Below, in pieces: positions 1-64,000 of a stretch of DNA of 64,000 bases (its first letter is position 1; every line of letters starts with the position of its first letter). Position numbers and translations under genes: made by a program. This stretch comes from Phycisphaerae bacterium (GTDB lineage: Bacteria > Planctomycetota > Phycisphaerae > UBA1845 > Fen-1342): assembly GCA_017999985.1 (NCBI GenBank), contig JAGNKU010000001.1, positions 1 to 64,000 on the forward strand. Direction: 5' to 3'. Under the pieces are notes generated by a model. That model was not told the DNA's origin. It did not search any database and saw only the letters and a list, made by a program, of their open reading frames with translations.

Positions 1-1840
1 TGGGGGTGAAGACCAGGCTCTGGTAGTCGAGGTCGTTGTCGCCGCTGAAGAGCTGGGTGAAGAAGTCGGGCACCTCCGGCGTGGTGAAGCTGTAGCAGGT
101 CGGATCGATCGTGAGATTGCCGGCCTCGTCGGCCGCTTCGACCTTGTAGTAGTAGGTCGTGTCGTCGGTCAGGCCGGTGACATTCACGACGGCGGCAGTC
201 GCAAAGCCCGACCCGGTCGCCGTCCAGCCCAACTCGTTGCACGACAGGCCATAGCGCACCATACCACGTACCGCCTCGTTGGCCGTAATGGTGACCGTGG
301 CGGACCGCGGCTCGACGCTGGTCGTCTGCACGTTCAGGATCTGCGGGCCAACGCAGTCGACCGCGGCCGAGTCCGTCACCGGCACGTTGTAGTTGCCCGC
401 TCCGTCATCGGCATCGATGTACGTGGCGGTCATGGTCTGGCTGTCCGCCACCTGCAGCGTGCCATCGCCGGAGTTGACTGGGCCGGCGCTGGTCGCGATC
501 GTCCCGACGAAGACTCCCGTGTTGGCGCCAGTTTCGGTGAGCGTAATGGTCTCGGCATCACCGCCGGTCGCGGCCACGGTCACCGCGTGTGTGCCCGTGC
601 CGAGCAGGTCGCCGTCGCGCAGCTCGACTGCAACCAGGTCCGCGCAGCCGTAACGCCCCTTGTCCAGCTCGAGCGTGCCGGCCGGGCCCGGGGTGAGGTA
701 CGCACCAATCTCACCGTATACCAGCGTGATCGGCACGCCGCGGTTCGGGCAGTTCGCGCAGTGGTGCAGCGCGATGACCTTGTGGCTCGACCGCGCAATC
801 ACGGGCGAACCGGACGAGCCGCCCTCCGTGTCCGCGTAGTAGCCGACGTCGCTGTACCCGCTGCCCTGACAGGCCGGCTGCGTGATCGAGTAGACCCGGG
901 CGATCCCGCCGGCGTCCTGCGGCGCCGTGCTGAAGATCGCGAACTCCTTGGCACGTCCGCCGGGATGCTGGGGGATGTAGATCTCCTCGCCCGGAACGGC
1001 GACGCGGTTGTCCAGCTCGAGGTAGCCGAAGGACGCGGCGGGATTCCCGCTCGCGATCTGCACGAGGCAGTAGTCGTAGTTATAGCTGTCCTGGATGAAC
1101 GTCGCGCCCGAATATACGACCCCCGGGAAGCAGTTGGCGCAGTTGGGGGTGCCGCACGTCGGGGCCTCGGCCATGAAATCGAAGTCGGTATTCAACGCCT
1201 CGGATGCCGACGTGATGCAATGCTCGTTGGTGATAACGTGGTTCTCGGCCGACGCGAGCCAGCCGGTGCAGAACGCGCTGCCGTTCGAGAGCAGGCGGCA
1301 GACCGCGCGCCCGCGGTTGTACTCGGTGGGATGCGAAAGCTGGTAGCACTTGGCGTTCTGCTTGTCGTCGGTGCCACAGATGGCCCGGCTGGTCGGCGGC
1401 GGGCCGAGGTCGATGAACCCGGCCACGTACTCGTCGATCTCGAAGCCGTGACCGCCCTCGTAGCCGACGACGACCAGGTCCAGCAGGACCGTGTCGCCCT
1501 TGATGTGCTGCGCCCAGAACGTGCCGGCATTCATCTTGCCCCGCCCCTGCAGCGTGTAGGCCTGGCGGCCCGCCCCATCCGAGACCAGCAGGTAGTCGCC
1601 CGGCCCGAGGTCGAAATCGCGGAAGTGGATGGCGATATACGTCGCGTCGGAGTCGTGGAGCTCGTAGCTCCAGCGCGTCTCCGGCGTTTCGCCCGCGCCC
1701 TTGTAATCGCGGGGCGTTTCCAGCCGGATCGGGATGTGCGTGCCACCTTCAACCTGGGCTGCGGCGGGCCTCACCAAAACGGCGAGGCTGATCAACGTGG
1801 TCGCAACCGCCAGCGTGGCACTGTGTCGCACTGCGAGCAT
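1..1840 (-). CDS. Secreted trypsin-like serine protease with C-terminal FN3-like domain (3' end outside window)
   Basis: The frame is open from an ATG at 1840 to the left edge, giving at least 613 residues. A strong AGGAGG lies 7 bases upstream of the ATG. Residues 1-28 form a signal peptide ending in AAA. A beta-rich CUB-like region (about 55-145) precedes a Cys-rich chymotrypsin-fold domain (about 150-385). The apparent triad is His207 in TNEHC, Asp256 in YDYCLV and Ser343 in GGSSGSPV. Residues about 385-490 look like a beta-sandwich, followed by a fibronectin type III-like module (about 497-590). It should act outside the cytoplasm as an endopeptidase; the substrate is unknown. Family membership is clear from the motifs, the domain borders are my estimate, and the missing C-terminus may hold an anchor. 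Confidence 0.85.
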   Translation of the reverse strand, partial: MLAVRHSATLAVATTLISLAVLVRPAAAQVEGGTHIPIRLETPRDYKGAGETPETRWSYELHDSDATYIAIHFRDFDLGPGDYLLVSDGAGRQAYTLQGRGKMNAGTFWAQHIKGDTVLLDLVVVGYEGGHGFEIDEYVAGFIDLGPPPTSRAICGTDDKQNAKCYQLSHPTEYNRGRAVCRLLSNGSAFCTGWLASAENHVITNEHCITSASEALNTDFDFMAEAPTCGTPNCANCFPGVVYSGATFIQDSYNYDYCLVQIASGNPAASFGYLELDNRVAVPGEEIYIPQHPGGRAKEFAIFSTAPQDAGGIARVYSITQPACQGSGYSDVGYYADTEGGSSGSPVIARSSHKVIALHHCANCPNRGVPITLVYGEIGAYLTPGPAGTLELDKGRYGCADLVAVELRDGDLLGTGTHAVTVAATGGDAETITLTETGANTGVFVGTIATSAGPVNSGDGTLQVADSQTMTATYIDADDGAGNYNVPVTDSAAVDCVGPQILNVQTTSVEPRSATVTITANEAVRGMVRYGLSCNELGWTATGSGFATAAVVNVTGLTDDTTYYYKVEAADEAGNLTIDPTCYSFTTPEVPDFFTQLFSGDNDLDYQSLVFTP

Positions 1841-2023
1841 AACATGGCCTCCTGCGCCGTGCGCCTGAACCCGGGAGAAGTGGTTGCGCGGTTTGCGCCG
1901 GTCGCCGGGCCGGCGCGGCCACCCAGCGGTCCTCCAGGTTCATAGTAGCCGGACAGGGGATCGGCTTTCAACGCGGGGTTATCGGCGCGGCGCGCACTCA
2001 GCCGCGCGTCCCATAATCCGCGC

Positions 2024-3766
2024 CTACGGCTGCCGCTCGAACACGGCCAGAAAGTAGTACAGCGCCGGATGCAGGTGCAGAAAGACACGCTGCGCGCCGA
2101 GCTGGGCGGCGATGCGGTCCAGGGGCGCGCTGTCCGCGGCGGGCCCGCGTTGTCGCACGTAGTGGGCACGGAATTCCGGGTCCGCGCGCAGGGCGCCATC
2201 CGCCGCGGTCCAGTCGGAGAGCGCGAAGTCAGCGGGGGGCGGTTGCGTCGGATCGCCGGGCGCGGTGAGCACAAGCACGATGAAGGCCGGGCGTTTGTCC
2301 AGTACGTAGCGCGGATCGTACAGCTTCGACAGGAACGCACCCGGCAGGGCCGCGATATGTCGATCGGTCAGGCCGGTGAGATCCAGGATGCTCTGGTCGA
2401 TGCACGTGTATCCCACGATGCCGATGTCCATGAGCGCGATCGTGTCGCCGGGACGGGCGGCAGTGTCGCGCAGCCAGCGGGCGAGCGCGGCGTGACCGTG
2501 CGCGTAGCCCACGGACCGCATCACAACGTGGTTCCGCAGTCCCGCCTGCAGGCCACTCAAGTGCAGCCCCCAGAGCAGGGGGACCGCCAGCGCGGCGAGG
2601 AGCCCCCAGCGCGTCCAGCGGCGTGTTGCCCAAGCGAGCATGCGCACCCAGCCCAGCGCCACAAACACGGCCAGCAGCGGCATGAACGGCACGATCAGCC
2701 GGCCGCCGAGCATCCAGTCCGTCCCGGTGACAAACGGCAGCGTGGCGCCGACGACGGCGACGAGGATGGCCGGGGCGCTGCGGCGGCGCACGGCGCTCGT
2801 GCCGACAATCAGCCAGCCGACAAACGCGAGGAATACGCCGGGCGAATCGCCGAACGGACGCAGCGCCGCGGCGCGAATGTAGCGCCAGGCCTCCAAGGCG
2901 CCAAAGCCGCCGGACTTGGCCCAGTACGTGTTCGGCACCCAGTGCCCGTCGTACGCCAGGAGTCGAAACACGAGGTGTGCGGCCACGGCGACAACCACGA
3001 TGAGCGCGTCGGGCAGCAGATGGCGGCGCACCGCCGGCAGCGCCCACCAGGTGGCGAGCCGCCGGCCAAGTGTACCGTGCCCCGGTCCGCGCCAGGTCGC
3101 GCTGCACAGTAGCTGTCCACACCAGAATACAGCGAAAAGCAGCGCCCCCTCGGGGCGCGTGAGCGCGGCGAGGGCAAACAGGACGCCGGAGCCGCGCCAG
3201 CGACCGCCCTCCAGGCTGGTGAGGCCGGTGCACACGCCGGCCGTCAGCAGCGCGCCGAACAGCGTTGTTTCCAGGCCGCTGGTGCTGTTGAGCGCGTACC
3301 CGGGCGCCAGCGCCACCAGGGTCGCGGCGACCAGCCCGCACACGGTGGCGCGGAGACCGCTGTCCGGCGTGGCGTCATCGTCGAGCCGCCGCGCGAGCCA
3401 GAAGCTGAGCACGACGCCGATCGCACCGCTCACCACGCCCAGGCCCTTGGCGCACACGGGCGCGGCATCCGCGCCGCCCAGCGCGATCACCGGCACCAGC
3501 AGGAGCATGAGCAGAAAATTCGTGTAGCCCTCGACATGCTCACCGTCGTTGAAATAGGGCCCGCGGCCGAGCGTGATGAAGCGGCTGTACCGGAACGTGA
3601 TGTACGCGTCGTCGTTGACGTAGGGCCAGAAATACGCCGCGAGCGCCAGGAAGCCCGCCACGGCCACAAGCAAACCGATGGCCCCCAGCCGGTTGACCGG
3701 CCGCCGTACGGCGGCGCGCTCTGCCGCGGGCTGAGCCGGCACGTGCGGACGAGGGTGGTGCGACAT
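2024..3766 (-). CDS. GT-C family polytopic membrane glycosyltransferase-like protein
   Basis: About 580 residues with many hydrophobic segments. The first membrane helix (about 27-46) is followed at once by NDDAYITFRY (51-60). The acidic pair after the first helix is the hallmark of GT-C enzymes that use lipid-linked sugars, such as the GT39 and AftB-like families. A soluble periplasmic-looking tail occupies roughly the last 130 residues. I prefer the ATG at 3766 because CGGAAG lies close upstream; an in-frame ATG at 3835 would add 23 residues but has a weak ribosome site. Donor and acceptor cannot be told from sequence. The nearby polysaccharide genes fit a role in decorating surface glycans or proteins, which is inference. 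Confidence 0.7.
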   Translation of the reverse strand: MSHHPRPHVPAQPAAERAAVRRPVNRLGAIGLLVAVAGFLALAAYFWPYVNDDAYITFRYSRFITLGRGPYFNDGEHVEGYTNFLLMLLLVPVIALGGADAAPVCAKGLGVVSGAIGVVLSFWLARRLDDDATPDSGLRATVCGLVAATLVALAPGYALNSTSGLETTLFGALLTAGVCTGLTSLEGGRWRGSGVLFALAALTRPEGALLFAVFWCGQLLCSATWRGPGHGTLGRRLATWWALPAVRRHLLPDALIVVVAVAAHLVFRLLAYDGHWVPNTYWAKSGGFGALEAWRYIRAAALRPFGDSPGVFLAFVGWLIVGTSAVRRRSAPAILVAVVGATLPFVTGTDWMLGGRLIVPFMPLLAVFVALGWVRMLAWATRRWTRWGLLAALAVPLLWGLHLSGLQAGLRNHVVMRSVGYAHGHAALARWLRDTAARPGDTIALMDIGIVGYTCIDQSILDLTGLTDRHIAALPGAFLSKLYDPRYVLDKRPAFIVLVLTAPGDPTQPPPADFALSDWTAADGALRADPEFRAHYVRQRGPAADSAPLDRIAAQLGAQRVFLHLHPALYYFLAVFERQP

Positions 3767-3968
3767 AGCGGCTTCCGAGTCGACCGGAGCCTCACGCGTG
3801 GCGCCCGCGCCAGGCTCCGACCCGCGTGCGGCCATGATACCGGGTCTGGCATATTGTGGTGAAACGCGGCGCGCCGGCGGGGCTTCAATGCGTGCGGGTG
3901 TTGCGGTACAGTCCTGCGCGAATGCCCACGGGGCTGCCGCTTACACACCCATATGAGGAGCTGCCATC

Positions 3969-6900
3969 GTGTCTGCCAACCCAAGCCACCCGCCAAGTGC
4001 TTCACGCCCAGCATGCGCGTCCGTTGCATCCGCCCGGTCGGTGCCCGTGGCGGTGCTGCTGGCCCTGCTCGCGGCCGGCCTGCCGGCGACCAGCGCCGCG
4101 GATGAGCCGGCCGCGCAGCCCGCGTCCCATCTCGTTCCGGCTGACAAGGGATGCTCCGCGGAGCAATTGACTGCGCTGCGCGCCCGCGGCACGCAGCGCG
4201 TCTACGCCGGCGCCGCGCGCAAGGCCATCGGCATGCCCTGCGGCGGACTGTGCGCCGGGCAGCTTTTCGTCCGCGGCGACGGCACGCTCGCGAGCTGGGA
4301 GATCGACGGGCGGACGTACTTCGGCGGCGTCGGGCACACGAGCTACGACACGTATCGGCCACGGCAGCCGATCGCGCAGGGGTTCGCGCTGGCGGTGCGC
4401 GACGCGGACGGCCAAGTGTCGCGTGCCACGCTCGACGACGCGGGCTACGACGCGATCGAGTTCGTCGGCGAGTATCCACGGGCCCGCGTGTGTTACCGCG
4501 CAGCCGGCGCGGCCAGGGCCGTCCCGCCCGTCAGCGTGGACCTGGAGGTATTCAGCCCGTTCATCCCGCTCGACGCGCGGGCGTCGGCGTTTCCGGCCAC
4601 GGTGCTGCATTTCACTGTCACCAACCCCACCGCACAGCCCTTCACGGTCGCGCTCGGCGGCTGGCTGGAGAACATGGCCTGCGGCGAGCGGACCAACGAC
4701 CTGACGATCAAACGCCGCAACCAGGCCATCGTCGGCGACGGGCTGACAACGGTGCTGATGGACGTGGTCGAGGGAAGTCCGCCCATGCCGGCCGGCCCGG
4801 CCAAGACGAAGGTCATCGCCGACTTCGAAGTGGGCACGTACGACGGGTGGACCGTCACCGGCGAGGCGTTTGGGCAGGAACCCGCCCGGGGCACGCTGCC
4901 GAACCAACAGGAAGTGAGCGGCTTCGGCGGCGCGCGACTGGTCAACACGTTCCATGGCGGCGACCCGACGACGGGCCGGCTCGTCAGCACGCCGCTCAAG
5001 ATCGACCTGCCGTACCTGACCTTCCGCATCGGCGGCGGCCGGCACCCGGACGCGGCGTGTCTGAACCTCGTGGTGGGTGACCGCGTGGTGCGCAGCGCGA
5101 CCGGGCGCGACAACGAGAAACTGGAGCCGCGTGTATGGGACGTGAGCATGTTCGCGGGGCAGATGGCGCGGATCGAGATCGTGGATACGGCCACGGGCGC
5201 TTGGGGCCACATCAACGTCGATGACATCGTACTGACCAACGCGCTCGGGCCGGAGTACCGGGAGTACGATGAGGCCGCCCTGGGCTTCGGCAACCTGGCG
5301 CTGACGCTGCTCGGCGACGGCCAGACGACGCTGCACTGGACCGACCAGAATGCGTTTCTCGCATCGCTGCTCGGCAGAGAGGTTCGTTCGGTCAGCGGCA
5401 GCCAACTGGAGCCGGGCGGCGGGCAGCCGCTGGTCGGCGCGGTGACAAGCCAGCTCACGCTGGCCGCGGGTGCCACGCAAAATGTGACCTTCATCGTGTC
5501 GTGGTATTTCCCAAACCTGCACACCGGGCACGGCCGGATGTACACGAACTGGTTCGGCGACGCGCGCGATGTCGCGCGGCAGCTCGCGGCTGACCTGCCG
5601 CGCCTGCAGGCCGAAACGCGGCGCTTCTGCGATAGCTACTATCGCGGCACGACGTTGCCCTGGTGGCTGGCGTCGCGGCTGATGATGCCGGTGGCCAACC
5701 TCGCGACGGGCACGGCGCAGTGGTGGCAGAACGGGCGCTTCTGGGCGTGGGAGGGCGCCTACTGCTGCAGCGGCACGTGCACGCACGTCTGGAACTACGC
5801 GCAGGGCGAGGCCTGGCTGTTCCCCGAGCTGGCCCGCTCGGCACGGACGATGCAGGACCTCGGCGCGGGGTTCGAGGAGACCAGCGGGCTCGTGGGTTTC
5901 CGCAGCGACCGCAACTTCGCCGCCGACGGCCAGGCCGGCACCATCCTGAAGTGCTACCGCGAGCATCTCACGTCCGCGGACGACGTGTTCTTGCGCAAGC
6001 ACTGGACGCGCATCAAGGCGGCGCTCGAATACCTGATCAGCGAGGACGGCGACGATAACGGCCTGCTCGAGAGCGACCGACAACACAATACGTACGACAT
6101 CAATTTCGTCGGCCCGAACACGTTCGTGGGCTCCCTCTATCTCGCGGCCCTCCGCGCCGGCGAAGAGATGGCCCGCCACGTCGGCGACACGCCGGCGGCG
6201 GAGCGCTATCGTGCGCTCTTCGAACGCGGCCGCGACTGGACGGCCAAGCACCTCTTCAACGGTGAGTACTACGAGCAGCGCGTGCCGCCCGGCGACACGC
6301 GCGACTGGCAGTACGGAACCGGCTGCCTCAGCGACCAGGTCTTCGGCCAGAACTGGGCCCACGTGCTCGACCTCGGCTACATCTACCCGCCGGAGCAGGT
6401 GCGCAGCGCCCTGACCGCCGCGTACAAGTACAACTGGGCCCCGGACGTCGGCCCGCTCAACGCCGTGTATCCGCCGGAGCGGGTCTTCGCGCGTCCCGGC
6501 GAGCCGGGCCTGTTCATCTGCACGTGGCCGCGCGGCGGGCGTCCCAAGGAGCCGGTGCGCTATCGCGACGAGGTGTGGACCGGCATCGAGTACCAGCTCG
6601 CGGCGGGCCTGGTCTGGGAGGGCTTCGTCGACGAGGGGCTGCTGATCGTACACGGGGTCGAGCAGCGCTATGACGGCGCGAAGCACAACCCGTGGAACGA
6701 GGTCGAATGCGGCGATCACTACGCGCGCGCGCTGGCGTCGTGGGGCGTGCTGCACGCGCTGGCGGGCTTCACGTTCGACGGGCCGGCGGGGCGGCTGGGC
6801 ATCGCGCCGCGATTCCACCCCGACGACTTCGCGTGCTTTTTCGCCGCGGGGACCGGCTGGGGCAATCTGGCACAACGCCGGACGGACGCGGGGCAGTCGA

Positions 6901-7133
6901 ACCAGATCGAACTGCGCTGGGGCACGCTGCGGTTGAAGCGGTTTGACCTGGAAGTGCCGGCGGACGCGGCGGCAAAGGAGGTGGTCGTCACGCTCCGCGC
7001 TGACGAGGCCGGTACGCCGCAGACGGTGCCGGCGAAGCTCGCGCGCGAAGAGGCCCGCTGCGTGGTGGAACTCGATCAGCCGGTCGAGCTGCAGGCCGGC
7101 CAGCAATTGCGAATCGAGCTGCGCCGCCAGTAG
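3969..7133 (+). CDS. Secreted GH116-family glycoside hydrolase with an inserted jelly-roll module
   Basis: 1054 residues from a GTG preceded by AGGAG. A signal peptide covers about residues 1-43. The GH116 N-terminal beta domain begins near GMPCGGLCAG (88-97) and resumes around 430-545. It is split by an insert (about 281-424) with the DFE...GW, GGG.HP and VDDI patterns of the jelly-roll module seen in planctomycete GH32-type proteins. The (alpha/alpha)6 catalytic domain spans about 550-970. By analogy with TxGH116 and human GBA2, E595 in WAWEGAYC is the likely nucleophile and D710 in NTYD the likely acid/base; I could not align these rigorously. GH116 members act on beta-glucosides, beta-xylosides or glucosylceramide. 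A role in external polysaccharide breakdown is inferred. Confidence 0.85.
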   Translation: MSANPSHPPSASRPACASVASARSVPVAVLLALLAAGLPATSAADEPAAQPASHLVPADKGCSAEQLTALRARGTQRVYAGAARKAIGMPCGGLCAGQLFVRGDGTLASWEIDGRTYFGGVGHTSYDTYRPRQPIAQGFALAVRDADGQVSRATLDDAGYDAIEFVGEYPRARVCYRAAGAARAVPPVSVDLEVFSPFIPLDARASAFPATVLHFTVTNPTAQPFTVALGGWLENMACGERTNDLTIKRRNQAIVGDGLTTVLMDVVEGSPPMPAGPAKTKVIADFEVGTYDGWTVTGEAFGQEPARGTLPNQQEVSGFGGARLVNTFHGGDPTTGRLVSTPLKIDLPYLTFRIGGGRHPDAACLNLVVGDRVVRSATGRDNEKLEPRVWDVSMFAGQMARIEIVDTATGAWGHINVDDIVLTNALGPEYREYDEAALGFGNLALTLLGDGQTTLHWTDQNAFLASLLGREVRSVSGSQLEPGGGQPLVGAVTSQLTLAAGATQNVTFIVSWYFPNLHTGHGRMYTNWFGDARDVARQLAADLPRLQAETRRFCDSYYRGTTLPWWLASRLMMPVANLATGTAQWWQNGRFWAWEGAYCCSGTCTHVWNYAQGEAWLFPELARSARTMQDLGAGFEETSGLVGFRSDRNFAADGQAGTILKCYREHLTSADDVFLRKHWTRIKAALEYLISEDGDDNGLLESDRQHNTYDINFVGPNTFVGSLYLAALRAGEEMARHVGDTPAAERYRALFERGRDWTAKHLFNGEYYEQRVPPGDTRDWQYGTGCLSDQVFGQNWAHVLDLGYIYPPEQVRSALTAAYKYNWAPDVGPLNAVYPPERVFARPGEPGLFICTWPRGGRPKEPVRYRDEVWTGIEYQLAAGLVWEGFVDEGLLIVHGVEQRYDGAKHNPWNEVECGDHYARALASWGVLHALAGFTFDGPAGRLGIAPRFHPDDFACFFAAGTGWGNLAQRRTDAGQSNQIELRWGTLRLKRFDLEVPADAAAKEVVVTLRADEAGTPQTVPAKLAREEARCVVELDQPVELQAGQQLRIELRRQ

Positions 7134-7169
7134 GACTTCCACGTCCGGGTTGCGGGTCGGCGTTGCAGT

Positions 7170-7227
7170 GTGCCACTGCGCTTGAGCAGTGTCTCGCACG
7201 GAGGGCACTGCTCGAGAGCAGCGGCAC
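7170..7227. repeat. Imperfect inverted repeat between convergent genes
   Basis: Two 22-base arms (7170-7191 and 7206-7227) match as reverse complements at 19 of 22 positions with a 14-base spacer. Each arm is itself partly palindromic (CACTGC...GCAGTG; CTGCTCGAGAGCAG). It lies between the ends of the GH116 gene and wzt, so it may act as a two-way transcript end or be a dispersed REP-like element. There is no T-run. Confidence 0.6.
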
Positions 7228-7273
7228 ATTCGCACGACAAGAGCGGAGCTCTGTCGCTCCCCGGCGGCGTGAC

Positions 7274-8083
7274 TCAGTCGCTGTGCGTGTGGGCGGTCTT
7301 CGCGCCGGCGGGCTGCGTGGCGTTGTACGCCGCCACGACGTCCGCGGGTGTGCCGGCGGCCTTGATCTGCCCGTCATGAATCCACAGGGCCTTCGTGCAC
7401 ACTTCCTGCACCAGCGACATGTTGTGCGTCGCCAGCACGACCGTCTTGTGCGCGCTGCGGAAGCGATCGAGGATCGTGCCGGCCTTCGCGCGGAACGCGC
7501 TGTCGCCGACGCTCAGCACCTCGTCCAGCAGCAGTACATCCGGGTCGATGTGAATCGCGATCGAGAAGCCCAGCCGGCCGCGCATGCCGGCCGAATACGT
7601 GCGGACCGGGGCGTCGATGAACTGGCCCAGCTCGCTGAACTCGACGATGTCCTTGAAGCGCGCGTCGATTTCGCGCCGCGGCAGTCCGAGGATCGACCCG
7701 TTCAGGTACACGTTCTCCCGCCCGCTCAGGTTCGCGTTGAACCCGACGCCGAAGCTGAGCAGGCAGCCGACCTTGCCGCGCACCTCGACGTGGCCGCGAT
7801 CGGCCTCGCAGATGCCCGCCAGCGTCTTCAGCAGCGTGGACTTGCCCGAGCCGTTGCGGCCGATGATGCCCACCACGTCGCCGGGCCAGGCGGTGAAGTC
7901 GATGCCGCGGAGGGCCCAGAACTCCTGCTGCCAGCGTCCGTTCGCCTTCGCCGCCGAGACCATCCGCACGAGCCGCACGAACGTCTCGCGCAGGGTGACC
8001 TCGGCGCGGTGATAGCGAATGAGAAACTTCACCCACACGTCGGTGGCGCGGATGGCGGGCGGGCTGTCCGGGCGTTCAGACAT
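7274..8083 (-). CDS. wzt: Polysaccharide/teichoic-acid export ABC transporter, ATP-binding subunit (Wzt-like)
   Basis: 269 residues. Walker A GRNGSGKS is at 75-82, the signature YSAGM at 163-167 and Walker B LLLDE at 184-188, followed by the typical ATHNM switch histidine. The N-terminal half-domain before the ATPase core (about 10-55) is characteristic of the Wzt/TagH branch that energises export of undecaprenyl-linked O-polysaccharide. It lacks the C-terminal glycan-binding domain of some Wzt proteins, so export is probably not coupled to a terminal modification. The start overlaps the end of the permease gene by 8 bases, so the two are co-translated as one transporter. Confidence 0.9.
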   Translation of the reverse strand: MSERPDSPPAIRATDVWVKFLIRYHRAEVTLRETFVRLVRMVSAAKANGRWQQEFWALRGIDFTAWPGDVVGIIGRNGSGKSTLLKTLAGICEADRGHVEVRGKVGCLLSFGVGFNANLSGRENVYLNGSILGLPRREIDARFKDIVEFSELGQFIDAPVRTYSAGMRGRLGFSIAIHIDPDVLLLDEVLSVGDSAFRAKAGTILDRFRSAHKTVVLATHNMSLVQEVCTKALWIHDGQIKAAGTPADVVAAYNATQPAGAKTAHTHSD

Positions 8084-8912
8084 ACTTGGCGAACTTACCT
8101 TCGCCGCGGCTGAACACGGCGTAGCCGATCAGCAGCGTGGCCAGCGCAAAGCCCAGCACGTACAGCGTCTGCCAGGGGTCGGGCGCGTGCCGCGCGATGA
8201 GCGCGCTGCGATAGCCCTCCAGCAGGCAGGCCATCGGGTTCAGCATGTACAGCCGCAGGTACTGCTCCGGGATGCGGGTGTGCTCGCCGTGGACGTAGTA
8301 CAGAATCGGGCTGGCATAGAAGCCCAGCCGCAGTGCCACCGTGCTGATGTTCGCGGTGTCCGCGAAGAACGCGCCGAGGTACGCCACCAGGTAGGCCAGG
8401 CCGGTCGTGAGCAGCAACTGGATCAGAACCAGCGGCAGAAACCAGAGCGCGTCGAGCGAGAGCGTATGGCCGCTGACCAGCAACACCACGACGAGCACGA
8501 ACAGCCCCCACGCGAAGTCGTACAGGCGCGAGAGACTGATCGAGAGCGGGAACACCGCCTTGGGGAAACTGATCTCGCTGATCAGGCCGCGATTGCTGCG
8601 GATGCAGTTGACCGCCTGCGAGATCGTGCCGTCCAGGAACCGCCAGGCCAGCACGCCGACGAAAAGATAGATCAGGTAATTGACCGCCCCGCCCTGGGCC
8701 TGCCGGAAGAGCACGCCGAACACGAGGTAATACACACCCAGCGATAATAGCGGGTCGAGCAGGTTCCAGAGGTTGCCCAGCACCTTGTTGCGGTGGCCGG
8801 CCTTCAGGCTGCTGGACACCAGGTACACGACGGTTTCGCGCCGCGCGATCAGCTCGCGCAACCGGTGTAGCAGGCTGGGCGAATGGTTCGACGCCGCGGC
8901 CACCGGGATCAT
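8076..8912 (-). CDS. wzm: Polysaccharide export ABC transporter permease (Wzm-like)
   Basis: About 278 residues of ABC-2 type permease. A cytoplasmic N-terminal amphipathic stretch (LLHRLRELIARRE) and a conserved LGNLWNLLDPLL segment precede six predicted membrane helices. It would form the channel that moves lipid-linked polysaccharide across the inner membrane with its Wzt partner. The start is uncertain: the ATG at 8912 has a GGGG-type site and gives the usual family length, while an in-frame ATG at 8942 adds 10 residues. It is divergent from wecB, with about 250 bases between them that should hold both promoters. Confidence 0.88.
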   Translation of the reverse strand: MIPVAAASNHSPSLLHRLRELIARRETVVYLVSSSLKAGHRNKVLGNLWNLLDPLLSLGVYYLVFGVLFRQAQGGAVNYLIYLFVGVLAWRFLDGTISQAVNCIRSNRGLISEISFPKAVFPLSISLSRLYDFAWGLFVLVVVLLVSGHTLSLDALWFLPLVLIQLLLTTGLAYLVAYLGAFFADTANISTVALRLGFYASPILYYVHGEHTRIPEQYLRLYMLNPMACLLEGYRSALIARHAPDPWQTLYVLGFALATLLIGYAVFSRGEGKFAKYV

Positions 8913-9159
8913 CGCACACACCCCGATCAGCACTGTTCGCATACAAAAAGGCCCGCGCGCGGAACGGTTCGCCGCCCGCCACGGTGCCGCGCTGGTCTGC
9001 GGCGCATAGCAAACCAACCCCAAGGAAATGTCAAGACCGGCCGGCCCGACTATACTCGGCCCCGGCTGTGCGTCGGTCCCTTGCGGTCCGGCGCGGGACG
9101 GAGAATGATGGACACACCCCGTCCGCCGCGCGGCGCGCGGGCGCAACGAGGAACTATCG

Positions 9160-10284
9160 GTGAAGGTGATCAACATCTGCGGGGCCCGGCCCAATTTCAT
9201 GAAGATCGCGCCGCTGATGCGCGCCTTCGCCGCCCGGCCGGAAATCACCGCCCGGCTCGTCCACACCGGCCAGCACTACGACGACACGATGAGCCAGACG
9301 TTCTTCGACGACCTGCACCTGCCGCGCCCGGACGTCAACCTCGAGGTCGGCAGCGCATCGCACGCCGTCCAGACCGCCCTCATCATGCAGCGCTTCGAGC
9401 CGATCGTGATCGCCGAGCGACCCGACGCCGTGCTGGTCGTCGGCGACGTGAATTCCACCATCGCCTGCGGCCTCGTCGCCGCCAAGCTGCAGGTCCCGCT
9501 CGTCCACGTCGAGGCCGGCCTGCGCAGCTTCGACCGCACCATGCCCGAGGAAATCAACCGCGTCCTGACCGACACCCTCAGCGACCTGCTCTTCGTCACC
9601 GAGCCGTCCGGCGTCGAGAACCTCCGCCGCGAGGGCATCGCCGAAGAGAAGATTCACCTGGTCGGCAATGTCATGATCGACACTTTGCTGGCCCACCGGC
9701 CACTGGCCGACCGGTCCCGCGTGCTCGACCAGCTCGGCCTGACGCCGGGCCGCTACGGCGTCGTGACGCTGCATCGTCCGGCGAACGTGGACGATCCGGC
9801 GGTGTTTGGCGGCATCTGCGACGCGCTCGACGAAATCCAGCATACGCTGATGCTGGTCTTTCCGGTGCACCCGCGGACGCGCGGCAACCTGGAGCGCAAC
9901 GGCCTGCTCGCGCGCCTGCAGGCCATGCCAGGTGTCCGGCTCACCGAGCCGCTCGGATACCTCGATTTCCTGAAGCTCATGACGACGGCGGCCACGGTGC
10001 TGACCGACTCGGGCGGCATCCAGGAGGAGACGACGGTGCTCGGCGTGCCGTGCCTGACGCTGCGCGAGAACACCGAGCGCCCGATCACCATCACCCAGGG
10101 CACGAACCAACTAGTCGGCCTGGATCCGGGCCGCATTCTCGCCGGCTACCAGCGGATCCGGGAGGGCCGCATCACGCATCGCATTCCGGAGCTATGGGAC
10201 GGTCGGGCCGCGGAGCGCATCGCCGACCGACTGCTGCGCTGGCACACGCAGCGGCGCGCCTCGTCCGCTGCACCGGCGTGCTAA
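9160..10284 (+). CDS. wecB: UDP-N-acetylglucosamine 2-epimerase (non-hydrolysing)
   Basis: 374 residues from a GTG with GAGGAA 7 bases upstream. The N-terminal GARPNFMKIAPL and the later DSGGIQEE motif (UDP-binding loop) are diagnostic of the non-hydrolysing epimerase family. It interconverts UDP-GlcNAc and UDP-ManNAc in the cytoplasm to feed ManNAc or ManNAcA into surface glycans. Length is normal (about 370-380). It is divergently placed beside wzm/wzt, which fits supply of a precursor for the polysaccharide those genes export. A few members of this fold are hydrolysing NeuC-type enzymes, but the conserved length and motifs favour WecB. Confidence 0.93.
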   Translation: MKVINICGARPNFMKIAPLMRAFAARPEITARLVHTGQHYDDTMSQTFFDDLHLPRPDVNLEVGSASHAVQTALIMQRFEPIVIAERPDAVLVVGDVNSTIACGLVAAKLQVPLVHVEAGLRSFDRTMPEEINRVLTDTLSDLLFVTEPSGVENLRREGIAEEKIHLVGNVMIDTLLAHRPLADRSRVLDQLGLTPGRYGVVTLHRPANVDDPAVFGGICDALDEIQHTLMLVFPVHPRTRGNLERNGLLARLQAMPGVRLTEPLGYLDFLKLMTTAATVLTDSGGIQEETTVLGVPCLTLRENTERPITITQGTNQLVGLDPGRILAGYQRIREGRITHRIPELWDGRAAERIADRLLRWHTQRRASSAAPAC

Positions 10285-10387
10285 GCACCCCTCGACGTCG
10301 CCACGATAATGATAGTGAGGACGACCGGCGCGCCGGGGGAGCGTTTAACCGCTGGTCGTCGGGCTCGAACACGACGGAAGAACGACG

Positions 10388-12397
10388 ATGCGCGCCGTTG
10401 GGCTGGGTTTTCCGAGGTTATCGGGCCGGTGCCGTGGCGGCTGCGCGACAGCCGCCCTGTGCGCGGTGCTGTCGCTGCCCGGCTGTGGCGTGCCCACGCC
10501 CGAATCGTCCTACATCCCGATGGATGACGGGACGGAGATCGCCATCGACGTCTGGCGCCCGGGAGGGGCGACCGACAACACGCCCGTCCCGGCGGTTGTG
10601 CGTCTGAACCGCTACTGGCGCGATTATGAGCTGCCGGGGTCATTGCCGGAGTTCATCGGCAAGTACCTCGGCAGCGTCGATTGGCTGAACAACGCGGGCT
10701 ACGCCGTCGTGGCCGTGGACGTGCGCGGCACGGGGGCCTCGTTCGGCGTGGCGACGACGCCGTGGTCGCCGCGCGAAGTGGCCGACTATGGTCTGATCGT
10801 GGATTGGGTAATCGCGCAGCCCTGGTCCGACGGTCGCGTGGGCTCGGTCGGCGTCTCGTACGAGGGTGTGGCCGCCGACTGGCTCGGAGCGCTGCGGCAT
10901 CCGGCCGTGCGGGCCGTCCTGCCGACGTACAGCTACAGTGACGTGTTTCTCGACGTGAGCCACCCGGGCGGGATTTTCAACCAGCGCTTCGTGAAGGCCT
11001 GGAGCGATGTGACGGCCCTGATGGACCGCGACGAGGTCAGCTTCCTCGACATCGTCGCCGCCGCCAACCCGTACGGCCTGCTGGCGACTTTCATCGACGT
11101 CGCGTCGGCGGCGCTGCTGGGCGTGCGTCCCGTCACCGGGGCGGGCAGCGCGCTGGCGGATGCCATCGCCCAACACCAGGACAACCCGAGTGTGTTCGAC
11201 GCCGCCGCACCGCTCGAGTTTCGCGATGACCTGTTCGGCGATGTCAGCGTGGCCGACGTCAGCCCGCTGCTGGGGGCGGCCAGCCCGCAGCGCACCGCCG
11301 CCATCCAGCGCGTCGTCGGCTGGCTCGACGCCGGCACCGCGCGCGGCGCGCTGCGCAGCTTCAACACGCTGGACGCCGACTACCACGCGCTGATCATCGC
11401 GCCGGAGACACACACGGGTAACTACCGCGCCGATGCGTACGAATTCGGCGACCCGCGCCCGCTCCGGCGGACGGAGGTGATCAACGACGTCTGGCGGGCC
11501 GTGCCGTTCTTCGACGCCCATTTGAGGAACGGCGGCGCCGCCACGCCACGCCGGGAGGTGCGGTATTACACGTATGTCGAGCGACAATGGAAGACCACCG
11601 CGGAGTGGCCGCCGGCGGGGTTTGAGACGCAGCGCTGGTACTTCGCGTCTGGCGGCGCATTGAGCCGGACAGCCCCGACCGCCGAGATCGGCGCGGACAC
11701 GTACACCGTTGATTTCGAGGCCACCACCGGGCTCGACAACCGCTGGTTCTCGGGGCTGGCGGGCGTGCCGATCCGCTACGTCGACCGCGCGGCGCAGGAT
11801 CAGCGGCTGCTGGTCTACGAAACGCCGGAGATGACCGAGGACGTGGAGCTGACCGGGCACCCAGTGGTCAGTCTGCAGGTAAGCTCCACCCACGAGGATG
11901 GCGCGTTCTACGTGTACCTCGAGGACGTCTTTCCCGATGGCAAGGTCGTGTACATCACGGAGGGCGAGCTGCGCGCGATCCAGCGCGCGGTTTCCAGCGA
12001 CACGTCGCCGGTCGCGATCTTCGGGCCGTACCACACGTTCGCGCGCGCCGACGCCGCCCCGCTCGTGCCGGGCGAAGTAGCCGAGATCACGTTCGACCTG
12101 CTGCCGATCTCGACGATCATCCGGGACGGGCACCGGATTCGCGTGGCGATCGCCGGTCACGACGCGGACACGTTCGTACGCTATCCGGCGGAAGGCACGC
12201 CGACGCTGGCGATCCAGCGCAACGCGCGGCACGCGAGTTGGATCGATCTGCCGCTCAAGTCCCGCGGCGACCTGGGCCCGCTGCCCGAAACCCTGCCAAC
12301 CACACAGCTCTATACAACCGCCCTGTGCCCCACGGCGAGCGTGCTGTGCGTGGCGCTGCCGCTGGCGTGCTGGCGCTGTCGCCGCCGCCGGTCATAG
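10388..12397 (+). CDS. CocE/NonD family alpha/beta hydrolase, lipoprotein (X-Pro dipeptidyl-peptidase type)
   Basis: 669 residues. A lipobox LSLPGC places the lipidated Cys at 33. The S15/CocE fold follows: DGTEIAIDVWRP near 47-58, a DVRGTGAS loop (111-118) and the nucleophile elbow GVSYEG with Ser157. The C-terminal jelly-roll domain of this family (about 430-640) carries the usual GHR(I)RVAIAGHDAD pattern. It should hydrolyse an ester, amide or X-Pro peptide at the cell surface; substrate unknown. The last 20 residues are unusual: a short hydrophobic stretch then WRCRRRRS, like a C-terminal sorting tail or a second membrane anchor. The gene ends 9 bases before the convergent glycosyltransferase. 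Confidence 0.85.
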   Translation: MRAVGLGFPRLSGRCRGGCATAALCAVLSLPGCGVPTPESSYIPMDDGTEIAIDVWRPGGATDNTPVPAVVRLNRYWRDYELPGSLPEFIGKYLGSVDWLNNAGYAVVAVDVRGTGASFGVATTPWSPREVADYGLIVDWVIAQPWSDGRVGSVGVSYEGVAADWLGALRHPAVRAVLPTYSYSDVFLDVSHPGGIFNQRFVKAWSDVTALMDRDEVSFLDIVAAANPYGLLATFIDVASAALLGVRPVTGAGSALADAIAQHQDNPSVFDAAAPLEFRDDLFGDVSVADVSPLLGAASPQRTAAIQRVVGWLDAGTARGALRSFNTLDADYHALIIAPETHTGNYRADAYEFGDPRPLRRTEVINDVWRAVPFFDAHLRNGGAATPRREVRYYTYVERQWKTTAEWPPAGFETQRWYFASGGALSRTAPTAEIGADTYTVDFEATTGLDNRWFSGLAGVPIRYVDRAAQDQRLLVYETPEMTEDVELTGHPVVSLQVSSTHEDGAFYVYLEDVFPDGKVVYITEGELRAIQRAVSSDTSPVAIFGPYHTFARADAAPLVPGEVAEITFDLLPISTIIRDGHRIRVAIAGHDADTFVRYPAEGTPTLAIQRNARHASWIDLPLKSRGDLGPLPETLPTTQLYTTALCPTASVLCVALPLACWRCRRRRS

Positions 12398-12405
12398 CGT
12401 CACAT

Positions 12406-14469
12406 TCAGACCGTCGCGACCTGGACGGCGGCCGCGGGCACCTCACCCGTCGGCGCGGCGTTGCGCACGTAGTTGAAGCGATCCGCGGCGTAGGCCGACG
12501 GCAACTCCCGCGCGACGGCTGCCCACCAGTCCGCGGGCGTGCCGGCCTCCGTCAGCGCAGCGGCGGCGGCCAGCAAGCGATCGCGATCCAGACACAAAGT
12601 CCAGGGATGCACTGCCGCGCCCACGCGATACTCACCGCCTGCCCCCACGCTGCGCGGCGCCCCACGCCCGTCGGACTCGTAGAACGCGGCCTTGCCCAGC
12701 GCGGCTTCCGTGACGTACAGCGTGGCGTGCGCATAGTCCGTGAGATACTCCGGTCCGTAGTAGTCGCGCGGATTGAGCGCGGCGACAAAGCCCGGCGTGC
12801 AGGCCCGGAGCGCTTCACCGAGCGACCGGCCCCACGGTGGACCGTCGGTCGCAACCACGTGCACCGCGTCGGCGCGCCGCGTGATCTGATCGACGCTCGC
12901 CGCTGCCGCCGGCTGCGTCGCACACAACACCAGCCGCTTGTGCTGATGCGTCTGCCGGCGGAAATTCTCCCACGCCGCGCCGACCTGGGCCGCGCTGTCG
13001 GCCGCCGCGAGCATCGTCACGCAGGGCCGCGCGAGCGGTGGGCGCGCCAGGCCGAGCGCATCGAGAATCGTCTGCAAGCGGTGCGTGTACGTGTGCGCGG
13101 CGAACACGCGGCGCTGGCCGCGCAGCGCGAGCCGGTCGCGGTACTCGTCGTCGCCCAGCAGGCGCGCCAGGTGCCGGCGCGTGGTCGCCGCGTCGGTGCT
13201 CATGAGCACCAGGTCTTCCCCGAACAGTTCCCGGATGCCATCCGAATACGAGCTGATCACCGGCGTGCCGCAGGCCAGCAGCTCGAACACGCGTCGCGCG
13301 AACATCGTCGGCGAGTTCGTCACGCTGTTGACGTTGAGAAAAACCTTGTAGCGCTTGTACGCGCTGAGCATCTGTGCGTAGGGCAAGTTCCCGCGGAGCG
13401 CGGACCGGAACGCGCGCGGCCACTGGTAATTGGGGTCCGCCGCGTTCGCCATCCGGTCAAAAATGTGCAAGTCGAAATCCAACGCCGGGCGCAGAATCAC
13501 CGCGGCGGCGTCCTGCCGGTGCGAATGCCGGTGCTGATACCACGTCCCCGCGAAGCACACCGACCCGTCGCGCGGCTGCGTCAGGACCGGGTTGTTCAGC
13601 CGGGGCTGCGCCGCGAACGGCAGCGCGAAGACGCGCTCATGTTTGACCTGCTCGCGATAGGCGGGGAGGCAGTTCGCGTCCGACGTGAAGACGTGGTCGA
13701 AGAGCTTCGCCGTATCGATGAAGAATTCGAAGTTCGGCGGGTCTTCCTTGTTGTAGAACACCGTCGGGATGCCGCGCTCCTGGCACCAGGCGACGATGTC
13801 CAGGATGGCGTAGCGCGTAACCATGTTCGGCTGGCGGCCGAGGTCGCGCAGCTGGTAGTGCCAGCTATCCGCCAAGCCGCGCCAAGTCGATTCGATCAGC
13901 AGCAAGTCCGGGCGGCGCTCCGCCAGCGCCGCCTGCCACGTGTTCGGCATGAACGTGTAGACGTCCGCCTCGAACTGCCACGCCCACCACGAAAACTCGT
14001 CCGTCACCGCCGCGATGCACAGGTCGCGCCGGCGGCGCAGCTCCGGCGGCACCGTCGCGTACGGCTCACGCACCAGCGGTACGGCGTCGAAGTGCGGGGC
14101 CGGCGGATGCGCGCCGGGCGCGGCGGGTTTGCGCCGACCTGCCGTGGTTGCCCGGCGTTCACGCTGTCGCCGGATGCCTTCGAGTACCAGGCTCGCCAGG
14201 CGCACCGGCAGCTTGAGCGTGTCCAGCGACGGCCGCGCCGCCCGCACCAGCGCGTCACCCAGCCGGTAACGCACCTCCGACTGCCGCTGCTTCAGCTCAG
14301 CCTTGTAGTACTCGAGTTGGGCTTTAAGCAGCTCGACCTGCGCCTCGGCCTGGCGTCGCCGTTGCCGCTCCCGCTCCAGCTCGTGATGGTCACCTGTATT
14401 GGCCATATTCGTTGCGACACACGCGCGCCGTGGTCGCACGTACCCCGGCGCATGGGATACCGCGGCCAT
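12406..14469 (-). CDS. CgeB-like glycosyltransferase (DUF3880 plus glycosyltransferase group 1)
   Basis: 687 residues. A charged coiled coil (about 25-65) precedes a DUF3880/CgeB-like N-terminal region (about 115-270, with the EDPPNFEFF-type segment) and a GT-B C-terminal domain containing ARRVFELLACGTPVISS, which binds the sugar nucleotide. A further alpha/beta domain of about 200 residues follows. CgeB-type proteins modify spore or surface glycans; here it likely builds the exported polysaccharide. The ATG at 14469 has a GGGGGG run upstream; an in-frame ATG at 14406 directly before the coiled coil is possible. It faces the CocE gene and lies downstream of coaB on the same strand. Confidence 0.8.
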   Translation of the reverse strand: MAAVSHAPGYVRPRRACVATNMANTGDHHELERERQRRRQAEAQVELLKAQLEYYKAELKQRQSEVRYRLGDALVRAARPSLDTLKLPVRLASLVLEGIRRQRERRATTAGRRKPAAPGAHPPAPHFDAVPLVREPYATVPPELRRRRDLCIAAVTDEFSWWAWQFEADVYTFMPNTWQAALAERRPDLLLIESTWRGLADSWHYQLRDLGRQPNMVTRYAILDIVAWCQERGIPTVFYNKEDPPNFEFFIDTAKLFDHVFTSDANCLPAYREQVKHERVFALPFAAQPRLNNPVLTQPRDGSVCFAGTWYQHRHSHRQDAAAVILRPALDFDLHIFDRMANAADPNYQWPRAFRSALRGNLPYAQMLSAYKRYKVFLNVNSVTNSPTMFARRVFELLACGTPVISSYSDGIRELFGEDLVLMSTDAATTRRHLARLLGDDEYRDRLALRGQRRVFAAHTYTHRLQTILDALGLARPPLARPCVTMLAAADSAAQVGAAWENFRRQTHQHKRLVLCATQPAAAASVDQITRRADAVHVVATDGPPWGRSLGEALRACTPGFVAALNPRDYYGPEYLTDYAHATLYVTEAALGKAAFYESDGRGAPRSVGAGGEYRVGAAVHPWTLCLDRDRLLAAAAALTEAGTPADWWAAVARELPSAYAADRFNYVRNAAPTGEVPAAAVQVATV

Positions 14470-14508
14470 GGTATCGCCCCCCGGTAAAAGCGTACATCGG
14501 CGCCGACG

Positions 14509-15156
14509 CTACGCAGGCGGCCCGAGCCATTCGATGAGCCAGCGTGCGAAGGCAGTCTTGCTGAGCCGCCCCGTGTCGCCCGCCGGGGGCGCAACCGCCG
14601 CGCCTGTGGCCGTGAAAAGCGTGGCCCGAATCTCGTCCGCCCCCATCGTCTCCAGCGGGTTTGCCACGATCGCATCGAGCCCCTTGCGCAACAGCTTCTC
14701 GCGGGCGCGCTGGGCCAGCACCGCCGGCTCCTCCAGCGCAAACCCGATGATCCGCTGACTCGGGCGCTTCCGCGCGGCGCACGCGGCCACGAGGTCCGGC
14801 GTCGGCTCCAGCTCCAACACGAGCTTCTCATCCCGTCGCGGAAGCTTCCGCGTCGCCGCCAGTCGCGGACGATAGTCGGCCACCGCCGCTGCCATGATGA
14901 GCACATCGCAGCCAGGGAACTGCTGGTCGAGCAGAGCCGCCAGCTCGCCGGTGGATTCGAACCGCAGCGTTCGCACCGCCGACGGCACGACGGCCACCGG
15001 TCCCAGCAGCAGCGTGACGTCCCACCCCGCCGTCGCGCCTGCCTCGGCCAGCGCCACACCCAGCCGGCCACTCGACCGGTTGGCGATGTAACGCACCGCG
15101 TCGATCGGCTCGTGCGTCGGTCCGGCGGTGATCAACAGCTTGCGGCTATCCGGCAT
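14509..15156 (-). CDS. coaB: Phosphopantothenate-cysteine ligase domain protein (stand-alone CoaB)
   Basis: 215 residues with GGGAG before the ATG. ITAGPTHEPIDAVRYIANRS (9-28) is the nucleotide-binding signature of the CoaB half of CoaBC, and the mid-region MAAAVADYRP matches its active-site strand. It couples phosphopantothenate to cysteine using a nucleotide in coenzyme A synthesis. Most bacteria fuse this to the flavin decarboxylase CoaC; no CoaC domain is present here or nearby, so the pathway is split. It lies 39 bases upstream of the CgeB-like gene, but a shared function is not evident. Confidence 0.88.
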   Translation of the reverse strand: MPDSRKLLITAGPTHEPIDAVRYIANRSSGRLGVALAEAGATAGWDVTLLLGPVAVVPSAVRTLRFESTGELAALLDQQFPGCDVLIMAAAVADYRPRLAATRKLPRRDEKLVLELEPTPDLVAACAARKRPSQRIIGFALEEPAVLAQRAREKLLRKGLDAIVANPLETMGADEIRATLFTATGAAVAPPAGDTGRLSKTAFARWLIEWLGPPA

Positions 15157-15296
15157 TGCGGCGCTCCCGGCGTCACGTTCGCGCTGAAATTAGCCCGTCA
15201 GCCGGCCGATCGAAAGCCCCAGCCCGCAATTCGTGCGCCGCAACCTCCCGATGAGAAGGGCAGACGATCCGCGACCTCCATCCACGGGAGCCGCCC

Positions 15297-16763
15297 ATGG
15301 CGCATAAACGCCGACATCATCGCCCCGCCGACAGGGCCGAAACCGGGAGCGCGCCCGCAGACACCAGCGGCCAACGTGCGCCGGCCCACGTGCTGCTCGC
15401 CCTCCCGACCACCGGCGAGATTCACGTCCAGACGTTGGGGTCGCTACAGGCCATGATGGGCACCACGCGCCGCGCCGCCGACGTCACACTCGCGTGGGAG
15501 AACATCCGCCCCGTCGCCGAATGCCGCAATCAGCTCGTCCGCGACTTCCTCGCCGACGAGAGCCGCACACACATGCTGTTCGTCGATACCGACATGGTCG
15601 TGCCGCCGCACGGGCTGGATACGCTGCTGGCGACGGAGGCGCCGCTGGTCTGCGGGCCGGCCCCGATCTGCCGACGCATCGCTCCGCCGGGCGCAGCCCA
15701 GGCCACATTTCTGCTTACGACCAACATCGTCGACGCCCAGGAGCCGGGTCAGCGCGGGCAGCCAATCGCTCCCGATGACCCGCACGTGCAATACGTCCGG
15801 CGCGAGTACGGCAGCCATCCCGCGGAGCCGTTCTATTGCGACGCGTCGGGGCTGTCGTTCTGCTTGATCGCGCGCGAGGTGCTCGAACGGATCGAGCCGC
15901 CGTGGTTCGCGGCGATCAGCGTGAACAACCGGGCGAGCGTCGGCGAGGACGTGTACTTCTTCCGCAAGGCGCGGCAGGCGGGGTATCGGCTGCTGGTGCA
16001 CCCGGAAGCAATGTGCGATCACTTGAAGGCGGCCGACCTGACGCGCTTCGAGCAATTGCTCGTACCGAACCCGCCCGCGCCACGGTGGGCCGGCCAGCCT
16101 GCCGGCACGATCCCGCCGACGATGGTCGTGGCGGCGACGCGCGACCATTGGCTGGATTTGAGCACGGCGGAATGCCTCTTGTGCTGGCAGGCTGATCCCG
16201 CGATCCGCGCCGGCGTGCGGATCGTGGAGACGGATAGCCCGGCGTGGGCGCTGGCGCGCTTCCTCAACCAGTCCGGGGCCCAGGACCCGTATTGGCAACG
16301 GCTGCTGCTCATCGGGCGCGGTGTGGTGCCGACACACGACGTGCTGGCGCGACTTGCCGCGCTCGACGCGCCCGTCGTCACGGCGATGAGCCGCACGGTG
16401 GTCAACGGGCAAACCGCGTTCAACTTCGCGCTGCGCGATCCGGCCACTGGCGAGCTGCAATATCCGCCGCACCTGCCGATGGCGGATCTGACCAGGCCGT
16501 TCGAGGCGGAGACGGTCGATCTGGCGTGCACGCTTCTGCGGCGTGACACGTGGCAGCACGTTTCGCCGGCGTTGCACCATGCGATCGATCAACCCGACCC
16601 GGAGCGTGCGTTCTGTGGGAAGCTCGTGGAACTGGTGCGAGCTGCGACGGGCCGCAAGCCGGTGGTCGCGCCGCTGCTCGTGGAACGCCGGGGAGACGTG
16701 GGGCTGCTGGGGCTCTTGCAGCTCAAACAGCGGCTGAACGCACCCGCAGCAGTGTCCTGTTAG
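15297..16763 (+). CDS. Glycosyltransferase-like protein with two GT-A-like halves
   Basis: 488 residues starting at ATG with GGGAG upstream. The first half (about 30-260) is a GT-A nucleotide-diphospho-sugar transferase fold: ALPTTGEIH, AECRNQLVRDFL and the metal-binding-type LFVDTDMVVP motif, then GEDVYFFRKARQAGY, a typical late acidic motif. The second half (about 285-470) has similar strand patterns (RLLLIGRGVVPTHDVLARLAAL, then AMSRTVVNGQ) but lacks a clear DxD, so it may be an inactive copy or a binding domain. Sugar and acceptor unknown. It is probably cytosolic, as no membrane segment is seen. Confidence 0.7.
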   Translation: MAHKRRHHRPADRAETGSAPADTSGQRAPAHVLLALPTTGEIHVQTLGSLQAMMGTTRRAADVTLAWENIRPVAECRNQLVRDFLADESRTHMLFVDTDMVVPPHGLDTLLATEAPLVCGPAPICRRIAPPGAAQATFLLTTNIVDAQEPGQRGQPIAPDDPHVQYVRREYGSHPAEPFYCDASGLSFCLIAREVLERIEPPWFAAISVNNRASVGEDVYFFRKARQAGYRLLVHPEAMCDHLKAADLTRFEQLLVPNPPAPRWAGQPAGTIPPTMVVAATRDHWLDLSTAECLLCWQADPAIRAGVRIVETDSPAWALARFLNQSGAQDPYWQRLLLIGRGVVPTHDVLARLAALDAPVVTAMSRTVVNGQTAFNFALRDPATGELQYPPHLPMADLTRPFEAETVDLACTLLRRDTWQHVSPALHHAIDQPDPERAFCGKLVELVRAATGRKPVVAPLLVERRGDVGLLGLLQLKQRLNAPAAVSC

Positions 16764-16789
16764 CGCGCGAGCAGCGGGGCTGGGGAAAC

Positions 16790-17362
16790 CTATTCGTCTA
16801 CTTGCTGCTCGATGCTCGCGAGTCGCTCCCGCAACTCGGCGGGGAGTGCTCGCCGTACGGACTCATCGATCAGTCCGACGCTCAGCAAGTCAGCCACATG
16901 GACGCGATCGATGTCGCGGTAGGACGTGAGCTTCATGCGAACGAGGGCCGGCAGCGACAAGACTCGGAACCCCTCCGGGTCGAGCTCCGCCTCGTCAACG
17001 GACGGCGCCGGCACGGTGTACGACGGCCGGACGTGCTCGTCGGCCCAGACCAGGCGCACCCCTGCACGCCGGCTCGGCTCTTCCGGATCAACGAACAGCA
17101 CCAGGCTGCGTAAGTCCTGACGCTCGAATCCCAGTCCGCTGATCACTGCCGTCACGCGGTCCAGATCCGCCCGGCGTACGAGCAAATCCACGTCCTTCGT
17201 CGACCGCGTGGCGCTCGGGTCCGCGCGCGCGACCCACGCCGCCACCGCGTTGCCGCCCACCACCGCGTAGGAAATCCCCGCCGCATTCAGCGCTGCGGTC
17301 ACACGCCGCAGGCGCCGCTCCACCCGTTCGACTGCCATCGCATAAGCCCTGAAGGAGATCAT
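16790..17362 (-). CDS. Nucleotidyltransferase-fold protein (DUF6036/AbiEii-like)
   Basis: 190 residues. SYAVVGGNAVAAWV followed by RSTKDVDLLVRR is the GG...DxD core of the minimal nucleotidyltransferase fold, and DIDRVHVADLL near the C-terminus fits the helix found in AbiEii and DUF6036 proteins. Such proteins may transfer nucleotides to RNA or proteins, sometimes as toxin parts. No cognate antitoxin or HEPN gene is adjacent, so I do not assign it to a toxin system. The chosen ATG (17362) has a weak ribosome site; an ATG at 17338 is possible. It is transcribed in line with the helicase gene 51 bases upstream. Confidence 0.65.
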   Translation of the reverse strand: MISFRAYAMAVERVERRLRRVTAALNAAGISYAVVGGNAVAAWVARADPSATRSTKDVDLLVRRADLDRVTAVISGLGFERQDLRSLVLFVDPEEPSRRAGVRLVWADEHVRPSYTVPAPSVDEAELDPEGFRVLSLPALVRMKLTSYRDIDRVHVADLLSVGLIDESVRRALPAELRERLASIEQQVDE

Positions 17363-17413
17363 GTTTCTACGCCGATTATACCGCGACCGGCGGTGCGAGC
17401 AGCTTGTCCGTTC

Positions 17414-19630
17414 TTATGACCGGCCGGACGCCCGTACTATCCCCTCGGTCTTCATCACCGCCTGCATGCTCTGTGCTTCGGACAGGAACCGCTGCGTGTA
17501 CTTCTCGTCCACGCGGGCACAGGTCTTGGTCGCCAGTTCGCCGATGCGCTGATATTCCGGGTCCTCGGTCCGCACGAAGAACTCGCCAGCGAGAATCACC
17601 AGGCGTAGCAGGTGTCGCAGGATCAGCCCCTCCTGCTTGATGAGGTCCAGCGCCTTCACGCACTTGAAAAACTCGCCGTCACGGAGGAACGCGTCGCCGG
17701 CGATCCACTTCGGCTGGACGAACGCGGGCTCGGGCGCGGCCAGCTTCGCCTCGAACGCGATCTTCAGCATCTCCGGGAACGTCGGCGGATGTTCCTCCTC
17801 GTCCTCCTCCCACGCGTCCACCCAGCGGCGCGGGCCGTCCTCCGGCGGCGCTTCTGGTCGCGTGACCGTCACACCCATCGCGATGAGCTGCGGCTCCAGT
17901 ACCTGTGCCTGCAACGGCCCCTTGGGGACCGTGTCCGGAATCCGCACGTGCCGCAGGATCACCGGCGGTACTTCCAGCACGGCCTCCAGCGCGAGCAGCT
18001 TCTCGTCGGCGTTGGCGTAGTTGAGCTGCTCCGCGATGAAGTCGCCGAAGAGCGGATCGACGCTGCGGTAATTCAGCAGCCGGTAGATGCTCTCGTTCAG
18101 TGTTACGTGCTCACCGTCCGCGTCGCGCGTGAGATAGCTTAGTGCCTGCAGATTGTCGAGCATGAAGTCGAGCTGCTTACCAAACCGCTCGATGAACTCC
18201 GCCCCGGCGAAACGCTTGGCGATGAAGTCGCGCACCTCGCGCAGCGTGCCCGTCCGCGTCAACAGGAAGATGAGCACCGAGTACGGGATCATCCCGCGGC
18301 TAAACAGTTTCGCCGGCCCGGCGGCGATCAGCGTTTTGAACTGCCCCTCGCTCCAGTACTGCTCCGTCTTGCGGCGCGTCGGGCGCTTGCGCTCCAGGTC
18401 CTTCTTGATCCGCAGCAGGCCGGGGTCCTTGGTCTGGGCCGGAATCTGGTCGTACTTCTTCCGCCACTTGAAGATCTTCACGTCATCGTCGTGGGCCGTG
18501 ACGAAAACGTGCCCCTGCGTGTCGAACTGCGGCCGGCCGGCGCGGCCGAACATCTGGTGCGCGCTGCTGGCGGGAATGAGCTTCTTCTCGCCGTGCTTGC
18601 CCTTCAGCAGCGTCGTCAGCACAACCGAGCGCGCCGGCAGGTTGATCCCCGCCGCCAGCGTCTCCGTACAGCAGACCAGCGGCACGAGCTTGCGCTCGAA
18701 CAATTCCTCGACGATCAGCTTGTGTCGCGGCAACACGCCCGCGTGGTGCACGCCGACGCCGCGGAGGAGCATCTGCTTGAGCTTCGGCCCGACGCCCTCC
18801 GACAGGTCGCCCTGACACGTCTCCAGGTGGGCCTCGATCTCCTGCCGCTGGCGGTTCGAGATCAGCGCCAGCCCCTTGAGCTTTTCCGCCAATTCCCAGC
18901 ATTCGTCCCGATTGAACGCGAAAACCAGCGCCGGCGTGCGGCAGGCGTCGCCATCGCCCTGCGACATCTGCACAAGCTGCTCGGTCAGCAGCCGGTCCTC
19001 GACCCAGTGATATTCGAGGGGCACGCGGCGTTCGACGGAGGTGATGACCTGCACGCGGCGGTTGTGCTTGTTCTTGAGCCAATCGGCGAAGTCGTGCGGG
19101 TTGCCGACGGTCGCGGACAGCAGCATGACGCGCACGTGGGGCGGCAGCAGGACGAGCGACAGCTCCCATACGACGCCACGTTCCATGTCGTTGAAGCTGT
19201 GGAACTCGTCCATGACGACGGCGCCGACGTGCTCCAGGTCGGCGACGGTCGGGTCCGTGGCGAGCAGGTGATTCAGCAGGATTTCGGCCACGACGACGCG
19301 GATCAGCGCGTCCGGGTTCTCCCGGCGATTGCCGGTGATGAAGCCGACCTCGCTGCGCGGGAAGCCCCAGCGCTCGACGAGGTCGCCGAACTCGCGGAAC
19401 TTCTGCTCGGTGAGCGCGATGAGCGGCGTCGTGTAGTACAGCCGCTGGCGCGTGTGCAGCGCTTCGTAGATCGCGGCTTCGGCGATAAGCGTCTTGCCCA
19501 TGCCGGTCGGCGCGCAGACCAGGATGCCGCCCTCGCACTCGAACCACGCCAGCAGCGACTCTTCCTGCACCGGGTAGAGCTGGTACGGGACGGACTCCAG
19601 GAACTTCGAGCAAATCTCGTCGCGCGTCAT
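17414..19630 (-). CDS. Ski2-like superfamily 2 DEAD/DEAH-box helicase
   Basis: 738 residues. Motif I APTGMGKT (40-47), motif Ia TPLIALTEQKFREF, motif II DEFHS (141-145), motif III SAT (172-174) and motif VI QMFGRAGRPQFD show a two-RecA-domain SF2 helicase. The order and the GRAGRPQ form favour the Ski2/Hel308/Mtr4 branch, which unwinds RNA or forked DNA. A C-terminal helical region of about 300 residues follows and contains an acidic run (EEDEEEH). No nuclease domain is seen. Its neighbours, endonuclease V and a nucleotidyltransferase, hint at nucleic-acid maintenance, but they are separate units and this is only suggestive. Confidence 0.85.
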   Translation of the reverse strand: MTRDEICSKFLESVPYQLYPVQEESLLAWFECEGGILVCAPTGMGKTLIAEAAIYEALHTRQRLYYTTPLIALTEQKFREFGDLVERWGFPRSEVGFITGNRRENPDALIRVVVAEILLNHLLATDPTVADLEHVGAVVMDEFHSFNDMERGVVWELSLVLLPPHVRVMLLSATVGNPHDFADWLKNKHNRRVQVITSVERRVPLEYHWVEDRLLTEQLVQMSQGDGDACRTPALVFAFNRDECWELAEKLKGLALISNRQRQEIEAHLETCQGDLSEGVGPKLKQMLLRGVGVHHAGVLPRHKLIVEELFERKLVPLVCCTETLAAGINLPARSVVLTTLLKGKHGEKKLIPASSAHQMFGRAGRPQFDTQGHVFVTAHDDDVKIFKWRKKYDQIPAQTKDPGLLRIKKDLERKRPTRRKTEQYWSEGQFKTLIAAGPAKLFSRGMIPYSVLIFLLTRTGTLREVRDFIAKRFAGAEFIERFGKQLDFMLDNLQALSYLTRDADGEHVTLNESIYRLLNYRSVDPLFGDFIAEQLNYANADEKLLALEAVLEVPPVILRHVRIPDTVPKGPLQAQVLEPQLIAMGVTVTRPEAPPEDGPRRWVDAWEEDEEEHPPTFPEMLKIAFEAKLAAPEPAFVQPKWIAGDAFLRDGEFFKCVKALDLIKQEGLILRHLLRLVILAGEFFVRTEDPEYQRIGELATKTCARVDEKYTQRFLSEAQSMQAVMKTEGIVRASGRS

Positions 19631-19679
19631 AGTGACAGCATAACGCCCAACCGCATGGCTGGCGCCCGCCAGGGCAGAT

Positions 19680-20351
19680 TCAGCGCGCGCGCTCCGCCGT
19701 CACGAGTTGGTGCGCCAGTCGGGTTGGCTCCGGCAGCCGGTACTTGGTCGTCGCGGCGAGAGTCAATCGCACGGCGCTTTCGTGATCGCAGAGATGTCCC
19801 GGGCTGATGAAGAGCGGTTTCACGCCAGTGCGCGTCCGGAGGACCACGCCGACCTGCTCGCCGTTGTGCCACAGCTTGCTGGCTCCGCCGCGCTGGGCCG
19901 GCGGGTCTTCATATGTGCCAAGCAACCGCGACTTCGCGCAGCCGACGGTCGGGATGCCAAGCCACAAGCCGATGTGGCACGTCAGGCCGATGCGGCGCGG
20001 ATGGGCCAGACCCTGCCCATCGCACAATACCACCTCCGGCACCGTGTGCAGCTTGCGAAACGCGGCCACCACGCCCGGCACTTCGCGAAAGCTCAGCAGC
20101 CCCGGCACATACGGAAAGCGGCACGGGACGCGCGCCGTCCGCTGCTCCAGGATTTCGCGCGTCTGCAAGTCCCACACGACGACCCCGGCGATCACGTGCT
20201 GGCCGTCGGGTGAAAATGCCACGTCGGCACCGGCCAGTATGTGCACATTCGCCCGCACGGGTTCGAGGCGCACCTGCGGGGCCAGCCGTTGCTGCAGGGC
20301 GATCGCGGCCCGCGGGCTGCGCGGCCAAGCATGTAGGGTCGCAATTCTCAT
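19680..20351 (-). CDS. nfi: Endonuclease V (deoxyinosine 3' endonuclease)
   Basis: 223 residues, normal for the family. Conserved residues are visible: Asp43 in GADVAF, FPYVPGLLSFRE (79-90), Asp111-Gly-x-Gly-x-x-His-Pro-Arg (111-119), the G.xxHxG motif near 122-128 and Lys140. These form the metal site that cuts one phosphodiester 3' of deoxyinosine in DNA, or inosine in RNA for some members. The start at 20351 has no strong ribosome site. It is divergent from a small zinc-ribbon gene with only about 58 bases between start codons. Confidence 0.93.
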   Translation of the reverse strand: MRIATLHAWPRSPRAAIALQQRLAPQVRLEPVRANVHILAGADVAFSPDGQHVIAGVVVWDLQTREILEQRTARVPCRFPYVPGLLSFREVPGVVAAFRKLHTVPEVVLCDGQGLAHPRRIGLTCHIGLWLGIPTVGCAKSRLLGTYEDPPAQRGGASKLWHNGEQVGVVLRTRTGVKPLFISPGHLCDHESAVRLTLAATTKYRLPEPTRLAHQLVTAERAR

Positions 20352-20409
20352 CGCTGCGCCAGCCGCTAGAATACACGCTCAGACATCACGTTCGCCATGC
20401 GAGCCGCCT

Positions 20410-20676
20410 GTGGACGAGAACGACACGTACGAGCTGGATGAATACCGTCAGGAAGAGGGCAGCGACCTTGTCCGCTGCGCCAAGTGCGGTGCGCTGATCA
20501 ACGCGTATGCCCGCCGGTGCCCCGAATGCGGCATCCACTTCGACGGCGAAGCCTACGACTTCGCGCCGCGAACCGGTCTGAAATTGCCGCGGGCGCTGCG
20601 CTGGATTGCCGGAGCCGGCCTGCTGCTCGTGGTCATCGCGATCGCCGCGGCGCTCGTGCTAACGTACAGACGCTGA
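20410..20676 (+). CDS. Small zinc-ribbon membrane protein
   Basis: 88 residues beginning at GTG. The acidic N-terminus ([11 protein letters not shown]) is followed by a zinc ribbon, [19 protein letters not shown], and a single C-terminal membrane helix (about 67-86). The orientation is probably ribbon in the cytoplasm. The longer open frame extending upstream in the same phase crosses nfi and is not credible. Its stop overlaps the 3' end of the convergent threonine aldolase gene by 18 bases. Short ribbon-plus-helix proteins are common in this group; function unknown. Confidence 0.7.
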
Positions 20677-21714
20677 CTTCGCGCCGCAGCACAACTCGCG
20701 GAACACGCCAATCGCATACTCGATCTGGTCACGCGACACGTCGAGATGCGTCACCGCCCGTACCTTCTGCGGCGCTGTCGGCAGCATCCATACGTCGCGC
20801 TCGCGCAGCCGCGCGACCAGGTCCGCTGCCGTCGCGAACCCTGGCTCGACGTCGAAGATCACGATGTTCGTCTCGACCGTCCGCGGATCGAGCTTGATTC
20901 CGGGCAACTCGGCGAGCGCCTCCGCCAGTCGCCGGGCATTGGCGTGATCCTCCGCGAGCCGCTCGATGTTGTGATCCAGCGCGTAGAGCGCCGCCGCCGC
21001 CAGGATCCCCACCTGCCGCATGCCCCCGCCGAACATCTTGCGGAAGCGGTGGCAGCGCGTCACGAATGGCCGCGGGCCGGCAACGATCGAGCCGATCGGC
21101 GCCCCCAGACCCTTCGAGAAGCACATCGACACGGAGTCCACGTGCTGCGTGTAGGCCGTCGGCTGGCGGCCGGTCGCGACGCACGCGTTCATCAGCCGCG
21201 CGCCGTCCATGTGCACGTGCAGGCTGTGCCGCCGGGCAACCGCGTGAATCTCCGCCACCTGTTCCACCGGCCAGATGCTGCCGCCGCCGCGGTTGTTCGT
21301 GTTTTCGATGATGACCATGCGCGAGCGCGGGTAATGCACGTTGTTCGGCCGGACGAGCGCCTCGACCTCGGCCGCGGTGAACACGCCGCGGAAGCCGGGA
21401 ATCGGGCGGATGCTGACGCCGGATAGCGCCGCCGGCCCGCCGGCCTCGAAGTTGTAGCTGTGCGTGGCCTCGGCGCAGATGATCTCGTCGCCGGGCTCGG
21501 TCACCGATCGGATCGCGACCTGGTTCGCCATCGACCCGGACGGCACGTACAGCGCCGCTTCCTGGCCGAGCATTCCGGCCATCCGCTCCTGGAGCCGAAT
21601 TACCGTCGGATCGTCACCCAGCACGTCGTCGCCGACCTCGGCGGCGGCGATGGCCGCGCGCATGCCCGGCGACGGTCGCGTGACGGTGTCGCTCCGCAGG
21701 TCAACGGGCGTCAT
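20659..21714 (-). CDS. ltaE: Low-specificity L-threonine aldolase
   Basis: 351 residues starting at an ATG with GGAAGGGG upstream. The N-terminal [14 protein letters not shown] and the PLP-lysine motif [12 protein letters not shown] (Lys201) identify a fold-type I threonine aldolase. It cleaves L-threonine or L-allo-threonine to glycine and acetaldehyde in the cytoplasm. The start lies inside the end of the upstream HEAT-like gene (14-base overlap), so the two are probably translated from one message. With kbl and tdh elsewhere in the window, the cell would have two routes from threonine to glycine. Confidence 0.92.
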
Positions 21715-22633
21715 CCTGCGTCCCCTTCCAGCGCTGTGCGGCTTCCTGGACCAATTTCGTGACGCGCTCGATCTCCTGCTGGCGCAGTTGCGGCTTGGCG
21801 GTCTCGAAATACCGCTCCGGCTTGGTGTTCTTGATGCCGCAGATCCTGGCCGCGGCCCGGTAGGCGACGTAATCGAAGGGCTGCCCTTCCGTCTGCAGCC
21901 CCGCAACCATGATCGCGGCCCCGGCCGGGTTGCACTGCTCCAGCGCCTTTTCCGCCGGCTTGTTACCCGCGCGCGCCAGGTCCAGCAGCGCGTTGACCGC
22001 CTTCTCGGAGGAGAATTGCGCCAGCGCATCGCAGGCCAGCCCCAGCGTCGCGGCGTCCAGCTTCGGCCGTGCCACCAGCTCCAGCACACCGGGTTCCGCG
22101 GCGGACATCTCGAACGCCGCCACCATCTGCAGCGCGCGCTTGAGTTCCGCCGGCTTCGCGTCCGGATTCTGCAGCACCGGCTTCACATCGGTCTCGTAGA
22201 GCTTCTTGCCGTACAACTGGAGAACGAGCCGCAGCTTGCTCGCCAGCGACCCCGCCTGGGCCACCCCGCTGGCCCCCAGGTCGCCCAGCTTCTCGCCGTC
22301 GGGCGTCACAAATGACATCATCATGTTCGCGCTTTCCGGCAGACCGAAGTCCTTCAGAATGTCGCGATGCTGGCTGCGCGAGAGCTTCAGCGGCACGAAC
22401 CGCTGGCACAGGGCCAAGACGCGCGGATCGGACAGCGCGCGGCGCTGCTCGTTCTCGAGCTTGTCGTCGCGGTCCTTGGACGACGCCAGCACGTAGACCA
22501 TCAACGGACGGTAGCTCCGTCGTGCTTCGGCGATCGCCGGCTGTGGCTCGGTCATCCACTGGATGACACTTTCCTGAGCCGCCGCCACCCCCATTCCCAG
22601 CCACAGCGTGAGCAGCAATACAAACTTCGGCAC
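21701..22633 (-). CDS. Secreted thioredoxin-fold/HEAT-like protein of unknown function
   Basis: 310 residues from a GTG with a very strong AGGAGG. A signal peptide ends near residue 19 (AAAQE). The N-terminal half (about 25-135) resembles a thioredoxin fold ([17 protein letters not shown], then [10 protein letters not shown]), but the CxxC pair is absent, so no disulfide chemistry is expected. The second half (about 140-270) is helical with HEAT-like pairs. No function can be assigned. It is upstream of and overlaps ltaE, although an exported protein and a cytoplasmic aldolase are not obviously related. Confidence 0.6.
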
Positions 22634-22720
22634 AGCACACCTCCTGACGTTGGACGACTTCGTCCTGCAGTATTGTACGGGGCCACACCGCCCGGCGGCG
22701 AGCCTATCCCGCGGGGCCGG

Positions 22721-24841
22721 CTATTGCCCCGGCGCCCCCGCCAAGATGCGCTCGCACTCGCGCAGCGCTGCCTGGAGCTCACTTTGGGTCGCGTCAGACA
22801 GGCCCGGAATCGCCTGCGCATGGCGCTCGCGCCACTCGCGCACCAGTTCGGCCGCTTCTCCGGCGGCCCCGATACGGACCAGCGTGCCGGTGATCCACGG
22901 ATACGCGCGCACGCCGATCGCCGGCTCGCGCTGCAGCGTTGCCCGCCACAACTCGAGGGCCCGCGGCAGGTCTTGCGGCTCAGTGGTGAGCATCAGGAGG
23001 CCGCGCTGGAGCTGCGCGCCGGCGTCGTCCGGCCACCACAGCGTGCCGGCCCGCTCCCGACGTCCCAGCTCCGCCAGCAGCGGCGACCCGGCCCGGACCC
23101 AGAGCGTCGCGTACTCCGCATCCAGGACCGGAATCCACTCGGGTTGCCCATCGATGACCGCTGACAGCCGCTTGGTCACGCCCCACTTGGGCAGCAGCAC
23201 GACCTCGGTGGCATGCTTGTCCAGCAGCCGCGCGACCGCACGTCCCCCGGCGGCGTCCAGCGGCCCGAGCAGCCACAGGTAGGCCAGGTAATGGTCCTCC
23301 GAGTATACCTGCTGGGCCCGCCCGTCAATGAAGACGCGCGCCCCGGGCACCTCGAACATCACGGCCCCGGCGACCTTCCATTCCGTCATGACGTTCGGCG
23401 TCAGTTGGTTCCGCTTCAGAAACTCCAGCGCCTGGCGCGGCGTCTGCACGTTGCGCGTCACGCGATCGAGCAGGTTGTACGCCGCGTCGGTCGGCACGTC
23501 GGTGACCAGCTCGCTGTACGCGGATTTCACCGTGCGCCAGCCGAGCGCCGCCGCGCCCGCCCACGCCCCCAGAAACACGGCATCGCGCGCCCAGTTCCGC
23601 GTAGGCAGCGACAGTGACCGCCCGAGGCGCAGCGTCCAGGTCGTCAGCGCGGGCGTCGCCAGAATGTAGAAGATCGGGGCAAACCGTCGGGCGAACAGCG
23701 CCATGCCCAACCCGATGCCGACCGCTGCAAGGTCGAATAGCACGAGTTGCCACTGGATCGGCGGTTGCGCCATCGGCCCCCCGCGACCGGAGGTCGTCGC
23801 ATAACCGACGGTCATCCCGTCTGACAGCGGCGGCGCGACCGCGTACGTCATGACCGGCTGCAGACCGCGCAGCCGATCCCAGCCCCGCAGCAGCAACATG
23901 ATGAGCGGCGCCGCGGCGGCGATGGCAACCGCCATCCAGAAGCGCCGCGTCCCCGGAAACGCCGGGCGCGCGACGAAGGGCGAAAGCCACTCGCCGACCG
24001 TGCGGAACTTCTCGCTTTCGACCACCTTGAACGGGTGCGTGAAGTTCTCCACGCCGTACGGACTGACGAGCGCCCCCAAAAGCACGGCGACGAGGCCGAC
24101 TCCGATCACCGCCGCGAGCTGCGCGAAGCTGAGCGTGGGCCGCCGTCGGAAAAAGTATGGCACGACCGCGCACGCCACGAACAAGCCGAGCAGGCCGAAT
24201 CCAAACAGAAAGCTGCCGTGCGCGTGCGGCCAGACGCCGTATACGAACAGCAGGAGCACGATGGGCCACCACCTGCGGCGCGCCCCCGCGGCGGCCAGGG
24301 CGGAAAACGCCAGCCACGCGGCCGCCAGCAGGAAGAACTGCACAGTCGCCGGCCGGATGCTCAGCCAGTCGCGGCAGGCGGTCGCCACGAGCGCGCCGGC
24401 CAGTATCGCCGCCGCCCACGAGCCGCAGCGCAAGCGGGTCGCCAGCAGCACGAACGTGAATGTCGCCACCCCCAGCAGCCACGAGCCCAGCACCACGGCG
24501 GTCGGCCCCAGCTGGTCGTACAGCAGCCAGAAGTACACGTGGCTGAGCCAGTTCTGGTTGAACCAGGTCTGCCCGTAGAACGTGTAGCTGAACGTGTCCT
24601 TCGTCGGAAACTGGGGCTCGGTAAGGATCTGGCGCCCCGCGGACAGGGCAATCCAGGTGTCATTCGAGTAGTGCACCTCCAGCACACCAAAGGCGCACGC
24701 GACCACGAACAGCACGCCCACGCCCGCGGCCACCCAGCCGGGCATGGCTGACAGGGCCACCTCATCCGGAGCGGTGCCGTCGGTGGCGGCCGGGGGGCGC
24801 GACGGCATGTCGCGCTTCCGCGATTTGCTGGCCTTGCTCAC
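22721..24841 (-). CDS. Large polytopic membrane protein, GT-C-like
   Basis: 706 residues from a GTG. After a basic N-terminus, the first helix (about 35-53) leads into HYSNDTWIALSAGRQIL and then FPTKDTFSYTFYGQTWFNQNWLSH, a pattern shared by planctomycete GT-C-like proteins where an early acidic residue follows the first helix. About ten more helices follow, then a soluble C-terminal domain (about 470-706) with helical repeats that may be TPR-like. It might transfer a sugar from a lipid carrier, but the catalytic DxD is not canonical. The nearest downstream neighbour is the HEAT-like gene, 87 bases away. Confidence 0.55.
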   Translation of the reverse strand: MSKASKSRKRDMPSRPPAATDGTAPDEVALSAMPGWVAAGVGVLFVVACAFGVLEVHYSNDTWIALSAGRQILTEPQFPTKDTFSYTFYGQTWFNQNWLSHVYFWLLYDQLGPTAVVLGSWLLGVATFTFVLLATRLRCGSWAAAILAGALVATACRDWLSIRPATVQFFLLAAAWLAFSALAAAGARRRWWPIVLLLFVYGVWPHAHGSFLFGFGLLGLFVACAVVPYFFRRRPTLSFAQLAAVIGVGLVAVLLGALVSPYGVENFTHPFKVVESEKFRTVGEWLSPFVARPAFPGTRRFWMAVAIAAAAPLIMLLLRGWDRLRGLQPVMTYAVAPPLSDGMTVGYATTSGRGGPMAQPPIQWQLVLFDLAAVGIGLGMALFARRFAPIFYILATPALTTWTLRLGRSLSLPTRNWARDAVFLGAWAGAAALGWRTVKSAYSELVTDVPTDAAYNLLDRVTRNVQTPRQALEFLKRNQLTPNVMTEWKVAGAVMFEVPGARVFIDGRAQQVYSEDHYLAYLWLLGPLDAAGGRAVARLLDKHATEVVLLPKWGVTKRLSAVIDGQPEWIPVLDAEYATLWVRAGSPLLAELGRRERAGTLWWPDDAGAQLQRGLLMLTTEPQDLPRALELWRATLQREPAIGVRAYPWITGTLVRIGAAGEAAELVREWRERHAQAIPGLSDATQSELQAALRECERILAGAPGQ

Positions 24842-24920
24842 GCGTGTGCTACCCTGCCCGCCGGCTGCGCCCGCCGGCGGAGTGGCCTGGCCCGGACCCC
24901 GGAGGAGGCGACCTCGGGAC

Positions 24921-25004
24921 TGCCGAAGGAGGGACTCGAACCCTCACGACCTTGCGGCCACGGGATTTTGAATCCCGCGCGTCTGCCAGTTCCGCCACTT
25001 CGGC
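24921..25004 (-). tRNA. tRNA-Leu (anticodon CAA)
   Basis: 84 bases on the minus strand. Acceptor arms GCCGAAG/CTTCGGC, an anticodon stem CGGGA/TCCCG with loop TTCAAAA (anticodon CAA), a long class II variable arm and the T arm GAGGG-TTCGAGT-CCCTC are all present. A73 is encoded and CCA is not, so the 3' end is added after transcription. Confidence 0.97.
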
Positions 25005-25141
25005 GAGGACCACCCCCACACTTTCGCAGACCGGGCGGTCGCGGTCAACCGTTTCCGCCGGCGGCGGACGGATCCCGGGCTGCGCGCGGTGCGCCGTACG
25101 CCGCCCCGGGAACGCGTAACCGCACACCCGCCGCCCCGGCG

Positions 25142-26524
25142 TCACTCAAATCCGGTGATCTGGTCAACCGCGCCGGTCGTGCCGATCGGCCCGCTCACGG
25201 CGCTTGTCAGCACGTACAACTCATTGGCAGCGTCACGCCCGAAACCCAGTACGTAGCGCCCGATCCGCCCGTCGGTCGTGCCGGCAATCTTCACCTCGGC
25301 CATCGTCCACGCCGTCGTCCCCTCCGTCGCCGTGAAGATCTTGCCGCGTGTGCCGCCACCCGCCGAGTAGTCGCCAAATACGTAGAGCCCGCGCAGCGCG
25401 GCGAGCGTCGACCCGCGATACACGTAGCCGCCGACCACCGCCGTCCCGAAGGCTTTGCCGGCGTCATCCGTATGGCGGTACTCCAGGATCGGGGCCTGCA
25501 ACGTCGAGCCGTCGGGCCCGAGGCTGCTGCACGTCGATAGCGGCGTGCTGAAGCTCAGGGGATTGAAGCACAGCGCGCCTTCCCGGATGTTCCAGCCGTA
25601 GTTCCCGCCCAGTTCGATGATATCGATCTCCTCGACCAAAGCCTGGCCGACGTCGCCGGCGATCAGGCGTGTTGCGCCGCCGGGCGTCGTGTCGAACGAA
25701 AACCGCCACGGGTTGCGCAGGCCGTACGCGTAGATTTCCGGCCGGGACGTCAAGCTGGCGGCAAAGGGGTTCGTGGCCGGGATGCCGTAGGGACTGCCGC
25801 TGTTCACGTCGATCCGCAGGATGGCGCCAAACAGATTGGTCGTGTCCTGGGCGTTGCCGATCAGCAGCGTGTGGCCCGTGCCGGTGTCGCCGGCGCCGCC
25901 GCCGTCACCCAGCCCAATGTACAGGAACCCGTCCGGCCCGAACGCGAGCTGGCCGCCATTGTGATTGGTCGCCGGCTTGGCGACGCGCAGCAGCACGCGC
26001 TCGGTGCTGACGTTGGCCTGGTTCGGATTGACAGCGGACACGCTGAACTCGGACACGCGCACCTCGGTGGCCGCCCCGGCCGGCGCGTCTTCGCTCGGCG
26101 GCGTGTTGTAGAACACGTAGAACCGGCCGTTGCTTGTGAAGCTCGGGTGTAGCGCCATGCTCAGCAACCCGCGCTCGTCGTACGCGGAATTGAGCGTGTC
26201 CAGCCGGTCGCGCAGGTCAAGCAGCGGCGTCAGCGATACGGTTCCAGTCGCGCTCGTGACATGGATCACGCCAACCTGATCGACGACGAACAGCCGGCCG
26301 GTGTTGTCATTGGGCGCGACCAGTCCCACGGGCGCCGTGAAGCCGCTGGCGATGCGTGTGAGCGTCATCCTCCGGGCGTCGTCCGGGACCGGTTCTGACG
26401 GCTCGGGACAACCGCCCAGCGACAGCAGCCCAAACATGCAGACGCCGGCGACCGCCCACCGTCGCCCATGCCCGCGCAGTGACCAACCCCGCCGCGTAGT
26501 GCTACCGTTACGATTCGTGGCCAT
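25142..26524 (-). CDS. PQQ-dependent aldose/glucose dehydrogenase-like lipoprotein (GSDH family)
   Basis: 460 residues with GAAAGGA upstream. The lipobox LLSLGGC puts the lipid anchor at Cys39. The beta-propeller of soluble glucose/sorbosone dehydrogenases follows: ERGLLSMALHPSF, NHNGGQLAFGPDGFLYIGLGDGG and YGLRNPWRFSFD are the family signatures lining the PQQ and calcium sites. It likely oxidises sugars or related alcohols on the periplasmic side. Many planctomycete members lack a proven cofactor and may act as lectin-like or other oxidoreductases. No pqq synthesis genes are in the window. Confidence 0.87.
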   Translation of the reverse strand: MATNRNGSTTRRGWSLRGHGRRWAVAGVCMFGLLSLGGCPEPSEPVPDDARRMTLTRIASGFTAPVGLVAPNDNTGRLFVVDQVGVIHVTSATGTVSLTPLLDLRDRLDTLNSAYDERGLLSMALHPSFTSNGRFYVFYNTPPSEDAPAGAATEVRVSEFSVSAVNPNQANVSTERVLLRVAKPATNHNGGQLAFGPDGFLYIGLGDGGGAGDTGTGHTLLIGNAQDTTNLFGAILRIDVNSGSPYGIPATNPFAASLTSRPEIYAYGLRNPWRFSFDTTPGGATRLIAGDVGQALVEEIDIIELGGNYGWNIREGALCFNPLSFSTPLSTCSSLGPDGSTLQAPILEYRHTDDAGKAFGTAVVGGYVYRGSTLAALRGLYVFGDYSAGGGTRGKIFTATEGTTAWTMAEVKIAGTTDGRIGRYVLGFGRDAANELYVLTSAVSGPIGTTGAVDQITGFE

Positions 26525-26614
26525 ACGATGATTTCCTTTCGGCCCTGTTTTGCCGCCTCACGCGCGTCGATTTTAGGCCCCCCAAAGTGCGACGGCCACG
26601 GCTGCGGGCGCCCG

Positions 26615-28030
26615 CTACTCCGCTCGCGTTTCAAACGTCACGGCGACCGGCTTGAGTGGCTGACCGTCCTCGCTCACAAAGCCACGGTATTCATTCCGGT
26701 TGAGCCAGAACTCGTACGACCATCCCGGTTTCAGCCTGACCGGAACCGTCAGCACGCGGCGAGCAGCATCGTACGCCGGCTTGCCGGCGAGCTCGGGGAA
26801 GTGCGGACCACCGCCGACGATCGACCACGACTGGTCGCGCATCGGCCGGTCGAACTCGATGCGGATTTCCTTCAGGTTGGGATCCACATCCTGGGCGCCG
26901 TTCACCGGCGTCATCGACTTGACCTGCGGCGCATCCTTCTGGAGAGCCTCGTAGCGCGGCGCGTATTCATTGAAGAACGCGACGATCCGCGGCATGAACG
27001 CGTCGAGCGTCGGGTATTTCGCGCGGTTCGCCTCGTACTCCGCCAGCCGCTCCGCGAGTTCGCCGATCCATTCGAAGCCGCGCGCGTGCTCGGCCTCGAT
27101 CTGGCGCTTGGCGGCGCTGGCGCCGTCCGTCGCGTGCGTGTACCGGACCACGCAGGCCCGCACCAGCGATTCATACAGCACGGTCTGCGCCGATCCGTAC
27201 GCCTGGTCGCGCATGGTGTCCTCGCAATGGGCAAAGATGCGCTCGGCCGCCGGCTGCAGCGCGGCGAAGTGCGTATCCACCAGCGGGTTGGTGTACGAAT
27301 GGCAGAATTCGTGGACGACGGTCGGCACGAGGCCGTCGCCAAACTCGGGAACGCCTTCGTCGTCGAACTCCGACACGCCGATGACCGGCGTGATTTCCTC
27401 GCGCCCGTCGGGATAGCGGATCCCCACGCCGTAGTTGCCCCCGCCGTTGAGCAGGCCAACGAAAACGTGGAACTCCGCGCCGGGCCGCGCGCCGAAGAAC
27501 TTGTCGAACCACTTCAAGTAGCCGCGCTCGTTAAGCTTCTTCGTCAGCCGCTTGCCCGCGGCACTGTATAGCTTGCGCTGCGCCGTGCAGAAGTCGTTGA
27601 ACTTGGACTCGGCGACAAACTCCCGGGCGCGTTCCAGGAACTCGCGTGCCTCCGCCGCGTGCCAGCGCTGGTCCAGCCGCGCCGGCGGCAGGTCGAACGG
27701 CACCCGCTCCTTGAGCTCGCGCGTGTCCGTCAGATGCACCGCCATGCTCATCACGGCGTCGTAGCTCACACCCCGGCGGGCCCGCAGCTCGCGCGCCAGC
27801 TTGACGACGGCGTGATCGCGAAAGCCGCCGAACTGCTCCTCGACGGCCGTGGAGTACGCCGACTGCGAATTCGGCATGTTGTATTCCGGATGCCCGGCCA
27901 GCCGGAAGATGATGCTCATTAGCTCAACGCGCGGATCGACCCGCGCCACCAGCGCCGCCGGCTGCGAAGTGGCCGCCTGCGGCAGCGCCGGCAGCAGGAC
28001 CGCTGACACACACAGTGCCACGATGTACAT
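26615..28030 (-). CDS. Secreted DUF4932-like metalloprotease with C-terminal Ig-like domain
   Basis: 471 residues with GGAGGAG upstream and a signal peptide (about 1-20). The zinc-binding motif is VVHEFCHSY (HExxH at 240-244), and a downstream Glu in the helical region could be the third ligand. The architecture fits DUF4932-type gluzincin proteins. Residues about 370-470 form a bacterial Ig-like (Big_5-type) domain, marked by the phrase MTPVNGAQDVDPNLKEIRIEFDRPM. It probably cleaves peptides in the periplasm or outside. It may share a transcript with the sugar dehydrogenase, 90 bases downstream. Family call is from memory of the motif pattern. Confidence 0.75.
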   Translation of the reverse strand: MYIVALCVSAVLLPALPQAATSQPAALVARVDPRVELMSIIFRLAGHPEYNMPNSQSAYSTAVEEQFGGFRDHAVVKLARELRARRGVSYDAVMSMAVHLTDTRELKERVPFDLPPARLDQRWHAAEAREFLERAREFVAESKFNDFCTAQRKLYSAAGKRLTKKLNERGYLKWFDKFFGARPGAEFHVFVGLLNGGGNYGVGIRYPDGREEITPVIGVSEFDDEGVPEFGDGLVPTVVHEFCHSYTNPLVDTHFAALQPAAERIFAHCEDTMRDQAYGSAQTVLYESLVRACVVRYTHATDGASAAKRQIEAEHARGFEWIGELAERLAEYEANRAKYPTLDAFMPRIVAFFNEYAPRYEALQKDAPQVKSMTPVNGAQDVDPNLKEIRIEFDRPMRDQSWSIVGGGPHFPELAGKPAYDAARRVLTVPVRLKPGWSYEFWLNRNEYRGFVSEDGQPLKPVAVTFETRAE

Positions 28031-28061
28031 GACCCTGCTCCTCCGTTAAACGGGGCTGCCG

Positions 28062-29684
28062 TCAGCACACCAGCAACGAGCGCCCCGTCATCTCCGGCGG
28101 GACGGGCAGCCCCATCATCGTCAGCGCGGTCGGCATGACGTCCGCCAGCCGCCCGCCTTCGCGCAGCCGCGCGCCGCGGAACGACTCGCCGAAGACGTAC
28201 AGCGGCACCGGAAACGTCGTATGCGCCGTGTGCGGCCCGCCTGTCTCCGGATCGATCATCAGCTCGAAATTGCCGTGGTCCGCCGTGATGATCCCGCAGC
28301 CGCCGGCCTGCATGATCGCGTCATAGACCCTGCCGACGCACTCATCGACGGCCTTACACGCCTTCACCGCGGCGGGAATCGAGCCCGTGTGCCCGACCAT
28401 GTCCGGGTTCGCATAGTTCAGCACGATGAAATCGTCGACGCCGGTCGCGATCCGCTTCAACATCAGCTCGGTCACACCGTATGCCGACATCTCCGGCTGC
28501 AGGTCGTACGTTGCGACGCTCGGCGACGCGACGAGTTGCCGCTCCTCGCCGGGGAACGGCTCCTCGCGGTAGTCGTTGAAGAAGAACGTCACGTGCGCGT
28601 ACTTTTCGGTCTCGGCGCAGCGGAATTGGCGCAAACCGAGCTTCGACAGGTACTCACCGGCGATGTTGGCCATCTTCGGCAGCTTCGGGTACGCGACCTT
28701 CACAGGCAGCCCTTGCTCGTACGCCGTCATCGTCACGTAGTGGACGTCGAGCTTCTTGCCGCGGTCGAAGCCCATCTGCACCGTGGCCCCGGTCTTGTCC
28801 TGCGCCCGATAGGGAAACTCGTCGAGCGTGAAGGCCTTGGTCAGCTCGCGCGGCCGGTCGCCGCGGAAGTTGAAGTACGCGATCGCGTCGCCGTCGCGCA
28901 CCGTCGCCAGCGGCCGCCGGCCATCCGGGCTGATCACCGTGGGCGTTACGAACTCGTCGCCCTGCATGTTCGCTTCGGTCGGGTGGTCGTAGTAGCGCTG
29001 CATGGCCTCGGTCGCGCTGGGCGCCGCGTCCGCGTCGCCGTGCACGAGCATCCGGTAGGCCCGGGCCACGCGGTCCCAGCGGTTGTCGCGGTCCATCGCC
29101 CAGTAGCGCCCGCACACGCTGGCAATCTGACCCACGCCGATCCGGCGGAGCTGCGCCTCGATCTGCTGCACGTAGCCGATGCCGCTGTTCGGCGGCGAGT
29201 CGCGGCCGTCCGTGAAGCAGTGCACGTAGACCTCTTTCAGGCCCCGGCGCGCCGCCAGCTCCACGACGCCGTACAGGTGCTCCAGCAGCGAGTGCACGCC
29301 GATATCGCTGGCCAGGCCAAAAACATGCAGCCGACCGCGGCGCGCCAGGCACGTCTCGACGGCCGCCACCAGCTCGGCATTCTGAAAGAACGAGCCGTCG
29401 CGGATGGCCTTGGTGATCCGCACGGAGTCCTGGTCCACGATCCGCCCGGCGCCGATGTTCTGGTGCCCGACCTCGCTGTTGCCCATCGTCCCCTCGGGCA
29501 GCCCGACATCGAAACCGCTGGTCTGAATCAGCGTGCGCGGCCACTCGGCCCGCAGCCGCGCGTCCACCGGCGGCTGCGCCAGCTTGATCGTATTGGCATG
29601 GTCCCATTTCGGGTCCGGGTTCTCGCCCCATCCGTCGCGCACAAGCAAGATACATGGCCGGCACTTCACCACCGTCGACGCCAT
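28062..29684 (-). CDS. gpmI: 2,3-bisphosphoglycerate-independent phosphoglycerate mutase
   Basis: 540 residues from an ATG with GGGAG upstream; an open frame continues upstream to 30293 but runs over the next gene. Asp17 in VRDGWG and the catalytic Ser70 in TMGNSEVGHQNIGAG mark the alkaline-phosphatase-like metal site. HCFTDGRDSPP and ITADHGNFE carry further manganese ligands. It interconverts 3- and 2-phosphoglycerate in glycolysis and gluconeogenesis. The usual family LILDGWG appears here as LLVRDGWG, keeping the metal-binding Asp. Confidence 0.95.
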   Translation of the reverse strand: MASTVVKCRPCILLVRDGWGENPDPKWDHANTIKLAQPPVDARLRAEWPRTLIQTSGFDVGLPEGTMGNSEVGHQNIGAGRIVDQDSVRITKAIRDGSFFQNAELVAAVETCLARRGRLHVFGLASDIGVHSLLEHLYGVVELAARRGLKEVYVHCFTDGRDSPPNSGIGYVQQIEAQLRRIGVGQIASVCGRYWAMDRDNRWDRVARAYRMLVHGDADAAPSATEAMQRYYDHPTEANMQGDEFVTPTVISPDGRRPLATVRDGDAIAYFNFRGDRPRELTKAFTLDEFPYRAQDKTGATVQMGFDRGKKLDVHYVTMTAYEQGLPVKVAYPKLPKMANIAGEYLSKLGLRQFRCAETEKYAHVTFFFNDYREEPFPGEERQLVASPSVATYDLQPEMSAYGVTELMLKRIATGVDDFIVLNYANPDMVGHTGSIPAAVKACKAVDECVGRVYDAIMQAGGCGIITADHGNFELMIDPETGGPHTAHTTFPVPLYVFGESFRGARLREGGRLADVMPTALTMMGLPVPPEMTGRSLLVC

Positions 29685-29873
29685 CGAATGCACTCCCAGG
29701 GCTCGCCGGCCCGGACGGCGGCGGCGCCAAAATCCCGCCGCCGGCCCGCAGACAGCCACGCAGCCCCACGGCATAATAGCGGCATAGCACCGCCGGGGCG
29801 AATCGACGGACCGGCGGGTCCCGTCCCGGGTCGCGGACTTGGGTGGCGAATCTCGGTGCGAGGGCTGGCAGGC

Positions 29874-30689
29874 ATGAGACTCGAGAGTGGACCGGCCAAG
29901 GCGGACCGCAACTGGCAGCTCGTCCGCAGCGTCATCTTCCTGGGCTTCGCTCTGTATTTCGTCTACGACGGCGCGCTCGGCTGGCCCAAGAAGAACCGCG
30001 TGGAAGCGGAGCGGAAGCTGGCCGCGCCGGAGCCGTTCGGCGGCCAGGTGAAGTACGACAGCCTGGGCGAAACGCCGACCAAAAGCGACTTCGACAAGCT
30101 GCTCCGAAGCCGGCCCACCAGGCTCGACCAGGTCCGCGCCGCGCTCGGCGAGCCGACGTTCACGGATGAAGCGGACCACTATTTCATGAGCCGCTACGGC
30201 TATGCCCGCATCAGTGCCAGGGGCGGGACGATCACATTGAACCCATCCGACTGGGTCACCTGGTACAAGACGCGTGATGAGGTCCGGCAGCAATTCCTCT
30301 GGGCCCTGCTCCCCACACCATTCGGCCTGTACTTCCTGTGGCGGCTGATCAAGGCCATGACCCTGCGTGTCACGATCGACGACGAGGGTATGGTCTACGC
30401 CGGCAAGCGGATCGCGTTCGCCGACATGGTCTCACTCCGCGACTACAACGCCAAAGGCTGGATTGACCTGTACTACAACGCGGGCTCCGCACAGCGCAAG
30501 CTCCGGCTCGACAACGAGAAAGTAAAGCTCTTCGACGAGATCATCGCGGCCATCTGCCAGGCCAAGGGCTTCCGCAACGAGCAGCAGGAATACGCCGCCC
30601 GCAAGGCCCGCGAGGAGGCCGAGGCCGCCCCGGATGCAGAGTCCGCCGAAACCGAATCGACCGAGCCCCCGGCCGACGACAAGCGGTAG
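29874..30689 (+). CDS. Two-helix membrane protein of unknown function
   Basis: 271 residues starting at ATG after GCGAGGGCTGGCAGG. One hydrophobic segment lies near the N-terminus (about 18-35, [17 protein letters not shown]) and a second at about 141-158. A small domain between them (about 60-130) includes [15 protein letters not shown], like the SmpA/OmlA-type 'hinge' motif. The C-terminal part (about 160-235) resembles a PH-like domain, followed by a charged Ala/Glu tail. It precedes GDP-fucose synthase by 28 bases on the same strand. No function assigned. Confidence 0.65.
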
Positions 30690-30717
30690 GGTGGGCATCG
30701 CCCACCTGGAGCACTCC

Positions 30718-31686
30718 GTGACCGCGCAATCCTGGCCCGACCGTCGCATCTGCGTCACCGGCGGCGCCGGATTTCTCGGCTCGTTCATCATTGAGCGACT
30801 GGTCGCCAAAGGCGCCCGCCGCGAGAACATCTTCGTTCCGCTGATCCAGGACTTTGATCTGACGCGCGAGGCCGACGTCGCGCGCATGTACGACGCCGCC
30901 CGGCCGGACCTCGTCATCCACCTCGCAGCCGAGGTCGGCGGTATCGGCGCCAACCGGCAGCGCCCCGGCCGCTTCTTCTACGCGAACATGGCGATGGGCC
31001 TGCACCTGATCGAGCACGCCCGCCAGCGCGGCGTCGCCAAGTTCGTCCAGGTCGGCACCATCTGCGCGTACCCGAAATTCACGCCGGTGCCGTTCCGCGA
31101 GGATGATTTGTGGAACGGCTACCCGGAAGAGACGAACGCCCCGTACGGCATCGCAAAGAAGGCGCTGCTCGTCATGTGCCAGTCGTACCGCGCGCAGTAC
31201 GGCCTGAACGCGATCTACCTGCTGCCGGTGAACCTGTACGGCCCGCGCGACAACTTCGACCTGCACACGTCGCACGTCATCCCGGCGATGATCCGCAAGT
31301 TCTGGGAAGCCAAGCAGAACGGTGCCGGCGAGGTCGTGCTCTGGGGTGACGGCTCGCCGACGCGCGAGTTCCTGTACGTCGAGGACGCCGCCCTGGGGAT
31401 CGTCACCGCCGCCGCCCGGTACGACGGCGCCGCGCCGGTGAATCTCGGCAACGGCCGCGAGATCCGGATCAAGGACCTGGCGGACATCATCGCGCGCGAG
31501 ATCGGCTACATGGGCCGGATCGTCTGGGACACGACGCAACCCAACGGCCAGCCGCGCCGTTGTCTCGACGTGACCCGCGCGCGGGAGCTGTTCGGCTTCG
31601 AGGCCCGGACGCCGTTCGAGGACGGCCTGCGGTGGACGATCGCGTGGTATCGCGACCACGCGCGCGAAATCGTCAGCCACGGCTGA
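30718..31686 (+). CDS. fcl: GDP-L-fucose synthase (GDP-4-keto-6-deoxymannose epimerase/reductase)
   Basis: 322 residues from a GTG with GGAG 7 bases upstream; earlier in-frame starts overlap the preceding gene. The Rossmann motif is TGGAGFLG (14-21), and the SDR active site includes Tyr143-x-x-x-Lys147 in [10 protein letters not shown]. The [10 protein letters not shown] and [14 protein letters not shown] segments are typical of the family. It makes GDP-L-fucose from GDP-4-keto-6-deoxy-D-mannose with NADPH. The partner GDP-mannose 4,6-dehydratase is not in the window. It fits supply of fucose for the surface glycans handled at 7-17 kb. Confidence 0.9.
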
Positions 31687-31722
31687 TAGCGGCTTCGCCG
31701 AACAAACAAGGCTGCGCAAACC

Positions 31723-31806
31723 ATCAGAGCCCCGAGCGCCAGCGAGTAGGTTCCCGGCGGACCTCGGTCCATCCGGCAACCCGTCGCTCGCGCTCGGGGC
31801 CCTGAT
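31723..31806. repeat. Long imperfect inverted repeat between convergent genes
   Basis: Arms of about 34 bases (31723-31757 and 31773-31806) are near reverse complements; the core GCCCCGAGCGC is exact and a few bases differ beyond it. A second small palindrome (GCGGGC-GTGAC-GCCCGC) follows at about 31814-31830. It lies between the 3' ends of fcl and kbl. The sequence style resembles dispersed REP-like hairpins I associate with planctomycete genomes; it could stop transcription from both sides although no T-run follows. Confidence 0.65.
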
Positions 31807-31840
31807 GCCGACTGCGGGCGTGACGCCCGCACCACACCTG

Positions 31841-33082
31841 CTACTCGCCGTACTTCGCGATGATCTGTTCCTTCGTCTTACCGAGAATGTCGTACTTCTT
31901 CCCGACCTTTGTGAACGCCGCGATCGCCTTGTCGATGTGGCTGAACTCGTGCGCCGCCGACATCTGGCAGCGGATGCGGGCCAGGCCCTTGCCGACGACC
32001 GGGTAGAAGAAGCCGATCACGTAGATGCCCTCGGCGTACATGTCACGCGCGACATCCTGGGCCAGCTTCGCGTTGTAGAGCATGATCGGGACAATCGGGT
32101 GCTCGCCGGGCTTGATGTCGAAGCCGGCCTTCGTCATGCCTTCGCGGAAGCGCTTCGTGTTCGCCATCACCTTGTCGCGCAGCGCGGTCGACTCGGTAAT
32201 CATGTCGAACACGGTGATCGACGCCTTCACGACGATCGGCGACACCGTGTTGCTGAACAGGTACGGGCGGCTGCGCTGCCGCAGCATCTCGATGATCTCT
32301 TTGCGGCCGGTCGTGAAGCCGCCGGACGCCCCGCCCAGCGCCTTGCCCAGCGTGCCGGTGATGATGTCCACCTTGCCCATCACGCCGCAGTACTCGGTCG
32401 AGCCGCGGCCGGTCTTGCCCATGAAGCCGGTGCAGTGGCAGTCGTCGACCATGACCAGGGCGTCGTACTTTTCGGCCAGTGCGCAGATCTTGTCGAGCTG
32501 CGCGACGGTGCCGTCCATGGAGAACGCGCCGTCGGTCGCGATCATGCGGTACCGCGCGCCCTTCGCCTCCTGGAGCTTCGCCTCCAGGTCGGCCATGTCG
32601 TTGTTCTTGTAGATCAACCGGGTCGCTTTGCAGAGCCGGATGCCGTCGATGATCGACGCGTGGTTCAGCGCGTCGGTGATGATCATGTCATCCTTGCCCA
32701 GCAGCGGCTCGAACACGCCGCCGTTGGCATCGAAGCACGCGCAGTAGAGGATCGTGTCTTCGGTCTTGAAGAACTGCGCGATCTTGGACTCGAGCTCGCG
32801 GTGGATGTCCTGCGTGCCGCAGATGAAGCGCACGCTGCTCATGCCGTAACCGTGCGTCTTCAGGGCCTCGTGCGCCGCCTCGATCACGCGCGGGTGCGAG
32901 GAGAGGCCCAGGTAGTTGTTCGCGCAGAAGTTGATTACGTTCTTCTTGGGCGCGCCGAGCGGATACTCCACCTGGATGTCCGCCGCCTGCGGGCCCAGGA
33001 TGTAACGCTCTTCCTTGTACAGGCCGGCCTCGCGCACCGCGGCCAGCTCCTTCTGCAGGTCCTGCTTCATTTTGCCGAACAT
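31841..33082 (-). CDS. kbl: 2-amino-3-ketobutyrate CoA ligase (glycine C-acetyltransferase)
   Basis: 413 residues starting at MFGKMK with CGGAG upstream. [14 protein letters not shown] (51-64), [10 protein letters not shown] (211-220) and the PLP-lysine motif [10 protein letters not shown] (Lys247) define the alpha-oxoamine synthase family. It cleaves 2-amino-3-ketobutyrate with CoA to glycine and acetyl-CoA. The related enzyme BioF is excluded mainly because tdh lies 50 bases upstream on the same strand, forming the classic threonine-degradation pair. Confidence 0.94.
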
Positions 33083-33132
33083 GGGTTCGCTCCGAAAAAG
33101 ATGTCGGTCGGGTCCGCTGACCCGGCACAAGG

Positions 33133-34242
33133 CTACTTACGCCGCTTCAACGCCGCCTGATACTCTTCTTTGTCCGGGAACAGCACAACCTTCGCGCTGG
33201 TCCGCGGCCGCTCCAGCATCTTGCCGAAGCCCGCCGCGAACTCCGTCAGCGGGAACAGGTCCGTGATCACCGGCGTGGGGTCCAACCGCCCAGAGGCCAG
33301 CAGGTTCCGGTTGCGGTACCAGGTGTCGAAGATCTTGCGGCCGTTGATGCCGTGGATCTGGCAGCCCTTGAAGACAATCCCGTTGTTATACGCGATCGGC
33401 AGCGTGTTCTCGCTGGCCACGCCGAACGCCGTCACGCGGCCGGCCTTGCGCACCGCGGCGAAGCAGTCATCGACCGAGTCCTGCGAGCCGACCATCTCGA
33501 GCGCGATGTCCACGCCGTTGCCGCCGGTGTGGTCGTTCACGAACTCGAGCCGTTCCTTGCCGGTCGTCTTGTTAGTGTACATCTGCAGATCGGCACCCAT
33601 CCGCTGGCCGATCTTCATGTTCACGTCGTACTTGCCGAAGTGGATGATCTTCGCGACGCCGACCGCGCGGGCCACGCCGATCGCGAACAGGCTGATCGGC
33701 CCGTCACCGGTGATCAGCATCGTCTTGCCGGCCACGTCCGCGTCCTCGCCCAGCACGGCGTACGTCGCGTTGCCCAGCGGCTCCTGGATCGTCGCGATCT
33801 CCGGCGGGATCGACTTGTCGTTCGGCCAGCAGATCGACTCCGGCAGCGCGAAGTACTGCGCGAAGCAGCCGTCGTAGTCCACGCCCAGGATCTTCATGTG
33901 CAAACCGACGTGCGGCGAGCCCAGCATCGTGGTCAGGTCGCCCGGGTCGAAAATGTGCGTCTCGGCGGAGATGTAGTCCCCGACCTTGATGCGCTTGCAG
34001 TGCTCACCGACCTCGACGACCTCGCCGGCGACCTCGTGGCCGAGGATCTGCGGCAGGGCCTTGGCGCCGATGCGCCCGTTCGCCCACGGGTCCCACTTGT
34101 AGATGTGCACGTCCGTGCCGCAGATGCTGGTGGCGCGCACCTTCACGATCACCCAGTCCGACTTGGGCTGGGGGATCGGCTTGTCCTGCAGCTCGGCGCC
34201 GAGTTCGGGTTTGGTCTTGACCACGGCTTTCATGGTCGCCAT
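33133..34242 (-). CDS. tdh: L-threonine 3-dehydrogenase, zinc-type MDR family
   Basis: 369 residues from an ATG with AGGAGA. The catalytic zinc site is visible: Cys41 in SICGTDVH and His69-Glu70 in [14 protein letters not shown]. The Rossmann domain begins near residue 165 ([19 protein letters not shown]). It oxidises L-threonine with NAD+ to 2-amino-3-ketobutyrate, which Kbl then splits. The four cysteines of the structural zinc lobe present in E. coli Tdh are absent; the corresponding stretch (about 92-118) contains no Cys and is slightly expanded. Substrate assignment rests on similarity and the kbl neighbour. Confidence 0.88.
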
Positions 34243-34399
34243 AAACGGTTCTCCTGTGAGTGAGAGTCTATCGCCGGCACAGTCGACCGGTTGCACCGGG
34301 GATTGAGACGGCGCCCCAGATCGAGCAGTGTAGAGCCGGCGAATCACTGCGACAAGTGGCCGCCGCGCGCGCCGCCGCCGCGTAAACAGGAGTCCGCCC

Positions 34400-35167
34400 G
34401 TGCTGAATTGGCCGATCCTGGCATGCCTCGCCGCCCTGACGCCGGGCGCCGGCGACCCGCCGCCCGCATCCGCCCCGACCTCCGCCGCCAGCGGATTCAT
34501 CTATAAGACCATTGCCTTCAATGACGTAACTTGCGCCTACTGCGTCTACGTCCCGCCGGACTACACGCCCGACCGGGCCTGGCCGGTGATCCTGTTCCTG
34601 CACGGCTCCGGGGAGCGCGGCGATGACGGATTCCTGCAGACCGACGTGGGGCTCGGCTGGGCGCTCCGCCGGAACTACCGCGCCATCCCCGCGATCGTCG
34701 TCATGCCGCAGTGCCGCCCGGGCGAGACCTGGGCTGGCGAGATGGGCACGTTGGCGCTGCGCTGCGTGGAGGCGATTTCACACGAGTACCACCTCGACGC
34801 GCAACGGCTGTATCTCACCGGGCTGTCGCTCGGCGGACACGGGGCGTGGCACCTGGCCGCCCGCGTGCCGGATCGCTTCGCCGCGCTCATCGTGATCTGC
34901 GGCTTCGCGGACCTCAGCGACTCGGATACCGAGGCCCGGCAACTGGCGCCGCAACTCAAAGACATCCCGATCCTGTGCTTTCATGGCGCGCAGGACGCGA
35001 ACGTCCCGGTGCAGAAGACGCGCGAGATGGTCGCCGCCATCCGCGCCGCGGGGGGACATATCGAGTACACGGAATACAAGGACGGCACACACTTCATCTG
35101 GGATCGCGTGTACGAGAACCGCGAAGTGTGGAAGTGGCTGTTCGAGCAGCGGCGCACCGACCGCTGA
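34400..35167 (+). CDS. Secreted alpha/beta-hydrolase esterase (phospholipase/carboxylesterase type)
   Basis: 255 residues from a GTG with CAGGAG upstream. A short signal-like hydrophobic N-terminus precedes the hydrolase. LFLHGSGERGDDGF supplies the oxyanion loop, GLSLGG carries Ser143, HGAQDANVP holds Asp199, and GTHFIWD holds His231. The fold matches the esterase/prolyl-oligopeptidase-like family often linked to acetyl or feruloyl removal from plant polysaccharides. It is divergent from tdh; substrate unknown. Confidence 0.82.
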   Translation: MLNWPILACLAALTPGAGDPPPASAPTSAASGFIYKTIAFNDVTCAYCVYVPPDYTPDRAWPVILFLHGSGERGDDGFLQTDVGLGWALRRNYRAIPAIVVMPQCRPGETWAGEMGTLALRCVEAISHEYHLDAQRLYLTGLSLGGHGAWHLAARVPDRFAALIVICGFADLSDSDTEARQLAPQLKDIPILCFHGAQDANVPVQKTREMVAAIRAAGGHIEYTEYKDGTHFIWDRVYENREVWKWLFEQRRTDR

Positions 35168-35249
35168 CGCCCGGGTCGCATGACTTTTGCCGCACCGGCG
35201 ATATACTCCCGCCATGCAAGTTCGACCGGCCCATCGCGGGAGCGCCTCC

Positions 35250-35786
35250 ATGCACTACGCACGCCGTTGCCTGCTTCTGGTTCTCGCGTCCGTCACGCTC
35301 GGCCTGGGCGCCTGCAATGCGCCGACCACCGAGGTGCAGCCATCCGACCCCGAGGTCGCCCAGTACGTCCAGCTCGTCCTGCCTGCCCGCATCGAGATTC
35401 AGCGCTTCCTGACCAAGCCGGTCAGCTTTGCCAGCGACGGCAGCGCCGACGGCCTGGAGGTCATACTGGCCGCCTACGACTCGGCCGGCGATCTCACCAA
35501 GGTCGTCGGCACGTTCCACTTCGAGCTGCAGGTGCGCAAGGTCGGCGAGACCATCGGCACGCGGGCCGCATTCTGGCCGGTCGACATCAAGACCGAGAAG
35601 GCCATGCGCATGTATCGCGATCAGCTCTCGCGCTTCTACGACTTTCCGCTGCAGCTTGAGCAGAAGCCGTTGCCCCCCGGCCAGTACACGCTGAATGTCT
35701 GGCTGCACCTGCCGACCGGCGGCCGCCTCTTCGACGAGTACGAATTCACGTACGACGGCTCCGGCGCCCCGCCACTCCGCTCCTAG
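35250..35786 (+). CDS. Lipoprotein of unknown function
   Basis: 178 residues from an ATG with CGGGAG upstream; an in-frame ATG at 35214 is less well placed. The lipobox LGLGAC puts the lipidated Cys near residue 22. The mature part is an Ig-like beta sandwich (LPARIEIQRFLTKPVSF; GTFHFELQVRK; PPGQYTLNVWLHLP). No family is recognised. It is probably anchored in a membrane on the periplasmic side. The next gene, dsbD, begins about 200 bases downstream. Confidence 0.65.
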   Translation: MHYARRCLLLVLASVTLGLGACNAPTTEVQPSDPEVAQYVQLVLPARIEIQRFLTKPVSFASDGSADGLEVILAAYDSAGDLTKVVGTFHFELQVRKVGETIGTRAAFWPVDIKTEKAMRMYRDQLSRFYDFPLQLEQKPLPPGQYTLNVWLHLPTGGRLFDEYEFTYDGSGAPPLRS

Positions 35787-35989
35787 GACCGCACGCCCAA
35801 CCGAACCCCGCGCGGCAGCGACCGGCCACGGTAACGACGGCCCAGGGCAGTAACCGATCCGGGTTGGGAATCCCCCGCCCCCGCACCGGGTATACTCTAG
35901 GAGCGTAGCTTCGCCCGGCCGGCCACCGGTCCGGGCACAACGGAGGTAGCTTCGCACGCAACGTGGACCGCAGCAGAGGTGCCCGCCGT

Positions 35990-38356
35990 ATGAACCTGGC
36001 CGTCGTTCTGCTCCCCGTCATCGCGTTCTTCCAGCCCGCCGGACCAAAGTTCTCCGCCAAGCTCTACGCGGCGGACGGGTCGATCCAGCCGGGCGGCCAG
36101 ACGTACCTGGCCATCGAGCTCAACGTCGAGAAAGGCTGGCACATCTACCACCCACTCGTCCTCGACACCGGCGCGCCGACGGACATCAGCTTCACGGTCC
36201 CCAAGGGCGTCACGCTCGGCGAGCTGCGCTTTCCCGCCCCGATGCTCGGCGTCACGGAGAAGATCGAGTACTTCGAGCTCGACCAGCGCACGATCGTGCT
36301 CACGACGCTGACGCTGGCCGAGGATGTCTCGCCCGGCCCGCTGACAATCGCCGCACACGTCCGCGCGCTTGCGTGCAAGGAACTGTGCGTCCCGGTCAAG
36401 GCCGACACGACCCTGACGCTCACGGTCGCCGCGGCGCCGCCGACGCCGGCGAATACCGCGCTGTTCAAGGAAGCTCGCGAAGCCCTGCCAACGCCGCTCG
36501 AGCAGGCGAAGTATATCGAAGGCAGTCGCCTCACGATCGCGCCGGAAAAGCTGACGCCCGACGGCGAAGCGATGATCGAGTTGACCATCCGCGTGAAGAA
36601 GGGTCATCACGTCCAGGACCGCGACCCGGGCAACGAGCTGCTCATTCCGTCGCGGCTGTTCATCGAGTCGCTCGACGGCCTGAAGTTCGGTCCGCAGAAA
36701 TGGCCCGAAGCGCACCTGCGCGATATGCCCGGCTTCGGCCAGGTCCGCGAGCAGAGCGGCGAGTTCAAGGTCCAGGTCCCCGTGCGGATTGACGACGCCC
36801 AGTTCGCCAGCGGCCCCATCGCGCTGCGCGCCCTGTTCACATACCAGACCTGTACGGATGCCGGCACATGCTATCCGCCCGAAACGGCTGAGGCCGCGGT
36901 GCGCTTCACGGCGGAAACCCCGAACCCGGCGCTGGCCGGCACGGGGCCGCGTGGCTCGCTCATGCCGGCGATCACGATCGCGGACCACGTCTCCGCGCAG
37001 GCACCCGAAGCCGCAAGCACGGCCCCGCCGGCGGCGGACGGCCCTCAGAACCTGCTCTACATGCTCCTGCTCAGCTTTGTGGGCGGCCTGATTTTGAACG
37101 TCATGCCGTGCGTATTCCCCGTGATCTCGATCAAGATCCTCAGCTTCGTGAAACAGGCCGGCGATGATCGCGGTCGCGTGCTGCGGCTGGGCCTCGCGTT
37201 CGCCGCGGGCATCATGGTCTGGTTCTGGATCTTCGCCGGACTGACCAGCATCGGCGAAGTACCCTGGCAGCATCCGGCGGTCGTGATTCTGCTCACCGCG
37301 ATCCTGTTCGTGTTCGCCTTGAACCTGTTCGGCGTTTTTGAGATCACGCTGCCCGGCGCCGCCGCGACGAAGCTCGACGAAGCCGCCACGCGCGAGGGCT
37401 ACACCGGCGCGTTTCTGAAGGGGCTGCTGGCAACGTTGCTGGGCACGGCGTGCACGGCGCCGTTCTTCGCCACGGCCGCCGCGTACGCCGCCACGCAGGG
37501 CCGCGCCGTAGCGTTTATCATCTTCACGGGTGCGGGCCTGGGGATGTCGGCGCCGTACGTGCTGCTCTCCGCGTATCCGGGGTGGCTCAAGTCACTGCCG
37601 CGCCCGGGCCAATGGATGGTCACGTTCAAGCAGGCCATGGGCTTCATCCTCCTGGGTACCGCGGTCTGGCTTCTGCTCGTGGTGGCGGACCTGCTGGACG
37701 CCCGCGCGGTCGTGTGGACGCTGGCCTTCCTGTGCTTCCTGGGCTTCGCCGCTTGGCTGATCGGCAAGATCGGCCTGAACTGGAGCCGCGGCACCCGGGC
37801 CCTGACGTGGCTCAGCGCACTCGTCATCGTCGTGCTCGGATGGTGGTTCAGCTTCCCGCTCATGTATGGCTGGTCCCTTTGGGGGCCGCCGCCGGCCCGC
37901 ATGATCCAGCCAGGCACCGGCCTCGCGGTCGACCCCGCGGCCATTGTGGCCGCAGTGCAGGCCTCGAACTGGAACGACCATGTCCCGTGGCAGCCGTACC
38001 ACCCCGGACTTCCCGAAGAACTCGCGCGGCGGGGCTACACGGTGTACGTTGACTTCACCGCCACGTGGTGCGTGACCTGCCAGACGAACAAAGCCACCGC
38101 GATCGAGATCGATTCCACCCGCAGCAAGATGCGGTCCTTGGGCGTTATCCCGCTGAAGGCTGACTACACCAGGCGCGACCCGGCGATCCGCGAGAAGCTC
38201 CTCGCGCATGGACGCAACAGCGTGCCGCTGAATCTGCTCTACCCCGCACGACGGCCCGAGGCAGTCATCGAACTCCCCGTTATCCTGACCCCTGGCATCG
38301 TCGCCAACGCATTGGACGAGGCCGGCCCATCCACCGCCGTTGCCGCAGTGCCGTAG
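35990..38356 (+). CDS. dsbD: Thiol:disulfide interchange protein DsbD with two N-terminal domains
   Basis: About 788 residues. Two periplasmic DsbD-alpha-like domains are visible: the first with ACKELCVPV (Cys129, Cys133), the second with YQTCTDAGTCYPPET (Cys288, Cys294). A polytopic core (about 355-640) carries NVMPCVFPVIS (Cys374) and LLGTACTAPFF. The C-terminal thioredoxin domain has FTATWCVTCQTN (Cys694, Cys697). It passes electrons from cytoplasmic thioredoxin across the inner membrane to periplasmic thiols. Start: the ATG at 35990 is preferred because AGAGG is nearby; a GTG at 35963 adds nine residues. Confidence 0.9.
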   Translation: MNLAVVLLPVIAFFQPAGPKFSAKLYAADGSIQPGGQTYLAIELNVEKGWHIYHPLVLDTGAPTDISFTVPKGVTLGELRFPAPMLGVTEKIEYFELDQRTIVLTTLTLAEDVSPGPLTIAAHVRALACKELCVPVKADTTLTLTVAAAPPTPANTALFKEAREALPTPLEQAKYIEGSRLTIAPEKLTPDGEAMIELTIRVKKGHHVQDRDPGNELLIPSRLFIESLDGLKFGPQKWPEAHLRDMPGFGQVREQSGEFKVQVPVRIDDAQFASGPIALRALFTYQTCTDAGTCYPPETAEAAVRFTAETPNPALAGTGPRGSLMPAITIADHVSAQAPEAASTAPPAADGPQNLLYMLLLSFVGGLILNVMPCVFPVISIKILSFVKQAGDDRGRVLRLGLAFAAGIMVWFWIFAGLTSIGEVPWQHPAVVILLTAILFVFALNLFGVFEITLPGAAATKLDEAATREGYTGAFLKGLLATLLGTACTAPFFATAAAYAATQGRAVAFIIFTGAGLGMSAPYVLLSAYPGWLKSLPRPGQWMVTFKQAMGFILLGTAVWLLLVVADLLDARAVVWTLAFLCFLGFAAWLIGKIGLNWSRGTRALTWLSALVIVVLGWWFSFPLMYGWSLWGPPPARMIQPGTGLAVDPAAIVAAVQASNWNDHVPWQPYHPGLPEELARRGYTVYVDFTATWCVTCQTNKATAIEIDSTRSKMRSLGVIPLKADYTRRDPAIREKLLAHGRNSVPLNLLYPARRPEAVIELPVILTPGIVANALDEAGPSTAVAAVP

Positions 38357-38526
38357 TTGCCGCGCTTCGTCCCCACCTCAATCAAGTCACTGCCCGGCAA
38401 GTGCCGATAACGACGACGAGTCCGGCGCGCGCCGCTCCGACGCGGTGCGGCCTCGCAGAGCTGTAACTGGCTGAGCCTTATCCACTTAAGCACAGACTGC
38501 CCCCGGTGGTCCCGAACAGGTGTCCG

Positions 38527-39633
38527 ATGGGCTCACTCGCACGCCGCACCATCGTCCCAGCAACGGTCGCTTTGGCGACGGCACTGCCTGCGTGCCACAC
38601 AGCGCCCACAGCGCTGCAACCGCTCACGAACACCGCGCGTGCGCGCGACACGTTTTGCACCGCAGACGGGGTGACGCTGACCGGAACCTGCGCCCCCGAG
38701 GCCGACGCGGCCGCCGGCGCCCCGCTCACACAGCACACCTTCGCCACCGATGGCCTCGACTTCGACCCCGATGTCGCCTCCGGCGCTGGTCTGCTCGCGT
38801 TTGGTTCCACGCGCCATTCCGAGCACTCGGCGATCTTCGTGCAGCCGCTGGGCAGCCGCGACAGCGTGCAGCTTACGCCGGACACCGCAGACCACATCCA
38901 GCCCCGTTTCAGCCCGGACGGCGAGCACATTGCGTTTGCGTCGAATCGTGGCGGCGACTGGGACATCTGGGTGATGCGCCGCGACGGCACCGGCTTGATA
39001 CCGCTCGCGAATGATCCGGCGGCCGAGTTCTCACCCTGCTGGTCGCCGGATGGCACGCAGATCGCATTCAGCGTCTGGAGTCGGCGCGCGCGTACGTGGG
39101 AAATCTGGGGCTGCCCGGTGGCGCGACCCGCAGCCCGCCGCCTCATCACAACGGGCATGTGCCCGGCGTGGTCGCCGGACGGCACGTGTCTCGCAGTGCA
39201 GCGCGCACCTCAGGGCGGCGACCGGGCGTTCGAAATCTGGACGGTGGACGTTGCCAGTGGCAATGCCCGTCGGATTGCTGAAAAACACGGCGCCGCGTGT
39301 CTCGCACCACGCTGGTCGCCGGACGGCAAAGCGCTGTTGTACTGCGCCGTGCCGACGACGGTGAGTGCGGCGGGCGCAGGGCGCGACTCGCCAGAGATTG
39401 CCGAGCTGTGGACCGTGGATGTGCGGACTGGCGCCGAAGTGCGTCTCCCAGCGGCGCAGGGGGCGTCCTTCAGTCCCGCGTGGGCGGCGGACGGCCGGAT
39501 CTTCTTCGTCTCGGGGATGAGCGGAACGGAGCGCATCTGGTCGCTTGCGCCGGAGACGGCGCTGCTCGCGTCCGGCCAGAGCGCAAGCGGCCGGGAGCAT
39601 ATCATCACAACTCGTTTTACGGCAATAGATTAG
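38527..39633 (+). CDS. TolB-like PD40 beta-propeller lipoprotein
   Basis: 368 residues from ATG; a GTG at 38506 is an alternative. A lipobox-like ALPAC places the lipidated Cys at 23. Repeats with the PD40 signature recur: FSPDGEHIAFASNRGGDWDI, CWSPDGTQIAFS, AWSPDGTCLAVQ and RWSPDGKALLY, giving a six-bladed TolB-type propeller. It may bind a peptide or glycan at the cell envelope; it is not accompanied by tolA, tolQ or pal, so calling it TolB itself is not justified. Confidence 0.78.
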   Translation: MGSLARRTIVPATVALATALPACHTAPTALQPLTNTARARDTFCTADGVTLTGTCAPEADAAAGAPLTQHTFATDGLDFDPDVASGAGLLAFGSTRHSEHSAIFVQPLGSRDSVQLTPDTADHIQPRFSPDGEHIAFASNRGGDWDIWVMRRDGTGLIPLANDPAAEFSPCWSPDGTQIAFSVWSRRARTWEIWGCPVARPAARRLITTGMCPAWSPDGTCLAVQRAPQGGDRAFEIWTVDVASGNARRIAEKHGAACLAPRWSPDGKALLYCAVPTTVSAAGAGRDSPEIAELWTVDVRTGAEVRLPAAQGASFSPAWAADGRIFFVSGMSGTERIWSLAPETALLASGQSASGREHIITTRFTAID

Positions 39634-39799
39634 GTATTCTGTGCATCGCAGGCAGTGATTGACGATGGTGGCTTTTCTGAGAACGCGAACCGCGCGACTT
39701 GCCGGTCGGCCGGCCGCACGCCGTAAACCGCGCACGCTTGTTGACATACGACCTATAATTCGCCGGCGGGCCAGATGTGCCTTGCACTTTGGTGCTGGG

Positions 39800-40531
39800 A
39801 TGGTTACGGCGTTGCGGGCTGCGCGGCTGCGCGGTGCGCCGCTGATTCTGATCGCGTATCTCTCCGCGTTCCCGGGCTGTGCCGAAAAGGAGCGCCCACC
39901 GGCGCCCGTCATGTCGCCGCCGCGGGTATTCGTGGTCGCGCCGGTCCTGAATCTGAGCGGGTCCCAAGACTTCGACGCGCTCAAGGTCACCGATCTGGTC
40001 GCCTCGGAGTTCCTCGAATTCCCGAACGTGACCGTTGTGCCGGTGAACTTGACGCTGGCGGAGCTGGCACGGCGGGGCAAGCAGGCCGTCGAGACTCCTG
40101 CGGATGCGGTTGAGCTGGCGCGGGTGCTGGGTGCCGACGCCACCATCGTTACCGCCGTCACCGAGTACAGCCCCTACGCTCCACCGGTGATCGGGTTGAT
40201 CATGCAGTGGTATGCGTCGTCGCCGGCGGCGATCGGGGCGACCGGCGAACCGGCGGTGTCCGAGGCAGCGACGGTGTTATCGGACGAAACCAGGCTCGCG
40301 CCCCGCTGGCAGGTGCAGCGGGTCTATAACGCCGCAGACGAGCAGGTGCTGGAGCAAATTCGCTCCTTTGCCGACGCGCGCGAAGGGCACGAAAGCCCGT
40401 ACGGCTGGCGGCGTTATGTTCGCTCACAAGAACTGTACGTCCGTTACGCAACCTGGGCCATGATCCGGACGATGTTAAAGCTGGACAAAAACGAAGACAC
40501 GGCACACGAGCCGAGCGAGACGAAGTCATGA
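39800..40531 (+). CDS. Lipoprotein of unknown function (TolB N-terminal-like)
   Basis: 243 residues from ATG; the lipobox SAFPGC places the lipidated Cys at 27. The mature protein has an alternating alpha/beta pattern (VFVVAPVLNLSGSQDF, then VELARVLGADATIVTAVTEY) like the CsgG/TolB-N type fold that senses or builds envelope complexes. It is followed by a 71-residue gene starting inside its stop (ATGA), indicating coupled translation. Partner and process unknown. Confidence 0.62.
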   Translation: MVTALRAARLRGAPLILIAYLSAFPGCAEKERPPAPVMSPPRVFVVAPVLNLSGSQDFDALKVTDLVASEFLEFPNVTVVPVNLTLAELARRGKQAVETPADAVELARVLGADATIVTAVTEYSPYAPPVIGLIMQWYASSPAAIGATGEPAVSEAATVLSDETRLAPRWQVQRVYNAADEQVLEQIRSFADAREGHESPYGWRRYVRSQELYVRYATWAMIRTMLKLDKNEDTAHEPSETKS

Positions 40532-40743
40532 ATCCAGCACAACGATGCCTGAGCATGGTGAAGGGCGAGCACCGCTACGTCTTCCGCTATGTGGAAGGTG
40601 CTGAGTCCGAGCTGCTGAGTGCCTTCGTCGCGCTCGCCAACGATCCGGACAGCGAGTTCGATTGGTTCGATGCGGCCGTTCTTTCATACCAGATGGGTCA
40701 GCAGCTCTCGAGAGAGCTCGATTCGGTCGCCCAGTTGGAGTAG
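40528..40743 (+). CDS. 71-residue protein coupled to the upstream lipoprotein
   Basis: The ATG overlaps the TGA of the lipoprotein gene. The 71-residue product is acidic and helical, soluble, with no signal or Cys motif (for example SEFDWFDAAVLSYQMGQQL). I recognise no family. It may be a cytoplasmic factor made in step with the lipoprotein. The Xer recombinase starts 76 bases downstream. Confidence 0.55.
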   Translation: MNPAQRCLSMVKGEHRYVFRYVEGAESELLSAFVALANDPDSEFDWFDAAVLSYQMGQQLSRELDSVAQLE

Positions 40744-40819
40744 GGCCAAAGCGATGTGGAACACACCAGTGGCGAGCGGAAATTCGCCCCAAACGAGCCT
40801 CGCCGAAAGTGATGGACGT

Positions 40820-41821
40820 ATGAGTGAGCAAGCCAGCCTGGTTCAGCAGTTCATCAATTACCTGCGGGCCGAACGGCACTTCTCGCCGCACACCGCGAAG
40901 TGCTATGCCGCCGACCTGCAACAGTTCTGCGGCTACCTCTGCACGCTGGAACGCTACGGGCCCCCGCCCGGCGACAGCGGCAACGGGCACACCGCCACCG
41001 CCGCCGACATGGCCAAGCTCGCCCCGCCGCCGGGCGTGGCCGGCGAGGAGCTGAACCGGCGCCTGCTGCTCGTCGAGACCGACGACGTGCGGGCCCTGAT
41101 GTCGCAACTGCGCGACCACAACTACTGCAAGAGCACTGTGGCCCGCAAGCTCGCGACGCTCCGGAGCTTCTACAAGTTCCTGGTCCGCCGCAGCTACCTG
41201 AGCAACAACCCGGTGGCGCCGATTCGGACACCCAAGCAGGACAAGCGCCTGCCGAAGTGCCTGGAGGTGGACCAGATCGAGAAGCTGCTGGCGAATCCGG
41301 ACACGACCACGTTGCTCGGTGCCCGCGACCGCGCGATGCTGGAAACCCTGTACTCGACCGGCATGCGCGTCAGCGAGCTGATCGCCCTCGACATCGCCGA
41401 CGTCGACCTGACCAGCAACGTCGTCCGCGTCGCCGGCAAGGGCAAGAAGCGCCGGGTCATCCCGCTCGGCCCCGGGGCCGTGCAGACGATCCTGCATTTC
41501 CTGGACCTGCGTCGCAACGATCCGCGCAGCGCGAGCTTCGACAGCGAAGCCCTGTTCATCAACAAGCATGGCCAGCGGCTGAGCACCCGCAGCGTGCGCC
41601 GCAAGCTCGACAAGTACCTGCTCGACGCCGGCCTGGACCTGTCGGTCAGCCCGCACACGCTCCGGCACAGCTTCGCGACGCACATGTTGCGGCGCGGGGC
41701 GGACCTGCGGAGCGTCCAGGAGATGCTCGGCCACCAGAGCCTGAGCACCACCCAGATCTACACGCACCTGAGCGGCGAGACCGTCAAGGAGAACTACGAC
41801 AAGTCGCACCCGCGGGCCTAG
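40820..41821 (+). CDS. Tyrosine recombinase XerC/XerD family
   Basis: 333 residues. An N-terminal SAM-like core-binding domain (about 5-120) contains an unusual insert of about 40 residues after the LERYG segment. The catalytic domain holds Arg183 in STGMRVSEL, Lys in GKGKKRRV, His279-x-x-Arg282 in HTLRHSFATHML, a GHQSLSTTQIY box and the nucleophile Tyr314. It likely resolves chromosome dimers at dif, as no phage, transposon or cassette array is next to it. I cannot decide between XerC and XerD from one copy. A good terminator follows. Confidence 0.87.
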   Translation: MSEQASLVQQFINYLRAERHFSPHTAKCYAADLQQFCGYLCTLERYGPPPGDSGNGHTATAADMAKLAPPPGVAGEELNRRLLLVETDDVRALMSQLRDHNYCKSTVARKLATLRSFYKFLVRRSYLSNNPVAPIRTPKQDKRLPKCLEVDQIEKLLANPDTTTLLGARDRAMLETLYSTGMRVSELIALDIADVDLTSNVVRVAGKGKKRRVIPLGPGAVQTILHFLDLRRNDPRSASFDSEALFINKHGQRLSTRSVRRKLDKYLLDAGLDLSVSPHTLRHSFATHMLRRGADLRSVQEMLGHQSLSTTQIYTHLSGETVKENYDKSHPRA

Positions 41822-41857
41822 CCCCGGGTCGACCCGGCCCACGCTCGCAGTCACTCC

Positions 41858-41888
41858 CGCCCGCGTCCCCGGACGCGGGCGTTTTTCT
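41858..41888 (+). terminator. Rho-independent terminator after the Xer gene
   Basis: A perfect 10-bp stem (CGCCCGCGTC / GACGCGGGCG) with a CCCG loop is followed by TTTTTCTT. It ends the lipoprotein-xer transcript and separates it from the PpiD-like gene. Confidence 0.85.
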
Positions 41889-42045
41889 TGCCACCCACCC
41901 GCGACCGGCCCGAAAACGGCGTCGCGGGCGCCGCCGCCCCGCCCCGGCGCCTTGTACGGCCGGCCGCAATCCGTATGATGTAAGGTTCTGCGGACTTTAG
42001 AGATCTGACACTGGGTACGTCGAAGCTTACTCCGGGACAACCGCC

Positions 42046-43971
42046 ATGAAGTTGAGCAAGTTCCTTCGCGCCAACAGCCGCACCCTGCTGATGGTGTTCA
42101 TGTCGCTGCTGCTGATCGCCTTCCTGATCCCCGACACGATCCAGAGTCTCAGCGGGCGCGGCCGCTGGATGAGCCGCACCTTCGGCGAGGCCTATGGCCG
42201 GAAAATCACCGACCAGGAGACGTTGACGGCCATCAATGACATGCGGCTGCTCGCAACCGCGGGCCTGAACGTGGCCCTACCCGAGAACGCGGCGCTGGAA
42301 TACCACCTCCTGCTGCAGGAAGCCGAGCGGGCGGGCGTGCGCGTCGGTCAGGATGAAGTCAAATCGAGACTCGGCAGCAGCGGGCAGATCACCGACGAAC
42401 ACCTGCGCCGAATCCAGCGCGACACGCGCCGCAGCTTCAAAGACATTTACGGCACGATGGGGCGCTATTTCGCCACCCAGCGGCTGCTGGGGCTCCAGGC
42501 CAGCGCGGTCGTCGACACCCTCCCGCGGCAGGAGGCGAGCTATCGCGACCAGCACCAGGAGGCCGTCGCCCAGATCTCCGTGATCGAGGACAAGGCCTTC
42601 GTGCGGCTCGTCCCGGAGCCGACGGACGCCGAACTCCAGGCGTTCTTCGAAGAGTGCAAGAACCGCAATCCGGCGCACACCGAGCAGAAGCTCGAGTACG
42701 GCTACCTGTTGCCCGATCGCGTCCGGGTCGAGTACCTCACCGTCGATCCGCAACAGATTCGCAGCGCGGTGACGGTCCAGGCCCTGCAGGTGAAGCGCTA
42801 CTTCGAGGAAAACGCGTCGCGCTACATGAAGCCGGACCCGACTGCCTCGCAACCCGTCGGCGGCCGCGTGCCGCAGATACCGATGACGTTTGAAGAGGCG
42901 CGGGACCGCGTCCGGGAGGACTGCCGAACCGCCCGGGCCATCGAGGCCGCGCAGAGCCTGGTCAACGACATGTACGCTGACGCCCACCTCCCGTGGAGCA
43001 CCGCCCAGCGCGGGCCGGACGGCTTCCTCACCGCCCCCGCGGCGCCAACTTCGTTCGAGGATCTCAAGACGAAGTTCTCGGGTACCTATGAAGTGCAGCA
43101 CGGCGTGACCGAGCTGATGAGTGCCGAGCGGTTGCAGGGCGTGCCCGGCCTGGGCTCCGCCAGCCTGACCGTCGGCCGCCAGGTTTCCTTGCGCGTCCCA
43201 GAACTCGCGCTCCGCGTGAAAGGCCTCCTGACCGCGGACCCCAACGACAATCTGCCGGTCCTGAACCTGATGGAGCCGGCTCCGGTCGTCACCCGACCGA
43301 ACCCGGCGAACCCGCGCGGCGGGCCCTACCAGGCGTATCTGTTCCGCGTCACCGAGATCGCCCCGAGCGCCCCGCCCGCGGCACTGGACGAGATTCGCGA
43401 AGACCTGGTCCGTGATTGGAAGCTCATGAAGGCACACGAGCTGGCCAAACAACACGCCGAAACGCTGGCCGCCCGCGCCCGCGAAATCGGGCTCGCCGCG
43501 GCCGTCGAGCAGGCCACCGAGCTGCGCGACCTGCTGGCCGCGTCGGACCAGGCGGCGTCGCAGCCGGCGACGCCGGCGGCGCTGCCCACGCAGTACGCGG
43601 AGAGCCTGGTGCCGGTCACGCCCGAACGGCTGACGCGCAGCGCCCGACTGATCCGTCCACGCATCGGAACCGTGCAGGACCTGCCCAAGGAGCTCTTCAA
43701 GCTCGCGGAAGCCCCGGTGGCGGAAGGCGCCCAGCACCGCGCGGCGGCGTTCCCGCTGGCCACTCAGCAGCGCTGGGTCGTGGCCCAGGTGGACGAACTC
43801 AAGCCGATCTATCAGGGCGAATTCGAGGAGCAGCTTGCCGGCGCGCTCCGCATGAACTGGGAGGCCAGACGCTTCTACAGCGATTGGTGGAATCCGGACT
43901 TCATCAAGGCCCGCACCGGCTTCAAGCCTGAGGCCGAGCCCGCCCCGGAGTCGGGCGGAACCCCGCAATGA
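42046..43971 (+). CDS. PpiD/SurA-like periplasmic folding factor, membrane-anchored
   Basis: 641 residues. A basic start leads into one membrane helix (about 13-29, LLMVFMSLLLIAFLIPD), then a SurA/PpiD-type N-terminal helical domain (GRKITDQETLTAIND; LLLQEAERAGVRVGQDEV; long charged helices to about 170). A parvulin rotamase core is not obvious, so activity as a prolyl isomerase is doubtful and a chaperone role is more likely. The gene ends in ATGA with leuS, so the two are translationally coupled; a functional link is not expected. Confidence 0.78.
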   Translation: MKLSKFLRANSRTLLMVFMSLLLIAFLIPDTIQSLSGRGRWMSRTFGEAYGRKITDQETLTAINDMRLLATAGLNVALPENAALEYHLLLQEAERAGVRVGQDEVKSRLGSSGQITDEHLRRIQRDTRRSFKDIYGTMGRYFATQRLLGLQASAVVDTLPRQEASYRDQHQEAVAQISVIEDKAFVRLVPEPTDAELQAFFEECKNRNPAHTEQKLEYGYLLPDRVRVEYLTVDPQQIRSAVTVQALQVKRYFEENASRYMKPDPTASQPVGGRVPQIPMTFEEARDRVREDCRTARAIEAAQSLVNDMYADAHLPWSTAQRGPDGFLTAPAAPTSFEDLKTKFSGTYEVQHGVTELMSAERLQGVPGLGSASLTVGRQVSLRVPELALRVKGLLTADPNDNLPVLNLMEPAPVVTRPNPANPRGGPYQAYLFRVTEIAPSAPPAALDEIREDLVRDWKLMKAHELAKQHAETLAARAREIGLAAAVEQATELRDLLAASDQAASQPATPAALPTQYAESLVPVTPERLTRSARLIRPRIGTVQDLPKELFKLAEAPVAEGAQHRAAAFPLATQQRWVVAQVDELKPIYQGEFEEQLAGALRMNWEARRFYSDWWNPDFIKARTGFKPEAEPAPESGGTPQ

Positions 43972-46760
43972 ACCACACCTACGCCTTCACCGAACTCGAG
44001 CCTCGCTGGCAGCGGTACTGGGACGAACATGAATCCTTTCGCGCGGCCAACCCCGGCGAGCCGGGCAGTGGCGCGCCGAAGTTCTACGTCCTGGACTTCT
44101 TCCCCTATCCGTCCGGGGCCGGCCTGCACGTCGGACACCCGCTGGGTTACATCGCGTCCGACATCATGGCCCGCTTCATGCGGATGCGCGGCTACAACGT
44201 CCTGCATCCAATGGGCTGGGACGCCTTCGGGCTGCCGGCCGAGCAGTACGCGGTCGAGACCGGCGTGCACCCGCGCATCACCACCCAGAAGAACATCGCC
44301 ACGTATCTGCGCCAGTTGAAGATGATCGGGCTGGCGTATGACTGGGGTCGCGAGCTGGCGACCTGCGATGAAAGGTACTACCGCTGGACGCAGTGGATCT
44401 TCCTGCAGATCTACAACTCGTGGTATGACCCGGAGTGGCGCTGGACCGATGCCGCCGGCCGCACCGTGGTCGGCGCTGCCCGCCCGATCTCCGAACTGCC
44501 GATTCCGCCGGATGTGAAAGCCCAAGGCCCAGCCGCCATCGCGGCTTTCCAGGCCGAGCATCGCCTGGCCTACCTGGCCGAAGTGCCGGTGAACTGGTGC
44601 CCGGCGCTGGGGACGGTGCTGTCCAACGAGGAGGTCACCAACGAGGGTCGCAGCGATCGCGGCAACCACCCCGTCTACCGCCGGCCGATGCGGCAGTGGA
44701 TGCTGCGCATCACGGAGTATGCCGAGCGGCTGCTGAGCGATCTCGACGCGCTGGACTGGCCGGAATCGATCAAGCTCATGCAGCGCAACTGGATCGGCCG
44801 CAGCGAAGGCGCGTACGTCGACTTCGCCGTCGAGGGCGACAGCCCCGCCGCCGGCGAGATCATCCGCGTCTTCACGACCCGGCCCGACACGCTCTTCGGC
44901 GCGACGTACATGGTCCTGGCGCCGGAGCACCGCCTGGTCCCGATCATCACGACGCCGGACCGGCGTGAAGAAGTCCGCGCCTACGTGAACCAGGCGCGTC
45001 AGAAGACCGATCTCGACCGGACCGCCGACACGAAGGTCAAGACCGGCGTGTTCACGGGGGCGTACGCCGTCAATCCAGTGAACCGGCAGCGCGTGCCGAT
45101 CTGGGTCGCCGACTACGTGCTGATCAGTTACGGCACGGGATCGATCATGGCTGTTCCGGCCCACGACACGCGCGACCTGGAGTTCGCGGAGAAGTTCGGC
45201 CTCACCGTGATCCAGGTGGTGCAGCCGCCCGCCGGGCAGGACTGGCGCGGCTTCGTGGACGACGGTGTGGCGGTCAACTCGCCACCGGAGGGCGAGGCGC
45301 GTTTCGAGGGCCAGTGCGTTCTGAACGGCCTGCCAACGCCCGCGGCCCAGCGGGTGATGACGCAATGGCTCGAGGCGCAAGGCGTGGGTGAGGGCACCGT
45401 GCAGTACAAGCTCCGCGACTGGCTCTTCAGCCGGCAGCGCTACTGGGGCGAGCCCTTCCCGATCCTGTACGGCGCGGATGGCCGCATCGTGCCGCTCGAC
45501 GAATCCGAGTTGCCGGTAACCCTGCCCGACATGGAGGACTTCCGGCCGCACGCCAGCGACGACCCCAACGCGGAACCGCAGACGCCGCTCAGCCGCGCGA
45601 CCGAGTGGCTCACCGTCCACCGCAACGGCGAGGAGTTCCGCCGCGAGGCGAACACGATGCCGCAGTGGGCCGGTTCGTGCTGGTACTACCTGCGCTTCTG
45701 CGACCCGCGGAACGAGAACGCCCTGATCGGTCGCGACGTGGAGCGTTACTGGATGGGGAGCCGGCGGCCGGACGGCCAGGCCAACGTCGGCGGAGTGGAC
45801 CTGTACATGGGCGGCGCTGAGCACGCCGTCCTGCACCTGCTGTATGCGCGGTTCTGGCACAAGGTGTTGTATGACCTGGGGAGCGTCTCGACGCCTGAGC
45901 CGTTCCAGAAGCTGTTCAACCAGGGCATGATCCAGGCCTACGCGTATCGCGACGGACGCGGCATGTACGTCGCCCACGACCAGGTGGAATTCCGGGGTGA
46001 CGAGCCGTTTCACCGGGAGACGGGCGAGAGGCTGAGCGCGGCCGTCGAGAAGATGTCCAAGTCGCTCAAGAACGTCGTGAACCCGGACACGATCATCAGG
46101 GAATACGGCGCCGACACGCTGCGGCTGTACGAGATGTACATGGGGCCGCTCGAGGCCAGCAAGCCCTGGAACACGCGCGACATCATTGGCGTACACCGCT
46201 TCCTGCAGCGCGTCTGGCGGCTGCTGGTACCGCAGCCCGCGGAGGGGCAGGCCACGCCGCCACCGCCGCTGAATCCGGCCATCGTGGCGGAGGACGATGC
46301 GGGGCTGGAACGTCTGCTGCACAAGACGATCAAGAAGGTGACGGACGACATTCCGCGCTTCGCCTACAACACCGCGATCGCTCAGCTCATCGTCTGGGTG
46401 AATGAGGCCGGCCGGGCCAAGTCCATCGGGCGCAGCCAGGTTGAGCGCTTCTTGCTGCTGCTCGCGCCCTTCGCACCGCATATCTGCGAAGAGCTCTGGC
46501 AGCGTCTCGGGCACCCGACGTCGCTGGTCGCAGAGCCGTGGCCGACCTATGACGAGGCCCTGACGCGCGATGAAACGGTCGAACTGGCCGTCCAGGTGCG
46601 AGGCAAGATTCGGGGCCGGATCACGGTCGCCGCCGACGCCGCCGAAGCGGACATCATCGCCCAGGCAAAGGCGCTGCCGGCGGTGGCCCGCGAGATTGCC
46701 GATCAAACAGTGAAACGGGCGATCGTGGTGAAGGGGCGGCTGGTCAACCTAATCGTATAG
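43968..46760 (+). CDS. leuS: Leucyl-tRNA synthetase
   Basis: 930 residues. The HIGH-type motif is HVGH (54-57) in PYPSGAGLHVGHPLGY, and the KMSKS loop is at 695-699. The CP1 editing domain contains the conserved TTRPDTLFGATYMVLAPEH segment, which clears mischarged isoleucine, norvaline and similar products. It charges tRNA-Leu; a tRNA-Leu(CAA) gene lies 19 kb away. The ATG overlaps the previous stop by 4 bases. Length is slightly above the E. coli enzyme. Confidence 0.97.
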   Translation: MNHTYAFTELEPRWQRYWDEHESFRAANPGEPGSGAPKFYVLDFFPYPSGAGLHVGHPLGYIASDIMARFMRMRGYNVLHPMGWDAFGLPAEQYAVETGVHPRITTQKNIATYLRQLKMIGLAYDWGRELATCDERYYRWTQWIFLQIYNSWYDPEWRWTDAAGRTVVGAARPISELPIPPDVKAQGPAAIAAFQAEHRLAYLAEVPVNWCPALGTVLSNEEVTNEGRSDRGNHPVYRRPMRQWMLRITEYAERLLSDLDALDWPESIKLMQRNWIGRSEGAYVDFAVEGDSPAAGEIIRVFTTRPDTLFGATYMVLAPEHRLVPIITTPDRREEVRAYVNQARQKTDLDRTADTKVKTGVFTGAYAVNPVNRQRVPIWVADYVLISYGTGSIMAVPAHDTRDLEFAEKFGLTVIQVVQPPAGQDWRGFVDDGVAVNSPPEGEARFEGQCVLNGLPTPAAQRVMTQWLEAQGVGEGTVQYKLRDWLFSRQRYWGEPFPILYGADGRIVPLDESELPVTLPDMEDFRPHASDDPNAEPQTPLSRATEWLTVHRNGEEFRREANTMPQWAGSCWYYLRFCDPRNENALIGRDVERYWMGSRRPDGQANVGGVDLYMGGAEHAVLHLLYARFWHKVLYDLGSVSTPEPFQKLFNQGMIQAYAYRDGRGMYVAHDQVEFRGDEPFHRETGERLSAAVEKMSKSLKNVVNPDTIIREYGADTLRLYEMYMGPLEASKPWNTRDIIGVHRFLQRVWRLLVPQPAEGQATPPPPLNPAIVAEDDAGLERLLHKTIKKVTDDIPRFAYNTAIAQLIVWVNEAGRAKSIGRSQVERFLLLLAPFAPHICEELWQRLGHPTSLVAEPWPTYDEALTRDETVELAVQVRGKIRGRITVAADAAEADIIAQAKALPAVAREIADQTVKRAIVVKGRLVNLIV

Positions 46761-47249
46761 CGGTGGGTTCCGATTCTAGAACACGATTCGTGCGCGCGCA
46801 CGAGAAACCGGCACGCATTCGGTCTTCCGGCCGGTGCGAAATTACTCAAGTCTGGCAGGGACCGACCGATAAAGACAAATGGCCCCCGTCCAGTGGCCCA
46901 GGGCGCGCCTCCAAGCCGCAATCCGCTCGGTCTCGGATGGCTGCTCCCGCGGTGGAATGACGGGCGAGCCGGATCATATGTGCGAGCTGCCAGCGCAATT
47001 CGGCGTCGATAAAACGACCCCCCTCAGGGTCGATCGACTACAAAAAATCGCTTGCAACCTACAGGAACCGCGCTTATTCTTACAGATGGAGAGGTTGTAT
47101 CCGGAACTGGGCGGCAGCGGGAGCCGGCCCGGTCCGCGGTGCGGCGTATGTGTTTGAAGCCGCCGCATAGGGACACTTGACGCGGGCCAGCAGGCCCCGC
47201 ATGGGACACGTGACGCCGGTCTTGTGGCGCCACATCTGAAGTGTTGCTC
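46761..47249. other. 489-bp intergenic region upstream of the pseudopilin
   Basis: No coding frame is convincing. It contains a perfect 16-base palindrome TCGTGCGCGCGCACGA at 46788-46803 just after leuS, a weak sigma-70-like pair (TTGCAA then, 17 bases later, TATTCT, about 47052-47080) and the direct repeats listed separately. It probably holds the pseudopilin promoter; none of this is proven. Confidence 0.4.
47170..47216 (+). repeat. Pair of 14-base direct repeats upstream of the pseudopilin
   Basis: GGGACACTTGACGC (47170-47183) and GGGACACGTGACGC (47203-47216) differ at one base and are 33 bases apart start to start, close to three helical turns. The spacing and location 34 bases before the pseudopilin start would suit a two-site operator. 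They could equally be copies of a dispersed repeat. Confidence 0.5.
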
Positions 47250-48170
47250 ATGCGTATGGCGCGATCACGAATCCGCGGCAGGCGCTGGGGGGGGCGGGGA
47301 TTCTCTTTACCCGAATTGCTGGTGGTCATCGGGATCTTCTCGCTCCTGATCGCGATACTGCTGCCACCAATCCAGTCGGCCCACCGCGAGGCGCGTGCAG
47401 CGCGGTGCGCGGCGCAGCTCAAGCAGATCGGTTACGCACTGGAGAATGCACGCAACGAATTCCGTTACTACCCGGTCTGGGATGATCTGGGCAGTCCAAC
47501 GCGGTTCACGTGGATCGACGTGCTGCTGCAGCGGCGGATGCTGGCTGACCGACGTGTGGCCTACTGCCCCGATGACGCGCGTCCCGCTGAGATCAACGCG
47601 GCGCGCGGTGCGTACTACCAGGTCCTGTACCCGGGCAATAGCGGCAAGTACGGCATCGACTACAGCTACGGCATCGCGGTGCCGCTGGCCGGTGCCGGCT
47701 GGCACTGGCGCCCGGATTTCGGGCCGCCGGATGACCCGCGCCCGCGGCGGTTTGAGGACTTCGACCGGTACCCTGGTCAGCGCGTGCTCGCAGCGGACAG
47801 CAACTGGAGCACGATCTACAATCTAAGCGGTGACGCGCTTTCCGGCCACGACTGGAGTTATCCCACTCTTTACGACAACTGCATCGAGTGGCGCCACTTC
47901 CGGCACACCGCGAATCTGCTCTACCAGGACGGGCATGTGACGCGGACGGCTTATGATCTCACGGCGGCCACCCCGATCAACACCGCCAGCACGTATCTCT
48001 GGTACGCCGGCGAACCCGTCAATCTCAACACCGAGAGCAAGTGGCGCAAGAACTACTACCCGTACATCCCGCCGGTTGATCTGCGCACCGGCGAAGGCGG
48101 CGGAGCGTTCCCCGCCGAGGCCACACCGGGCTACTACACGCACAACCGACTCTGGACGGTCGTGAAGTAG
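47250..48170 (+). CDS. Type II secretion-type pseudopilin (prepilin peptidase substrate)
   Basis: 306 residues from ATG at 47250; a GTG at 47241 and ATG at 47256 are alternatives. The prepilin cleavage site is RGFSLPELLVVIGIF: cleavage after the Gly, Phe as the new N-terminus and Glu at +5, followed by a hydrophobic helix. The C-terminal part has RHTANLLYQDGHV, a variant of the DGH motif typical of the large planctomycete DUF1559-like pseudopilin families. Four cysteines are present. These proteins are abundant in planctomycetes and may form short surface or periplasmic fibres. No gsp or pil genes are adjacent. Confidence 0.88.
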   Translation: MRMARSRIRGRRWGGRGFSLPELLVVIGIFSLLIAILLPPIQSAHREARAARCAAQLKQIGYALENARNEFRYYPVWDDLGSPTRFTWIDVLLQRRMLADRRVAYCPDDARPAEINAARGAYYQVLYPGNSGKYGIDYSYGIAVPLAGAGWHWRPDFGPPDDPRPRRFEDFDRYPGQRVLAADSNWSTIYNLSGDALSGHDWSYPTLYDNCIEWRHFRHTANLLYQDGHVTRTAYDLTAATPINTASTYLWYAGEPVNLNTESKWRKNYYPYIPPVDLRTGEGGGAFPAEATPGYYTHNRLWTVVK

Positions 48171-48497
48171 CCGCCCGCGTCCACCAACCACTGCACACCC
48201 CATCGCGACACCCACCCCGGGAGTGAAGCGGCGCGCCCAGATGACCGGTAAGCGAGAATCCGCGCGGGCACCTCCGCGAGCGCCGCCCCCCTGCCTCTCG
48301 GAAGGCGTTGTCGTCTACCAGCCGCGTTATCAAGCGCTGAGAAAACCATCACCGACCGCACCCCGAACGTGGCGCCTGCCCCTGCCGGGTGCACCTCCCG
48401 CTGCGCACAGCAGGGCCGGCGAGTTGCGCAAACAGAAAGGCCGGGGAGCGCGGCAGAATACAGCGCTACCCGGCCTTTGACTGGTCGGCCGCGTGGA
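48171..48497. other. 327-bp intergenic region between convergent genes
   Basis: Lies between the 3' ends of the pseudopilin and the 95-residue secreted protein. Apart from the hairpin at 48436-48478, I see no gene or motif in it. Confidence 0.5.
48436..48478 (-). terminator. Rho-independent-type terminator, possibly bidirectional
   Basis: Arms 48436-48451 and 48463-48478 pair as AAAGGCCGGG..GCGC / GCGC..CCCGGCCTTT with a two-base mismatch and an 11-base loop. On the minus strand it is followed by CTGTTT and lies 20 bases past the stop of the 95-residue gene. A/T at the stem base allows use in both directions. Confidence 0.7.
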
Positions 48498-48785
48498 CTA
48501 CCTTAACTCGGCATCATTCGGCACGTGTACCGCGACCCAGTTGTTCCAGAGAGCCTGGGCGAACGCGGTTGTAGGGATACGGACCACCGTGTTGTAGTCC
48601 GTCCCAAAGTTGAAGTAGTTGTCGGATACGGTCTGGATGATGGCGTCGCCTGAAGCTTGGAACAGGTTCTCGTAATCCCGGTTCAGCGCGTACCAGCAAC
48701 CATCCACGCCGAACGTGGCCAGCGTAGCACCGCCGAGGGCGAGTACGAGCAGCGACCGTCTGACTTTCGACCACGAACTTGTCAT
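48498..48785 (-). CDS. Small secreted protein of unknown function next to a porin
   Basis: 95 residues with GGAGGA upstream. A signal peptide or membrane anchor spans about residues 8-27 (RSLLVLALGGATLATFG). The mature part contains GCWYALNRDYENLFQASGDAIIQ and is aromatic-rich. It lies 39 bases downstream of the porin gene on the same strand, and a terminator follows, so the two are likely one operon. No family is recognised; it could be a partner of the porin or an outer-membrane plug. Confidence 0.6.
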   Translation of the reverse strand: MTSSWSKVRRSLLVLALGGATLATFGVDGCWYALNRDYENLFQASGDAIIQTVSDNYFNFGTDYNTVVRIPTTAFAQALWNNWVAVHVPNDAELR

Positions 48786-48824
48786 GCGAATTCCTCCGTG
48801 ATGATCTCGGGTAGTGGACCGCTC

Positions 48825-50357
48825 TTAGAACGAAACCTGCAATTGCACTCGGAAGATCAAAGCGTCGTCGTTGACATTCGCCAGGCTGTAGCCGGAACTG
48901 GAAATCGGGACCTCGGAGACCTTGGTCACGTCGGTCTGTAGTTTAACCTTGTGACCCTCGATGTAGTAGTTGAGGCCGCCGCCGTAATCCCATGTGCCTT
49001 CCTGGCCACCCGAGAGGGCGGAGACGCCACCGACCCGGCCGACGATCTCAAACTTGCGTTCCCACCCGGGGATCGGCAGGAAATAGCCGGCCTGCAGATA
49101 GGCACCCTGCTGGGCATTGGTCGAGTCGTCGCCGGTCATCAGGAAGAGCGGCGTGAAGGGCGCTTCCGCCGCGTGGCGCACGTCGAGCAGCCGCACGACG
49201 TATTCGCCCAGCAGCGAGAAGCCCTGGTACTTGAAGCCCGCATCGAGGCCGAACTGGTGGAATTGCAGGCCTTGCGAACTGACCAGGCCGAATCCGCCAT
49301 CGCGGAAGAACGTGCGCCGTGGGAACGGGATCCGCAGGTTGCCTTCGTGCCAATCTTCCTCATAGGCGTAGTGGAAGCCGATGTTCAGAGACGGCTCGGT
49401 GTGGATCTCGATATCGCACGGCTCGGTCCAGTGGCCAGCGTCGTCGGGGTGCAGGCAAGTGCCGCCCAGCAGGGACCAGACCGTCCGGAACACAATGCCC
49501 GGGTTGTTGTCGTGCCCCTGGGCGAACCAGGCCTCATCCGTGGTGATGGTCTGCTTGGTCGGGCGGCTGATCGCATTCACGATGTCCAAGTAGTACTCGC
49601 CCTTACCCTGCAGCAGCTTGCCCCAGAAACGGACGCCGAGACCGGTTCCCAGTCCGAAGACTGAGTTCATCATCGGATATTCGGGGAACACCATCGACGC
49701 GGTCGAGCCGAAATCCGCCCGGGTGCTGGCGACGCGGAACGCGCCCATCTGGATCTGGAATTCGTCGATGACCCGGTAGTTCACCCAGCCATAGAGCAGC
49801 GTTGCATCCAGCCCGCCGGCCGAGCTCATGTCCAGTTCCAGCAAGTACGTGAGGTCTTTGCTGTAGGCGTGACCGCTGATCCGGAACCGCGCGCGGTTCC
49901 AGTCGAAACCGGACCGGTCGCGTCCGCCTACGCGGAAGCCGGGCGAGAGATACCGGTTCTCGCTGCGGGTGTTGTAGTAGGTCCAGCGGAATTGGAGCAG
50001 GGCGTTGAACTTGATCTTGAACTTCTCATCGCTGCTCTTGATGAAGAAGCCCTTGTCATATCCGGCCTGGACGGTGGAAGGCATGAGGCTCTCGCGGAAC
50101 TCCTGTTCGCTGAGCACCTCGCGGATCTGCTGCTTCATCTGCTCCACTCGCGCGGCATCCATGTCCGCCTGCTGGGCGGCCGCGACCTGCTGCTCCAGCG
50201 CTTCGATCTTCTGCTGTTGGGCCTCCAGCAATGCCTCCAGTCGGGCCACGCCCTCGTTGGTGCGGGCTGACGTGCCTTCATCCGCCAGCGCCGGACCAGC
50301 GAGGATCCCGACTGCCGCTGCGCCCAACAGGCACACACGATACAGTCGTCCTGACAT
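48825..50357 (-). CDS. OprO/OprP-type outer-membrane porin
   Basis: 510 residues with TAGGAG upstream. A signal peptide ends at about residue 25 (ALADE). A coiled coil (about 35-82, LEALLEAQQQKIEALEQQ) suggests trimerisation or contact with peptidoglycan. The barrel has the phosphate-selective porin signature GRDRSGFDWNRARFRISGHA and repeated aromatic beta strands, and the last residue is Phe (QLQVSF), a BAM-type insertion signal. It passes small anions or other solutes across the outer membrane. The long AT-rich upstream region suggests regulated expression. Confidence 0.86.
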   Translation of the reverse strand: MSGRLYRVCLLGAAAVGILAGPALADEGTSARTNEGVARLEALLEAQQQKIEALEQQVAAAQQADMDAARVEQMKQQIREVLSEQEFRESLMPSTVQAGYDKGFFIKSSDEKFKIKFNALLQFRWTYYNTRSENRYLSPGFRVGGRDRSGFDWNRARFRISGHAYSKDLTYLLELDMSSAGGLDATLLYGWVNYRVIDEFQIQMGAFRVASTRADFGSTASMVFPEYPMMNSVFGLGTGLGVRFWGKLLQGKGEYYLDIVNAISRPTKQTITTDEAWFAQGHDNNPGIVFRTVWSLLGGTCLHPDDAGHWTEPCDIEIHTEPSLNIGFHYAYEEDWHEGNLRIPFPRRTFFRDGGFGLVSSQGLQFHQFGLDAGFKYQGFSLLGEYVVRLLDVRHAAEAPFTPLFLMTGDDSTNAQQGAYLQAGYFLPIPGWERKFEIVGRVGGVSALSGGQEGTWDYGGGLNYYIEGHKVKLQTDVTKVSEVPISSSGYSLANVNDDALIFRVQLQVSF

Positions 50358-50940
50358 ACGAAGCTCCTATTAAAACGTTGTCTTCCACGCGGCTCGCATC
50401 GACCAGACGTTCACTTCGGCCGATCCGCGCCAGTACCCACAGCTAGAACATGCCATTTCAGATGCGCATAGTTACACCGTCAGACATCCCGGCAAACAAC
50501 ATTCCAGTGAGCGACTACCGGGCCGATCTGATCGCAAGTCATTTCACATAAATCATTTGCGAACGAAGCGCGGTCCGGTGACCCGACTAGTGCATCCCGG
50601 CACATGACGTAATTCCGTCTGCCGTCGCGGCGATATTAGCACAAATATATATTAACAAAGAAGTTAGGTTTGCGCTCGCGGCCGGCACCGTCGCCATTGC
50701 CTGTCGGATCAACGTCACCGGTCGGCGCTGGCCGCGAACGCCGGCGCCCTGCCTGTGCGATGTGCGGCCACGCGCGCAGCCGTTCCGCGCCGACGCGACT
50801 GCGCCGCCGTGGCTGATGGTGCTGCCTGCCTGACCGGTTGACATCGTCGCCGCGCTTCGATTTACTACGTTCGCGCGCGGTTCGCGGTGGACCTCGACTA
50901 TGGAACCCGGATCCCCATCAACCTGCGAGGATCATGAGCG
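50358..50940. promoter_or_regulatory. 583-bp divergent intergenic region with an AT-rich core
   Basis: Separates the porin from the small membrane peptide gene. An AT-rich core (about 50634-50672, TATATATTAACAAAGAAG) is sharply different from the GC-rich surroundings and may hold promoters for both genes. No clear -35/-10 pair or operator is evident, and no gene is seen. Confidence 0.4.
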
Positions 50941-51051
50941 ATGACTCTTGCTGAATTCCTTGGTCTGCCCACTTGGAACTGGATCCTCATCGGCGTTCTG
51001 CTCGTCATCGTCATCGTGCTGATCATCATCAAGAAGAAGCAGCAGGAGTAA
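50941..51051 (+). CDS. 36-residue single-pass membrane peptide
   Basis: A short frame with a GAGGA site about 10 bases upstream. MTLAEFLGLPTWNW leads into one hydrophobic helix (ILIGVLLVIVIVLIII), then a basic tail KKKQQE and TAA. The composition (aromatic belt, uninterrupted Val/Ile/Leu, positive-inside tail) is strong for a real small membrane protein. Function unknown; it may modulate a membrane complex. It is just upstream of the AMMECR1 gene, 126 bases away. Confidence 0.6.
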   Translation: MTLAEFLGLPTWNWILIGVLLVIVIVLIIIKKKQQE

Positions 51052-51177
51052 CCTGCGCAGCGCACGACGAACGGCCCGCCCTTAGACAGTGCCAATCGGC
51101 CTCCGGCCCCGAGCCCCAGCGCATCGGGGTCGGAGCGTTTGTGTTTTGCCCGCAGCCGCGGCGAAAGCATTTCGGAT

Positions 51178-51726
51178 ATGGCCCAATCAGGGACGAGTCC
51201 GCCGTCCTGGCCGAGCTTCGCCCGGCAGGTGATTGCATGCGCCGTGCGCGGAAGCGACCCCGCGTCGGTCCCGCCGGCCGCGGTGGCGTCACGACCGCAC
51301 GCCGGGGTCTTCGTCACGCTCCACCAGCGCCGCATGCTGCGCGGCTGCATGGGCATCCTTGATCCCGGGCTGTCACTGGCCGACGCCGTCCGGCAGGCGG
51401 CCGTGTGCGCGGCACTGCAAGACCCGCGCTTCACGTCGGTCCGTGCGCAGGAGTTGGACGAGTTGGAGATCGAGGTGTCGATCCTCTCGCCGCCAGTCCC
51501 CATGCGTTCACTCGATGATCTGCAGATCGGCCGGCACGGCATTCTCGTCCAGCGACAGGGACGCCGCGGCCTGTTCCTGCCACAGGTTGCCGTCGAGCAC
51601 CGCTTGGACAAGGAAACATTTCTCTCGCGCTGCTGCGCCGAGAAGGCCGGCCTGCCGGCGGATGCGTGGCGGCATCCGGACACCGAGGTGCTGCTCTTCA
51701 CTGCCGAGGTGCTGCGCGAGACCTGA
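51178..51726 (+). CDS. AMMECR1 domain protein (AmmeMemoRadiSam system protein A-like)
   Basis: 182 residues from ATG at 51178; a TTG at 51139 is in frame but weak. LRGCMGILDPGLSLADAV is the diagnostic AMMECR1 motif (LRGC.G), and LDELEIEVSILSPP and HGILVQRQGRRGLFLPQVA are the other conserved strands. In many bacteria the domain pairs with a MEMO protein and a radical-SAM enzyme, but neither is next to it here. Biochemical role is unsettled. It ends 29 bases from the convergent phage-like cluster. Confidence 0.85.
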   Translation: MAQSGTSPPSWPSFARQVIACAVRGSDPASVPPAAVASRPHAGVFVTLHQRRMLRGCMGILDPGLSLADAVRQAAVCAALQDPRFTSVRAQELDELEIEVSILSPPVPMRSLDDLQIGRHGILVQRQGRRGLFLPQVAVEHRLDKETFLSRCCAEKAGLPADAWRHPDTEVLLFTAEVLRET

Positions 51727-51755
51727 CCGATGCGCGTCCCATGACCGGGACGAGT

Positions 51756-51998
51756 TCACGCCGCGGACCCACGCCCCGCGTCCTCATGGGCGATTCCGAG
51801 AATCAGTGCCACCCCCATTCCCAGCACCGCCAGGACCGTGTCCTCACTGACCGCCAGTCCCACCTGGGCCGCGTAGGCCACGATCAGGGTGGCGACCGCC
51901 ACCTGCACTTTGCGGCTCCGCAACGGCCACAGCCACCGCCGCCAGCCCGTCGACGGCAACGCGGGTATCTGCTCGCGTAACGGCTCATTCGTTCTCAT
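51756..51998 (-). CDS. Holin-like small membrane protein
   Basis: 80 residues from ATG at 51998, with GGGAGG upstream. Two hydrophobic helices (about 31-47 and 53-68) lie between a basic N-terminus and a short charged tail. Size and shape suit a phage holin or other membrane protein. The start lies within the last codons of the lipoprotein gene, so translation is coupled. As the last gene of the cluster, a lysis role would fit, but sequence does not prove it. Confidence 0.5.
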   Translation of the reverse strand: MRTNEPLREQIPALPSTGWRRWLWPLRSRKVQVAVATLIVAYAAQVGLAVSEDTVLAVLGMGVALILGIAHEDAGRGSAA

Positions 51999-52437
51999 CG
52001 ACGACCTCCCGCGCAACCTGCGTCGCCAGGCCTTGCTGCACACGATCCGCCCGCGCCGCGATCGTCTTCCAGAGCAAGTCGATCACCGACTGGTCCGCGT
52101 AGAGCTTCGCGTCCACCCCGACCACACGCAGCGCCCGGGCCCGCTCGAACTGGAGCGACCAGAACTCGATCAGGTCCCGGTCGTTCCACGCGGCGTTGAG
52201 CGCTGCGCGCTGCTCCGCCGTCAACGGCGCGTCCGCCGCGGCCAGGCGCTGCACGAGGTCGCGGTACAGCAGCGTGCAGAGCGCTTCGTGCTGCCGGTCG
52301 AAAACCGCCTGCTGCACATCGTCCGCCCGGCGCTGCGTCTCCAGAGCCACGCGCGTCGACTCCGCCGTGCAGCCGCCACTCACCCCGAGCGCCAGCGCCG
52401 CAACACACCACATTGCCGGTCTGAATCGTCGATTCAT
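51985..52437 (-). CDS. Phage-cluster lipoprotein (spanin-like position)
   Basis: 150 residues from ATG at 52437, whose first bases overlap the previous stop (ATGA). A lipobox VSGGC places the lipidated Cys near residue 23. The mature part is helical and charged (RVALETQRRADDVQQAVFDRQ). A lipoprotein next to a holin-like gene is reminiscent of an outer-membrane spanin, though the length is larger than usual and no inner-membrane partner is seen. It could also be a host lipoprotein captured in the cluster. Confidence 0.5.
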   Translation of the reverse strand: MNRRFRPAMWCVAALALGVSGGCTAESTRVALETQRRADDVQQAVFDRQHEALCTLLYRDLVQRLAAADAPLTAEQRAALNAAWNDRDLIEFWSLQFERARALRVVGVDAKLYADQSVIDLLWKTIAARADRVQQGLATQVAREVVDENE

Positions 52438-52739
52438 AGCGACCCTCCCAGTGCGCCCAACGCCTTGAGCGCTGCCAGAAAACCGTCCATCCATTTCTCC
52501 GCGGTCAGCGCTTCGGACATGCGCTGCGCCGTCGCCCGCAGCGCATCCGGCGACAGCCACCCGTCGGGCGGCGCGGTGCGCGATAGGGTCGCCGATTCGT
52601 AATCCCGCGCTGCAGGCGTCTGTGTCGCCCGGCTGCGCTCGGCCTCGATCAGCAGCGCGTCGATCAAGTGCCGCGCCGCGGAGACGAACGCCCGCGCCGT
52701 CCCCGCATCGATGTTCTGAATCACCGTTCGCCAATCCAT
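52434..52739 (-). CDS. 101-residue helical protein in the phage cluster
   Basis: Starts at ATG with AAGGAG and ends in the lipoprotein's ATGA. The product is soluble and mainly helical (TARAFVSAARHLIDALLIEAER; KWMDGFLAALKALGALG), with no signal or known motif. Its place between head and lysis-like genes suggests a phage accessory protein. Unrecognised. Confidence 0.5.
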   Translation of the reverse strand: MDWRTVIQNIDAGTARAFVSAARHLIDALLIEAERSRATQTPAARDYESATLSRTAPPDGWLSPDALRATAQRMSEALTAEKWMDGFLAALKALGALGGSL

Positions 52740-52778
52740 GCTTCACTCCTTCCCAACCCGTGGCGCCGCGCTGTGCGC

Positions 52779-53099
52779 TCACGCCACGACCTCGTACCAC
52801 ACGGCGACGCCGAAGCTCGCCGCCGCCCCCTGAAACGTCGCCGTGAATCCCAGGCCCTGGCCCGGCCCCGTGCTCACGGCACACTGCCGCCCGAGCCCGA
52901 GCAGCAGGCCGCCCGGGCCGACATGTATGTGCGGCAGCAGCGGCGCGGCCTCCCCGCTCGGGTCCGCGATCAGTTGCAGGCGCAGCGCCGTCCAACCGCT
53001 AACGAGCAACTTGACGACGCGGATGATCCGCCCGGGTTGCGCCGGCACCAATTCGGTGTTGACTTGCGTGCCCGTGTAACTGCCGAACACGATCGCCAT
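52779..53099 (-). CDS. 106-residue beta-rich protein in the phage cluster
   Basis: Starts at ATG with a GGAGG. The sequence alternates beta strands and glycines (LVPAQPGRIIRVVKLLVSGW; HIHVGPGGLLLGLGR; GVAVWYEVVA) with no helix of note, resembling a head-decoration or fibre-like jelly roll. I do not recognise a family. It sits 51 bases after the gp36-like gene. Confidence 0.5.
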   Translation of the reverse strand: MAIVFGSYTGTQVNTELVPAQPGRIIRVVKLLVSGWTALRLQLIADPSGEAAPLLPHIHVGPGGLLLGLGRQCAVSTGPGQGLGFTATFQGAAASFGVAVWYEVVA

Positions 53100-53150
53100 C
53101 GCTCGGTCCTCCGTCGTTCAACGCGTCCAACTCGTCCGACGCGTGCCGGC

Positions 53151-53603
53151 CTAGAGACCATCCAGTTCGACCGCGGTGAAGACCCGCGGCTGCGCGGCGT
53201 AGCGTGGCCCCGCGTCATCCGCCGTGGATGACGCCGGCGGCGCCGCGGCCGGCAACGTCACCGCGCCTCGTGCCACCGCCTCGAACCAGGCGAGGGCGGT
53301 GGCATACAGCATGCGGATGCGTTGCGGCGGATCACTGACAAACGGTGAACTCTTCCACGCCGCGTGCTCCGCCAGGTCGAGCACCCGCGCCTGCAACACG
53401 CCCGCCAGCCCGGGATGCGCGCCGAGATCCACCGGCGTCGCATACCGTTTCGCCAGGTAGCTGTCCGCTTCCGCCTCGGCCTCGGACACGATCTGCTGCG
53501 CGACATCGTTGTCCGCTGTCGTGCCGTGCACGCGATCCGTCAGGCGCGCGTACAGCGTCACGCCCAGCCGCGCGCTCAAATCAGTCGTCGTGATGTACGC
53601 CAT
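53151..53603 (-). CDS. Mu gp36-like head protein (DUF1320)
   Basis: 150 residues with GGGGAG upstream. The N-terminal MAYITTTDLSARLG and the helical bundle with EAEAEADSYLAKRY match the DUF1320/gp36 family, proteins of Mu-like heads near the neck. The Pro/Ala-rich C-terminal third is not part of the family. It follows the gpT capsid gene, the same order as in phage Mu. Confidence 0.78.
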   Translation of the reverse strand: MAYITTTDLSARLGVTLYARLTDRVHGTTADNDVAQQIVSEAEAEADSYLAKRYATPVDLGAHPGLAGVLQARVLDLAEHAAWKSSPFVSDPPQRIRMLYATALAWFEAVARGAVTLPAAAPPASSTADDAGPRYAAQPRVFTAVELDGL

Positions 53604-53670
53604 TGAGGTCGCTCCCCAAGGGAACGGCGCACCGGCTCATGCCCAGCGCCGGCGCCGCCCCGTGCCCGCC

Positions 53671-54600
53671 CTAGCTGAATGTCACGCGGCAGGCATCCTG
53701 CCAGAAGCCGTAGCCCGCCTCGTGAATCGCCTTCACGCCATACTGGTGCTGGTTCTCGTTGACCTCGAGCTCGCTGCCCTCGGCCAGCACCTGGATCTGC
53801 ACGGGCAGCTCTTCCTGGAAGATGAAGGGTCGCGTACTGCCGTCGGCGCGGAAGATCGCGAAGCGGTCGGTCCAGGTGAGGCGCGGGTTGGCCACCCACG
53901 TCACGCGAAACGGCTCGCCGGTCACCAGCGGGTTGCGCTGCGCATCGGCCGTGCGTGTCGCGAGCGCCGCCAGCGTCGCCGACAGGAAGCTCAGCGGCAC
54001 CATGATCAGGAACTCGCGGGCCGACTCGTTCATCGGCTCGCCCTGGTCGTCCTTGATCTGCATGATCTGGGCGATGCCCTGCACGATGGCCTCGTACATC
54101 TCCACGTCGGTCGGCGCGGTCGGCGTCGCCGCGTCGTGCGTGATGTCGTTGCTCTGCGTGCCGGAGTCGCCCTCGGCGTGGTCCGTGTCGAAGAACGGGT
54201 GCCCGTCGTAGCAGGCTGCCGTGTGCCCGCTCAGCATCAGCGTCGTGAAGAGCTTGTTGGGGTGCGTCGCGACCCGCCGCGCCAGTTCGTTGACCCGCAC
54301 CATGATCTGGCCGGTCTTGTCACGCCGCTGCTCGTCGGCGTCCACGCGCACCGTCGCTTCCCACGTCTTGTTCACCAGCGTGAGGCCCTGGCTGCGCAGC
54401 GGGCGCACGCGCCGGCCGCCGATCCACTCGCGCACCTGCGGCACCATGCCCAGCCAGCGGTACGTCTCCGACTCCTGGTTGCTGCTGAAGTGCATCGCCA
54501 GGCGCGTCCACCACGCGCTCTGGGCGTACTCCTCCAGCCGGCGATAGAACCGCCCGACGACGGCCCGGGAAGTCAACCCCGTATCCGTGATCACGCTCAT
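53671..54600 (-). CDS. Mu-like major capsid protein (gpT family)
   Basis: 309 residues from ATG at 54600 with GGGAGGAAA upstream. LTLVNKTWEATVRVDADEQRRD and GHPFFDTDHAEGDSG (the latter typical of the family) identify the Mu gpT major head subunit. It should self-assemble into an HK97-like shell. The frame is complete at the usual length, with no sign of decay. It lies between the DUF2190-like gene and gp36, as expected for a head operon. Confidence 0.88.
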   Translation of the reverse strand: MSVITDTGLTSRAVVGRFYRRLEEYAQSAWWTRLAMHFSSNQESETYRWLGMVPQVREWIGGRRVRPLRSQGLTLVNKTWEATVRVDADEQRRDKTGQIMVRVNELARRVATHPNKLFTTLMLSGHTAACYDGHPFFDTDHAEGDSGTQSNDITHDAATPTAPTDVEMYEAIVQGIAQIMQIKDDQGEPMNESAREFLIMVPLSFLSATLAALATRTADAQRNPLVTGEPFRVTWVANPRLTWTDRFAIFRADGSTRPFIFQEELPVQIQVLAEGSELEVNENQHQYGVKAIHEAGYGFWQDACRVTFS

Positions 54601-54669
54601 GTGTTTCCTCCCTGGAAATAGTCCGTTTCGAGACGCCACCTCCCTACGCGGGAGAGGCCTTGCCAGGCG

Positions 54670-55407
54670 CTAAGCCACGTCCCGGCTCAGGATCACCCAC
54701 TCACTGCCCGTGCACAACAGCAGCGCCACGTCGTACTGCGCATCGAGCGCCGTGTACGTCGTCGCCCCATCGATCATCTCCGACCCGTTGCCGTCGAGCG
54801 TCACCGCCTGCGCCGCGGCCGACGTCTTCACCACGCGCAACCAGCCGCCGGCCCGTACCGTGGCCACCGGCGGCAGCGTCAGCGTCCGCGCCGCGCTGTT
54901 CGCGATCAGCAGCGTGCGGTTGACGTGATCCAGCGTCAGCGTTGCGTTCGCGTCGGCCAGCATCACCACCGGGCCATTCTCCAGCAGCCCGCAGACTTGC
55001 GCCACCGGGGCGCACCGCACGCGGGCCACGCTCGCGGCCTCCACGGCGACGACGCGCCCCACGCGGCTGTTGCCGCTGGGCGTGAGCGTCAGCGTGTCGT
55101 CCGCGCTGGCGTACACGGCCTTGCCGATGTCCGCCGGCGACACGCCGCTCAGGGCGTGTACGATGTCCACCGCCTGGTGCAGCCGCACGAGCGCGCCGCC
55201 GGCAACATGCCCGGGCTGCGTGTTGTCCACGGCCCGGTACGCCCAGCCGAGGAAGTCGTCACCGGCGACGAGGGCCCGCGCGTAGCCCGTCGCCCGGTTG
55301 CGGCCCACAAGCGACCCCTTGTAGATTCGCGCGTTGTCGTCCACCGGCAGGTCAATCAGCTCCTGCGAGCTGTAGAACTCCACGTTGCGATTCGCCGTCA
55401 AAGCCAT
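54670..55407 (-). CDS. DUF2190-like capsid-associated protein
   Basis: 245 residues with AGGAGA upstream. The N-terminal half contains IYKGSLVGRNRATGYAR and DIGKAVYASADDTLTLT, followed by SRVGRVVAVE, the pattern of DUF2190 proteins that decorate or stabilise phage heads. The C-terminal half (about 145-245) has regular beta strands (TLTLDHVNRTLLIANSAART) like a fibre or adhesion domain. The combination suggests a head spike. Similarity to the family is moderate. Confidence 0.6.
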   Translation of the reverse strand: MALTANRNVEFYSSQELIDLPVDDNARIYKGSLVGRNRATGYARALVAGDDFLGWAYRAVDNTQPGHVAGGALVRLHQAVDIVHALSGVSPADIGKAVYASADDTLTLTPSGNSRVGRVVAVEAASVARVRCAPVAQVCGLLENGPVVMLADANATLTLDHVNRTLLIANSAARTLTLPPVATVRAGGWLRVVKTSAAAQAVTLDGNGSEMIDGATTYTALDAQYDVALLLCTGSEWVILSRDVA

Positions 55408-55462
55408 CTTCCGTTCTCCTGTAGAAACGCTGCTTGCTTGTCCGGATGCCCGCCGATGCGCG

Positions 55463-56530
55463 TTAGCGCCCCGCGGTCAACACACGCCCGGCCGCCGCCG
55501 CCCGCTCGTACGCCGCCCAGTCCTCGGCATCCACCGCCCACGGACCGGAGGGCCCGCTCGTCCTGGGGGGCAGTACCGCGCGCTGGCCGGGTACGATCAC
55601 TCTTCCCGGCGGACGCAGCACCGGTGCGTGTGACAGCCGCTCCGCGGTCTCTTCCGGATCGCGCAGGTAGTCCGTGCGCCAGTCCGCGCTCGTGCACTCG
55701 ACGATCTTGCCCAGCCGCAGCCCCCGCTCGACGAACGCCTGCGCTTCCTGCTCCAGCAGTTGCCGGCGCAAGACGTCGATTTCACGCCGGGCCGCTTCGA
55801 GCTCGACATCCGGCTCGTCCTCCTCGTCACGTCGCCGTTTCGCCGCCAGCGGGCACACGCCGCGCATCGCCGGATCGTTGGTGAGCGCCACCGGCCCGAG
55901 CGCCGCCAGGGCCGTCTGGTCCTCGTCGGTCCAGAAGATGACCGGCGAGAAATAGCGGTATTCACCGCTACGGAGCAGCTCGCTGGCCCGCGCCGTCCAG
56001 GTCACGTCGACCGCCCACAGCCCGTCGGCGCGCACCTCGAGCCCCCCGATCCAGCCCGCCGCCGGCCGCAACCCGTCGCAGCGCGGGTTGCACGTGTCGA
56101 AGCTTTGGTGCTCGTAGTCCACGGCCAGCTTGCGACCCATCCGGTCGAACCACTGCTTCGCCGCCTCGGCGTGGGACCGCGTGAACACGAAGCTGTCACC
56201 CGCGATCGGCCGCTCCACGACAACCTCGCCAAAGGGAATCAACAGGAATTCCGTCACCGGCTCGCCGCGCGCCGTCGCGAAGGCTGCGAAGGGCAGGCTC
56301 GATGACGGTTGCGCCGCCTGCGCGTTTGCCGTCGCCGTGGCCGTCAATTCCAGCCCCTCCACCCAGTCCGAGACCTCGGCGAGCAGCCGGCGGAACCGCG
56401 CCAGTTGCCCGCCGAGCCCGTTGTCCGCGATGCACAGCGCCTGCTGCAGCCGTGCGCGGATCTGCTCCCGCACGAACGGCCCCACCGTCACCGGCGTGCC
56501 CGACTCGTTCTGTCCGTTACACGTATCCAA
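55463..56530 (-). CDS. Mu-like prohead protease/scaffold (I protein family)
   Basis: 355 residues from a TTG at 56530 with GAGGGAAG upstream; no ATG fits. FLLIPFGEVVVERPI, AVDYEHQSF (the His is a likely catalytic residue) and GLWAVDVTWTARASELL followed by YRYFSPVI are signatures of the Mu I protease. A charged helical tail (about 250-310) looks like the scaffold part. It should cut itself and shell proteins during head maturation. The TTG start implies low translation. Confidence 0.8.
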   Translation of the reverse strand: MDTCNGQNESGTPVTVGPFVREQIRARLQQALCIADNGLGGQLARFRRLLAEVSDWVEGLELTATATANAQAAQPSSSLPFAAFATARGEPVTEFLLIPFGEVVVERPIAGDSFVFTRSHAEAAKQWFDRMGRKLAVDYEHQSFDTCNPRCDGLRPAAGWIGGLEVRADGLWAVDVTWTARASELLRSGEYRYFSPVIFWTDEDQTALAALGPVALTNDPAMRGVCPLAAKRRRDEEDEPDVELEAARREIDVLRRQLLEQEAQAFVERGLRLGKIVECTSADWRTDYLRDPEETAERLSHAPVLRPPGRVIVPGQRAVLPPRTSGPSGPWAVDAEDWAAYERAAAAGRVLTAGR

Positions 56531-56579
56531 CGCTCTTCCCTCGCTTTCTCCCGCCAACGCCCCCGCGGCCCGTGACGGA

Positions 56580-57068
56580 TCAGTCCGTCTTCGCACTCCG
56601 CGGGCGGCGTTTGCGCATGACCTCGATGTGTCCCTTCCCGTGCGAGCGCCCGAGGCTCTCAAACCCCAGCGCCGCGTAGAACGCCCGCGGGTCGCCGCTG
56701 CTCATGTCGCATTTCGCACGCACCTCCGTCGCCCCGCTGTACTGCACCAGCGCCCGCCCGATTCCCAGCCCGCGATACGCCGGATGCACCAGCACATTCA
56801 CCAGCCGCGTGCCGCGCGTGGTGACCGCCGCCCCGACCAGCACGGCGTCGATCTCCGCGACGTAGACCTGGTGGTACGGGCTGCGCAGCATCTCCGCGAG
56901 CTGCCCCCGTCGCAGGAAATAGTCTTTCCGCAGCGCGGTGTCGAAGAAGAAGCTCAGCGGCACGTAGTCACCCGCCAGCGCCGGCCGCACCGTCAGGGTC
57001 GCCACCGGCACCGTGGCCGTGGCGCGCGTCCTTGTTACCTCCGCCGCGCGCGGACAAGCAGCACTCAT
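56580..57068 (-). CDS. GNAT-family N-acetyltransferase within the phage head operon
   Basis: 162 residues; the ATG overlaps the portal stop (ATGA). The acetyl-CoA loop is seen as VHPAYRGLGIGRALVQ (V-x-P-x-x-R-G-x-G-I-G-R), and the C-terminal AFYAALGFESLGR matches motif B. It likely acetylates an amine on a protein or small molecule. The head position is where Mu carries MuF-type genes instead. Substrate unknown; a capsid protein or host factor is a guess. Confidence 0.75.
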   Translation of the reverse strand: MSAACPRAAEVTRTRATATVPVATLTVRPALAGDYVPLSFFFDTALRKDYFLRRGQLAEMLRSPYHQVYVAEIDAVLVGAAVTTRGTRLVNVLVHPAYRGLGIGRALVQYSGATEVRAKCDMSSGDPRAFYAALGFESLGRSHGKGHIEVMRKRRPRSAKTD

Positions 57069-58348
57069 ACTTCGTTCCTCCCCTGCAAAACGGCCTCAGC
57101 GCCCCGCCGCATCGGGATGCCCAGCGCCTGGTGCGCCCACTCCGCCGGCACCGCCAGCCCCAACTCGTTGATCGCCACCGCCAGCGTGTCCGCCAGCACC
57201 TTCGTGTCCACCGACTGAAGCAGCGAGCGCCGGAAGTGCGGTACCGCCGCGCCAGCGCCGAAGCGCGCCTGCACGAGCGGCGTCAGCACATCGCGCCGGA
57301 TCGTGCGGCCTTCTTCACCGATGTCGTTGACGAGCAGGTCTTCGCGCACGCGGTCGTGGATCTCCGCCGCCGCCCGCGAGCCCGACTGCCGCAGGTCCGT
57401 CGTGAGGTGCTGCCCGAGCCAGAGGATCGTCACTTCCGTGTTGCAGTAGTCCTGCAATGCTTCGAAGGGCCGTTCGCCCGCGCTGGACGACTCGATGAAC
57501 TTCAGCTCGACATTCTTCCCCAGCACCGCGACCGCGTCCGTGCCCAGCGATTCGAGCATCCTCAGGAGGCGCTGCTGGTCCGCGACCGGCGTGCCCGGCT
57601 CGAACTGCGCGACGCGCACCGGCATCCCCGCGACCTGCGAGTAGATCAGCCAGTCCTTGAAGCTCAGGTTCTGCGCCAGGTAGAGCACGACCGACGCGCG
57701 CAGCAATCCGCCCGAGAAATGTCGGCTCGCCGCCGCCTGCGGCCGGTGCACGATCCATTTCAGCGGCTGCTCGTCGAGCGCAAGACCCCGGCTCGGCTCG
57801 TCCTCGGTCAGCACGCGCAAGCGCCACGGTGCCTGTGGATCGCTGATCAAGCGGCCGTGCGGCACCGGCACGAGATCGACCAGTTGACCCCCTTCCCAGA
57901 CGAGCTCCGCGACGGCCAGGCCGTATCCGATCGCCGCCGCCAGGTGCTCCAGTGCATCGCTGAAATGCTCCAGGCGTGCCAGCACAGAACGGCAGTACTC
58001 GGCCGCCTCAGCCGCGCCGGGTCCCGCCGCGGCGCCCGGCACGATTTCCCAATCGAGCCCCGTCAGGGCGAGACGCCGCGTGTGCTCCACCGCGGCCAAG
58101 CGCGGCCACTTCTGCAGCATCTCGTCAAAGAGCTCGAATTGGGCCTGCGGCGTGCCGGCGTCGGCGGCCTGCAGGAGGCCGAGCAGCCGCGCCGGCGTAA
58201 GTCCGACGCTCGGGTATGTGTGGAGGCTGTCTGCGCGCCACGGTTGAATGAGGCGGGACGCGTCGCGCCGTCCACGTGGCCGCCGGGGCCACAGTGACCC
58301 CAGGACGCGGAGGGCGGCGGCGACGCGCTGTCGGGTGTGCAGGTTCAA
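57065..58348 (-). CDS. Mu-like portal protein (DUF935, gp29 family)
   Basis: 427 residues from a TTG at 58348 with CCAGGAG upstream. SRLIQPWRADSL, TRRLALTGLDWEI, LKFIESSSAGERPFEAL and the LGQHLTTDLRQSGSRAAAEIHDRVRED segment are typical of DUF935. Portals form a dodecamer through which DNA enters the head. Normally the terminase gene lies just upstream; here 152 bases of non-coding DNA and a membrane-protein gene do. The frame is intact and coupled to the GNAT gene. Confidence 0.88.
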   Translation of the reverse strand: MNLHTRQRVAAALRVLGSLWPRRPRGRRDASRLIQPWRADSLHTYPSVGLTPARLLGLLQAADAGTPQAQFELFDEMLQKWPRLAAVEHTRRLALTGLDWEIVPGAAAGPGAAEAAEYCRSVLARLEHFSDALEHLAAAIGYGLAVAELVWEGGQLVDLVPVPHGRLISDPQAPWRLRVLTEDEPSRGLALDEQPLKWIVHRPQAAASRHFSGGLLRASVVLYLAQNLSFKDWLIYSQVAGMPVRVAQFEPGTPVADQQRLLRMLESLGTDAVAVLGKNVELKFIESSSAGERPFEALQDYCNTEVTILWLGQHLTTDLRQSGSRAAAEIHDRVREDLLVNDIGEEGRTIRRDVLTPLVQARFGAGAAVPHFRRSLLQSVDTKVLADTLAVAINELGLAVPAEWAHQALGIPMRRGAEAVLQGRNEV

Positions 58349-58500
58349 GGCGTGCTCCTGGCGGCCGGGCCGGCCGCGGTGTTGTGCCCGCCTGAAGGGT
58401 AGCCGCGCCGCATAGAATATCTAGAAACGCCCCCGTCCCGGGCGGCGGCTGTCACCGTCGCTTGCCGCCTGCGCGATTCTGCGCCCCCGCTCTCGGTCAC

Positions 58501-59358
58501 TCACTCATAGATCCAGGCCGGCGGTACCAGGCTGCCCGGCCAGATCCGTGGCGTCCAGAACACCAAGCCCACCCACAGCAATGCCGACGCCAGCCGCCAG
58601 ACCCAGGAAGCCCGACCCGGCCGGCGCGCCAGGTCGCGGCCCGCGCCACGCACCAGCGGCACGACGGCCAGGACGGGCCAGATGTGTGGAGACACTTCCG
58701 TCGCGAACGCCGGCACAAGCAGCAGCAGCACCCCCACCAGACCCACGACGTACAAGGCTGCGCCGGGGGCCCAGTGCGCCGTGAGCCGCAGCTGCGCCCG
58801 CCCGTCCAGCGCGGCCACGCCGGCCATCACCGGCTGCACGACCGCGCCAAACGACAAGAGCGCGCTCAGCATGGCCACCAGCACGACCCGCGGCGCCCAA
58901 TACAGCGCCGCCGCCTTCAGCGCCGCCGCCGGGCTCGCTCCACCGTGCAGACCGCCCGCCACGCTGATCAGCGCGACTGCCAGCACGTACAGCCACACCG
59001 TACCGCACAGCCCCGTCAACCCCGCGCGCCCCAGTGAGCCGCGCAGATCCAGTGTGCGCAGCACCCATCGCGGCCGCAGTACGCCGCGCAACAACTCGTA
59101 GAGGCTGCCGAGCAACACCGCGTGCGGCTGCCACACATCGCACACATCCACGTGGCTGGGAACATGCTCGCGCAGCAGACCCGTGTCCCAGTCCGCCGCC
59201 GTGAAGGTCAACCCGCACTCCGGGCAGCGCGGCGCGCGCGCGCCGCGCAGGTCGTAGTCGCAGCGCGGGCAACGGCGCGCGGGTTGTTCCGCCGGTTCCA
59301 CGCCGCGTAGGATACGCGCGGGGCCCCGCCCGGCGACAGGGCGGCCCCGCCGATCCAT
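58501..59358 (-). CDS. Zinc-ribbon polytopic membrane protein
   Basis: 285 residues. After about 28 residues comes a zinc ribbon CPRCDYDLRGARAPRCPECG, then about five hydrophobic segments arranged like the Yip1-type fold. The start is uncertain: the ATG at 59358 has a weak ribosome site, and a GTG near 59301 directly before the ribbon is possible. Ribbons joined to Yip1-like domains are frequent in planctomycetes; function unknown. It is the first gene beyond the phage head cluster and is on the same strand, but belongs to the host. Confidence 0.65.
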   Translation of the reverse strand: MDRRGRPVAGRGPARILRGVEPAEQPARRCPRCDYDLRGARAPRCPECGLTFTAADWDTGLLREHVPSHVDVCDVWQPHAVLLGSLYELLRGVLRPRWVLRTLDLRGSLGRAGLTGLCGTVWLYVLAVALISVAGGLHGGASPAAALKAAALYWAPRVVLVAMLSALLSFGAVVQPVMAGVAALDGRAQLRLTAHWAPGAALYVVGLVGVLLLLVPAFATEVSPHIWPVLAVVPLVRGAGRDLARRPGRASWVWRLASALLWVGLVFWTPRIWPGSLVPPAWIYE

Positions 59359-59966
59359 CCGGTTTCAGGCTCGTTTTCCCGCGTAATCCGCCGCGCAATA
59401 AAAGATGGAAGGTCTAGCCGTGGCGCGCTTGGAACCTTCCATCCGGGCGGGCGACCCACCTGGCGAGCCGCCTTTGTATTCAATTGTGTGCGGCGTGCAG
59501 CCGCCGCATGACGCAATCTTGCGCGAAACGAGCGCTGGTATGCAAGAGGTTTTTTCAAAAAACTTTGAGCACGCGACCGCGCCGTCACGCGCCGCGCTTA
59601 GCTTGTCGCGCGGACGCGCGCCACTGCTCACGCGCTGCGCGCCATGCTCTTGCGCCGCGCTGTCGCCGCACATGCGCGCGTGTCGTGCCGCGTTTTCGCG
59701 CGTGCGCGTCTGCCCGCGCGCGTCGTCACGGATCGGCATGCACGGCGCCGCGCTCTGCAGCGCGCGTTCTGCCGCGCGGGGCGTGGCGCGCCGTAACTGT
59801 CACCCGGCGATGAAGCGACGTGCGGCAGCGCGTTCGCCGGACGTCACACGCGTCGACCGTGCCGCGCGATGCGCGGCATCCCGGCGCGGGCGCTGCGAAC
59901 GCATCCCGCCGACGCGCGCGGCGCGGCCCGTGTGCGGACCGCGGCGCTCGATTGTCATCAGGGTTA
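59359..59966. other. 608-bp non-coding region with a GCGC-rich stretch
   Basis: From about 59560 to 59950 the sequence is crowded with CGCG and GCGC tetramers, well above the neighbours by eye, and codon-like structure is lost. Open frames here run through the tRNA-Thr gene or lack ribosome sites. An inverted repeat lies at 59404-59443. I see no gene. Confidence 0.45.
59404..59443. repeat. 10-bp perfect inverted repeat
   Basis: GATGGAAGGT (59404-59413) and ACCTTCCATC (59434-59443) are exact reverse complements around a 20-base loop. It could be a regulator binding site or an RNA hairpin upstream of the zinc-ribbon membrane protein. Confidence 0.55.
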
Positions 59967-60038
59967 AGCCGATGCTGGGAGTTGAACCCAGAACCCCGGC
60001 TTTACGAAAGCCGTGCTCTACCATTGAGCTACATCGGC
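59967..60038 (-). tRNA. tRNA-Thr (anticodon CGT)
   Basis: 72 bases on the minus strand. Acceptor GCCGATG/CATCGGC, D arm GCTC/GAGC, anticodon stem CGGCT/AGCCG with loop TTCGTAA (anticodon CGT, codon ACG), a 5-base variable loop and T arm CTGGG-TTCAACT-CCCAG are all present. The discriminator base is T and CCA is not encoded. Confidence 0.97.
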
Positions 60039-60248
60039 ACCGTCGCTGGAACCGGCGAACGCATGTCAGCTTAGGGGGACGGTCCGGCGGAATCAAGAGG
60101 GCGCGCCCCTGGCCGCCCACGCGGGTCGTCTGTGAGAATTCCCGCAACGCTGGGGAAGTTAACGCGGACCTTCGTCGGAAACATCCTCGTCGTGACGCAA
60201 ATTTCGAGCACTTGCAGGATTCCACTGGATGGAACGAGGATTGCTCGA

Positions 60249-60254
60249 TATAAT
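60249..60254 (+). promoter_or_regulatory. Consensus -10 element for the candidate small RNA
   Basis: A perfect TATAAT lies about 8 bases before the predicted RNA start. The region 17-18 bases upstream (around CTGGAT) does not resemble TTGACA, so activation or an extended contact would be needed. Confidence 0.45.
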
Positions 60255-60261
60255 CAGCAAC

Positions 60262-60351
60262 GACTGATGGAGCAGGCAACTACGCGACGGCCTCCCCCCT
60301 CCCTTCGGCCCGAACACCCCGGTCGTCGCAGCCTGCTCCTTCTTTTTTTTT
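60262..60351 (+). ncRNA. Candidate structured small RNA with C-rich loop and intrinsic terminator
   Basis: About 90 bases. An outer 9-bp stem GGAGCAGGC (60269-60277) / GCCTGCTCC (60331-60339) and an inner 9-bp stem GCGACGGCC (60284-60292) / GGTCGTCGC (60321-60329) with one G-T pair are separated by a small internal loop. The apical loop starts with TCCCCCCTCCC (60293-60303), unpaired and complementary to Shine-Dalgarno-type sequences. A T-run (nine Ts at 60343-60351) follows the outer stem, and TATAAT lies upstream. Pairing and terminator are seen; function as an sRNA is inferred. It could instead be a leader of the amidohydrolase gene that begins 74 bases on. Confidence 0.55.
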
Positions 60352-60424
60352 GCGCAAAGCGCCGGGCAGACCGGCGCCAAGCAGCTCTTCCGCGGGCGCG
60401 GTGCGCGGCCGATAATACGCATCC

Positions 60425-62050
60425 ATGATGCCTGCCAGACCTGATCCGGAACTCATTGTTCTCGCCGCGCGCACGCACACGCTGCATCCGCGCGTCCCCT
60501 CGGCCGAGGCCATCGCCATCGCGGACGGCCGCGTGCTGGCACTGGGATCACGACGCCGAATGCTGCGCGACCGACGGCGCGCCACACGTGTTCTCGACCT
60601 GCGCGACGCGGTCGTGACGCCGGGCCTCGTCGATTGTCATACGCACTTTTTTTACTGGGCGCTCGGCAACGCGCTCGTCATCGACGTGACCGCGTTGTCC
60701 TCGCTCAACGCCGTGTTGCAACGAATACACAAACTGGCCCCGATGCGGCGCGCCGGCGAGTGGACCGTCGTCCGCGGCTTTGATTACAACCGCTGGGGCC
60801 GCGGTCTGCCCTGTGCCGCCGACCTCGACGCCGTCGTGAAAGACCACCCGGTCATCGCCCACAGCCGCGACGGGCACACCGCGTGGCTGAATTCAGCGGC
60901 GCTGCGTCGCGCCGGCATCACCCGCCGCACGCCCGATCCCAAAGGCGGACGCTACGTGCGCGACGCGCGCGGTAACCCCACGGGCATCGTCCAGGAACTG
61001 GCCATCGATCTGCTGCCCAATCCGCTGCGCGAATTGGCGCGGCGCACCGACGCCGACGCGCAGCGGATCATCGACCGCGCGCTCCGCGCCGCTTATCGCA
61101 CCGCCTGGGCCTGCGGGATCGTCGGCGTGCACTCCATGGACGACTGCGCGTCACTGGCCCAGCTCGCACGCCATCACACCGAGCGGTGGCTCGGCATTCG
61201 GGTCGTTCACGCCGTCAATCTCCCGGACTTCGAGCACGCCCTGGAACTCGGCCTGCGCAGCGGCCTGGGCGATGACTGGTTCCGTGTCGGGGGCCTCAAA
61301 GTGTACGCCGACGGCGCGCTTGGCTCGCAAACGGCGTACATGTTCAAGCCGTACCCGGGACAGAAACACTTCTTCGGCGTCGCCGCCATCGCGGCAGACC
61401 AATTGCAGGAAGTCGCCGTGCGCGCCGCCCGCCACGGCTGGGCGCTGTGGATACACGCGATCGGCGACCGCGCGGTGCACGAGTCCATCGTCGCGATCGA
61501 AGCAGCCCGGCAGGCTGCCACGCCGCCGATCCCCAACCGAATCGAGCACGCCCAGTGCGTGCGGCCGGCGGACGTGCGGTGGATGGCGCGCGCCGGCATC
61601 ATCGGCTCAGTGCAGCCCTGCCACATTCTCTGTGACATCCCCATTGCGGATCGACACTGGCCCACCGCGCGAAAACACGCTTTCCCGCTTCGCAGTCTGC
61701 TCAACGCCGGCGTCACGCTCGCTGCCGGATCCGACGTGCCCATCGAGTCCATCGATCCACGCCGTAGTCTGTTCGGCGCGACGGCGCGGATGAGCGAGAC
61801 CGGTCAACCTGCCAGCGGCTGGTTCCCGGAGCAGCGCATCTCACGTCTCGCGGCACTGCGGAGTTTCACGCGGGGTGCGGCGGCAAGCCTCGGTGCCCCG
61901 TTGCCGGCGGGAACGCTTGCGCCCGGTGCCCGCGCCGACCTGACGATCTGGGCCGAGGATCCGCTCCGCGTGGCGCCGCGCGATTTGCTGCACATCGGCA
62001 TCCGCGGCTGCGTCGTTGCTGGCCAGGTCCATCTGACGGCCGACGCCTGA
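60425..62050 (+). CDS. YtcJ-type metal-dependent amidohydrolase
   Basis: 541 residues from ATG. The metal-binding VDCHTHFF and the later HAIGDRAVHESI, RIEHAQCV and AAGSDVPIE motifs are those of the amidohydrolase_3 (YtcJ) group. It should hydrolyse an amide or related bond in the cytoplasm, but the substrate is not fixed by sequence. An adjacent structured RNA or leader ends 73 bases upstream and could regulate it. A small intergenic gap of 111 bases separates it from the ROK kinase. Confidence 0.85.
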   Translation: MMPARPDPELIVLAARTHTLHPRVPSAEAIAIADGRVLALGSRRRMLRDRRRATRVLDLRDAVVTPGLVDCHTHFFYWALGNALVIDVTALSSLNAVLQRIHKLAPMRRAGEWTVVRGFDYNRWGRGLPCAADLDAVVKDHPVIAHSRDGHTAWLNSAALRRAGITRRTPDPKGGRYVRDARGNPTGIVQELAIDLLPNPLRELARRTDADAQRIIDRALRAAYRTAWACGIVGVHSMDDCASLAQLARHHTERWLGIRVVHAVNLPDFEHALELGLRSGLGDDWFRVGGLKVYADGALGSQTAYMFKPYPGQKHFFGVAAIAADQLQEVAVRAARHGWALWIHAIGDRAVHESIVAIEAARQAATPPIPNRIEHAQCVRPADVRWMARAGIIGSVQPCHILCDIPIADRHWPTARKHAFPLRSLLNAGVTLAAGSDVPIESIDPRRSLFGATARMSETGQPASGWFPEQRISRLAALRSFTRGAAASLGAPLPAGTLAPGARADLTIWAEDPLRVAPRDLLHIGIRGCVVAGQVHLTADA

Positions 62051-62161
62051 TCGGCCGGGGGCTGGCCGGCGCGCCGGTGCCCTTATGCCCACATTCCCTT
62101 ATGATCCGCGGATCAGCCGGACCCGACGGCCCGGCACGAACGCGTTGCTCCGGACAGGCAC

Positions 62162-63118
62162 ATGACGGCGACGTATACCATCGGTATCGATCTCGGCGGC
62201 ACCAATATCAAGGGCGGCGTCTGTGACGCGCATAGCGCGCTGATCGCCCGGCACTCCATTGACACGCAGGCCGAGCGCGGCCCCGACCACGTCATCCGCC
62301 GCATGGCCGAACTCGTCGACGAGCTGCGTCGGCGCGCCAAGTTGGACCCCGCGCAAGTCGCGGGCGTCGGGGTGGGCGCCCCCGGGCCGATGTCTCACAA
62401 ACGGGGAGTGGTCTACCACGCTCCCAATCTGCCCGGCTTCGTGGAAATCCCGCTCCGCGACCGCATGCAGGCGGCCACCGGGTTCCGCAGCGTGATTGAG
62501 AACGACGCCAACGCCGCCGCCTATGGCGAGTTCGCCGCCGGTGCCGGACGTGACGTGCGCGACATGGTGATGCTCACGCTCGGAACGGGCATTGGTGGTG
62601 GCATCATCCTCGACGGCCAGCTTTGCCGCGGCTACTTCGACAACGCCGGCGAAGTCGGGCACACGCTGGTCGTCCCCAATGGCCGTGCCTGCCCGTGCGG
62701 CCAACACGGGTGCCTCGAACGCTATGCCTCCGCCAATGCCGTCGCGGAGCGTCTCGCCGAAGCGGTCACCGCCGGCGAGGATTCCATTCTGAAGCCGAAA
62801 GTCCTGGCGCACACCGCCTTCGACGCCCGGGACGTGCTGGCCGCCATCGATCAGGGGGATACGCTGGCGGCCCGCATCTGGGACGAGACGTGTTTCTACC
62901 TGGCGCTCTCCGTGGTGAACCTCCAGCACGTGCTGAACCCGGAGCTGGTGGTGTTCGCCGGCGGGCTGATCAACGCCGGACAGCGTCTGCTGAGCTTGGT
63001 GCAGCATCACTTCGAGCGCTTGAGCTGGAAGATCGCCCCGGATCAACCGCGGATCGCACTCGCGACGCTGGGAACGGACGCGGGGACCATCGGCGCTGCG
63101 GTCCTCGCCCGGCCGTAG
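62162..63118 (+). CDS. ROK-family sugar kinase (glucokinase-like)
   Basis: 318 residues. The phosphate loop IGIDLGGTNIKGGV (8-21), the catalytic ENDANAAAYGE segment, the LGTGIGGGIILDG motif and the zinc-binding CPCGQHGCLERY define ROK sugar kinases. It phosphorylates glucose or a related hexose with ATP; the repressor branch is ruled out by the lack of a helix-turn-helix. It is convergent with, and 2 bases from, the next gene. Confidence 0.9.
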   Translation: MTATYTIGIDLGGTNIKGGVCDAHSALIARHSIDTQAERGPDHVIRRMAELVDELRRRAKLDPAQVAGVGVGAPGPMSHKRGVVYHAPNLPGFVEIPLRDRMQAATGFRSVIENDANAAAYGEFAAGAGRDVRDMVMLTLGTGIGGGIILDGQLCRGYFDNAGEVGHTLVVPNGRACPCGQHGCLERYASANAVAERLAEAVTAGEDSILKPKVLAHTAFDARDVLAAIDQGDTLAARIWDETCFYLALSVVNLQHVLNPELVVFAGGLINAGQRLLSLVQHHFERLSWKIAPDQPRIALATLGTDAGTIGAAVLARP

Positions 63119-63120
63119 GC

Positions 63121-63888
63121 TCAGTGCGCAGCCCATCGCGACCCCTGGCGCGCCACACGCGCCGCGATCCAGAACGGCGCGTAGCAGAGCAGGATCAGGC
63201 CGGTCGCCACCACTGCCAGCCAGAGCAGCGTCCACGGCCGCGGCCCCAGCAGGTCAAAGAGCGAGGGTCTGGCCGGATTCGCGCATAAGTACATGTAGTT
63301 CGCACCGAGTCCCCAATCGACCAGCCCGACGACGATCGCCAGTGCCAGCGTCACCAGCCACACGCGCACCGGCGCGCCCGGCTGAAGCCGCATGTGCAGG
63401 CCGAACGTCATCACCAACACGCCGACTACGATCGCCCCGTGCAACACGAAATACCGTACGCAATCAGGGCTGTAGGCCGCGGTCGTCACGTCCGGCGTGA
63501 GCAGCGCCTGCGAAGTTCCCCCCAGACCCCACACACACGCCAGTTCATACAGCAGCTGCGAAGCCCGATTGGACTTCGCCCGTCGCCCGACCCCGATCAA
63601 CGCCACCGCGGTTGTGAGCACCGCGATATCACACAGGTGCAGCGGCAACGATTCCTGCAACGACCACACGCCGCCGATGACCCGCCCGATCTGCGCCACC
63701 ACGGCCCCGATGAGCAGGACGGCCGCGAGCGCCCAGCACACGCCGCGCCGCACACCCGGACGGTCAGCTCCGCGTCGCAGCAACAGGGAAAGTATGACCG
63801 CAGCCCCCGCGATGGCGGCCAGCGCAGCCCAGTGCACCGGGCTGAACGCCACGAATTCGCCGCCGCCAGCTTGCCCCAGAATCTCCAT
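63121..63888 (-). CDS. TIGR02206/YwaF-like integral membrane protein
   Basis: 255 residues from ATG at 63888; an ATG at 63927 would add 13. About seven helices with LQESLPLHLCDIAVL and GANYMYLC..P (ANYMYLCANPARPSLFDLLG) match the TIGR02206/YwaF family. Function is not established. The ROK kinase gene ends two bases away on the other strand. Confidence 0.82.
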   Translation of the reverse strand: MEILGQAGGGEFVAFSPVHWAALAAIAGAAVILSLLLRRGADRPGVRRGVCWALAAVLLIGAVVAQIGRVIGGVWSLQESLPLHLCDIAVLTTAVALIGVGRRAKSNRASQLLYELACVWGLGGTSQALLTPDVTTAAYSPDCVRYFVLHGAIVVGVLVMTFGLHMRLQPGAPVRVWLVTLALAIVVGLVDWGLGANYMYLCANPARPSLFDLLGPRPWTLLWLAVVATGLILLCYAPFWIAARVARQGSRWAAH

Positions 63889-63949
63889 GCCGCCGGATAT
63901 GGTGGCCGATGCCCCGGGCCGCGACAACCGCCTTGGCGCGGGGACTCAC

Positions 63950-64000
63950 TTAGCCCCCCGCGAGCGTCCGCGCCACGGCATGTCGCACCGCGGCGAGTCG
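63950..64000 (-). CDS. Possible C-terminal end of a gene extending beyond the window
   Basis: Reading leftwards, an open frame enters from the right edge and stops at TAA (63950-63952), giving RLAAVRHAVARTLAGG. Position and composition fit the end of an upstream gene, but 16 residues are too few to confirm it. Confidence 0.3.
   Translation of the reverse strand, partial: RLAAVRHAVARTLAGG

Follow-up and report, generated by a model that had tools for sequence, protein, structure and literature searches.

A domesticated Mu-type phage head with a separately encoded terminase as a candidate gene transfer agent in Phycisphaerae bacteria

A unit of ten genes in the 64,000-nucleotide stretch of Phycisphaerae bacterium DNA that was analysed (the window) is almost certainly a domesticated phage head system. 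It is probably, although with appreciable room for doubt, the vertically inherited, DNA-packaging head of a candidate gene transfer agent (GTA) of the Phycisphaerae, perhaps a tailless one spread over several loci. A domesticated capsid such as a gene-transfer particle had been put forward in the initial annotation, and this agrees with retention of the genes across the family, mostly as single copies and in conserved order, with their dN/dS, with rough congruence with RpoB and with near-absence elsewhere.

Ten uninterrupted minus-strand frames spanning 51756-58348 were found to form one unit from the open reading frames and from reading of the sequence (Table 1). The portal, protease, cement, capsid and gp36 genes are in order, open and unbroken, as first described, and were confirmed by HMM matches. 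That inventory was otherwise incomplete, as five more genes lie within the same coordinates (an acetyltransferase of the GNAT type and four genes downstream of gp36). Coupling of some genes was also borne out: the GNAT start overlaps the portal stop (ATGA), the u52 stop overlaps the lipoprotein start, and the lipoprotein and membrane-protein genes overlap in turn. The open reading frames flanking the unit on either side include no recognised terminase, MuF, tail or transposase gene, in agreement with the initial annotation, and the module itself has no recognised gene for phage replication, integration or repression.

Table 1. Genes of the ten-gene unit, with positions in the window. Module counts refer to the family of the host.
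Feature	Coordinates	Strand	Start	Basis and occurrence
Portal protein, Mu gp29 type	57065..58348	-	TTG 58348, read from sequence, AGGAG upstream	Portal_Mu E 2.9e-74, phrog_113 1e-74 (HMM searches)
GNAT N-acetyltransferase	56580..57068	-	ATG 57068	Acetyltransf_7 3.3e-12; in 17 modules
Head protease I/scaffold, Mu type	55463..56530	-	TTG 56530, proposed	Mu-like_Pro 1.4e-32, phrog_328 2.8e-29
Capsid cement/decoration protein	54670..55407	-	ATG 55407	phrog_1731 1.9e-19
Major capsid protein, gpT type	53671..54600	-	ATG 54600, strong ribosome site	Mu-like_gpT 1.2e-45
gp36-type head-tail adaptor/connector	53151..53603	-	ATG 53603	Phage_Mu_Gp36 1.5e-19, phrog_195 7.7e-23
u52b, small beta-sandwich, virion-protein-like	52779..53099	-	ATG 53099	predicted fold; in 10 modules
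u52, small strongly conserved protein	52434..52739	-	ATG 52739	alignment; in 18 modules
Putative lipoprotein (signal peptide, lipobox-like cysteine)	51985..52437	-	ATG 52437	in 18 modules
Small hydrophobic hairpin membrane protein, holin-like	51756..51998	-	ATG 51998	

A profile built on portals of the family and of its order matched the solved phage portal 8rka (E 2.3e-76), and the capsid matched the solved capsid 8rkc (E 3.8e-27). The GNAT gene, for which no solved structure matched at E 0.001, occupies the position held by MuF in D3112-type phages, and in one family genome (G011) portal and GNAT lie in a single open reading frame. A 758-aa frame at L041:5101-7377 unites portal and GNAT through a repeat-rich linker of the DGRGSD type. 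Alignment of the cement protein shows a cement domain at the N terminus and, at the C terminus, a beta domain some 110 aa long, which resembles the tail-fibre family phrog_4209 weakly (E 0.0015). The AlphaFold model of u52b (pLDDT 93) is a beta-sandwich resembling small phage proteins; its closest matches in a viral structure library, at TM 0.5-0.75, are predicted phage proteins, many of them some 106-117 aa long, and nothing was found below E 0.001 among PDB structures. The u52 protein is probably helical, judging from its sequence. Across 15 aligned sequences, Cys23 of the lipoprotein is invariant; for the membrane protein, 26 alignment columns are invariant among 15 sequences, and 7 of the 15 members gave sub-threshold holin matches. 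At L078:2489-3112, the lipoprotein and the hydrophobic hairpin protein are merged in a single open frame of 207 aa.

The distribution of the unit was examined in genomes that are drafts, many of them MAGs. Capsid matches were obtained in 84 of the 101 genomes searched, including that of the host, and in 58 of the 63 better ones, compared with only 6 of 291 genomes sampled from the rest of the phylum. Within the family of the host (coded f1; 27 genomes from 24 genera), 22 genomes contained the capsid and one more, G020, the portal, so that head genes are found in 23. The capsid match is single in these genomes except in G021, which has a second short fragment. The order portal-GNAT-protease-cement-capsid-gp36 is kept in the 13 family loci examined by tblastn, most of which also contain u52, the lipoprotein and the membrane gene, with u52b more variable; at the G012 locus, none of the last four genes gave a tblastn match. 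An AMMECR1 neighbour on one side is common to five genera, counting that of the window, and the other flanks differ. In pattern scans of IMG/VR, the best viral contig reached at most 54% identity to the capsid; members of the family stand at 60-84%.

Inheritance was assessed by comparison with RpoB. Distances within the family correlate with those of RpoB for the capsid, portal, cement, gp36, terminase, lipoprotein and u52 (rho 0.40-0.64, p 0.0015-0.043), and the correlation is not significant for the protease (p 0.12) and GNAT (p 0.08). The f1, f7 and f8 groups are recovered in the tree of concatenated head genes as well as in that of RpoB, and inner branches of f1 differ between the two trees; the congruence is moderate, with conflicts. 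Breakage of the frames in relatives, which would have spoken against a domesticated capsid, was tested for, and the frames are intact in most family genomes. The dN/dS measurement proposed in the initial annotation was made by the Nei-Gojobori method and gave mostly 0.1-0.35 for the head genes, 0.26-0.49 for u52b and 0.09-0.23 for RpoB, with synonymous sites close to saturation in several pairs; the sole same-genus pair gave 0.04 for the capsid. Mean identity across the family is 74% for the capsid and 82% for RpoB. The head genes are under purifying selection.

The absence of packaging genes, as first claimed, holds locally but not across the genome. A matching large terminase (TerL) of the Mu/D3112 type is encoded at C12:130069-131610 in the host genome (G000), with the head on contig C1, and was found in most of the family. 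It came to light through phrog_2, which in several family genomes gave weak nuclease-domain matches to open reading frames about 530 aa long. It matches the profiles NF033889 (E 9.4e-20) and TIGR01630 (E 3.3e-8), in each case short of the curated cut-off. Most other phrog_2 matches in the family were set aside as weak P-loop matches of a kind also seen in controls. A search by PF03237 alone missed the conserved TerL and gave only a prophage-like region on contig C8 of G000; this region (L053:12099-18086, outside the window) is a separate module with TerL, portal, protease and capsid, and with DNA methyltransferase-like genes upstream. The conserved TerL is present in 23 of the 27 family genomes, with a fragment in G024, and gave weak or divergent matches in some genomes of the order outside the family. 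Head and TerL occur together in 21 family genomes and are unlinked in most; G013 and G020 have head genes and no TerL match, and G015, which is 99% complete, has TerL at C5:13603-15006 and no capsid or portal match. In G011, TerL lies directly upstream of the portal on the same strand and ends about 40 bases before the portal start. The neighbours of TerL in G000 (KdsA, lysine aminomutase and an SppA-like protein) are presumably host-type genes, and no neighbour is conserved across the family, except in pairs. Its phage relatives are SuMu and D3112-type Pseudomonas phages (28-31%), in which portal and capsid are of the same kind. No match to solved structures was obtained for TerL at E 0.001, and the TerL type of the rest of the order was sought in the family and is absent but for a divergent copy in G004.

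The nuclease motifs and both Walker motifs (A and B) are preserved in the full-length copies of TerL, apart from a single pattern miss, in G017; the G023 copy was read partly. TerL distances track those of the capsid (rho 0.66, p 5e-4). An intact terminase that diversifies together with the capsid points to a head that packages DNA and speaks against an empty compartment. A terminase nearby had been named at the outset as evidence against a domesticated particle; the one found lies elsewhere in the genome, and strengthens the gene-transfer reading. A domesticated protein shell, empty or loaded with cargo as in encapsulins and not serving DNA, would account for a head with no adjoining terminase and no tail found, and for the acetyltransferase coupled to the portal gene. 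However, a simple shell needs no portal, protease or connector, all of which are under purifying selection here, and a compartment is unlikely.

Tail genes were sought by two tests across the 27 family genomes, which could miss divergent tails: PhageMin_Tail, as a tape-measure search, was over its cut-off in one genome, and the baseplate hub A10 of the sister type gave only divergent partial matches. No conserved tail gene was found in the family by these tests, which counts against the GTA reading as regards delivery; the moderate congruence with RpoB and the genomes with TerL or head genes alone also count against that reading. Some modules of other families in the order (f4, f7 and f8) contain a Mu gp37-like gene, by a sub-threshold match, and a protein of 724 aa, for which a low-confidence model matched baseplate hubs including Mu gp44; the host's family lacks both, apart from the divergent partial matches to the hub. 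An active Mu-like phage or prophage finds no counterpart here, since transposition, integration and tail genes were unrecognised in the module and its flanks and both family-wide tail tests were negative. Capsid-forming PICIs have a head, TerL and connector without a tail, and the same architecture here, together with prophage-like regions such as that on C8 of G000, would suit a tailless head that uses the tails of resident phages. Such tail piracy is slightly less likely still than a compartment, because the module has no recognised integrase or replication gene, and because near-universal vertical occurrence and a split between two loci are unlike a mobile satellite. Partial head sets can interfere with phages, and capsid parts might be kept to poison the assembly of infecting phages, but interference would not need a full set of co-evolving assembly genes that includes TerL, the protease and lysis-like genes, which makes an anti-phage device improbable. 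A decaying prophage remnant, suggested by the loss of most phage functions around the head genes, is the least credible reading, as frames are intact in most family genomes, the dN/dS and capsid identity given above do not fit relaxed selection, and neither frameshifts nor stops mark the module.

For the preferred reading, a DNA-packaging head of a candidate GTA, we infer particle assembly, DNA packaging, lysis and delivery, along with any role of the portal-coupled acetyltransferase. The portal would nucleate the gpT capsid, which the Mu-type protease would mature and the cement protein stabilise. Docked on the portal, the unlinked TerL would pump cellular DNA into the head, which gp36 would close. 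The lipoprotein and hydrophobic hairpin protein could release the particle through the envelope, and the beta domain of the cement protein and u52b may bind the recipient in place of a tail.

Outside the family, the order contains its own near-universal head module with a different TerL and capsid. In f4, f7 and f8, these modules share the Mu-type portal-protease-cement-MCP-gp36 set, near-universal presence and mostly one capsid copy, and they differ in having another TerL, a capsid of separate origin and no GNAT match; as far as found, they are undescribed. At L046-L052 and L057-L065, an order-wide head module, second to that of the host's family, has TerL apart from the head in f4 genomes and two alternative downstream gene sets, one including a laminin-G-like lectin. 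In a capsid tree with phages, the family sequences fall with phi3LM21-type siphophages, in a different clade from the capsids of the order; a single clade of family and order capsids was rejected (p-AU 0.004), whereas a single clade of their portals was not (p 0.35). This implies that domestication took place twice or that one old system had its capsid and terminase replaced. Tentatively, two lineages of one order may have domesticated Mu-type heads separately, with the host's family running a tailless DNA particle that has its motor gene elsewhere and an acetyltransferase-coupled portal.

Few gene transfer agents are understood, and most planctomycetes are uncultured. Retention of such a system in most of a family, alongside a sister system elsewhere in the order, would extend the GTAs to a further phylum, and would make it testable whether such particles function when they have no tail of their own and their terminase is physically apart. 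The findings suggest that these bacteria make DNA-carrying particles of their own out of a domesticated virus. No report of a planctomycete GTA was found in the titles and abstracts searched, a scope that excluded preprint servers and many subscription papers.

One review takes GTAs to have arisen several times, from different phages (PMC11841831). The GTA criteria of another (PMC9662315) comprise particle proteins derived from caudoviricetes, an endogenised genome, often at several loci, and mostly vertical inheritance, and further a genome that is not fully packageable, packaging of mostly random host DNA and delivery of DNA to cells. The head genes are homologous to tailed-phage families by the sequence route; head and TerL are endogenised on C1 and C12, the latter among host-type genes; and vertical co-diversification is seen in the family-wide distribution, trees and Mantel tests, with moderate agreement and some conflicts. 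Location of the loci on different contigs suggests that the genome is not fully packageable. D3112/B3-type transposable phages (JBD26, SuMu) share the TerL, portal, protease and gpT capsid families, and the gene order in JBD26 is TerL-portal-MuF-neck-protease-cement-MCP-adaptor. In contrast, the module of the family has no recognised MuF, tape measure or transposition gene, GNAT replaces MuF, and its capsid is nearer to phi3LM21-type siphophages than to the D3112/B3 type. In organisation, the system is like the RcGTA-type agents of Alphaproteobacteria, which, by the definition in PMC9662315, are fully endogenised at several loci, vertically inherited and without replication genes; unlike the unit in the window, the RcGTA core cluster encodes head and tail (PMC11841831). 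The closest analogue in the literature found is FpGTA of Faecalibacterium, described in PMC12946183 as most likely podovirus-like and genus-wide, with particle DNA of about 9 kb. It resembles the present system in its short portal-capsid-TerL operon, a second locus that adds structural and lysis genes, conservation across the genus and lack of identifiable tails; the system described here differs in that it has a Mu-type head, is family-wide and has TerL by itself at its own locus.
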